Shown piece by piece: positions 1 through 35,992 of a DNA stretch of 35,992 bases (position 1 is its first letter; every line of letters begins with the position of its first letter). The notes below the pieces were generated by a model. The model made no database searches, was not told the DNA's origin, and worked only from the letters and a program-made list of their open reading frames with translations. The position numbers and the translations under genes were made by a program. Origin of the DNA: Bacteroidales bacterium (GTDB lineage: Bacteria; Bacteroidota; Bacteroidia; Bacteroidales; UBA7960); the NCBI GenBank assembly GCA_007125585.1, contig SLCY01000080.1, forward strand, positions 1 to 35,992, in the 5' to 3' direction.

Positions 1-195
1 CTGGCATGGTTTGTTGGTCCGCTGGGGATCCACCGTGCCTATCTGGGCACCTCCACAGGGACCATCGTCGGATATATCCTTACTCTTGGCGGTTGCGGCA
101 TTGTCGCATTTGTCGACTGGGTCGTGCTGCTGATCGGGCTGGTAAACGACGACATCACAAAATACGTGGACAATCCGAGCTTCTTCATGTGGTAG
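1..195 (+). CDS. TM2-domain membrane protein, 3' end only
   Basis: Frame 1 is open from the first base to a TAG at 193-195 and gives the last 64 residues of a protein whose start lies outside the window. The residues show a TM2 module: a GPLGIHRAYLG turn motif like the family's G-x-HRFYLG signature, then a hydrophobic helix ending in a VDW-type motif and a second helix reaching the C-terminal region. TM2 proteins are small inner-membrane proteins of mostly unknown function. The gene converges on the minus-strand gene whose stop begins 3 bases further on. That gene and its upstream neighbour also carry TM2-like two-helix modules, so the three may be functionally linked, but this is inference. 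Confidence 0.75.
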   Translation: MAWFVGPLGIHRAYLGTSTGTIVGYILTLGGCGIVAFVDWVVLLIGLVNDDITKYVDNPSFFMW

Positions 196-198
196 GGC

Positions 199-1089
199 CT
201 ATTGATCTGACTGCCTTGCCACATCAAGCAGAAATTCACCCATGGCCGTCTGGAATCTTTCCAGACGGCTGCTGTTGTTTTGTTCCGCCAGTTCCCCTGC
301 CTGCCTGATGCCGCCAAAGTAGAATGACTGGAAAGGGCCAAGCCCGGCTACGACGCCTGCAATATAATAACCGTTCCATGCCAGCAGTCCAAAGCCAGTG
401 AGGGCTGCCAGCTGGGAGATTGCGTTCAGTGCCCCCCACCCGGGCGAGCCTGCAAATGCCTGTCCTGACCCCGGGATAATGGCAGACCACAACCTGGCAC
501 GCTCAGGGTCCCTGACCCTGGGGAGGCCATCCCCCATTTTCAAAACATCAAAAGCAGTCAACAGGCTGTCTTTTGCAGCATTGTCGTCGTACAGTTCATC
601 GGCCCACACTTCCAGGTGCTGCCGCAGATCATCCCACCGTGCCTGATCAACCATCACCAACCCTTTGAGCAGGAATATGCGTTGCTGTGGTATGGGTCCG
701 AACTGATGCAGGATCTGCAACAGCAACGATCGCGCCGTGGCGTCGTCTCCGTCCATATAAGCACATAAGGCCATCTGATACAGCACCTCCAGGCGCAGGG
801 ATTCGCTCCCGCGGAAAGCCAGGGAGCGCTGCAGGTCATCATGGGCTTTGGAATATTCACCCATTTGTTTGAGCGCTTCGGCCTTTGCAAGGTTGGCCAA
901 AACCCTCTGTAGGGCATTTTCAGATAAATAATACGAACGCTCATAGGCGATGGAAGCCTCAAACCAGGCCCCGGCAACATACAGGCTGTCTGCCTTTTGA
1001 AACCATTGGTCACGGCCATGCACCTTTTCAGTTGAAAGCGTTGCGCAAAGGAATGTGCATGTCAAACAGAATACGCTGGTCCATTTCAT
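199..1089 (-). CDS. Secreted helical-repeat protein with C-terminal TM2-like membrane module
   Basis: No characterised family is recognised. The 296-residue protein starts at an ATG (1087-1089) that opens a good signal peptide (MKWTSVFCLTCTFLCATLS). A longer frame reaching 1221 would put a non-signal sequence in front and overlap the upstream gene much more. Residues about 25-190 are helical and TPR-like, with repeated alanine and leucine-rich segments. The last 100 residues contain an IIPGSGQAFAG turn flanked by hydrophobic helices, the same plan as TM2 and DUF5683-type domains. The start lies 62 bases inside the upstream gene, which has the same architecture, so the pair probably arose by duplication and is translationally coupled. 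A role in envelope biogenesis is inferred from neighbours only. Confidence 0.7.
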   Translation of the reverse strand: MKWTSVFCLTCTFLCATLSTEKVHGRDQWFQKADSLYVAGAWFEASIAYERSYYLSENALQRVLANLAKAEALKQMGEYSKAHDDLQRSLAFRGSESLRLEVLYQMALCAYMDGDDATARSLLLQILHQFGPIPQQRIFLLKGLVMVDQARWDDLRQHLEVWADELYDDNAAKDSLLTAFDVLKMGDGLPRVRDPERARLWSAIIPGSGQAFAGSPGWGALNAISQLAALTGFGLLAWNGYYIAGVVAGLGPFQSFYFGGIRQAGELAEQNNSSRLERFQTAMGEFLLDVARQSDQ

Positions 1090-1966
1090 GGTTAAACTCT
1101 TTGTTTGTCCTTCTGACAGCGGTGGCGCTTCCCAGTATGTTACCCACGTAAAATACCCCCGTGACAGATGCAGACAATATAAACAACGGGTTTCGCGCCC
1201 CTGTCCCACGATAAATATCATAGCTTGTCAGGCCCAGTGCTGCCACGTATAAAAACCCAACAATGCCTTCGGCTGACTTCCCGGCATAGACCCTTCCCAG
1301 GCCAGGCACTGCAGCCGACAGCAGCCCCCCTATCCAGGGCGACTTGCCCGGGGCGTCACGAAGGCCTGCATGATGTTGTTCCATTCGCCGCTCCTCAGCT
1401 GCCATCACATGATACTGGCCGCTGAAATGCCGTGCTTGCACTGAATAACCATCAAAGTCGCGCGCAAGCAACGCCAAACCGCCAAGCTGAAGCCGTTTCA
1501 TGGCCGCCAGCATCTTGCCCCTTTCCAAAGACATGGACGACAACACTGCACCGGCACCCGCATGGTCTCCAGTATGTGCCAGATTGTAGGCACCAAAAAA
1601 ATGGGATTTATGGTAAACGGGGCTTTCACAGGAAACACTCAACAGGAAACCGGCAGAAGCATCCAGGTTTTTCTGACGGTAGAGGACCCATCCGGTAAGG
1701 TAATTGAGCGAATCACGCCACTTCTCCCCCGCCGGTCTCAGGCCTTCCAACAAAAAAAGGCCCTCATCCAGATCACCGCGGCCCACCAGGTAAAGGATAA
1801 AGTCCATCTCTTCCCGCATCTGCAAATCTGAATAGCCAACGCTGTCAACAGGCATATCAGAAAATACTTCAAACCCGCTCTTATCAAGCGACAAAGTGGT
1901 ATTACCCGACAGAGCCATGGGCATCATACACAAAATCAGGGGCAGTACCAACAGTTGAAATCTCAT
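1028..1966 (-). CDS. Secreted helical-repeat protein with TM2-like module, paralogue of the next gene
   Basis: No characterised family is recognised with certainty; it resembles DUF5683-type proteins. From the ATG at 1964-1966 (another in-frame ATG sits at 1970-1972) the product is 312 residues with a signal peptide (MRFQLLVLPLILCMMPMALS). The middle consists of TPR-like helices, with segments such as LNYLTGWVLYRQKNLDASAGF. The C-terminal 100 residues hold a AAVPGLGRVYAGK turn and hydrophobic helices, ending in FYVGNILGSA. The turn and the F-Y-x-G-x-I segment line up with IIPGSGQAFAG and FYFGGI in the downstream gene, showing the two are related. It lies about 66 bases after the YidD-like gene on the same strand. 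Confidence 0.7.
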   Translation of the reverse strand: MRFQLLVLPLILCMMPMALSGNTTLSLDKSGFEVFSDMPVDSVGYSDLQMREEMDFILYLVGRGDLDEGLFLLEGLRPAGEKWRDSLNYLTGWVLYRQKNLDASAGFLLSVSCESPVYHKSHFFGAYNLAHTGDHAGAGAVLSSMSLERGKMLAAMKRLQLGGLALLARDFDGYSVQARHFSGQYHVMAAEERRMEQHHAGLRDAPGKSPWIGGLLSAAVPGLGRVYAGKSAEGIVGFLYVAALGLTSYDIYRGTGARNPLFILSASVTGVFYVGNILGSATAVRRTNKEFNHEMDQRILFDMHIPLRNAFN

Positions 1967-2032
1967 CCGCATAAGCTTTTGAAAAAATTCCTTTGCCAGA
2001 TACAAAACCGGACACGCCCTGGCGTATCATTT

Positions 2033-2500
2033 TTACGGTCTTGCGTAAAGCTCCGTACCCTCCACCACTTTGCCTGAATGCTCGTGAATATGCATGGGGT
2101 GAATGTCCAGTACAGCAACCCTGTTGCATCGCATCAACCGGTCGGCCGTAGCAACCAGGCCCTTTAAAAGGCCGTATTCCGTTATAAGGCTTTTGCTGAA
2201 AGCCGAACAGGAAGTATGGTACAGGCACTCAGAAGGCATTTGGGGGGAGATCATCCGCTGGTAAACATACATCAGTCCCCCGAACGTCAGCGTAACGGGA
2301 TTGTACCTGACAAGCGGCCGGCCTTCTCCTGCCTTTAGAAATTCGATGCCGGAGCCTTCTTCAGTGCTCTGTTTGCTTTCAACACGGGATGACAATAGCT
2401 GCAGGTCAGTCTCCGGCAGGCCATCATTGGAAAAAGCACACGGGCCAAAGATCAAAAAGAAAACCAAAAACAGGTATTTAATCAATAATTCTTGCATCAT
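2033..2500 (-). CDS. YidD-like protein with N-terminal signal or anchor segment
   Basis: Residues 75-128 of this 155-residue product match the YidD (membrane protein insertion efficiency factor) domain: YQRMISP, then C92-x5-C98 in a CLYHTSCSAF segment, YGLLKGL, and RLMRC with C125. Classical YidD is a roughly 80-residue cytoplasmic-side helper of YidC. This one adds a strongly hydrophobic N-terminus ending in PCAFS that looks like a signal peptide, plus about 50 polar residues, so it may act in the periplasm or at the membrane surface. The start is taken at the ATGATG at 2495-2500. That overlaps the LolA-like gene by 23 bases and suggests coupling. A second YidD of classical size elsewhere in the genome would be expected if this copy has another role. 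Confidence 0.75.
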   Translation of the reverse strand: MMQELLIKYLFLVFFLIFGPCAFSNDGLPETDLQLLSSRVESKQSTEEGSGIEFLKAGEGRPLVRYNPVTLTFGGLMYVYQRMISPQMPSECLYHTSCSAFSKSLITEYGLLKGLVATADRLMRCNRVAVLDIHPMHIHEHSGKVVEGTELYARP

Positions 2501-3200
2501 CAGGAATTTCAAAATCAAACCATTTACTCACCGCATGGCGGTTGATATATACATCAGAAAACTTTACCTGGTTGACGATGGAATCGCCCCCGGGCAAGTA
2601 GTTGAACTCAGTGATGGTCATGGGCAGCATGATTTCCGGAAACATCTCATAATTTGAGTAGTACACTTTCTTGACCAGCTTTTGCCCGGCATCATAATAA
2701 CCTGCATAAATGGGCATATAATCTTCATGCACCAGTTCAATATAGGAGAACAGGTGCCCGATTGAGGCCGGTGGCATCCACCGGGTGACCATCAGTCCGT
2801 CGTTGAAGTCAGTTCGGGTTTGTGTAAAGCCCAAAGAACGCAGGCCCAGGTCCCGGGTGTTCCCTTGCAGGAAAAAATACACCAGGTTGTTCTCTGAGCT
2901 GTACTCTATGCTCTGTCGCCGGTAAACAGTATTATCCTCAGGATTATACACGCTTAGCTCTCCCTGCTGGTTGGTGATCATAACCTGGTTAAGCGGCTCA
3001 TCGAATACCGTGATCATTTTGCCATCGAACGACTGATACAACAGTTCTGCCTGAATGGTTGCGGCCTGGCCCCTTTGCAGGCTTCTGCTTTCCATGCGAA
3101 GCATGATCCTGTCAACCCCCATCCGGTGAAATCCCGTCAACAGGATCAGTCCGGAAATGATTAAGGTGATCATTAACTTGATGCGCATAAGCTTATTCAT
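2478..3200 (-). CDS. LolA-like periplasmic protein
   Basis: The 240-residue product starts with a basic stretch and a hydrophobic segment (LMITLIISGLILLTG) that is a signal peptide or anchor. The rest is rich in beta strands and reads like the LolA/lipoprotein-sorting fold: a strand pattern around ITVFDEPLNQVMITNQQGE, a YNPEDNTVYRR segment of the kind seen before the LolA lid, and late strands ending in a KFSDVYINRHAVSKWFDFEIPDDARI segment typical of LolA-like C-termini. No cysteine lipobox is visible. LolA carries lipoproteins across the periplasm, but related folds have other hydrophobic ligands, so the ligand here is unknown. It overlaps the YidD-like gene and lies about 105 bases downstream of the histidine kinase gene. 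Confidence 0.6.
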   Translation of the reverse strand: MNKLMRIKLMITLIISGLILLTGFHRMGVDRIMLRMESRSLQRGQAATIQAELLYQSFDGKMITVFDEPLNQVMITNQQGELSVYNPEDNTVYRRQSIEYSSENNLVYFFLQGNTRDLGLRSLGFTQTRTDFNDGLMVTRWMPPASIGHLFSYIELVHEDYMPIYAGYYDAGQKLVKKVYYSNYEMFPEIMLPMTITEFNYLPGGDSIVNQVKFSDVYINRHAVSKWFDFEIPDDARIID

Positions 3201-3263
3201 TAATATAACTTTTCAATGTCGTTTTTGCTGTATCCCGGAAGCAAACCGGTTTTTTATTTCAGG

Positions 3264-3305
3264 GAACATCCCTTGCGGGATGCGAACCCGTGACCCGGGG
3301 GTTCA
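3264..3305 (-). other. tRNA T-arm-like relic with paired short hairpins
   Basis: Read on the minus strand, this stretch after the kinase stop contains GGTCA followed by CGGGTTCGCATCCCG (3276-3290). That is the layout of a tRNA variable loop and T arm, with a four-pair stem and a TTCG loop. The nearly invariant loop adenine (position 58) is a C here. No acceptor stem partner, anticodon arm or CCA is present, so it is not a tRNA gene. The same bases form two adjacent hairpins, GAACCC/GGGTTC and CATCCC-GCAA-GGGATG. A relic of a tRNA 3' end, possibly left by an old integration, is one reading; a chance terminator-like structure is the other. Confidence 0.35.
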
Positions 3306-4832
3306 TCATTTTTGTAAAATGATCCGAAAAGTGGTCCCGCTATTGATGGCCGATTGCTTAACGAAAAGTTTTCCGCCATGGTAGTTTTCCACGATCCGTT
3401 TGCTCAATGAAAGGCCAAGGCCCCATCCGCTCTTTTTGCTTGTATATCCCGGATTGAAGATCGCCTTTTGTCTGGATGGGGCGATCCCTTTCCCATCATC
3501 CGATAGGTCGACGACCACCTGATCGCCTCGATCCTCGACGGTTATGTAAATATTGCCGGAGCCCTGCATGGCGTCGATGGCATTTTTGATGATGTTTTCA
3601 ATCACCCATCCAAAGAGGTTGGGGTTGTGCGGGGCGACAACATCTTTTTTGGGCGTTGCCAGCTTGATAGACACTTTTCGGGAGCTGCGTTTTTTCATGT
3701 ATTCCACCACTTCATTCACGGTCGCATTGATATTCAGTGACAGCAGCTGCGGTGGGGAGCCTATCTTTGAAAAGCGTTCCGTAATGTTTTCGAGTCGTTT
3801 CACATCTTTCGAGATTTCCTGTATGGTATCCTCATCAAGGCCTTTCATCTTAAGGATTTCCATCCAGGCCATAAGCGACGACAGGGGGGTTCCCAGCTGA
3901 TGTGCCGTTTCTTTTGACATGCCCACCCATACCTGGTTCTGTTCAGCATTTCTTGCAACGCTGAACAACATGTAGGCGACAAACAGGAAGATGCCTATTG
4001 CGAGGAACTGTGCCACCGGATAATAGCGGAGCTGGGTGAGCAGGAATGAGCTGGTGTAATAGACATAGCAGTGGCCATAGGTGGGCAGTGTAACGGAAAG
4101 GTAGCGGTTCTTGCCTGCCATGGAGCGAATCAGATCCTGCACTTCCTCATCATCGTCAAAATCCACATTCTGAATGTTCCCGTGGGCAATGAGCTCCGAG
4201 CCCCTGCTGTCAACCACTATGACCGGTACATTGGCAGCATTTATCACGATATCGGAGATGAAGGTGTCGAGCAGATCGTCCATCACCTCCCGGAGTTCGG
4301 TAAATATTTTAGAGTCCTGGTAATAAACAAAACGATGGCCATCAATAATGGGGAATGAAAGGGGCGCATATTTGGAAAAATAGTCGGCCAGCTCGCCTGT
4401 CAGCTCCCGGTAACCGGAAAACCGGCCGTCCAGGTTGACAAGATTGATGATCTCCCCTTCTTCGTCGGTGAGCACCAGCGGGATGGTCGTATTGCTTTGT
4501 AAAATGTTGATCAGGAACGTCAGGGCGTCCCTGTCCTCCTCATGCTCAAGCCGGCCATACACCTCTGTCAGCAACTCCACACGCTTTTCTTCCTCCCTCT
4601 GTATGCCGGCAAACAGGCGTTCGCTATCGCGCAGCAAGGTTTCCCTTTTCCTGATGGCATCGGCCCATAGCTCCACCCGTTGCCGCTCATCACTGGCGAT
4701 CTTGCGCACCATGATGTCGGTATAGTAAAGCGATGCCAAAACAATAATTGCAGCAAAGCCCAACAGATAGAGCTTCCACTGCTGCTTGCGCGAATAGATT
4801 TCAAGACCGGTGATCTTTCTCAGTAAGCCCAA
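3306..4832 (-). CDS. Membrane sensor histidine kinase, orphan
   Basis: The 508-residue protein has a first membrane helix at about 21-40, a periplasmic sensor region of about 230 residues with two long helices at its start, and a second helix at about 270-290. The HisKA box follows with KETAHQLGTP and phospho-acceptor H311. The ATPase domain shows the N box (ENIIKNAIDA, N417), the G1 box (DDGKGI, 445-450), an F box (IFNPGYTSK) and the G2 box (GWGLGL, 469-474). All catalytic residues are present. No response regulator lies in the window, so its partner must be encoded elsewhere. It is first in a minus-strand run that continues into the LolA-like and YidD-like genes, which hints that the signal concerns the envelope. 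Confidence 0.93.
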   Translation of the reverse strand: MGLLRKITGLEIYSRKQQWKLYLLGFAAIIVLASLYYTDIMVRKIASDERQRVELWADAIRKRETLLRDSERLFAGIQREEEKRVELLTEVYGRLEHEEDRDALTFLINILQSNTTIPLVLTDEEGEIINLVNLDGRFSGYRELTGELADYFSKYAPLSFPIIDGHRFVYYQDSKIFTELREVMDDLLDTFISDIVINAANVPVIVVDSRGSELIAHGNIQNVDFDDDEEVQDLIRSMAGKNRYLSVTLPTYGHCYVYYTSSFLLTQLRYYPVAQFLAIGIFLFVAYMLFSVARNAEQNQVWVGMSKETAHQLGTPLSSLMAWMEILKMKGLDEDTIQEISKDVKRLENITERFSKIGSPPQLLSLNINATVNEVVEYMKKRSSRKVSIKLATPKKDVVAPHNPNLFGWVIENIIKNAIDAMQGSGNIYITVEDRGDQVVVDLSDDGKGIAPSRQKAIFNPGYTSKKSGWGLGLSLSKRIVENYHGGKLFVKQSAINSGTTFRIILQK

Positions 4833-4875
4833 ATAAAAAACCTTTGTTTATGTGGTGAAAAAAATATTTCCTTGC

Positions 4876-4883
4876 CAAAAATA
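4876..4883 (-). promoter_or_regulatory. Candidate -7 box for the histidine kinase gene
   Basis: On the minus strand this reads TATTTTTG, a full match to the Bacteroidota -7 consensus TAnnTTTG, about 45 bases before the kinase start. No TTTG -33 element is visible at the usual spacing, so the call rests on one box in an AT-rich divergent intergenic region. Confidence 0.4.
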
Positions 4884-4969
4884 AAGCTTTTACGCCACAT
4901 GTTTATATATAGAGATTGTTTTCAATGCATGGTTAAAAAAAATCTGGCCAAACATGTAGTGATAATCAT

Positions 4970-4977
4970 TACTTTTG
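4970..4977 (+). promoter_or_regulatory. Candidate -7 box for the GH3-family gene
   Basis: TACTTTTG matches TAnnTTTG exactly and ends 29 bases before the ATG at 5007, a suitable distance for a short leader. No clear -33 TTTG is found. The same octamer precedes the FKBP-type gene at 32746. Confidence 0.5.
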
Positions 4978-5006
4978 TGCGGGAAAATCGCTGAAAAAAA
5001 CGCAAA

Positions 5007-6521
5007 ATGTCTTTCGTCAACAACGTCATTTCCTGGTTTCTAAAAAAACGTATTTCTCAGATAGATTATTTCAAAACAAATCCCATTGAAGTACAGGAGG
5101 ATACCCTCAAAGCGCTTGTTTCCTATGCACGGAAGACGGAATGGGGGAAAAAGCATGGTTATGCTGACATTCGCTCCTACCAGTCGTACCAGGAGCGTGT
5201 ACCCCTGCAGGATTATGAAGATTTAAAACCCGCCATTGACCGTTTGTTGATGGGGGAGCAGAACCATTTATGGCCAACCGAAATTCAATGGTTTGCCAAA
5301 TCTTCCGGCACGACAGGCGACAGGAGCAAATTCATCCCCATCAGCCAGGAGGCCTTGTCTGATTGCCATTACAAGGCCGGGAAGGATGTATTGTCCATTT
5401 ATTGCAACAACAATCCGGGATCAAAGATCTTTAACGGCAAGGGCCTCATCATGGGGGGCAGCCATAAGGTGAGCGAATTCAACAACAAGGCGTTTTTCGG
5501 CGACCTTTCAGCGGTATTGTTGCAAAATGCACCATCATACGGACAGTTTTTCCAAACCCCCGATCTTGCCCTTGCGCTCCTTGACGACTGGGAAGAGAAA
5601 CTCGACAGGGTTGCACATGCAACATATGGCCAGAATGTGACCAGCATCAGTGGTGTGCCATCGTGGAACCTGGTATTGCTCAAACGGATCCTGGACATCA
5701 CGGGACGCAACAACATCCTTGAGGTATGGCCCAATCTGGAACTCTTCATCCATGGTGGTGTTAGCTTCGCACCCTACCGAAGCCAGTTTGAGAAGATCAT
5801 TCCCGGTCCCGGCATGCATTACCTGGAGACCTACAACGCCTCAGAGGGGTTCTTCGGCATCCAGGACCTTCCCGACTCCGGTGAGATGCTATTGATGCTT
5901 GACTATGGCATCTTTTATGAATTTATCCCAATGGATGCATACGGCCAGCTGGAGCGCCAGGCAATCCCCCTGGCAGCGGTTGACACAGACACCAATTATG
6001 CCATGGTGATCAGCACCAATGCAGGCTTGTGGCGCTACGCTATCGGCGATACTATCCGTTTCACCAACCTTTCCCCGTACCGCATCAGGATATCGGGACG
6101 CACCAAAAGCTTTATCAATGCGTTTGGCGAAGAAGTGATAGTAGACAATACAGACAGCGCCCTGGAAAAGGCCAGCAACGTTACCGGTGCCATCATCAGT
6201 GAATACACCGCCGCACCCATATACCTCGACGATAAACAATCGGCAGCCCATCAGTACATCATCGAGTTTGAAAAAGAGCCCGACGACATGGAACGCTTCA
6301 CCGCCATCCTTGACGAACAGATGAAGGCACTCAACTCAGATTACGAAGCCAAGCGCAGCGGCGACCTTATGCTGAAGAGGCCAAAGGTCACCCCCGTGCC
6401 CCGGCAAACATTCTTCAAATGGCTGAAGTCGAAAGGCAGGATAGGCGGACAGAACAAAGTGCCACGCCTTTACAACGACCGCAAGTATGTGGACGACATC
6501 CTGGCCTTCATGAATGGCTGA
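5007..6521 (+). CDS. GH3-family acyl-adenylating enzyme
   Basis: The 504-residue product matches the GH3 family, best known from plants, where members join amino acids to auxin or jasmonate through an acyl-adenylate. Visible motifs are the ATP phosphate-binding loop SSGTTGDRSKF (99-109), an FIHGGVSF segment near 248, YNASEGFFG (276-284) matching the family's second ATP motif, RYAIGDTI (343-350), and SGRTKSFINAFGEEV, the hinge to the small C-terminal domain. Length is in the usual range for bacterial members. The substrate cannot be read from the sequence; bacterial GH3 proteins are largely uncharacterised. It stands alone between a divergent kinase gene and a 370-base gap. Confidence 0.9.
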   Translation: MSFVNNVISWFLKKRISQIDYFKTNPIEVQEDTLKALVSYARKTEWGKKHGYADIRSYQSYQERVPLQDYEDLKPAIDRLLMGEQNHLWPTEIQWFAKSSGTTGDRSKFIPISQEALSDCHYKAGKDVLSIYCNNNPGSKIFNGKGLIMGGSHKVSEFNNKAFFGDLSAVLLQNAPSYGQFFQTPDLALALLDDWEEKLDRVAHATYGQNVTSISGVPSWNLVLLKRILDITGRNNILEVWPNLELFIHGGVSFAPYRSQFEKIIPGPGMHYLETYNASEGFFGIQDLPDSGEMLLMLDYGIFYEFIPMDAYGQLERQAIPLAAVDTDTNYAMVISTNAGLWRYAIGDTIRFTNLSPYRIRISGRTKSFINAFGEEVIVDNTDSALEKASNVTGAIISEYTAAPIYLDDKQSAAHQYIIEFEKEPDDMERFTAILDEQMKALNSDYEAKRSGDLMLKRPKVTPVPRQTFFKWLKSKGRIGGQNKVPRLYNDRKYVDDILAFMNG

Positions 6522-6645
6522 TGTGGTGAGGGTCTGTTGTTCCGGTTTAACGCAGGCAAAACGGTGCGTTGGAGAAAACAAAAAGAAAATGTATATTTCT
6601 CCTGTAAAAAACCACCACCATCTTTTGTGCTGATCGAGGACAGAA

Positions 6646-6740
6646 GAACGAAGGAACGATGGAACGATGGAACGAAGCTTTTGGCTGTTGGCTGTTAGCT
6701 ATTGGCTTTTAAACCATTAAACCCTTAAACCATTAAACCT
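6646..6740. repeat. Three successive four-unit tandem arrays
   Basis: Array 1 (6646-6677) is four 8-base units, GAACGAAG, GAACGATG, GAACGATG, GAACGAAG. After three bases, array 2 (6681-6708) is four 7-base units, TTGGCTG, TTGGCTG, TTAGCTA, TTGGCTT. Array 3 (6709-6740) follows without a gap as four 8-base units, TTAAACCA, TTAAACCC, TTAAACCA, TTAAACCT. Each array has a different unit but the same copy number. A fourth, degenerate T-rich series may continue after 6740. The arrays lie outside any gene. Slipped-strand expansion would produce this; a protein-binding role is possible but unsupported. Confidence 0.85.
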
Positions 6741-6837
6741 CTTTGACCTTTCGCCCTTTTGACAAATGATAAACATAAATAAACAAGCAACGACCGGGTG
6801 AAAGACCTTGAGAGGTTTTTCATTCGTCTGTGTGTAA

Positions 6838-6867
6838 TTTCGAATGAAAAAAATTCATGTATATTTG
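6838..6867 (+). promoter_or_regulatory. Promoter of the deoxynucleoside kinase gene
   Basis: The -7 box TATATTTG (6860-6867) matches TAnnTTTG exactly. TTTC at 6838-6841, one mismatch from the -33 TTTG, lies 18 bases upstream of it. The box ends 24 bases before the ATG at 6892. This is the best two-part promoter match in the window. Confidence 0.6.
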
Positions 6868-6891
6868 TCTTGATCACTAACCCCAAATAAG

Positions 6892-7506
6892 ATGCATATC
6901 GCCATTGCCGGGAACATCGGATCCGGAAAGACCACCCTTGCCGGACTCCTTTCAAAGCACTACGGCTGGGAAGCCCACTATGAGGACGTGGACACCAACC
7001 CTTACCTGAACAACTTTTACGAAGACATGAAGCGTTGGTCATTCAACCTTCAGATCTACTTTCTTAACAGCCGTTTCAGGCAAGTGGTGGAGATCCGCAA
7101 GAGGAAAAAAAAGGTCATACAGGACCGTACCATTTATGAAGACGCCTATATTTTTGCACCGAACCTGCACGATATGGGGCTGATGGCCTCGAGAGACTAT
7201 AACAACTATACCAGCCTTTTTGAACTGATGAGCTCATTCATACAGCCACCTGATGTGCTCATTTATCTGAAGGCCAGCGTTTCCACCCTGGTCAATCAAA
7301 TACAAAAGAGGGGCAGGGAGTATGAAACCACCATCCGTCTCGACTATCTGAACAAGCTCAACGAACGTTATGAGGAATGGATACAGGGATATGACCTGGG
7401 TAAGCTGCTGGTCATCAATGTTGACCAGGTTAAGTTCAGCGAACGCCAGGAAGACCTGGGAGAGGTGATCCGCAAGATTGATGCAGAGATCCACGGACTT
7501 TTTTAA
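6892..7506 (+). CDS. Deoxynucleoside kinase
   Basis: The 204-residue protein belongs to the dCK/dGK-like deoxynucleoside kinase family, which phosphorylates salvaged deoxynucleosides using ATP. The P-loop is GNIGSGKTT (7-15). E31 in the EDVDTNPYL segment and the DR pair D78-R79 (in QDRTIYED) match the conserved sugar-binding acid and base positions. An arginine-rich lid segment, QKRGREYE, follows later. Length fits the family. Base specificity cannot be told from the sequence. It has its own promoter and is followed after about 47 bases by kdsB on the same strand, although the two functions are unrelated. Confidence 0.92.
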   Translation: MHIAIAGNIGSGKTTLAGLLSKHYGWEAHYEDVDTNPYLNNFYEDMKRWSFNLQIYFLNSRFRQVVEIRKRKKKVIQDRTIYEDAYIFAPNLHDMGLMASRDYNNYTSLFELMSSFIQPPDVLIYLKASVSTLVNQIQKRGREYETTIRLDYLNKLNERYEEWIQGYDLGKLLVINVDQVKFSERQEDLGEVIRKIDAEIHGLF

Positions 7507-7553
7507 AAAAAAAGGACACCACCGGCTGTTCTTTTCCTGCAAATAGCTTGTCT

Positions 7554-8297
7554 ATGCAATTTATCGGCATCATTCCCGCACGTTACCACTCCAGGAGATT
7601 CCCCGGGAAGCCCCTGGCGATGATCCGTGGCAAATCAATGATTCAGCGTGTATACGAGCAGTCAGGCAAATGCAGTGCGCTCAATGAACTGGTGGTGGCC
7701 ACCGACGACCAACGCATTTATGATCATGTGACCGCCTTCGGAAAGGCGGTCATGACAGATCGCAACCACCCAAGCGGAACCGACAGGTGCCTGGAAGCCT
7801 TTTACCGGATAAACACAGACAATACCTATTCAGACAATGATGGCGTGATCAACATACAGGGAGATGAGCCCTTTGTTGATCCTGAACAGATCGATCAGGT
7901 GATTCACCAGTTGAAAAAACCTAACAAAAACATCGTTACGCTGGTAAAAAAAATTGACAGGGAAGATAATTTAAGGAACCCAAACGTGGTAAAAGTTGTG
8001 TTCACCGCTTCAGGTAGGGCACTATATTTCAGCAGGCTGCCAATACCTTATGTTGGGGGTACCGGGGCTATGAAAGAAACAGGGGAACCGGCAACCCATT
8101 ACAGGCACCTGGGCCTTTATGGATTCAGGGCCGGCACCCTGCAGCAAATCGTTTCATTGCCGGTTGGTGCCCTGGAAGACGCTGAAAAGCTGGAACAACT
8201 GCGCTGGCTGCAACAAGATTTCGAAATTTACGTAGAAGAGACATATGTGGAAAGCATTGCCATCGACACCCCGGAAGACCTGGAAAAGGTGTTGTGA
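7554..8297 (+). CDS. kdsB: 3-deoxy-manno-octulosonate cytidylyltransferase
   Basis: KdsB activates Kdo with CTP to make CMP-Kdo, the sugar donor for the lipopolysaccharide inner core, in the cytoplasm. The N-terminus MQFIGIIPARYHSRRFPGKP is the nucleotide-binding signature of the family. TDRNHPSGTDRC and NIQGDEPFVDP, with the metal-binding aspartate region, also match. The 247-residue length is normal. An in-frame TTG at 7548 would add two residues; the ATG at 7554 is preferred because family members begin with M-(K/Q)-FIGIIPAR. The gene implies that this organism makes a Kdo-containing outer membrane. Confidence 0.96.
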   Translation: MQFIGIIPARYHSRRFPGKPLAMIRGKSMIQRVYEQSGKCSALNELVVATDDQRIYDHVTAFGKAVMTDRNHPSGTDRCLEAFYRINTDNTYSDNDGVINIQGDEPFVDPEQIDQVIHQLKKPNKNIVTLVKKIDREDNLRNPNVVKVVFTASGRALYFSRLPIPYVGGTGAMKETGEPATHYRHLGLYGFRAGTLQQIVSLPVGALEDAEKLEQLRWLQQDFEIYVEETYVESIAIDTPEDLEKVL

Positions 8298-8418
8298 ACA
8301 GCTGGTTTGAAGCTGCAGGATGGGTGCCTGGGTTGTTACGGCAACCGGTTGACAGGGGCAGCAGACCACCGTGTGGCAAGTTACATTTAATCAACAATAA
8401 AAAAACAAACACAGTGAT

Positions 8419-9504
8419 ATGAAACTGGGAAAGTACATCAGCGAGTTGCTGTATCATCATGATTCTGTTATTTTGCCAGGGTTTGGGACCTTTTCAACAC
8501 GGTATGTGCCGGCAAAGTTCATCCCGGAGAAAAAGATCGTGGAGTCGCCTGCCAAGGTCGCTGACTTTGCCCCCGAACCAAAAGAGGGCGACACCCCGTT
8601 GCCGGCCTATATAGCTGAGAAAGAGGGAAAGCCGGTGGAGGAGGTCAACGAATTCATCATTGATGTGGTGAAGGAGATCAGGCAATCTCTGCAAAGCGGG
8701 AAACGTGTTGAGCTTGAACAGCTTGGCCTTTTTTACCTGGATGCTGAGGGATCCTTCCACTTTGAGCCGGACCGCAGCATCAATTTTTTGGATGAAGCCA
8801 CGGATGTCCCCAAGGTCAAGACGCCTCCCGCAAAAGCAGCTGAAGAGCCGGGCAAGGAGCCAGATCCATCGGTGCAAGAGGTACCCGGTGTTCTATCTGC
8901 AGCCCGCGCCACAGAAAAAAGTCAACAAGAGAAAACGGCAACCCCTGTTGCATCATCCGAAAATAATCAAACCCAACCCCATGAACAGATGAAAGAGACA
9001 AAAACAAAGTTGCCGCCGGCCCTGAAATGGTTGGCGTATATCATCATTCCCCTTATTGTACTACTCATCATCCTGTTTCTGAGCTTCAACTACTTTTTTG
9101 GAGAAACAGGTCTTTTCAGGAGGTTTGAGCGCCCCGCCGTAGAGGTGCCGGCAGAAGAGCCGGTGCAACCCGAGGTTATCGATGAGCCGCCCCTGATCGA
9201 GGAAGAGGTGCTGGTTGAGCCGGAGCCCATTGCACCTGACCCTGCTGTGGAGCCGCCTGGGCCCGACCCTGGCCGTACCGTTTATTATGTTGTTGTGGGT
9301 AGTTTCCGCAACGGGATGAAGGCACAACAGCTGGCGGAAAACCTGCGCAGGGAAGGGGCAGAACTTGCACATGTCTTCATGGAAACCCCGGCAAGGTACC
9401 ACAGGGTATGTTACGGTTATCATTACGACCTTGCCGAGGCACAAAGACAAAAAGCCCAGCTGCGCGATGAGCTGAGAGAAGTCGCATGGATATTGCACAG
9501 GTAA
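8419..9504 (+). CDS. HU-like domain, membrane helix and SPOR domain fusion protein
   Basis: The 361-residue protein has three parts. Residues 1-125 are an HU/CCDC81-like domain of the Bacteroidota type, with the LPGFGTFSTRYVPA loop and ELEQLGLFYLDAEG segment that resemble the DNA-binding arm regions of HU proteins. A low-complexity linker leads to one membrane helix (about 202-225). A second proline and glutamate-rich linker leads to a SPOR domain (about 287-361, starting YYVVVGSF). SPOR domains bind glycan strands stripped of stem peptides, usually at the septum. The topology would place the HU-like part in the cytoplasm and SPOR in the periplasm, linking the cell interior with septal wall. 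DNA binding is not proven for this type. Confidence 0.88.
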   Translation: MKLGKYISELLYHHDSVILPGFGTFSTRYVPAKFIPEKKIVESPAKVADFAPEPKEGDTPLPAYIAEKEGKPVEEVNEFIIDVVKEIRQSLQSGKRVELEQLGLFYLDAEGSFHFEPDRSINFLDEATDVPKVKTPPAKAAEEPGKEPDPSVQEVPGVLSAARATEKSQQEKTATPVASSENNQTQPHEQMKETKTKLPPALKWLAYIIIPLIVLLIILFLSFNYFFGETGLFRRFERPAVEVPAEEPVQPEVIDEPPLIEEEVLVEPEPIAPDPAVEPPGPDPGRTVYYVVVGSFRNGMKAQQLAENLRREGAELAHVFMETPARYHRVCYGYHYDLAEAQRQKAQLRDELREVAWILHR

Positions 9505-9536
9505 AACCGCATCATTCATAAGCCGAACAGCAAACC

Positions 9537-10217
9537 GTGGGAAAGAACAAGCTGAAGAAATTCGCGGAGATCAACAGCTTTTCCAACGTTATCCAGCCGC
9601 AACCTGACCACATCATTACCCGTTTTGACTACAGGGGTCGCTGGAATGAAACCTTTTTTCGCAACAGCCACCCCATTGTATTGGAAATAGGCTGCGGCAA
9701 AGGTGAATATACGGTAGGCCTTGCCAGGGCATTTCCTGAAAAAAATTTCATCGGTATCGACATCAAAGGCGACAGGATATGGAAAGGTGCCAGGGATGCG
9801 CTGGACCAGGGGTTGCATAACGCGGCCTTTTTGCGTATCCAGGCTCAGAACATCAATGCCTTTTTCGGGAGGGATGAAGTGGCAGGCATCTGGCTGACCT
9901 TTCCCGACCCCCAACCCAGAAAGTCGAGGGAAAAAAAAAGATTGTCCTCACCGTGGTTCCTGAAAAAGTACCGTGAAATCCTTGCACCGGGAGGTCCGAT
10001 CCACCTCAAGACCGACAACAGGGGACTTTTTGAGTATACCCTTGCCGTGATCGCAGAGGAGGGGCATCTCCTGGCATGCCACACTGTTGACCTCTATGCC
10101 GATGAACACATCAGCGAACCTTTTGTTAAAGTCATCCGGACCTATTATGAAAAAAAATTCCTGGATGAGGGCAGGGCCATTCACTATTTGAAATTTTTCC
10201 TGCATGGGGCATCCTGA
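9537..10217 (+). CDS. trmB: tRNA (guanine-N7)-methyltransferase
   Basis: TrmB makes m7G46 in the tRNA variable loop from S-adenosylmethionine. The product has the cofactor-binding EIGCGKGEY segment (50-58), the acidic end of the second strand in GIDIKGDR, and the family FPDPQPRK motif (122-129). The start is GTG at 9537, supported by the MGKNKLKKFAE N-terminus that matches relatives. No ATG lies at a suitable place. Length (226 residues) is normal. The 3' end overlaps the following alkyltransferase-like gene by 14 bases. Confidence 0.94.
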   Translation: MGKNKLKKFAEINSFSNVIQPQPDHIITRFDYRGRWNETFFRNSHPIVLEIGCGKGEYTVGLARAFPEKNFIGIDIKGDRIWKGARDALDQGLHNAAFLRIQAQNINAFFGRDEVAGIWLTFPDPQPRKSREKKRLSSPWFLKKYREILAPGGPIHLKTDNRGLFEYTLAVIAEEGHLLACHTVDLYADEHISEPFVKVIRTYYEKKFLDEGRAIHYLKFFLHGAS

Positions 10218-10545
10218 GCAAACATCTTTTTATGACAAGGTCTATGCCATGGTGCGGCAGATCCCCCGTGGACGTGTTACCACATACGGTGCCATTGCAG
10301 CCCACCTGGGCAGCAAGCAAAGCAGCCGCATGGTCGGATGGGCCATGAACCATTCACACAAAGCAGACCCTTCCCTCCCCGCACACCGCGTCGTAAACCG
10401 GCAGGGCATGCTCACCGGCAAACATCATTTTGGCAGCCCGACAATGATGCAACAACTGCTGGAAAATGAAGGGGTCCGCGTGGCAGATGACCGCGTGGTG
10501 AACTTCCGGGAGGTGTTCTGGCAGCCCCGCGGAACTGCCAGTTAA
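10204..10545 (+). CDS. Alkyltransferase-like protein without reactive cysteine
   Basis: The 113-residue protein is a single DNA-binding domain of the O6-alkylguanine alkyltransferase family. It has the helix-turn-helix RGRVTTYGAIAAHLG and the arginine finger region SRMVGWAMNH (R42). The active-site motif PCHR is PAHR (59-62), so the alkyl-accepting cysteine is an alanine. Such ATL proteins bind O6-alkylguanine, bend the DNA and hand the lesion to nucleotide excision repair instead of repairing it themselves. No N-terminal Ada domain is present. Overlap with trmB suggests co-translation, but no functional link is evident. Confidence 0.9.
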   Translation: MGHPEQTSFYDKVYAMVRQIPRGRVTTYGAIAAHLGSKQSSRMVGWAMNHSHKADPSLPAHRVVNRQGMLTGKHHFGSPTMMQQLLENEGVRVADDRVVNFREVFWQPRGTAS

Positions 10546-10682
10546 ACCATTGTGTTGAGATGCTGATCGTGGGCATGGTGCCCGCACAGGGGGCTCATTG
10601 TTTAGACTACCCCGTCGATGTTGAAACCACCCCGTCCATTCATTCATCTGCAAATTGACTAAGGTAAGACGGGGAGGTCAAA

Positions 10683-10925
10683 CTAATTGATGGCCTCCAC
10701 AGCTTTGATTTCAGGAATTGCCTTTTTTACCGCTTGTTCCACACCGGCCTTCAGCGTCATCTGGCTCATCGGACAAGAGCCGCAAGCCCCCAGTAGCTCA
10801 ACATTCACCACATTGTCTTCGGTAATCTCCACAAAACGAATATCCCCCCCATCAGCTTCCAGGTAAGGCCTGATCTGGTCTATTACATTTTCAACCTTTT
10901 TTATTAACTCCGCATTCTGAGACAT
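10683..10925 (-). CDS. NifU C-terminal-type Fe-S scaffold protein
   Basis: This 80-residue protein is a stand-alone NifU C-terminal (Nfu) domain, which assembles or carries an Fe-S cluster for delivery to target enzymes. The signature is ACGSCPMS with C48 and C51, preceded by YLEADGGDIRFVEI, the usual first half of the domain. Length is normal for single-domain Nfu proteins. It lies 93 bases downstream of nadE on the same strand. Its 3' end faces the alkyltransferase-like gene across 137 bases holding CCCCGTC at 10610 and 10630 and the inverted copy GACGGGG at 10668, a possible weak two-way terminator. Confidence 0.93.
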   Translation of the reverse strand: MSQNAELIKKVENVIDQIRPYLEADGGDIRFVEITEDNVVNVELLGACGSCPMSQMTLKAGVEQAVKKAIPEIKAVEAIN

Positions 10926-11018
10926 ATCGGCAATGATTTTTGTTGTTTATTTTAATTTAGTTTTTGTAAAAATAATATTTTTTTCAAACACCGCCATGAA
11001 AAAAGCAAATTGCCGGGA

Positions 11019-12671
11019 TTACAGGAGTGTCCCATAATCTGCTTCAAGCGGCATTTCACGGCCGATTCCAAGGCATTTGGGTGAGATTCTCAGGATGGGG
11101 GGTGACTGGCGCCGTTTGTGTTCGCTGTAGCAAACCATCCTGATCACCTTCCGGACCAGTGCTTCATCGTATCCTTCACTGATGATCGATCTGGCGTCCA
11201 TGTGCTTTTCGAGAAAGCGATACAGGACCGCATCCAGCAATGCATATTCAGGAAGGGAGTCGGTATCTTTCTGGCCGGGTTTCAGTTCGGCAGATGGCGC
11301 CTTTGTAATGGTGCTTAAGGGAATGGTTTCTTGCCTGAGGTTGATCACACGTGCCATGCCATATACATCTGTCTTGTACACATCACCCAGCACTGCAAGG
11401 CCACCGCACATATCTCCGTAGAGGGTGCCATAGCCCACGGCAGCCTCACTCTTGTTGGATGTGTTCAGCAAGAGGTGTCCGAACTTGTTTGACAATCCCA
11501 TGAGTATGACTGCCCGTGCACGCGCCTGCAGGTTTTCCTCTGCGATTCCCGGCTGTGTACCCCTGAAGTGCGTGGCCAGGCTGTTCTCAAGGCTTCGCAC
11601 GGTGTCGTTGATGGAGATGGTGTCGTGCCGGACCCCGGTGTTTTCAGCCATGGCCACGGCATCACTCACCGAATGATCTGAGCTGAAGGGCCCGGGCAGC
11701 AGCACGGCCCAAACATTATCTTTTCCCAGCGCCTCCACTGCGACCGCCATGGTCACTGCCGAATCGATACCACCCGACAAGCCAACAAGGGCTTTTTTCA
11801 GGCCTGTCTTGCGGAAATAGTCACGGACCCCCATCACCAGGGCGCCCTTGATGATACGCCATTTGTCTTCCTTTTCAGGCATCGCGGGCACGGGGATGCC
11901 CTCTGACCCGGAGACAATGCCCAACTCATAGACCCTCAGATCTTCAGCAAACGAAGGCAGCCTGTCAACCAGACGGCCGGCCGGGTTAAACACAGCCGAT
12001 GCGCCGTCAAACAAAAGATCTGTCTGGCCACCCACCAGGTTGGCAGAAAACAATGGCAACCCATATTTGCGTGCATTCTCGGCCAGGATATGCATACGCT
12101 CCGGCACGTGATCCCAGGCAAAGGGAGAGGCCGAAATATTGATCATCAAGGTGGGCTTTCCCTTGTTCAGGAGGTCCGGCGGATTGACCGGATAGAGCCC
12201 CTGTGCATCAAGGTTCCATATATCCTCACATACCGTAAGTGCAACCCGTTCTCCGCCAAAAGCGATCGTCTCGAAAGCTTTCGCAGGCTCAAAATAACGG
12301 TACTCGTTGAACACATCATATGTGGGCAAAAGGCCCTTGTGGTACATGTGTTGCACCCGTCCATCGTACAAGAAAAAAGCAGTATTGTACAGACCTTTCC
12401 CACCTGCATGTTTATTGGGTGAAGGACCGCCAACAACCGCTGCGATGCCTTCGCACCCTGAGGCGACCTGATCCACAGCTTCCATACAGCGGTCAACAAA
12501 AGTGGCGGAAAGCAGCAAATCACGTGCAGGGTAGCCGCAAACAGAAAGTTCCGAAAACACCACCAGGTCAGCCCGCTCCTCCTGTGCCGTTTTTATCGCT
12601 GCAAGCATACGGTCAACATTGTATCTGAGGTTGCCGACATGATAATTGATCTGGGCAAGGGCAATACGCAT
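11019..12671 (-). CDS. nadE: Glutamine-dependent NAD+ synthetase
   Basis: NadE converts nicotinic acid adenine dinucleotide to NAD+ using ATP and ammonia from glutamine. The 550-residue protein has an N-terminal nitrilase-type glutaminase domain (about 1-260), with the catalytic triad visible as E41, K112 and C148 (in TVCEDIWN). The synthetase domain follows, with the ATP-pyrophosphatase loop SGGIDS (299-304) and a late LSTITKAPSAEL segment. Both domains look complete, so glutamine can be used directly. It lies 63 bases after the outer-membrane protein gene on the same strand. A nadE gene next to gldB is also known from gliding Bacteroidota. Confidence 0.96.
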   Translation of the reverse strand: MRIALAQINYHVGNLRYNVDRMLAAIKTAQEERADLVVFSELSVCGYPARDLLLSATFVDRCMEAVDQVASGCEGIAAVVGGPSPNKHAGGKGLYNTAFFLYDGRVQHMYHKGLLPTYDVFNEYRYFEPAKAFETIAFGGERVALTVCEDIWNLDAQGLYPVNPPDLLNKGKPTLMINISASPFAWDHVPERMHILAENARKYGLPLFSANLVGGQTDLLFDGASAVFNPAGRLVDRLPSFAEDLRVYELGIVSGSEGIPVPAMPEKEDKWRIIKGALVMGVRDYFRKTGLKKALVGLSGGIDSAVTMAVAVEALGKDNVWAVLLPGPFSSDHSVSDAVAMAENTGVRHDTISINDTVRSLENSLATHFRGTQPGIAEENLQARARAVILMGLSNKFGHLLLNTSNKSEAAVGYGTLYGDMCGGLAVLGDVYKTDVYGMARVINLRQETIPLSTITKAPSAELKPGQKDTDSLPEYALLDAVLYRFLEKHMDARSIISEGYDEALVRKVIRMVCYSEHKRRQSPPILRISPKCLGIGREMPLEADYGTLL

Positions 12672-12734
12672 GTAAGGTTGAGGTTATGCAGGGACAGCAC
12701 CCGGGCTGTCCGAAGTGATTACGGTTGAAACAAA

Positions 12735-13427
12735 TTAAAACATGACCCCCAGGGTGACTTCAACATAATTATTGACAGCACTCGGGGCAGCACCGTCAGG
12801 GAAAGGGTTGTCTTTATCCAGCACGTTGGAAAAACCGTTGTGGAAAGTCAGGCCTCCCAGCAAAGAAGTCCGCCCCCCCATATTGTATTCAACCCCCCCA
12901 CCAATGATCAGGGCGGCACGCAGGAAACGTATATTGTCTGAGATGTCCATGTCCTTGGTCCGCAATGTGCTGTCGTCAGACAGATCAATGCGGTCATCGG
13001 CTTTGGCCTGCAACCTGAAACCCAGACCCAGTCCAAACTTTCCAAAGTAGGTGATATAACCCATCTCTGATGTTTGAAGCTTCAGTGCAATGGGAAACTC
13101 CAGGTAGCGAAGGTGATGGTCCCGTCGTTTTTCTGTGTCCAGATTTTGTCCGCCGGGGTCATACATGTATCGGTATTTCATTGTTCCCCCGGTACGAAGA
13201 ATGCTTATCCCGGAAGTGATGGCATAGTTCTCCGCAAATTCATAATCGACAATCAGACCATAAGAAAAACCAAGGTCAAGTCCACTATTCGACCAACCGC
13301 GGGTTTCCGTGCGAAACCAGGAAAAGTTGGGAGAAGCCTTCAGTCCAAACCGGAAGCCAAAATCGTCGCGGGCCATTGCCGGCGCTGCTATCAATAGCAT
13401 CAAGAAAAAGGTAGCGATCTTTTTCAT
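12735..13427 (-). CDS. Outer-membrane beta-barrel protein (PorT-like or porin-like)
   Basis: The 230-residue product starts at an ATG opening a clear signal peptide (MKKIATFFLMLLIAAPAMA); the longer open frame to 13517 adds only non-signal sequence. The mature part alternates hydrophobic and aromatic residues as in an outer-membrane barrel: FGFRFGLKASPNFSWF, GLDLGFSYGLIVDY, LRYLEFPIALKL, YFGKFGLGLGFRLQAK, RAALIIGGGVEYN, and a terminal strand ending in phenylalanine. The LEFPIALKL segment is typical of the PorT/outer membrane protein beta-barrel family of Bacteroidota. Its cargo or role is not known. It precedes nadE and is divergent from gldB. Confidence 0.85.
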   Translation of the reverse strand: MKKIATFFLMLLIAAPAMARDDFGFRFGLKASPNFSWFRTETRGWSNSGLDLGFSYGLIVDYEFAENYAITSGISILRTGGTMKYRYMYDPGGQNLDTEKRRDHHLRYLEFPIALKLQTSEMGYITYFGKFGLGLGFRLQAKADDRIDLSDDSTLRTKDMDISDNIRFLRAALIIGGGVEYNMGGRTSLLGGLTFHNGFSNVLDKDNPFPDGAAPSAVNNYVEVTLGVMF

Positions 13428-13480
13428 ACTTTTCAAAATATGTTTGCGTTTGTAATTAAACAACGAGTTTCTGAACAACC

Positions 13481-13488
13481 CAAAGATA
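13481..13488 (-). promoter_or_regulatory. Candidate -7 box for the outer-membrane protein and nadE group
   Basis: On the minus strand this reads TATCTTTG, an exact TAnnTTTG match 53 bases before the start at 13427. A TTTG lies upstream, but its 26-base spacing is longer than usual, so support is moderate. Confidence 0.4.
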
Positions 13489-13520
13489 CGTAAAGAATAT
13501 TTATCCTGAATATACAAAAA

Positions 13521-14531
13521 ATGAAAAGAATTTTTTTTCCGTGCTTTGCAACGATCGTTTCATTGTCGTTCATGGCTTGTTCACCCTGGGAGCGGGAACC
13601 GTTTTTTGAGGCGGATATTTCAGAAATACATCTTGACACTGTTGAAATAAGTCGGTACGAGGAGGTGTTGTTCACGGCAAATCCTTTCATTCTGCATGAG
13701 GAGCTTGCGCCGCACATCGGAGAGTTTTATTTTTTCCTTGGGGAAGGCATTCATGACCCGGAAGGCCGGCAGCAGCTTTACGATTATGTGACAGACCCTT
13801 TTATCATTGAACTGTATTACGACAGCCGCGAACAATGGCCCGACCTGGGGGATTTGAGGCATTCCCTGACCAAAGCGTTCCGGTTCTACAGGTATCATTT
13901 TCCCGATGAGTCCTTGCCCAGGGTATATACCTATATTTCCGGCATTGACTATGGCATGCCCGTAAAGTACGATGACGGCCACCTGGTGATCGCTCTCGAC
14001 ACCTATCTCGGTGCCGATTATCCTTACTATGACAAGCTGGGCATACCAAGGTACCGGTCGCAATGGATGTGTCCTGAGGCTTTGCTCCCGGACGTGGTAC
14101 GCATGCTGGCCGACAAGCATCTGGGCCGGGTCTCCCCTGCCCCGGAGACGCTTTTGGAACATATGGTCCATGAAGGCAAGAGGCAGTACTTCCTGGATTG
14201 CATGTTGCCCCGTACACCCGACTCTCTGAAAATCAAATATACCGGCAGTCAGCTTGCCTGGTTGGAGAACAATGAAGGACGGGTATGGGCCTACAAGCTT
14301 GATAATGAATTATTGTATTCAACAGATCATGATGCGCTCACAAGGTTTATCAGGGACGCACCTTTTACCGCTCCTTTTGGGAGGCGATCGGCACCACGGA
14401 CAGGTGTCGGGATGGGCTGGCAGATCGTCAGGGAGTACATGCAACGCAACCCCGGTGTCAGCCTGCAGGAGCTCATCCATGAAACCGATGCCCGCAAGAT
14501 CCTTGCCGGTGCAAGGTACCGTCCACGTTGA
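13521..14531 (+). CDS. gldB: GldB-type lipoprotein
   Basis: The 336-residue product resembles gliding motility lipoprotein GldB. It has a signal peptide ending in SLSFMAC with C20 as lipid-attachment residue. Family-like segments are VIALDTYLGADYPYY (about 156-170), a tyrosine-arginine stretch before LLPDVVRMLADKH, and LLEHMVHEGKRQYFLDCMLP (about 211-230), whose HMxHEGK pattern looks like a degenerate zinc-peptidase site. In gliding relatives GldB is essential for movement, but homologues also occur in non-gliding Bacteroidota. The nearby nadE supports the identification. No gldC follows, and no other gliding gene is in the window, so motility should not be assumed. Confidence 0.82.
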   Translation: MKRIFFPCFATIVSLSFMACSPWEREPFFEADISEIHLDTVEISRYEEVLFTANPFILHEELAPHIGEFYFFLGEGIHDPEGRQQLYDYVTDPFIIELYYDSREQWPDLGDLRHSLTKAFRFYRYHFPDESLPRVYTYISGIDYGMPVKYDDGHLVIALDTYLGADYPYYDKLGIPRYRSQWMCPEALLPDVVRMLADKHLGRVSPAPETLLEHMVHEGKRQYFLDCMLPRTPDSLKIKYTGSQLAWLENNEGRVWAYKLDNELLYSTDHDALTRFIRDAPFTAPFGRRSAPRTGVGMGWQIVREYMQRNPGVSLQELIHETDARKILAGARYRPR

Positions 14532-14629
14532 GCTTTTTTCCCGGCGGGCATCAAAAAGAAAGCGTTAAATGGGACATGAGAAAGTGCGAAACAAGGAATG
14601 GGCCCTGCGACTGAACAGATGGCCTGCGA

Positions 14630-15250
14630 TCAGAAAGGGCCTGATGTTTCCGGGGAGAACCCCCTGTTGCATTGTGAGATGAGCTTTAAGATTTCCTCCT
14701 TTCCCTGTCCTGTTTTGCCGCTGCTGATAATCATGGGAGGCAGCGGCTCCCACTGTTCCGACAGGGTTTTTTCATACTGATTGAGGTGCTGCCGGATCTT
14801 TGAACGCGACAGTTTGTCGGCTTTGGTAAACACCAGGCAAAAAGGGAGGCTGTTCTCTCCCACCCATCTTAGAAAAAGAAGGTCATTTTTCATGGGGCCA
14901 TGTCGCATATCAAGGAGAACAAAGGCACACAGCAGATTATCACGTTTCAGCAGGTAATCACGGATCGTTTTTTCCCATTTCTTCTTTACCGCCACCGGCA
15001 CCTTTGCAAAGCCGTACCCGGGCAAATCGCACAGGTACCAGCTGCCATTGATCAAAAAATGATTGAGGAGGCGTGTCTTGCCAGGTGCAGCAGAGGTTTT
15101 TGCCAGCTTGCCATGTCCGGTCACCATGTTGATCAGCGACGACTTGCCCACATTGCTCCGTCCGAGAAAAGCATATTCAGGGTAAGGCCCCTTCGGGCAA
15201 TCCCTGACCGTTGTCGAACTTTTGACAAATTCCGCCGACCGGATCAGCAT
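14630..15250 (-). CDS. engB: Ribosome biogenesis GTPase EngB (YihA/YsxC)
   Basis: EngB is a small essential GTPase for assembly of the large ribosomal subunit. The 206-residue protein shows the G1 loop GRSNVGKSS (30-38), the switch region PGKTRLLNHF with the family threonine, G3 DLPGYG (75-80), G4 TKAD (142-145) and a G5-like SSGKTGQG segment. Length is normal. It converges with gldB across 98 bases where I see no strong terminator. The 195 bases upstream, before the end of glsB, contain no gene I can support. Confidence 0.95.
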   Translation of the reverse strand: MLIRSAEFVKSSTTVRDCPKGPYPEYAFLGRSNVGKSSLINMVTGHGKLAKTSAAPGKTRLLNHFLINGSWYLCDLPGYGFAKVPVAVKKKWEKTIRDYLLKRDNLLCAFVLLDMRHGPMKNDLLFLRWVGENSLPFCLVFTKADKLSRSKIRQHLNQYEKTLSEQWEPLPPMIISSGKTGQGKEEILKLISQCNRGFSPETSGPF

Positions 15251-15445
15251 CTTTAATGAATTTCCTTCGTTGGTTACAATATTGTTGCTCCGGGAGCTTT
15301 CCCCATCACCGTGGCCTGCCCTCCCGGAACAACCCCGGCCTGCTAAGGCATCACGAACCCATCATCCGCAATCCTGACGCACTCGTGCCAAAAGCCGCCT
15401 GCCTTAAGCCAGCGGCCTCCTGGCCAATCCTCCCCCCGTTGCAAC

Positions 15446-16393
15446 TCAATTCTTCGTATAGGTATCCACATGACGCCGGGCCTTGACATCATATATGTCC
15501 TTGACTGTGACCATAATGCCTGTTTCTTCCACACCGCCAAAGCCCTCGTTGAAGGCTGTGCCAAAGGTTTTCATCGTCGGACTGAGGCCCATGTAGGAAT
15601 TGAATAACGGCGGGATGTTTTCCTTACGCTCCCTGACTTTCTGGGACAGCAGCCGGTAATTCTCCTCAAAGCTATTGCCGGTAAACTCCCTCTCCAGCTG
15701 CTTCACAGGCGTGTTGATAAGCAATGGTTTATGCGGACGTATCAGTTCGTCATTATCGGGGAAAAAGCGATGCATGAAATAGAGGATAAGATCGCGGGCA
15801 TAGGGGTCAAAATCCTGGAACATGGTCACTTTCCCAACAAAATATTTTAACTGCACATGTTCACGCACCAGGCCACCAAGCCCGTCCCACAGATTGTCGA
15901 GAGAGTAAATGCTTTTCCGGTTTTCACGTGAGGGCTGATAGGCCGGCTGAACAAAAGAGCGGCCCAGCTCAATGGTATACGGCAAGTAATCTTTCAAAAA
16001 GCGGTTGGAGAAACGAAAAAGTTCTGCGGTGGCAATGCAGGGAGTACCATCATCATCCAGGGGCACATCCCAGCAACACATGTAACGGTAGCCTCCGACA
16101 ATCTCCTCTGCAACCGGGTCCCAAACAATCAACTGTTTATAAGGCATCCTGGCATCATCAAAATGGTCCAAATCCAGCGCCTTGCCCGTACCCCCGCCGG
16201 CATGCCGAAAAGAAACTTCCCGCAAACGCCCTATTTCACGGGTAGTATGTGGTGAATCATGGGCAGTGACCACATAGATCTCATTGCCCCCGTTATTCGT
16301 TGTCCTGAAGAACGTGTTCCTTTTAATCTCCTCCTTGATCAAAGACCGCTCAACCGGGGGAATGATCTCAGTTTTCTTATTAACCCTTGTCAT
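15446..16393 (-). CDS. glsB: GNAT-family N-acyltransferase for glycine lipid, GlsB-like
   Basis: The 315-residue protein belongs to the OlsB/hemolysin branch of acyl-ACP N-acyltransferases. In Bacteroides the equivalent enzyme GlsB joins a 3-hydroxy fatty acid to glycine, the first step to glycine and serine-glycine lipids. Visible features are REVSFRHAGGGTGKALDLDHFD, VGGYRYM, ELGRSFVQPAYQPSRENRKS and ARDLILYFMHRFFPD, which match this branch. The start at the ATG 16391-16393 overlaps the upstream acyltransferase gene by 14 bases; a longer frame to 16441 would deepen the overlap. The paired PlsC-type gene supports the lipid assignment over the generic hemolysin label, but the amino acid acceptor is inferred. 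Confidence 0.8.
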   Translation of the reverse strand: MTRVNKKTEIIPPVERSLIKEEIKRNTFFRTTNNGGNEIYVVTAHDSPHTTREIGRLREVSFRHAGGGTGKALDLDHFDDARMPYKQLIVWDPVAEEIVGGYRYMCCWDVPLDDDGTPCIATAELFRFSNRFLKDYLPYTIELGRSFVQPAYQPSRENRKSIYSLDNLWDGLGGLVREHVQLKYFVGKVTMFQDFDPYARDLILYFMHRFFPDNDELIRPHKPLLINTPVKQLEREFTGNSFEENYRLLSQKVRERKENIPPLFNSYMGLSPTMKTFGTAFNEGFGGVEETGIMVTVKDIYDVKARRHVDTYTKN

Positions 16394-17243
16394 TCGATTC
16401 AGTGTTAATGGAAGGCCTGCCTTCAGGCAAACCGTAAACATGTTCTTTCATCTTCTGCGCCCACTGGTGGTAGGTAAATTCTTTGGTAAACTTTTTGTGC
16501 GACACGGGCTTGCCAAAAATAATCCTTATTGTCTTGCTTTGCTGCCTGAACATTTCGTCAGGCAGGTAAAGCATCTCCACATTGAATTTAATACCCAACC
16601 GTTTACGCCAAAGGGCTAAATTATAGAAAAAATTTGAATTTTTCCCCTCAATATACACCGGTATCACGTCACGTTGATGACGAACCGCCCTGGACACAAA
16701 GGTCTTTTTCCACTCCAGGTCACGTATGCCCGGACCCTGTCGCCTGGATACCAGGCCAGCCGGAAAGATCAATATCATCTGATCAGAATCAAAACATTCT
16801 TCCATGGCACGGACAAATTCCGCCTTGTTACGGCCATGCTTGTTTACAGGGACAAACAACTCTTTCAGGTTGCGCAATTCAAGCAAAATATCATTGGCCA
16901 CAAACTTTATGTCGGAACGTTTCTTGCCGATCACATGCATGAGTGCCATCCCGTCAAGTCCGCCCAATGGATGGTTCGAGGCCACAATGTAGCGCCCCCT
17001 TGCGGGAATGTTCTCCGGATTGACCACCTGGATATCCAGTCCGAAACGATCGATCAAAGCTTTCTCAATGAAACCCAGCCCTTGATAATCCTTTAAATCG
17101 ATCAGAGCCTCGTTGATCTCCTCCTGATGTACAATGCGTTTCAGATAACTGATCAAAACCCCGGGGATAAAACGATACGCCTTCCCCGCCTTCGAACGAA
17201 GGACCTTATCCACATCAATCTGTTGTAATTCCTGTTTTTCCAT
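16380..17243 (-). CDS. glsA: PlsC-type O-acyltransferase, GlsA-like
   Basis: The 287-residue product is a 1-acylglycerol-phosphate acyltransferase-type enzyme with the catalytic H-x5-D motif as NHPLGGLDG (H91, D97), a FVPVNKHGRNK block and an IFPAGLVSRR block corresponding to motif III. In Bacteroides GlsA adds the second fatty acid to N-acyl glycine made by GlsB. The gene is immediately upstream of, and overlaps, the GlsB-like gene, so both enzymes of the path would be made together. The product is probably bound to the inner membrane face, though no clear membrane helix is seen. Confidence 0.8.
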   Translation of the reverse strand: MEKQELQQIDVDKVLRSKAGKAYRFIPGVLISYLKRIVHQEEINEALIDLKDYQGLGFIEKALIDRFGLDIQVVNPENIPARGRYIVASNHPLGGLDGMALMHVIGKKRSDIKFVANDILLELRNLKELFVPVNKHGRNKAEFVRAMEECFDSDQMILIFPAGLVSRRQGPGIRDLEWKKTFVSRAVRHQRDVIPVYIEGKNSNFFYNLALWRKRLGIKFNVEMLYLPDEMFRQQSKTIRIIFGKPVSHKKFTKEFTYHQWAQKMKEHVYGLPEGRPSINTESNDKG

Positions 17244-17286
17244 ACCAGAGGGGTGCGTTTGCGCAAGACAGTGCCACCAAGCATAA

Positions 17287-17314
17287 CAAAGTTAATAAAA
17301 AACAAAAAAACAAT
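17287..17314 (-). promoter_or_regulatory. Promoter of the glsA-glsB pair
   Basis: On the minus strand the -7 box reads TAACTTTG (17287-17294), an exact TAnnTTTG match. ATTG at 17311-17314, one mismatch from TTTG, lies 16 bases upstream. The box lies about 43 bases before the glsA start. Confidence 0.5.
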
Positions 17315-17476
17315 GTGTCTGCACCCTTGCCGGAACCCCCGGCCACCCAAAACAATCAAAAACAGTCCCCCAAATACACAAAACAGCTGAGTCCAGCTTA
17401 AGTTCTGTTTTACAATGCATTAACAACGTCCGGCCCATCCCTGGCCGGCAGGATGAATAAAAAAGTTATCAACAAT

Positions 17477-17500
17477 GTGGTAAAAAGTGGTAAAAAGTGG
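17477..17500 (+). promoter_or_regulatory. MraZ operator, three GTGG repeats
   Basis: GTGG occurs at 17477, 17487 and 17497, each separated by six bases (TAAAAA), giving direct repeats with an exact 10-base period. MraZ of several bacteria binds spaced GTGG-like or TGGG repeats ahead of its own gene and represses the cluster. The site lies 49 bases before mraZ and overlaps the expected -33 zone of the AT-rich promoter at 17513, which fits autorepression. Confidence 0.8.
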
Positions 17501-17512
17501 TAATTTTATTTA

Positions 17513-17520
17513 TATATTTA
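17513..17520 (+). promoter_or_regulatory. Candidate -7 box for the dcw cluster
   Basis: TATATTTA matches TAnnTTTG at seven of eight positions, 28 bases before the mraZ ATG and directly downstream of the MraZ repeats. No TTTG -33 element is visible, because the operator occupies that position. Confidence 0.4.
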
Positions 17521-17548
17521 CACATTCAAAACAAAACCGTGGAGAAAA

Positions 17549-18022
17549 ATGACACACTTGCTGGGTGAATTTGAATGCAAGATTGACGCAAAAGGCCGCT
17601 TCATGCTACCCTCCGGATTGAAAAAGCAACTGGGGGCCCGTGACCAGGAACGTTTTGTCATCAACCGTGGTTTTGAGGACAACCTTACGCTTTATCCTGA
17701 AAGCGAATGGCTACAAATATCCCGTGAAGTTAATTCTTTGAACCTGTACAACAAAAAAAACCGTGAGTTTGTGCGCTATTTCTTTCGTGGAGCCACAGAA
17801 CTCAGGCTTGACGCAGCCGGGAGGCTGCTTATGCCAAAGTCGCTCATTGAATATGGTGGCATTGGCAAGGAGATCGTTCTTTTTGCTTACGGACAGCGCA
17901 TCGAGATCTGGGCCAAGGAGGCCTATGAAGAGATGATGGCCAATGAACCCGACGACTTCTCTTCCCTGGCAGAGGATGTCATGGGCAAGATCAACCAGCA
18001 ACCCGGAGGTGATGATGCATGA
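17549..18022 (+). CDS. mraZ: Transcriptional regulator MraZ
   Basis: MraZ is an AbrB-fold DNA-binding protein that forms rings and controls the division and cell-wall cluster. The 157-residue product shows both SpoVT-AbrB-like halves: GEFECKIDAKGRFMLPSGLKK at about 5-26, and FFRGATELRLDAAGRLLMPKSL in the second half, each with the D-x-x-G-R-x-x-(L/M)-P pattern. Length is usual. It is the first gene of the cluster and lies just downstream of a GTGG repeat operator. Its 3' end overlaps rsmH. Confidence 0.96.
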   Translation: MTHLLGEFECKIDAKGRFMLPSGLKKQLGARDQERFVINRGFEDNLTLYPESEWLQISREVNSLNLYNKKNREFVRYFFRGATELRLDAAGRLLMPKSLIEYGGIGKEIVLFAYGQRIEIWAKEAYEEMMANEPDDFSSLAEDVMGKINQQPGGDDA

Positions 18023-18935
18023 CTACCATCGTCCGGTAATGCTGAATGAGGCCATTGACGGACTGAAAGTGGTGCCGGGCGGCACCTATGTGGATGCGAC
18101 TTTCGGGGGGGGCGGCCACACCAGGGCCATGCTCGGGCGTCTTGGCAACGGACGGCTGATCGCCTTCGACCAGGACGACGATGCCATCCGCAATGTGCCC
18201 CGGGATGACAGGCTCCTTTTCCTGAACCACAACTTCAGGTATATGAAAAACTTCCTGAAGCAGCACGGCCACATTCCCGTAAACGGCATCCTGGCCGACC
18301 TGGGCGTGTCGTCACACCAGCTTGACCAGCCACTGCGCGGATTTTCGTCCCGTCACCAGGGCCCACTGGACATGCGCATGAACAAAATGGCACAAACAAG
18401 CGCCAGAGACGTGTTGAACAAGTATGATGCGGAAAAGCTGGCCGACATCTTTTACTTGTATGGCGAACTAAGGCATGCCCGCAAGATCGCTGCCACCATT
18501 GAACAGCAGCGTGAACAGAAGCCACTGGAGACAACAGCTGACCTTGCGGCCCTGCTAAGACCAATGGCGCCAAAAGGGAGGGAAAACAAATTCCTGGCAC
18601 AAGCATTCCAGGCATTGCGCATAGAGGTCAACAACGAGCTGGTGGCCCTTAAAGAGTTTTTGAGCCAAAGCCTCGATGTGCTTGTCAATGGAGGCAGACT
18701 GGTGGTGATATCCTACCATTCACTCGAAGACAGACTGGTAAAGAATTTTATCAGGACAGGCAATTTTGAAGGCAAACAGGAAAAAGACTTTTTTGGAAAG
18801 CTCATGAGCCCTGTAAAGCCGGTATCCAGGATGCAGAAAGCCTCCGAAAGGGAAGTCAGGGAAAACCCCAGGGCCAGGAGCGCCAGATTAAGGATCGCGG
18901 AAAAAATAATGACCGATGACAACCAACCAATATAA
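18012..18935 (+). CDS. rsmH: 16S rRNA (cytosine(1402)-N4)-methyltransferase
   Basis: RsmH (MraW) methylates C1402 of 16S rRNA. The 307-residue form begins at ATGATG (18012-18017) with HDYHRPVMLNEAI, the usual family start; a further in-frame extension to 17943 lies within mraZ and is rejected. The cofactor site is DATFGGGGHTRAML, and GILADLGVSSHQLDQ, LDMRMN and VISYHSLEDRLVKNF are family blocks. A GGAGGT lies only 1-4 bases before the start codons, so it may not be a functional ribosome site. The gene overlaps mraZ by 11 bases and ftsL by 20. Confidence 0.96.
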   Translation: MMHDYHRPVMLNEAIDGLKVVPGGTYVDATFGGGGHTRAMLGRLGNGRLIAFDQDDDAIRNVPRDDRLLFLNHNFRYMKNFLKQHGHIPVNGILADLGVSSHQLDQPLRGFSSRHQGPLDMRMNKMAQTSARDVLNKYDAEKLADIFYLYGELRHARKIAATIEQQREQKPLETTADLAALLRPMAPKGRENKFLAQAFQALRIEVNNELVALKEFLSQSLDVLVNGGRLVVISYHSLEDRLVKNFIRTGNFEGKQEKDFFGKLMSPVKPVSRMQKASEREVRENPRARSARLRIAEKIMTDDNQPI

Positions 18936-19329
18936 AAAACAAAATAACCCCAAGGCCGGACATGCAAAGGGCGGGTTGACACGCTTTTTCTCCGATTTGC
19001 TGGACGGAAGCCTGCTGACAAGAAACACCACATCAGCTGTCATGCCCTTTATTTTATATCTCACCGGCATTGCCATGTTTTTGATCTTCAACACCTACTA
19101 TGCAGAGAAAAAGGCCAGGGAGGCCGACCAGCTCAGGCGGGAGATGACGGCGCTGCGAATCCGTTACATTCAAACAAAATCAGAACATATGTACCTGACA
19201 AAACAATCGGGGCTGGCCCGCCGCCTCAAGGACCGGGGCTTTATTGAGCCGACGGAACCCCCGGTAATGGTAAAAGAACAAAAGGAAAACAAAGGCTTTG
19301 CCAGAAGCCTGTTTGGACAGAACAGATAA
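18916..19329 (+). CDS. ftsL: FtsL-like cell division protein
   Basis: The 137-residue product has a basic cytoplasmic N-terminus, one membrane helix (about 42-60, VMPFILYLTGIAMFLIFNTYY) and a periplasmic helix with coiled-coil character (EKKAREADQLRREMTALRIRY), the FtsL plan. FtsL with FtsQ and FtsB activates the FtsWI synthase. Sequence conservation in this family is low and the call relies on size, topology and its place between rsmH and ftsI. The ATG at 18916 overlaps rsmH by 20 bases. Confidence 0.88.
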   Translation: MTTNQYKKQNNPKAGHAKGGLTRFFSDLLDGSLLTRNTTSAVMPFILYLTGIAMFLIFNTYYAEKKAREADQLRREMTALRIRYIQTKSEHMYLTKQSGLARRLKDRGFIEPTEPPVMVKEQKENKGFARSLFGQNR

Positions 19330-19339
19330 ACACCAATCA

Positions 19340-21442
19340 GTGGAACAGAAAAGCAACATATTATGGAGGATGCGCCTGATCTACTTTTTGATGGCCCTTT
19401 TGGGGTTGCTTATCGTAGGAAAAGTCACCTACATTCAAATTGTTGAAGGCGAATACTGGAAGGAACAGTCACGCACAGCCACAATACGCTACCAGCGCAT
19501 TGACGCGGCCAGGGGTGACATTTGCGCCGACGACGGCAGCCTTCTTGCCACCAGCATCCCCATATATGAGATACGGATGGACCTGAGTCCGAAGGTAACC
19601 CCCGATGATCTGTTCTACAGGGAGATAGACTCCCTTGCCTTGCAACTCGCTCGGCTTTTCGGCGACCGCAGTGCGGCCCGTTATCGCTCCAACCTGGTCA
19701 GGGCCCGCCAAAATGAGGAACGCTATTATCTTGTCAAAAGACACGTCAGCTGGGACCAGCTTGCCAGGCTTCGAACATTTCCCCTGTTGCGCCTGGGAAG
19801 ATTTGGCGGGGGCCTCATTGTCATCGAACAGACCCGCCGCGAGATGCCCTACAAAACACTTGCAGCCCGCACCATCGGGTACGAACGCGAAGGGATATAT
19901 GTGGGACTTGAAGGGGCCTACCGCGAATACCTCGAAGGGATTCAGGGCAAACGCCTCATGCAGCGGATCAGCGGCGGCGACTGGAAACCCATCAACGACC
20001 AGAACGAGATTCACCCCAAAAACGGAATGGACCTTATCACCACCATCAACGTCAGGCTGCAGGATATCACAGAAAAAGCCTTGCTCAGCCAGTTACAGCG
20101 TTTCAGAGCCGACTACGGTACAGCAGTGGTTATGGAAGTGGCCACAGGAAAGGTGAAGGCCATTGCCAACCTGTCGCTGAACGACAAGACCAACACTTAC
20201 GAGGAAACATACAACTTTGCCATCGGCCAGAGCACAGAGCCCGGCTCTACCTTTAAACTGCCAGTGCTGATGGCTGCACTCGAAGACCGGCTGGTCAGCC
20301 TGGACGAATATACCGACACCGGCGACGGGAAGATCTCCTACTATGGCCGCACCATGAAAGATGCCAACGATGAAGGGCACGGGATCATTACTGTAAAGGA
20401 AGCCCTTGAACTGTCTTCCAACGTTGGCGTGTCGCAGGTCATTTACGAAGCCTACAAAAGCAACCCGCAACGCTTTGTCGACCGCCTCAAAAGCATGCAC
20501 CTGCACAAACCCCTCGATATAGAGATCGCAGGAGAAGGGCAGCCTTTGATAAGGGATGTGGGCGACCCCGGTTGGTCGCAGCTGTCATTGCCATGGATGT
20601 CCATCGGCTATGAAGTGTCACTCACCCCGATGCAAACACTCACTTTCTATAATGCCGTGGCCAACAACGGCAGGATGATGAAGCCCATGTTCGTCAGTGA
20701 AGTCAGGCAGTCCGGACGCACCATGCAACGGTTTTCACCACAGGTGCTGAACCGTTCCATCGCCAGTACCGCCACCATCGAACAAGCCCGCCAAATGCTG
20801 TCAGGAGTGGTGGAGAACGGGACGGCAAGAAACATCCGCACCGACGCCTACCCCATTGCAGGCAAGACAGGCACCGCCCTGGTGGCACAAAAATCAGGGG
20901 GGTACAGGACAGCGTCAGGGACAAATTACCAGGCATCTTTTGTAGGTTACTTCCCGGCCGACAACCCAGTATATAGCTGCATTGTGCTAATATACAACCC
21001 AAAAGGATGGATCGTCACCGGGAGCCAGGTGGCAGCCCCGGTGTTCAGAAATATTGCAGACAAGATTTTCGCTGCACAGCTGTTCGTGCCCGCGACATAT
21101 ACCCATGAGCCGGCAATGGCCTCCCTGCCGGGATTCAGGAATGCCCGCCTCGACGATGTGCGCACCATCTACGCAGAATTCAACGCGCCCGTCAGAACAG
21201 AAGCCGGCACCCCCTGGGGACGGGCCTCGGTGGTCGCCGACAGTATCGAATTCAGCGAAAGGACCTTTGTGGAAAACCTGGTGCCCGAAGTGGTGGGCAT
21301 GGGACTCAAAGATGCCATGTACGTGCTGGAAAATGCCGGACTGAGGGTCCGTTTCACCGGCAGGGGGACCGTCAGAAGACAAAGCATGAGGCCCGGCACA
21401 AGGATACAACCCGGAAATGTCATCTATATCGAACTGTCATAA
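19340..21442 (+). CDS. ftsI: Division penicillin-binding protein FtsI with C-terminal PASTA domain
   Basis: FtsI is the septal peptidoglycan transpeptidase. With a GTG start at 19340 the product is 700 residues and begins MEQKSNILWRMRLIYF, as expected for Bacteroidota relatives. A TTG at 19298 would overlap ftsL by 32 bases and add an unlike segment; an ATG at 19370 would remove part of the cytoplasmic tail. After one membrane helix comes the dimerisation domain (ARGDI), then the transpeptidase motifs S303-T-F-K306, S359-S-N361 and K509-T-G511. A PASTA domain covers about 647-699. PASTA domains bind wall material in some bacteria. It follows ftsL by 11 bases. Confidence 0.95.
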   Translation: MEQKSNILWRMRLIYFLMALLGLLIVGKVTYIQIVEGEYWKEQSRTATIRYQRIDAARGDICADDGSLLATSIPIYEIRMDLSPKVTPDDLFYREIDSLALQLARLFGDRSAARYRSNLVRARQNEERYYLVKRHVSWDQLARLRTFPLLRLGRFGGGLIVIEQTRREMPYKTLAARTIGYEREGIYVGLEGAYREYLEGIQGKRLMQRISGGDWKPINDQNEIHPKNGMDLITTINVRLQDITEKALLSQLQRFRADYGTAVVMEVATGKVKAIANLSLNDKTNTYEETYNFAIGQSTEPGSTFKLPVLMAALEDRLVSLDEYTDTGDGKISYYGRTMKDANDEGHGIITVKEALELSSNVGVSQVIYEAYKSNPQRFVDRLKSMHLHKPLDIEIAGEGQPLIRDVGDPGWSQLSLPWMSIGYEVSLTPMQTLTFYNAVANNGRMMKPMFVSEVRQSGRTMQRFSPQVLNRSIASTATIEQARQMLSGVVENGTARNIRTDAYPIAGKTGTALVAQKSGGYRTASGTNYQASFVGYFPADNPVYSCIVLIYNPKGWIVTGSQVAAPVFRNIADKIFAAQLFVPATYTHEPAMASLPGFRNARLDDVRTIYAEFNAPVRTEAGTPWGRASVVADSIEFSERTFVENLVPEVVGMGLKDAMYVLENAGLRVRFTGRGTVRRQSMRPGTRIQPGNVIYIELS

Positions 21443-21535
21443 AACAAAAAGGATAATGAACGGGTGTTCACCCAACAAAACGCCACGATCAGCACGACAA
21501 GCATCCCATGGCTTGTGTTACAACATTGCATGCAA

Positions 21536-23008
21536 ATGAACCGTGAAAATAAATCATTGGCCGACCTGATCTACAAAACAGGGATCACTGAGACCTCCGG
21601 GACAACCCACAGGGAGATCGCAACAGTGGTGTCGGACTCGCGGAAAGCAACAGAGGGATCACTGTTTGTCGCCATCAGGGGGCTCACAAACGATGGCCAC
21701 CTGCATATCGACCAGGCCATATCGCTGGGCGCAAAAGCCATCCTTTGTGAAACGTTGCCCGGATCACTGAACGATGAGGTCACCTATGTCAGGGTGCGCG
21801 ACACCAGGAAGGCACTCGGAACCGTCGCTGCCAACTTTTTTGACCACCCGTCACGCAGGCTCAAACTGATAGGTGTTACCGGCACCAACGGAAAAACAAC
21901 AGTGGTGCGGATGCTGCACGAAGTGTTCAGCAAGCTGGGTAACCGCTGCGGAATGATTTCCACCATCAGCAATGTCGTTGCCGGCAGGGAAGTGCCGACA
22001 GAATATACCACACCCGACCCCCTGACCATCAATCAGCTATTAGCAGACATGGCCGCAGCCAAATGCACGCATGCCTTCATTGAGGTCAGCTCCCACGCCC
22101 TTGCACAGGCACGCGTTGAAGCACTGCATTTCGCTGGCGCAGTCTTTACCAACCTGACACACGACCATCTCGATTACCATAAAAACTTCAGAGAATATCT
22201 GAAAAGCAAACAACTGCTTTTCAATAAACTCGAAACGAAAAGCTTTGCCCTGACAAACCTGGACGACAAGAACGGAATGATCGTGACCCAAAACACCAAA
22301 GGGAAGATCTGGACATACAGCCTGAGAGCCATGGCCGACTTTAAGGGCAAGCTGCTCGAAAAAAGCCTCAACGGCCTGCACCTGCAAATCGACAAAAGAG
22401 ATGTGTGGTGCAAGCTTACCGGGACATTCAATGCCTACAACATCATGGCAGTGTATGGCGTGGGACGTATCCTGGACAAACCGGCCGACAGCCTGCTCAG
22501 CGCAATCAGTAACTGCGCCCCGCCAAAAGGGCGGTTCGATTTCTTCATCGGGGATAACAAAGTGATCGGTATTGTAGACTATGCCCATACCCCCGATGCA
22601 TTAAAAAATGTGCTGGAAACCATCAAGGAGGTCAGAACAGGCAATGAGAAACTCATCACGGTGATCGGGTGCGGGGGCAACAGAGACAGATCCAAAAGGG
22701 GCCCGATGGCAGCCGTGGCAGCCAGCCACAGCGACAAGGTCATCTTTACCAGCGACAACCCGCGCCACGAAGACCCTGAAACCATCATCGAAGAAATGAT
22801 GCAGGGCCTGCAACTTAACCCGGGCCTGAAACCCAAAGCCATCAAAATAACAAACAGGCAAGAAGCCATCAATGTCGCCTGCGTAATGGCCTCCGAAGGA
22901 GATATCATATTGGTGGCAGGCAAGGGACATGAAAAATACCAGGAGATCAAAGGGGTGAAATATCCGTTCGACGACAAGGCGATCCTGCAGAAACTGTTAA
23001 ACAGGTAA
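21536..23008 (+). CDS. murE: UDP-MurNAc-tripeptide synthetase, meso-DAP type
   Basis: MurE adds the third stem-peptide residue. The 490-residue form starts at the ATG 21536 (MNRENKSLADLIYKTG); upstream in-frame codons to 21464 give an atypical N-terminus. The ATP loop is GTNGKTT (116-122). HDHLDYH and the KSKQLLF segment with the likely carbamylated lysine follow. The specificity motif is DNPR (407-410), which selects meso-diaminopimelate over lysine. The domain 3 segment VAGKGHEKYQ is intact. All three Mur ligase domains are present here, in contrast to murD. It follows ftsI after about 93 bases. Confidence 0.96.
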   Translation: MNRENKSLADLIYKTGITETSGTTHREIATVVSDSRKATEGSLFVAIRGLTNDGHLHIDQAISLGAKAILCETLPGSLNDEVTYVRVRDTRKALGTVAANFFDHPSRRLKLIGVTGTNGKTTVVRMLHEVFSKLGNRCGMISTISNVVAGREVPTEYTTPDPLTINQLLADMAAAKCTHAFIEVSSHALAQARVEALHFAGAVFTNLTHDHLDYHKNFREYLKSKQLLFNKLETKSFALTNLDDKNGMIVTQNTKGKIWTYSLRAMADFKGKLLEKSLNGLHLQIDKRDVWCKLTGTFNAYNIMAVYGVGRILDKPADSLLSAISNCAPPKGRFDFFIGDNKVIGIVDYAHTPDALKNVLETIKEVRTGNEKLITVIGCGGNRDRSKRGPMAAVAASHSDKVIFTSDNPRHEDPETIIEEMMQGLQLNPGLKPKAIKITNRQEAINVACVMASEGDIILVAGKGHEKYQEIKGVKYPFDDKAILQKLLNR

Positions 23009-23098
23009 GTGCCCGGTGAACAAACCCCACGGGCTGATCGCGACGAACAAATGATGAAACAACAAAAACTGCTGAGTACAACGGAAGAACCATAAGAT

Positions 23099-24355
23099 AT
23101 GCTGTACAACCTGTTCGAGTTTCTGGATCAGAATTATGATATCCCCGGCACGGGAGTGTTTCAATACATCTCCTTCCGGGCAGGCATGGCGGTCATTTTT
23201 TCCCTGTTCATCACCATGATATCAGGCAAGCGGATCATCAACTTTCTGCAAAGCAAACAGGTGGGAGAGCCTGTCAGGGACCTCGGCCTGGAAGGGCAGA
23301 TCAGCAAACACGGCACACCCACCATGGGAGGGCTTATCATGATCGCAGCCATCGTCGTCCCAACACTCCTTTTTGCCAGGCTCGACAACATATACATTAT
23401 ACTCATGCTGGTGTCGACAATATGGCTGGGAAGCATTGGCTTCATAGATGACTATATCAAGGTGTTCCGCAAGGACAAACATGGCCTGCACGGGAAGTTC
23501 AAGATCATGGGCCAGATCACCCTGGGTGTCGTCATCGGCGCCACCCTGTATTTCCACGAAGGGGTCGTGATCAGGGAAAAGATCGATACACCACTTGAGT
23601 ATGTCACCGCCGAAGAGATCCTTGAGGTGGATGGCATTGTCCAGGCAGATTCCCCCTTCCCGATGGCGTCAGAAAAATCAACAAAAACCACCATCCCGTT
23701 CTTCAAGGACAATGAGTTCGACTATTCGGTCTTGCTGGCGTTCCTGGGCCCGGGATATGAAAGGTGGGCGTTCCTGATCTTCATCCCGATCGTCATCCTG
23801 ATCATTGCAGCGGTATCAAACGGGGCCAACATCACAGACGGCCTCGACGGACTTGCAACGGGGACATCGGCCATCATTGGCGTAACCCTGGGCGTGCTGG
23901 CTTATGTGTCGGGCAACGTGCTCTTTGCCGACTACCTAAACATCATGTATATACCCCACACCGGCGAGCTGGTGATCTTTATCGCAGCGTTTGTCGGAGC
24001 ATGCATCGGGTTTCTCTGGTATAACTCCTACCCGGCACAGGTGTTTATGGGCGACACCGGAAGCCTCTCGCTGGGCGGCATCATCGCCGTGTTCGCCATC
24101 ATGATCAGGAAAGAGTTGCTCATACCCATACTGTGCGGGATATTCTTTATGGAAAGCCTGTCGGTGATCATACAGGTCACCTGGTTCAAAATAACAAAAA
24201 AACGTTTCGGCAAAGGACGGCGAATCTTCCTGATGGCACCCCTGCATCACCACTATCAGATGAAAGGGTATCACGAAGCAAAGATCGTACAACGGTTCTT
24301 TATCGTCGGCATCATCCTGGCCGTTTTTTCAGTGATCACCTTGAAGCTGAGATGA
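23099..24355 (+). CDS. mraY: Phospho-N-acetylmuramoyl-pentapeptide transferase
   Basis: MraY makes lipid I from UDP-MurNAc-pentapeptide and undecaprenyl phosphate at the inner membrane. The 418-residue protein has about ten membrane helices, the cytoplasmic [14 protein letters not shown] loop, [12 protein letters not shown] with the catalytic aspartates, and the late [11 protein letters not shown] segment. The length, with an insertion around 150-215, is typical of Bacteroidota MraY. It appears complete to the C-terminal SVITLKLR. Its stop overlaps an ATG at 24352 that begins a 17-codon frame with no recognisable product. Confidence 0.97.
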
Positions 24356-24449
24356 TGATACAAAGTAAAACACCAACAAATACGAACGGGTCACCCCGTG
24401 CTTAAAAAACGTTTATTGACGCAGACAAAACACCAAACACCATAATAGT

Positions 24450-24998
24450 ATGGATATGATGGAAAAGACCCTGGCAAAGAACCAGAACATCTACAGCGGC
24501 ATGGCTGAACCCATAGCCTCCCGGCTGATCCACGTGCGCAAAGAAAGCATCAAGGAGAGCCTGGGCAAGTTTCCCAACCTGGCCCACCGCCTGGAAGAAG
24601 TGGCCACCATCCGGGGCATTCAGTTCATTAACGACAGCAAGGCCACCAACGTGAACGCCACATGGTATGCCCTGGAGTCAATGCACAGGCCGGTGATATG
24701 GATCGCAGGCGGACAGGACAACGGCAACGATTATTCCATCCTTGCCAGCCTGGCCCGCAAGAAGGTCAAAGCACTGGTCTGCCTGGGCGCCAACAACAGC
24801 AACCTGCTGAATGGCTTCCGGAAACATGTCGCCTCCATCTATACAGTCAGTAATATCAACGAGGCAGTGAATATCGCCTATTTTGCCGGGACACCCGGCG
24901 ATGTGGTGCTGCTGTCACCTGCCTGCGCAAGCTTCGACTTGTTCAAAGATTATGTTGACCGGGGCAACCGGTTTAAAAAAGCAGTTTATGAGTTGTAA
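24450..24998 (+). CDS. murD: MurD C-terminal domain only (D-glutamate ligase, truncated or split)
   Basis: MurD adds D-glutamate to UDP-MurNAc-L-Ala and is normally about 440-450 residues in three domains. This 182-residue product is domain 3 alone. It shows IYSGMAEPIASR, the INDSKATN motif (60-67), AGGQDNGNDY (86-95) and SPACASFDLFKDYVDRGNRF (156-175), all typical and well kept. The first two domains, with substrate-binding Rossmann fold and ATP P-loop, are absent. The frame cannot extend upstream: an in-frame TGA lies at 24417-24419, and mraY ends at 24355, leaving only 94 bases. The first residues align with the natural domain 2-3 junction, so the break is at a domain border. As it stands it cannot catalyse the reaction. 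Options are a split enzyme, a decaying gene replaced elsewhere, or an assembly deletion. Confidence 0.9.
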   Translation: MDMMEKTLAKNQNIYSGMAEPIASRLIHVRKESIKESLGKFPNLAHRLEEVATIRGIQFINDSKATNVNATWYALESMHRPVIWIAGGQDNGNDYSILASLARKKVKALVCLGANNSNLLNGFRKHVASIYTVSNINEAVNIAYFAGTPGDVVLLSPACASFDLFKDYVDRGNRFKKAVYEL

Positions 24999-25004
24999 GA
25001 CAAC

Positions 25005-25079
25005 ATGCTGGTGCCCCCGTACCGGACAGCCAAAGTGTCGGCCACCGGGAAAAAAGCGATCAAAGCAGTGAAGAAATAA
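25005..25079 (+). other. Possible 24-codon ORF between murD and ftsW
   Basis: An ATG-started frame of 24 codons with a basic C-terminus (GKKAIKAVKK) fills the 87 bases between the murD fragment and ftsW. It has no relative I recognise, and a frame of this size can occur by chance. It is recorded because it sits in the unusual murD locus. Confidence 0.15.
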
Positions 25080-25085
25080 TCGACC

Positions 25086-26276
25086 ATGCAACCAATGCTG
25101 AAAAAACTAAAGGGCGACCGAACCATCTGGCTGGTGGTGATCTTTCTTTATATTGTCTCCATACTGGCAGTGTACAGTTCGACAGGCACACTGGCCTACC
25201 GTTTCAGGGCTGGCAATACCGAATACTACCTTGTCAAACACATGATCATCACCGCCTTTGGCCTGGCATTGATGTATGTAGCGCACAATATAAGGTACAC
25301 CTATTATTCGCGCATCTCGCAACTGGCATTGTTCATAGCCGTCCCCCTCCTGATATTCACACTCATCAGGGGAACAACCATTCATGAAGCACAACGCTGG
25401 ATCACCCTGCCCATCATTAACCTCAGCTTTCAAAGCTCCGATTTTGCGAAGCTGGCGCTGATCATGTACCTGGCGAGGGTGCTGACACGGAAACAAGAAA
25501 TGATCAAGGATCTGCATCAGTCCTTTTTACCAATGGTCCTGCCTGTGCTGCTGATATGTGCCCTTATCCTGCCGGCAAACTTCTCAACGGCAGCCATGTT
25601 GTTCATTACCTGCATGGTGCTTCTGTTCATTGGCAGGGCAAGGGTCCGCCATATCATGGCACTGACCGGGACAGGCATGGCGGGCGTAGCCATCTTTATC
25701 GCCATATTGTTGGCAATGCCCGATAGCGGGAGGGTCCACACCTGGCAAAACAGGGTCACCACATTCATCAGCACCGAAGACAGGGACACCTACCAGGCCG
25801 ACCAGGCAAAGATTGCCATCGCCACCGGGGGGCTCGCCGGGAAACTGCCGGGGAACTCCACCCAGCGCAACTTCCTGCCACAAGCCTATTCCGACTTCAT
25901 CTATGCCATTATCATAGAAGAGTACGGCCTCGCAGGCGGCTTCGTGGTGCTGCTGCTCTACCTGATATTGCTCTACCGCGGGATAAGGATCGCCCACAAG
26001 AGCCCCGGCACATTCGGGGCGCTGCTGGCAGCAGGACTGAGCTTCAGCCTGGTGTTCCAGGCCCTGATCAACATGGCCGTGGCAGTGAACCTGTTGCCTG
26101 TTACCGGACAACCCCTGCCGCTCGTGAGCATGGGAGGGACCTCCCTGTGGTTCACCAGCCTGGCCATCGGCATCATATTGAGCGTGAGCCGCGCCGTTGA
26201 ACAGGAAGAAACGACGAACCAGTGGCAAGCAACAACCCAAAACGGCAACACCGATCACAATAAAGCAAACAGCTGA
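25086..26276 (+). CDS. ftsW: Septal peptidoglycan glycosyltransferase FtsW
   Basis: FtsW polymerises lipid II at the septum together with FtsI. The 396-residue SEDS protein has about ten membrane helices. Family marks are AQRWITLPIINLSFQSSDFAKLALIMYLA in the middle (in the usual position of the R-W-I and Q-P-S-E-x-x-K block), FIYAIIIEEYGLAGG, and LLPVTGQPLPLVSMGGTS near the end. The ATG at 25086 gives a cytoplasmic start MQPMLKKLKGDR. The hydrophilic C-tail overlaps nothing; murG begins two bases after the stop. Confidence 0.95.
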   Translation: MQPMLKKLKGDRTIWLVVIFLYIVSILAVYSSTGTLAYRFRAGNTEYYLVKHMIITAFGLALMYVAHNIRYTYYSRISQLALFIAVPLLIFTLIRGTTIHEAQRWITLPIINLSFQSSDFAKLALIMYLARVLTRKQEMIKDLHQSFLPMVLPVLLICALILPANFSTAAMLFITCMVLLFIGRARVRHIMALTGTGMAGVAIFIAILLAMPDSGRVHTWQNRVTTFISTEDRDTYQADQAKIAIATGGLAGKLPGNSTQRNFLPQAYSDFIYAIIIEEYGLAGGFVVLLLYLILLYRGIRIAHKSPGTFGALLAAGLSFSLVFQALINMAVAVNLLPVTGQPLPLVSMGGTSLWFTSLAIGIILSVSRAVEQEETTNQWQATTQNGNTDHNKANS

Positions 26277-26278
26277 AA

Positions 26279-27406
26279 ATGGAAAACCGCATACAGAAAG
26301 GCAATCCCCTCAGGGCCATCATCGCAGGTGGCGGTACGGGAGGTCATGTTTTCCCGGCCATCGCCATCGCCATGGCCCTCAGGAAAAAGGCATACAATGC
26401 CCAGATCCTCTTCGTGGGTGCCAGGGGACGGATGGAGATGCAGAAAGTGCCAAAAGCGGGCTTCCATATCATCGGACTCGATATAGCAGGGCTACACCGG
26501 CGCTTCAGCTGGAAAAACCTTCTGCTGCCCTGGAAGATCATAAAAAGCCTGTTCGGCGCAAAAGCCATCGTAAAACGGTTTAAACCCGATATCGTCATTG
26601 GCGTGGGTGGCTATGCCAGCGGCCCTGTTTTGTGGGTTGCCGCCCGGCAAAATGTTCCCGTGCTGATACAGGAGCAAAACTCCTTCCCGGGACTTACAAA
26701 CAGGATGCTGGCGAAGAAGGCAGGCAAGATCTGCGTTGCCTATGAGGGGATGGATAAATATTTTAAAAAAGAAAAGATCTATGTCACCGGAAACCCGGTG
26801 AGACAAGATGTGGTGTTCACTGAAGGCAAGCAGGACCAAGCCTTTCAATATTTCGGCCTCTCTCGCGGCAAGCACGTATTGCTGGTTATGGGCGGCAGCC
26901 TGGGCGCCCGGACGATCAACGAAAGCGTGCAAGCCCACCTGGGCCTGTTTGCCGAAAAAGGGATACAGCTGATCTGGCAAACGGGGAAAGGCCATTACCA
27001 GGAAGCCCTGAATCACACAGCAGCCCTGCCCGGGCGCCAGGTGAGCGTGAGTCCGTTCATCGACAGGATGGACTATGCATATGCTGTAGCCGACCTGGTG
27101 GTAAGCCGTGCAGGAGCGATCGCCGTGTCGGAGATATGCACGGTGCGTGTCCCTGCCATCTTTATCCCGTCGCCCAATGTGGCTGAAGATCACCAGACAA
27201 AAAATGCCATGGCACTGGTTAACCACCAGGCAGCGATCCTGTTGCCCGACAAAGAAGCAAAAGAACGACTGGGGGAAGAAGTGACATCACTGATCTTTGA
27301 CGAAGAAAAAAAACACCGGATGAAAGAAAAGATGGCCGGCATGTCCCACCCCGATGCAGCAGACATGATCGCCGGCGTTGCACTGGGCATGGCCAGTAAT
27401 GAATGA
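26279..27406 (+). CDS. murG: Lipid II synthase MurG
   Basis: MurG transfers GlcNAc from UDP-GlcNAc to lipid I at the inner face of the membrane. The 375-residue protein shows IAGGGTGGHVFPAIAIA near residue 16, VIGVGGYASGPVLWVA, QEQNSFPGLTNRMLAKKA, GGSLGARTINE in the second Rossmann domain and VVSRAGAIAVSE with the donor-binding region. All family blocks are intact and the length is normal. It starts two bases after ftsW and lies 52 bases before murC. Confidence 0.97.
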   Translation: MENRIQKGNPLRAIIAGGGTGGHVFPAIAIAMALRKKAYNAQILFVGARGRMEMQKVPKAGFHIIGLDIAGLHRRFSWKNLLLPWKIIKSLFGAKAIVKRFKPDIVIGVGGYASGPVLWVAARQNVPVLIQEQNSFPGLTNRMLAKKAGKICVAYEGMDKYFKKEKIYVTGNPVRQDVVFTEGKQDQAFQYFGLSRGKHVLLVMGGSLGARTINESVQAHLGLFAEKGIQLIWQTGKGHYQEALNHTAALPGRQVSVSPFIDRMDYAYAVADLVVSRAGAIAVSEICTVRVPAIFIPSPNVAEDHQTKNAMALVNHQAAILLPDKEAKERLGEEVTSLIFDEEKKHRMKEKMAGMSHPDAADMIAGVALGMASNE

Positions 27407-27458
27407 GGGACTAACTTTCAATGTAAAAAAAACTGCAAAGGAGCCGGCAACATAAAAG

Positions 27459-28823
27459 ATGAAACAGATCGACCACATAACGCACATCTACTTCCTCGGG
27501 ATCGGGGGTATCGGCATGAGTGCCCTTGCGCGGTATTTCCATGCCCGCGGGGTCAGCGTAAGTGGTTACGACAAGACACCATCGAAGCTGACACAGGCTT
27601 TGCAGGCGGAAGGCATCAGTGTGAGCCACTCGGATGACCCCGGGGCACTGCCGGTGATGCCCGGACTCGTGATACGCACCCCGGCCGTACCAGTCACCAC
27701 AAGGCTCTGTCGTCATTTTGCCGCACACAGTATCCCGATCAGGAAGCGGGCCGAAGTGCTGGGGATGCTTTCGAAAAGCACCCCCACCATCGCGGTGGCA
27801 GGGACCCACGGGAAAACAACAGTCTGCGCCATGCTCACACACATCCTGAAAACGGCAAAGGTCCCATGCATGGCATTCCTGGGAGGGATAAGCACCAATT
27901 ACAACACCAACTACATCGGCGACCCCGATCCCCGGTGGCTGGTGGCAGAAGCTGACGAATACGACCGTTCGTTCCTGCACCTTTCACCCCGTTTGGCACT
28001 CATCAGTGCCATCGACGCAGACCACCTTGACGTGTACAAAAGCAGAAAGGCCCTGGCAGAATCCTTTGCCCTGTTTGCCAAACGCCTGCTCCCGGGCGGG
28101 ACACTGGTGGCCAGGACAAATACTGCAGCCAGGATAGGCTTTTCAGGTGATCAATATACCTATCATCCCGACGGGCCTGCCGATTATTTCCTGCACGCCG
28201 TCAGTGTCTGCCGGGGACGCTACCATGCCAACATCAGGGGCATGCTCCATATTGACGACCTGGCTCCCGGGCATCCCGGCCGGCACAACCTGGAAAACGC
28301 ACTGGCGGCAGCCGCCATGGCACACCAGGCCGGCATCCGCCCGGAAAAGATCAAAAGTGCCCTGAACAGCTTCCTGGGCGTCAGGCGCAGGTTCGAGATA
28401 TGCCTGCAAACAGAGGATGCCGTCTATGTCGACGACTACGCACATCACCCCGAAGAGATCAGGGCATGTATCGCCTCGGCCAAAGAGATGTGGCCCGGCA
28501 AAAAGGTCACCGGGATCTTCCAGCCACACCTATTCTCAAGGACCAAAGACCTGGCAGGACAGTTCGCCGAAAGCCTCTCGCAACTCGATGAACTTATTCT
28601 TCTCGACATCTATCCCGCAAGGGAAGAACCGATCGAAGGCGTTGACGCAACGATGATACTGGACATGATAAAGAATACACAGGCCATGACCTGTCGCCGC
28701 GAAGAGCTGCTCGATGTTTTGCAGGCCAAAGAAACAGAAGTCCTCCTCAGCATGGGGGCAGGAGACATCGACAGGATGGCTGAACCCATAACACAACTGC
28801 TAAAGGACAAAGCACTGAAATGA
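27459..28823 (+). CDS. murC: UDP-N-acetylmuramate--L-alanine ligase
   Basis: MurC adds L-alanine to UDP-MurNAc, the step before MurD. The 454-residue protein has the N-terminal GIGGIGMSALA (14-24), the ATP loop GTHGKTT (115-121), EADEYDRSF, and domain 3 motifs DDYAHHPEEIRA, FQPHLFSRTKDL and YPAREEP. All three domains are present. No D-Ala-D-Ala ligase fusion is seen. The stop overlaps the ftsQ start by four bases (ATGA), a coupling arrangement. Confidence 0.97.
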   Translation: MKQIDHITHIYFLGIGGIGMSALARYFHARGVSVSGYDKTPSKLTQALQAEGISVSHSDDPGALPVMPGLVIRTPAVPVTTRLCRHFAAHSIPIRKRAEVLGMLSKSTPTIAVAGTHGKTTVCAMLTHILKTAKVPCMAFLGGISTNYNTNYIGDPDPRWLVAEADEYDRSFLHLSPRLALISAIDADHLDVYKSRKALAESFALFAKRLLPGGTLVARTNTAARIGFSGDQYTYHPDGPADYFLHAVSVCRGRYHANIRGMLHIDDLAPGHPGRHNLENALAAAAMAHQAGIRPEKIKSALNSFLGVRRRFEICLQTEDAVYVDDYAHHPEEIRACIASAKEMWPGKKVTGIFQPHLFSRTKDLAGQFAESLSQLDELILLDIYPAREEPIEGVDATMILDMIKNTQAMTCRREELLDVLQAKETEVLLSMGAGDIDRMAEPITQLLKDKALK

Positions 28824-29611
28824 TAAAAAAACTCCTATACATACTCCTGTCCCTTGCACTGGCTGCAGGGCTGGCGGTGTTGCTGGGCTTTGCCGCCAGC
28901 AACAACCTGCAAACGCCCTGTCACCGTTTCGAAATAGAGGTGATCAGCCGCAGCGGCAATCATTTTATCCGCGCTGAAAACATCAGACAGCTGGCCACCG
29001 GAAAACTCGACACACTGGAAGGCAAGGTTGTGGGACCGGAACTGCTGGGCAAACTCCATGGCATCGTCAACAACATACCTTATGTTGACAAAGCCAGTAT
29101 TTATCGAACCATTAACGGCGAACTAAAGGCCGAAGCTACCCTGCGCGACCCCCTGCTGCGGATCATCAACAGCAACAACCAAAGCTATTACATCGATACA
29201 CAGGGGACCATGTTTCCCCTTTCTGATGAATATACCGCCAGGGTAATGCTGGCAACGGGAAGGATCACCACCGATTATTCACCGGGTTTCAATGTGTTGC
29301 CATCAAAAGAAACCAAAGAGGCAAGTCCGGGAACGGAAACACTGTACGACCTGGTTCGGCTGGCAACATTTATTGCCGGTGATGATTTCTGGAATGCCTT
29401 TATTGACCATATCGTGGTGCTGCCAAACGGCAAGTTTGAGCTGACACCAAAAAACGGGGTGCACATCATCGAATTTGGTGAAGCCACCAACATAGAGAAG
29501 AAGTTCGGCAAGCTGAGGAAGTTCTATGCCAACGGCTTGTCCCGCACAGGCTGGTACCATTACAACAGGGTGAATGTAGAATTCAAACAACAGGTGATAT
29601 GTTCCAGATAA
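28820..29611 (+). CDS. ftsQ: Cell division protein FtsQ
   Basis: The 263-residue protein has a short cytoplasmic N-terminus, one membrane helix (about 5-27) and a periplasmic POTRA-type region (FEIEVISRSGNHFIRAENIRQLATG) followed by a beta domain (YIDTQGTMFPLSDEYTARVMLATG). This is the FtsQ/DivIB plan, and it sits at its usual position between murC and ftsA. FtsQ links early and late divisome proteins through FtsL. Translational coupling to murC is likely from the four-base overlap. Confidence 0.92.
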   Translation: MIKKLLYILLSLALAAGLAVLLGFAASNNLQTPCHRFEIEVISRSGNHFIRAENIRQLATGKLDTLEGKVVGPELLGKLHGIVNNIPYVDKASIYRTINGELKAEATLRDPLLRIINSNNQSYYIDTQGTMFPLSDEYTARVMLATGRITTDYSPGFNVLPSKETKEASPGTETLYDLVRLATFIAGDDFWNAFIDHIVVLPNGKFELTPKNGVHIIEFGEATNIEKKFGKLRKFYANGLSRTGWYHYNRVNVEFKQQVICSR

Positions 29612-29790
29612 CGTTAAACAGAGGCAAACACCATTCTGTGAAAATACAGGAAGAAAAAATGTTGAACCGTTAAATCTGCCGGGGACCGGGTTTTTTTGAA
29701 CCAAACCCTCCCCCCGGGCACAAACACGATAGAAACATATAACCTGTTGCAACAAAACATCAATTAAACAATACCAAAGAGTTTACCATT
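29612..29790 (+). other. ftsQ-ftsA spacer with terminator-like structure
   Basis: The 179-base spacer is the longest inside the cluster. Around 29681-29697 a GC-rich CCGG-GGA-CCGG stem is followed by a run of seven T. Downstream C-rich bases (29701-29720) can pair with the GGGTTT side instead. This would suit a weak terminator or attenuator that lowers ftsA-ftsZ readthrough. I see no exact TAnnTTTG box for a separate ftsA promoter. Confidence 0.3.
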
Positions 29791-31062
29791 ATGGCATCAT
29801 CTGAAATCATTGTAGGGCTGGATATCGGGTCAACGAAGATCGCCTGCATTGTGGGTCGCAAGAATGAGTACGGCAAGGTTGAGATACTGGGCTTGGGGCG
29901 TGCGGATTCGCTGGGCGTAAACCGCGGTGTGGTGGAGAACATACAGCACACTGTCAATTCAATCGAGCATGCCGTATCGGAAGCCAGCAACAGTTCGGGC
30001 GTAGAGATCATGGTTGCCAATGTAGGCATTGCAGGCCAGCACATCCGCAGCTTGCAGCATCGCGGCAACATCATGCGCAATGCCCTTGACGAGGAAATAT
30101 CGGGCAACGACATTGACAACCTCATCGAGAACATGTACAAGCTGGCGTTGCCGCCGGGGGAAGAGATCATCCATGTGATCCCGCAGGAGTATATCGTTGA
30201 CGGGCAACAAGGTATCCGCGAGCCCATCGGCATGTCGGGCAACTGCCTGGAAGCCAACTTCCACATCATCACATGCAAGGTGGCGGCGGCAAAAAATATC
30301 AACAAGTGCGTGTCGAAGGCCGGGCTGGAGATCTCCGACATGATACTGGAGCCGCTGGCCTCTTCGGAGGCTGTGCTCAGCGAGCAGGAGAAAGAGGCCG
30401 GTGTGGTGCTGGTTGACGTTGGCGGGGGCACCACCGACATGGCCATTTTCCAGGATGAGATCATCCGCCACACCGCGGTGATCCCGCTGGGTGGAAATGC
30501 CATCACCGAAGACATCAAAGAAGGGTGTTCCATTATCCGCAACCAGGCAGAAGCCCTGAAGATAAGCTTTGGTTCGGCGCTCGCCAGCGAAAACAAGGAC
30601 GAGGAGATCGTCTCCATACCCGGACTCAAAGGCCGGGAGCCCAAGGAGATCTCACTGAAGAACCTGGCCCACATCATCCAGGCGCGCATGGAAGAGATCA
30701 TAGAACATGTTTACTATGAGATAAAAGCTTCCGGTTTCGAGAAAAAGCTGATCGCCGGCATCGTGCTCACCGGCGGAGGCAGCCAGCTGAAGCACGCGGC
30801 ACAGCTTACAGAGTTCATCACCGGCATGGACACACGCATCGGATATCCCAACGAACACCTGGCCAAATCATTGTCGGGCGAAATGGGCAGCCCCATGCAC
30901 GCAACAGGTGTCGGACTGGTGATCAAAGGCTTCCAGAAAAGCGAATACCAGAAGAAACAAAAAAGCAAAGCTCCCGGCAAAAAAAGACCGCAAAAAGATA
31001 CCTTTTTCGACAGGATCTTTTCGAAAGGGAAAGAGTTTTTCGAAAAAGACAGCGAAGAATGA
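29791..31062 (+). CDS. ftsA: Cell division protein FtsA
   Basis: FtsA is an actin-like ATPase that tethers FtsZ to the membrane. The 423-residue product has phosphate loop 1 VGLDIGSTKIACIVG near residue 8, the inserted 1C domain region, phosphate loop 2 VLVDVGGGTTDMAIF and the late adenosine motif GIVLTGGGSQLKH. The C-terminal tail is long and basic (KKQKSKAPGKKRPQKD) and ends in a helix rich in phenylalanine (FFDRIFSKGKEFFEK) that suits the membrane-targeting amphipathic helix. It lies 60 bases before ftsZ. Confidence 0.96.
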   Translation: MASSEIIVGLDIGSTKIACIVGRKNEYGKVEILGLGRADSLGVNRGVVENIQHTVNSIEHAVSEASNSSGVEIMVANVGIAGQHIRSLQHRGNIMRNALDEEISGNDIDNLIENMYKLALPPGEEIIHVIPQEYIVDGQQGIREPIGMSGNCLEANFHIITCKVAAAKNINKCVSKAGLEISDMILEPLASSEAVLSEQEKEAGVVLVDVGGGTTDMAIFQDEIIRHTAVIPLGGNAITEDIKEGCSIIRNQAEALKISFGSALASENKDEEIVSIPGLKGREPKEISLKNLAHIIQARMEEIIEHVYYEIKASGFEKKLIAGIVLTGGGSQLKHAAQLTEFITGMDTRIGYPNEHLAKSLSGEMGSPMHATGVGLVIKGFQKSEYQKKQKSKAPGKKRPQKDTFFDRIFSKGKEFFEKDSEE

Positions 31063-31122
31063 ATTATGCCAGGCAAAAAAAGATATATCCAACAAAATAT
31101 TTAACTGTAACACCATAAAGTT

Positions 31123-32655
31123 ATGACCACAGACATTATCAAATTCGACCTGCCAAAGAATCAAAGTTCCATCATCAAAGTGATCGGTGTTGGCGGAGGA
31201 GGCAGCAATGCGGTAAACCACATGTTTCGCCAGGGAATAGAGGGTGTTGACTTTTTCGTTTGCAACACCGATGCCCAGGCGTTGGAAAAGAGCCCTGTCC
31301 CCAGCAAGATACAACTGGGTGCTAGTTTAACCGAGGGCAGGGGTGCGGGCAGCATCCCTGAAGTGGGGCGCAATGCCGCGCTGGAGGACCTTGACCGCAT
31401 CAAAGAGACATTGGGCAGCAACACCAAGATGCTGTTCATCACCGCCGGCATGGGTGGTGGCACCGGCACGGGAGCCACCCCCGTCATCGCCAAGGCATCG
31501 AAAGAGATGGGCATACTGACAGTGGCCATTGTCACCATCCCCTTCTCTTTTGAAGGCAGGAAACGGCGGCAACAGGCCGAAGAAGGGATCAGGGCGCTGT
31601 CGGAAGGGGTCGACACCCTGTTGATCATCTGCAACGACAGGCTGCGTGAGCTCTACGGCAACCTCTCCGTGACAGAAGCCTTTGCCAGGGCCGATAACGT
31701 CCTTACCACAGGAGCCAAAGGGATCGCAGAGATCATCACCCTTACGGGAAACATCAACGTCGACTTCGCCGATGTTCGCACGGTAATGTCGGGCAGCGGG
31801 GTGGCCATCATGGGCAGCGGCAGTGCGGAAGGGGAAAACAGGTCCGTCAAGGCCGTGGAAACAGCACTCTCATCCCCGCTGCTCAACGACAACCAGATCA
31901 ACGGGGCCAAAAACATCCTGCTGAACATCACCAGCGGGAAAGAAGAGGTGCTCATGGATGAGATCACCGAAATTACCGATTATATCCAGGATGAAGCAGG
32001 GTCATCGGCAGAGATCATCTGGGGACTCGGCAAGGACGAGTCGCTGGACAAAAAGATCAGCGTCACCCTGGTGGCTACGGGCTTCGGAACCAACGACAAG
32101 CTTTATGACGGCGAAGAAAAACAGCCAAAGAAAAAGGTCATGCCGCTTGAAAAAGATGAAAAGGAAAACAAACAGCACACCATCGAATGGGAAGGCCCTT
32201 TTGCCACCGAAGAAAAAGAAACAGGGGAAATGACACTAAAAACAAAGCCCGGCAAGGAAAAAGAGAGACAACCCAGCGAAAAAAGCCATGAGCTCCCTTC
32301 CAGGACACTCATCGACGACAAGATGGAGGCCTTCAGACAGAACCTCGCCAAGCGCAAAACCATGACAAACACAAGCGAGACCCATGACAGCGACAGCAAT
32401 CTGTCAGAAAAAGACCTGCAGCTGCGCATCAAAGAAAGGGAGGAACGCCTGAAACACCTCAGCATTCAGATGAAGACCCCCGAAGGCCTGGCAGACCTGG
32501 AAAACCAACCCGCCTTTATCAGAAGGAAAGTGAACCTGAGCCCCGTGCCGGCAAGCAACGAAACACAAATCTCCCGTTTTACCCTCAAAGAGTCAGAAGA
32601 CAAACAAACGCAGATCAAGTCAAACAATTCGTTCCTGCACGATAACGTGGACTGA
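31123..32655 (+). CDS. ftsZ: Cell division protein FtsZ
   Basis: FtsZ is the tubulin-like GTPase that forms the division ring. The GTPase core (about 1-330) shows VIGVGGGGSNAVNHM, the tubulin signature GGGTGTG (111-117) and the T7-loop region DFADVRTVMSGSG with catalytic aspartates. A linker of about 150 charged residues, longer than in many bacteria, follows, then a C-terminal zone with PAFIRRKVNLSP and the terminal NSFLHDNVD. That tail is characteristic of Bacteroidota FtsZ and holds binding sites for partners such as FtsA. Length 510 is at the upper range usual for the phylum. Confidence 0.97.
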   Translation: MTTDIIKFDLPKNQSSIIKVIGVGGGGSNAVNHMFRQGIEGVDFFVCNTDAQALEKSPVPSKIQLGASLTEGRGAGSIPEVGRNAALEDLDRIKETLGSNTKMLFITAGMGGGTGTGATPVIAKASKEMGILTVAIVTIPFSFEGRKRRQQAEEGIRALSEGVDTLLIICNDRLRELYGNLSVTEAFARADNVLTTGAKGIAEIITLTGNINVDFADVRTVMSGSGVAIMGSGSAEGENRSVKAVETALSSPLLNDNQINGAKNILLNITSGKEEVLMDEITEITDYIQDEAGSSAEIIWGLGKDESLDKKISVTLVATGFGTNDKLYDGEEKQPKKKVMPLEKDEKENKQHTIEWEGPFATEEKETGEMTLKTKPGKEKERQPSEKSHELPSRTLIDDKMEAFRQNLAKRKTMTNTSETHDSDSNLSEKDLQLRIKEREERLKHLSIQMKTPEGLADLENQPAFIRRKVNLSPVPASNETQISRFTLKESEDKQTQIKSNNSFLHDNVD

Positions 32656-32657
32656 TT

Positions 32658-32669
32658 GTTGTATACAAC
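32658..32669. repeat. 12-base perfect palindrome after ftsZ
   Basis: GTTGTATACAAC is a perfect inverted repeat beginning three bases after the ftsZ stop. A second short hairpin, TGCAGG-CAT-CCTGCA (32692-32706), follows. Neither has a T run, so they are not standard terminators. A dimeric repressor site or mRNA-end structure is possible. Confidence 0.5.
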
Positions 32670-32745
32670 TTAATTACAGAGCATTCAGACATGCAGGCAT
32701 CCTGCAAATGAAACAAAAACTTTTACGGACAAACCATATTTATAT

Positions 32746-32753
32746 TACTTTTG
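32746..32753 (+). promoter_or_regulatory. Candidate -7 box for the FKBP-type gene
   Basis: TACTTTTG matches TAnnTTTG exactly and ends 31 bases before the ATG at 32785. A TTTT at 32721 with a 21-base spacer is the only -33-like element. Confidence 0.5.
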
Positions 32754-32784
32754 TATTCCGAAAAGAACGTTTTCATTAAAACAG

Positions 32785-33255
32785 ATGACCATGACCAGTG
32801 CAGGAAAGACCCGGTTATTTTTCTGGCTGCTGCCTTTTCTGCTGGTATTTCTCTCCTGCGGGAAAGACCCGCATGAGGAACGGGCCGAAAAAGACCGGCT
32901 AAAGATCCTCGCCTACATCGAAGAGCATGGCCTTGAAGCCACAGAGCTTGATTCAGGGGTTTTTATCGTGAAGGAAGTGGAAGGCTCCGGACCCTACCCC
33001 AACGAGGAAAGCAAAATCAGCTTGTTTTATGTGGGATCCCTTTTGGACGGCACCGTGTTCGACAGCCAGTACGCCGAGAACATGGATTTAAGGTTTGTTG
33101 TCAGGGGCTTCAGCATGGGGATCCTTGAGTTCAGGCGCGGGGGAAAAGGGATTATCCTGGTCCCGTCAGGCCTCGGCTATGGCGAAAGGGGCACCTACAC
33201 CATCCCCAGAAATGCCGTGCTTGTTTTCGAAGTGGAGATCTTCGACTTTCAATGA
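32785..33255 (+). CDS. FKBP-type peptidyl-prolyl isomerase, lipoprotein
   Basis: The 156-residue product has a lipoprotein signal peptide ending in LVFLSC, with C25 as lipid-attachment site, a charged linker (EERAEKDRLKILAYIEEHGLEA) and an FKBP domain from about 50 to the end. Fold marks are YVGSLLDGTVFDSQY, the FVV strand, and GKGIILVPSGLGYGERG with PRNAVLVFEVEI. FKBP enzymes catalyse proline isomerisation during protein folding, here probably at the periplasmic side of the outer membrane. One detail departs from standard FKBPs: the segment after the FDSQY strand lacks the usual GxGxVIxGW and reads GFSMGILEF, so activity may be reduced. It is separated from the next gene by 35 bases. Confidence 0.88.
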   Translation: MTMTSAGKTRLFFWLLPFLLVFLSCGKDPHEERAEKDRLKILAYIEEHGLEATELDSGVFIVKEVEGSGPYPNEESKISLFYVGSLLDGTVFDSQYAENMDLRFVVRGFSMGILEFRRGGKGIILVPSGLGYGERGTYTIPRNAVLVFEVEIFDFQ

Positions 33256-33290
33256 TTGCATAATGTATTACCTAATTAACAAATAAAGAG

Positions 33291-33578
33291 ATGGCGAGCA
33301 AGAGAGATCTGAAAAAAGACATCAACTACCTTGTTGATGAAGTGATTGGCACATGTATGATGCGTCAGACGTTAAATGACCAAAAGACGCAGGAGGAGAT
33401 GGACAAACTGATCCGGGAGATGCTGGATTTCAGGGAAGATATGCTGAACAGGGTGAACAACCCAAACATAGAAGAAAAGACGGGGAAAGCCATAAGGAAC
33501 CATTACAGGTCGCTCTACGGTGAATTGCTGACCAGGGTAAATGGCGTTTTTGACAGATTGGATGCCATAACGGAATAA
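33291..33578 (+). CDS. Small helical protein of unknown function
   Basis: The 95-residue product is not recognised. It is charged and predicted to be almost wholly helical (KKDINYLVDEVIGTCMMR, then EEMDKLIREMLDFREDMLNRV), with no signal peptide or membrane segment. Small proteins of this look occur in many Bacteroidota, so it is likely a conserved gene. It follows the FKBP-type gene by 35 bases and is followed by a strong terminator, making these two genes a probable operon. Confidence 0.75.
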   Translation: MASKRDLKKDINYLVDEVIGTCMMRQTLNDQKTQEEMDKLIREMLDFREDMLNRVNNPNIEEKTGKAIRNHYRSLYGELLTRVNGVFDRLDAITE

Positions 33579-33602
33579 AACCACCTCCATAAACGTTATA
33601 AC

Positions 33603-33624
33603 AAGGCGCGACAGCGCCTTTTTT
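33603..33624 (+). terminator. Rho-independent terminator
   Basis: AAGGCGC (33603-33609), loop GACA and GCGCCTT (33614-33620) form a seven-pair stem that runs directly into TTTT. It ends the FKBP and small-protein unit, 25 bases after the stop, and is the clearest terminator in the window. Confidence 0.88.
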
Positions 33625-33668
33625 GGCATAGACCAACGCCATCATCAAGCCCAGACAAACCCGTAATC

Positions 33669-34469
33669 ATGAAAAGAAGTAAGAGAACCCCTTCCGGAAG
33701 CCCCAAACAAAGGTCCGGGCCCCGGCAAAAACGCTTCAATAAAGACAAAGCAGCGGACCCACGCATCCGTCTCAACAAGTTCATTGCCAATGCAGGCGTC
33801 TGTTCCCGGCGTGAAGCCGATATGCTGATACAAAATGGCGCCATCAAAGTGAACGGGACCGTCGTCACAGAGCTGGGCACAAAAGTGATGCCCACCGATA
33901 AGGTCTTTTACGGGGATCAAAAGCTGGTGAACGAGAAAAAAATCTATGTCCTGCTCAACAAACCCAAAGACTGCATCACCACCGTTGATGATCCCCGGAA
34001 ACGAAATACCGTGCTCCATATTCTGGCGAACGCCTTCAGTGAACGCCTGTATCCTGTAGGACGGCTCGACAGGAATACCACCGGCCTGCTGCTGCTGACG
34101 AATGACGGGGTGCTGACAAAAAAACTAACCCACCCTTCGCACGGGATAAAAAAGCTCTATCACGTGCACCTCGACAAATCCCTGAAAGCAGGCGACATGC
34201 TGCGCATCGCGCAAGGCATCAGCCTGGACGGGGAAAAAGTGCTCCCCGACCGTATTGAATATGCCAATCCCAATAACAAAAAAGAGGTGGGCATTGAACT
34301 GCACTCAGGCCAGAACAGGGTCGTGCGGCGCATGTTTGAACAACTCGGCTACAAGGTTGTAAAGCTTGACCGGGTAATGTTCGCCGGACTGACAAAAAAG
34401 GACCTGCCCCGCGGCAAATGGCGCCAGCTATCAGAAAAGGAAATAACATACCTGAAAATTTTCGCCTGA
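33669..34469 (+). CDS. rluB: rRNA pseudouridine synthase, RsuA/RluB family
   Basis: The 266-residue protein has a basic N-terminal tail, an S4 RNA-binding domain (about 33-80, IRLNKFIANAGVCSRREADMLI) and the synthase domain with the catalytic motif GRLDRNTTGLLLLTNDG (131-147, D134). Later blocks are KKLYHVHL and HSGQNRVVRRMFEQLGY. RluB modifies U2605 of 23S rRNA; RluF, RluE and RsuA are close relatives, and the exact target cannot be fixed from sequence alone. The missing adjacent scpB, common with rluB in other phyla, gives no extra support. Confidence 0.85.
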   Translation: MKRSKRTPSGSPKQRSGPRQKRFNKDKAADPRIRLNKFIANAGVCSRREADMLIQNGAIKVNGTVVTELGTKVMPTDKVFYGDQKLVNEKKIYVLLNKPKDCITTVDDPRKRNTVLHILANAFSERLYPVGRLDRNTTGLLLLTNDGVLTKKLTHPSHGIKKLYHVHLDKSLKAGDMLRIAQGISLDGEKVLPDRIEYANPNNKKEVGIELHSGQNRVVRRMFEQLGYKVVKLDRVMFAGLTKKDLPRGKWRQLSEKEITYLKIFA

Positions 34470-34475
34470 TTACTG

Positions 34476-35992
34476 ATGACCCATCAACAACCTCCCACAA
34501 GAGAAATGCTCTGGCAGTTCATCCGGCTGGCATCCATCAGCGGGCTCATTTTCATGCTGGCATCCGTGATGGTCCTAAGCGCGCTGGGCTGGATATACCG
34601 CGACAGGGTGAAAGATCTTTTCCTGGAAGACATCAACAGGCGCCTGCGCACGGAGATCACCGTCGACAACATCCAGCTAAGCCTGCTCCGCAGCTTCCCC
34701 ATGGCATCTCTGCGTTTTCACGACGTGGCCATCCTGGAAACAGGAGAAGCCACTGACAAAGAGGTCCTGCTGAGCGCCAGATCCATCCACCTCGAATTTG
34801 ACCTGTACGACATCCTCCGCAAAGAGATTACAGTAAAGCGCATCTCGCTGTCTGACGGACACTTCAGCCCGGCCATCAGCGAAGGGGGAACGCCGAACTA
34901 CCTTTTCTGGGACCAAGCCCCGGCAACCAATGGGACAGGTTTTCGCTTTGACATCCAGAGCGTGCACCTCAACCGCCTTGCCTTTCACTTTACCCACCAC
35001 GGCGATGGCCACCACGTTTCGATGGACATTCAGAACCTCTTGCTGCGCATGCGATCCGGGTCAGGCCCCCTGGCAGCATCGGCAAAGGGAAAGATGCATG
35101 CCAACACCCTGCAATTAGGCAACACCACCATTCCGGCCAATAAGTCCCTGGAGCTGGACCTCTTGATGACGCTGTCAGGAGAACAAGTGTTGAGATTCCA
35201 TGAAAGCGAACTCACATGGAACAACCATCACTTTTTGATCGACGGCTTGTTTGCCTCCCGGGAGGATGGCCTCTGGGCTGAAACAACTGTCAGCGGCCGC
35301 CGTATCGACCCCCAACAGTTGCTGGCCGACCTGCCGGAGCCGTGGAGCAAACCATTCACCCCCTACCGCCCGGAAGGCACCGCCGACTTCGATGCAAGCA
35401 TCATGGGCTTCCTGAACGACGGGGGCACACCGGAGATATCATCCACGTTCACGCTGACAAACGGCGGACTGCTTCACCCGGGGAGCGACAACGAGCTGAA
35501 GATAGCGGTTGTGAGGGGAAGCTATAACAACGGCCAACGGCAGTCGGCCCAAACCAGCCGGGTGCAGATAGACCATGTCGACGCCCGGCTTCACAATGGC
35601 CAGGTCATCGGCAGCGCCTCCATCCACAACTTCCTGCAACCGGAAATATCGTTTACGCTCACGGCCGGCATCCCGGCAAAAGACCTGCTGAAGTGGCAAG
35701 AGATAGAGCCTGTCACCGAAGCAGACGGAACCATAACCATGGAAGTGGATTTTTCAGGGAGCATGAATGAAAGGATGCGCTTCGACGAAGAAGACCTCAT
35801 GGCAGCACAGCTGTCGGGCCATGTCCGTTTTGAAGATGTGGACTTCATTCTCCATGACAACCACCTGCTCCCCTATCGTAACTTTGATGGGATGATGGCG
35901 TTCCACAACAACCGGCTGGAGGTTGAATATCTCTCGGGGATTGCCGGGGAAAGTGATTTTTTGTTCTCCGGCCATATGACAAATGTGCTCCC
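34476..35992 (+). CDS. AsmA-like envelope protein, 5' part
   Basis: From the ATG at 34476 the frame stays open to the window end (505 codons) and continues beyond it. The product has a short cytoplasmic tail, one membrane helix (about 16-40, LASISGLIFMLASVMVLSALGW) and then a long periplasmic region of repeated beta strands. The segment ITVDNIQLSLLRSFPMASLRFHDVAI matches the AsmA N-terminal block. AsmA-like proteins are related to repeating-beta-groove bridges that move phospholipids between membranes; whether this one does is inference. It starts six bases after the pseudouridine synthase stop. Confidence 0.85.
   Translation, partial: MTHQQPPTREMLWQFIRLASISGLIFMLASVMVLSALGWIYRDRVKDLFLEDINRRLRTEITVDNIQLSLLRSFPMASLRFHDVAILETGEATDKEVLLSARSIHLEFDLYDILRKEITVKRISLSDGHFSPAISEGGTPNYLFWDQAPATNGTGFRFDIQSVHLNRLAFHFTHHGDGHHVSMDIQNLLLRMRSGSGPLAASAKGKMHANTLQLGNTTIPANKSLELDLLMTLSGEQVLRFHESELTWNNHHFLIDGLFASREDGLWAETTVSGRRIDPQQLLADLPEPWSKPFTPYRPEGTADFDASIMGFLNDGGTPEISSTFTLTNGGLLHPGSDNELKIAVVRGSYNNGQRQSAQTSRVQIDHVDARLHNGQVIGSASIHNFLQPEISFTLTAGIPAKDLLKWQEIEPVTEADGTITMEVDFSGSMNERMRFDEEDLMAAQLSGHVRFEDVDFILHDNHLLPYRNFDGMMAFHNNRLEVEYLSGIAGESDFLFSGHMTNVL

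Follow-up and report, generated by a model that had tools for sequence, protein, structure and literature searches.

Repeated reduction of murD to an apparently selected, non-ligase C-terminal tail in Bacteroidales lineages with MurD2- and MurL-type genes

The window, the whole 35,992-nucleotide stretch of Bacteroidales DNA that was analyzed, carries a dcw cluster in the order murE, mraY, a short murD-like gene, ftsW, murG, murC, an ftsQ-like gene, ftsA, and ftsZ, and all of the features located below lie on its forward (+) strand. murE, mraY, ftsW, and murC were named with NCBIfam models, and the identities of murG, the ftsQ-like gene, ftsA, and ftsZ are presumed from their sequences. As the original prediction had held, murE (positions 21464 to 23008), mraY (23099 to 24355; TIGR00445, 325.6 bits against a cut-off of 192), and murC (27459 to 28823) are complete, all scoring over the curated cut-offs. 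The ftsW-type gene located 3′ of the short gene (25086 to 26276) had TIGR02614 as its best family, at 282 bits, which is below the 337.5 cut-off of that model.

The slot between mraY and ftsW holds a closed frame of 182 codons (24450 to 24998) that begins with ATG (24450 to 24452). Its product matched the murD model TIGR01087 only at positions 265 to 439 of 441 (174.4 bits, below the 211.95 cut-off) and Mur_ligase_C (PF02875) over positions 1 to 127 (53.3 bits; cut-off, 28.4), confirming that the slot is occupied by a C-terminal piece of MurD. When aligned to Escherichia coli MurD (1e0d), the protein corresponds to residues 256 to 437, a complete domain 3 preceded by the closing stretch of domain 2. 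Its description as a stand-alone domain 3 was thus correct in that domain 3 is complete, but with the domain 2-3 border that we assumed for this split, ~43 residues of domain 2 (E. coli 256 to 298) are included as well. The in-frame TGA (24417 to 24419) upstream of the ATG and the 94-base spacer back to the mraY stop (24356 to 24449) are as first noted, and no convincing relic of domains 1 and 2 was found in this spacer. A structure model built from the window protein together with 40 relatives had block-mean pLDDT values of 83 to 97 from residue 51 on and of 38 to 52 for the first 40 residues, and its best Foldseek matches were MurD crystal structures.

Two blocks that had been singled out as intact are indeed present, namely, NDSKATN (residues 61 to 67; 24630 to 24650), whose D62 corresponds to E. 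coli D317, and SPACASFDLF (residues 156 to 165; 24915 to 24944). Nevertheless, not every active-site motif is preserved, since asparagine replaces the D-Glu-site lysine K348 (24720 to 24722, in GGQDNGNDY). At the other MurD D-Glu/ATP residues, K319, T321, and S415 are kept, while N271 is a serine. N69 (codon 24654 to 24656) and W72 (codon 24663 to 24665), equivalent to E. coli residues 324 and 327, are among the residues kept across relatives and fall in a candidate contact patch (24654 to 24665). Compared with what defines a MurD ligase (EC 6.3.2.9), the window gene has the expected mraY-murD-ftsW position, but its product has neither the three-domain architecture, with UDP-binding and P-loop ATPase domains, nor the full D-Glu/ATP residue set (N271, K319, T321, K348, and S415).

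A comparison of the same locus in close relatives had been proposed as a check, and it revealed that the genus-mates carry the short gene rather than a full-length one. All 21 genomes of the genus show the short form, in the same slot wherever the flank is visible, which rules out a chance occurrence; a contig end restricts the view in G013, G024, and G014, the contigs of the first two starting just upstream. Frames of 183 to 207 codons were obtained in 20 of the 21 genomes, except for a 245-codon frame in G012 that runs back over the mraY end, and G012 was also the one exception among the 20 genomes read to the stop, 19 of which have an ATG 182 or 183 codons from it. This ATG occupies the same column in the genus-mates as in the window gene. 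In the 21st genome, G014, the short gene begins 51 bases past the mraY stop, and 32 residues of it are encoded before the contig runs out. Identity to the window's gene ranged from 54 to 66% across the genus.

Searching 47 genomes of the family with the short protein gave matches in 46 (G006 had none). G041, from another genus of the family, also has a short gene, whereas full-length murD genes of 445 to 448 codons lie at the same place in five other genera (g2, g3, g4, g5, and g8). Given these lengths, the missing segment is nearer 790 bases than the ~870 first estimated. The murD genes of G042, G032, and G044 are apparently cut by contig ends. A full-length-type murD in genus g5 (G033:C248, L054) contains an in-frame TAG just above its last 285 codons, which could be a sequencing error or a first truncation step. 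In the spacers of at least 30 bases among the family's 19 short-gene loci, no convincing relic of domains 1 and 2 was detected except in G041, where ~14 domain 1-2-like residues precede the Met.

The original prediction had also proposed searching the genome for a second full-length MurD, and a complete ligase was found, although of the MurD2 type. Seven Mur_ligase_M proteins are encoded: MurE, MurC, MurF, a MurF-Alr fusion, an Mpl/MurC-like protein, FolC, and a complete MurD-type ligase. The genome has two MurF-type ligases, plain MurF and the MurF-alanine racemase fusion, on contigs C111 and C116. The MurD-type ligase is encoded on contig C69 by a gene that overlaps a MurL-type gene. It is full length, domain 3 included, and in the alignment Glu replaces E. 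coli D182 and Arg replaces K348, a residue near D-Glu in MurD. The same two substitutions are reported to determine the L-Glu specificity of MurD2 from Xanthomonas oryzae (PMC8788868), and the C69 protein is a MurD2-type enzyme predicted from them to use L-Glu. The adjacent MurL-type gene matched NF041275 with an E value of 9.5e-65 and 218.8 bits; in these genomes, MurL scores were ~200 to 294 bits (less for partial copies) against a cut-off of 700 in a model tuned to Xanthomonadales.

MurL-type genes were found in 42 of the 47 family genomes, and MurI (glutamate racemase) scored over its cut-off in none of the 47, the window's own genome included. Within the genus, neither MurL nor MurD2 was found in G008 (82% complete) and G024 (64%), and MurL was not found in G018 (80%). 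Because MurD2 determinants and MurL are present and MurI is absent, gene content predicts that MurD2 and MurL very probably generate D-Glu on the nucleotide in this lineage.

To place the short gene more broadly, we surveyed the order, using 294 genomes that were 80% complete or better. MurI exceeded its cut-off in 182 of them and MurL was present in 94, none of which had a MurI match stronger than an E value of 4e-21. The MurD2/MurL route is thereby extended to many Bacteroidota. A close match to MurD domains 1 and 2 was missing in 48 genomes, comprising 43 of the 94 with MurL versus 5 of the 200 without it (P = 7e-20, Fisher's exact test, which ignores phylogeny). Four of the five MurL-negative cases (G323, G330, G205, and G305) were genomes that were contaminated, lacked the region, or had it cut by a contig end; among the 43 MurL-positive cases, G063 and G167 were uninformative, having no mraY match in the assembly, and in G145, left out of the short set, the contig breaks inside the gene. 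With these seven genomes left out, a second Fisher test compared 40 of 91 with 1 of 196. The fifth MurL-negative case, G059 (C4, L149), has a highly diverged short tail between mraY and ftsW and neither MurL nor MurI.

The short gene was found in 39 of the 40 informative MurL-positive genomes without domains 1 and 2. The exception, G118 (C183, L264), has no detectable tail piece; its mraY is followed by a gene that we take to be ApbE-like, the dcw cluster is broken, and the genome is a real candidate for loss of the tail. Outside the family, the short gene sits after mraY and before ftsW at all 36 loci (35 MurL-positive genomes plus G059), and all 36 frames are closed, of similar length, and without internal stops. 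The reverse state, a kept front with a weak or absent tail, was seen among the 94 MurL-positive genomes only in G194, where the contig ends. Most short-gene genomes have a MurD2-type match.

Several observations were made alongside this survey. One of the 35 genomes, G096 (C108, L308), has a short gene and a MurL gene with one in-frame TAA, and no MurD2 was found within ~3 kb 3′ of MurL or in a genome search. MurL and MurD2 share one open frame of 885 to 949 codons, an apparent epimerase-ligase fusion, in G120, G216, and G296 (family f75) and G145 (f100) (loci L158 and L161). The longest murD open frame listed, 659 codons in G115 (C42), is a possible fusion or reflects a distant upstream stop. 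Among the best 80 loci on relatives' contigs, no named species had the short gene, and one candidate (L244), a short tail frame with the front part adjacent, was rejected as a frameshift.

The front of MurD appears to have been lost many times. Short and full-length genes both occur in 11 families (f1, f4, f6, f12, f24, f31, f46, f69, f88, f110, and f113), which, for monophyletic families that never regained the front, would imply a minimum of 11 independent losses. A midpoint-rooted mraY plus ftsW tree of 95 of 107 genomes (the locus contained too little mraY in the short-gene genome G051 and in 11 genomes with full-length murD from the window's family) contained 19 all-short clades, or 17 when nodes under 0.7 were collapsed, suggesting 17 to 19 separate losses of domains 1 and 2. 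Since only three of seven short genes tested were closest to the full-length gene of their own family, the number of losses is not exact and some transfer is possible.

The retained part is under purifying selection, albeit somewhat relaxed. Of the 14 pairs of stand-alone genes for which dN/dS could be computed, 13 gave 0.05 to 0.17 and one gave 0.21 (0.05 to 0.14 among genus-mates), whereas the same part of full-length MurD gave 0.017 to 0.049 in five computable pairs, ~2 to 3 times lower; these ratios are rough, as 9 of 28 pairs were saturated (5 of 19 stand-alone and 4 of 9 full-length) and many others had a dS of >1.

Constraint is distributed differently over the two forms. In 64 full-length genes (25 from genomes without MurL and 39 from genomes with it), N268, R302, D317, K319, T321, K348, and S415 are invariant and N271 is nearly so. 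In 57 stand-alone proteins, K348 and N271 are mostly lost (K348 is retained in 3 of 21 and 8 of 20 in two subsets) and K319 is often Arg, and the 16 most divergent proteins have mostly lost T321 and S415 too. By contrast, D317 and an Arg or Lys at position 302 are present in all 57 proteins and W327 is present in 56. When each of the 19 all-short clades was represented by a single protein, N324, I342, K362, V363, and F429 occurred in all 19 and W341 occurred in 18. This pattern indicates that the short protein is apparently abandoning ligand handling but preserving some other property; the patch formed by D317, N324, and W327, deduced from conservation, may be a contact surface.

How the short gene should be read depends on what these patterns permit. 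The window's genome is a 120-contig assembly, and loss of the segment during assembly had been one of the explanations first offered. However, because the same short gene recurs across the genus and in 35 MurL-positive genomes of many other families, including on contigs of >1 Mb (G309 and G281), an assembly or binning artefact is refuted, and we give it a negligible chance. Another explanation held that a second full murD exists and that this copy is decaying. Its first half is borne out by the complete MurD2-type ligase beside the MurL-type gene on another contig, in a genome without MurI. Its second half, that the short gene is a pseudogene remnant dating from when MurD2 and MurL took over, would agree with MurL lineages seemingly not needing MurD for D-Glu, with the weaker constraint on the short gene than on full-length MurD, and with the seeming loss of the tail in G118. 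We nonetheless judge decay improbable: neutral evolution and broken frames are not what was found, dN/dS is 0.05 to 0.21, no frame outside the family contains an internal stop, and the same part is kept in all but one informative MurL-positive genome without domains 1 and 2, the reverse occurring only at a contig end. The earlier argument that conserved motifs and an open frame speak against long decay is accordingly upheld.

That NDSKATN and SPACASFD are for the most part retained in the genus, together with the MurD2-type match in most short-gene genomes, could instead point to a split ligase, in which the short piece supplies domain 3 in trans to domains 1 and 2 of, for example, MurD2. A search for a MurD-type protein with a P-loop but no domain 3, put forward as a check on this idea, found none with PF08245 or with a query consisting of domains 1 and 2 of a relative's MurD; the latter detected only MurD2-type, MurC, and similar ligases in the genome and its genus-mates, and no stand-alone domains 1 and 2. 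The MurD2 of the window's own genome has its own domain 3, the MurD2 frames without this domain in G007, G009, G100, and G177 end at contig ends (contig ends likewise truncate the short MurD2 frames in G007, G009, G020, and G023), and N271 and K348 have been released, along with T321 and S415 in divergent lineages. A split enzyme therefore seems quite improbable, slightly more so than decay. The close tie between the short state and MurL, and the retention of D317 and of Arg or Lys at position 302 in every stand-alone protein, might alternatively reflect a role in regulating MurD2/MurL, as a subunit or as a ligand sensor that binds, for instance, glutamate or UDP-MurNAc peptides. This reading is doubtful, though a little less so than decay, given that the glutamate-contact residues are not kept, that the piece occurs in G059 although MurL and MurI are both absent there, and that the 36 loci outside the family lie between mraY and ftsW and not with murL.

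We consider it reasonably probable that the short gene encodes a stand-alone, non-ligase protein with a selected role derived from the C-terminal part of MurD, probably in contact with the Mur/division machinery. The sequences show a lineage that has MurD2- and MurL-type genes but lacks MurI, many separate losses of domains 1 and 2 of the old MurD, and retention of the C-terminal product in the same slot under purifying selection as its ligand residues drifted. What remained would serve structural or regulatory contact through the surface around D317-N324-W327, most likely with the products of neighboring genes (MraY, FtsW, and MurG) or with other Mur enzymes. By analogy, contact with the membrane-side wall machinery encoded alongside is our best guess for this role.

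The short product may also predate the deletions, with an internal start in full-length murD already producing it, such that deletion of the front would leave it intact. The start Met of the short gene falls on an internal column of full-length murD, and 116 of the 127 full-length Bacteroidota genes already have a Met there. In the family, 20 of 21 short genes have an ATG 182 to 183 codons from the stop, and outside it, 29 of 36 have one at 180 to 185 codons and six at 176 to 178 codons, with none in range in G059. Bacteroidota initiate without Shine-Dalgarno sequences, and low structure and upstream adenines (including at -3, -12, and -13) favor initiation in Flavobacterium johnsoniae (PMC6847099).

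When the 127 full-length genes were compared with synonymous shuffles, codons +1 to +8 from this Met gave the eight strongest low-structure biases among 425 positions. A enrichment around the Met peaked from -6 to +11, with upstream enrichment at wobble positions -16, -13, -7, and -4, none of which was seen at 958 other internal Met codons. The signature persisted when only genes <60% identical to one another were retained (29 pairs; A, P = 0.0025; structure, P = 0.0008). In controls (60 of 72 murE genes and 60 of 108 mraY genes), the strongest signals in murE, and the strongest low-structure signal in mraY, were at the gene's own 5′ end. The start-like signature at the murD internal Met is not fully specific, since mraY also has internal peaks that are approximately as strong as its 5′ signal (column ~60 for structure and columns 315 to 317 for A), albeit weaker than those of murD. 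The peak at column ~60 (LEGQMQKQGTP) is itself an internal low-structure synonymous signal in Bacteroidota mraY. In the 24 MurL-negative genes alone, the low-structure peak at +4 to +8 was near the top, while the Met-centered window ranked only 69th of 425. These results suggest that full-length murD may already make the short product, although the comparable mraY peaks and the MurL-negative ranking weaken this reading. A broader proposal, which we advance tentatively and rate at somewhat below even, is that murD is a two-product gene across Bacteroidota, encoding the ligase and also a C-terminal protein that is initiated, independently of a Shine-Dalgarno sequence, at the Met corresponding to E. 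coli residue 256 and that has been selected for a non-catalytic function in division or wall synthesis; MurD2/MurL lineages would then have repeatedly deleted the ligase part and kept the second product.

MurD, an essential ligase of the textbooks and a drug target, is treated as a single polypeptide with a single job. Taken together, our comparisons indicate that its reduction to a non-ligase tail in MurD2/MurL lineages is apparently repeated and selected, rather than an accident or a split ligase. Repeated natural deletion of the catalytic part with the tail kept would amount to a natural experiment separating catalysis from a second role, and it opens to direct testing the long-standing question of whether Mur ligases have a structural part in the wall-synthesis complex as well. 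It also offers an annotation rule for short "murD" genes that pipelines may call partial.

Relative to known systems, the short protein resembles MurD (TIGR01087) in that its 182 residues are homologous to the last 182 of the ligase, it occupies the same mraY-ftsW dcw slot, and its predicted fold is that of the end of MurD. It differs in having no UDP-MurNAc domain and no P-loop domain and in having lost K348, and it cannot act as the ligase alone. Internal-start C-terminal isoforms are known for bacterial enzymes, and the situation predicted for full-length murD is likewise one gene with two in-frame products; in the literature searched (open-license PMC), we found no internal-start murD case and no stand-alone, split, or internally started MurD. 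Like the MurD2/MurL pathway of X. oryzae (PMC8788868), the genome described here has a complete MurD2-type ligase with the Glu and Arg determinants, in this case beside a MurL-type gene and without MurI. In contrast, the taxa listed in that paper are Proteobacteria and Actinobacteria, with "bacteroid" absent from its main text, whereas the genomes studied here are Bacteroidota; the accessible part of the paper also mentions no short MurD product. Finally, while the accessible text of PMC6420597 mentions no stand-alone domain, it cites binding of MurD to MurG and MreB in Thermotoga maritima, and such Mur complexes provide a precedent for non-catalytic MurD contacts of the kind proposed here.
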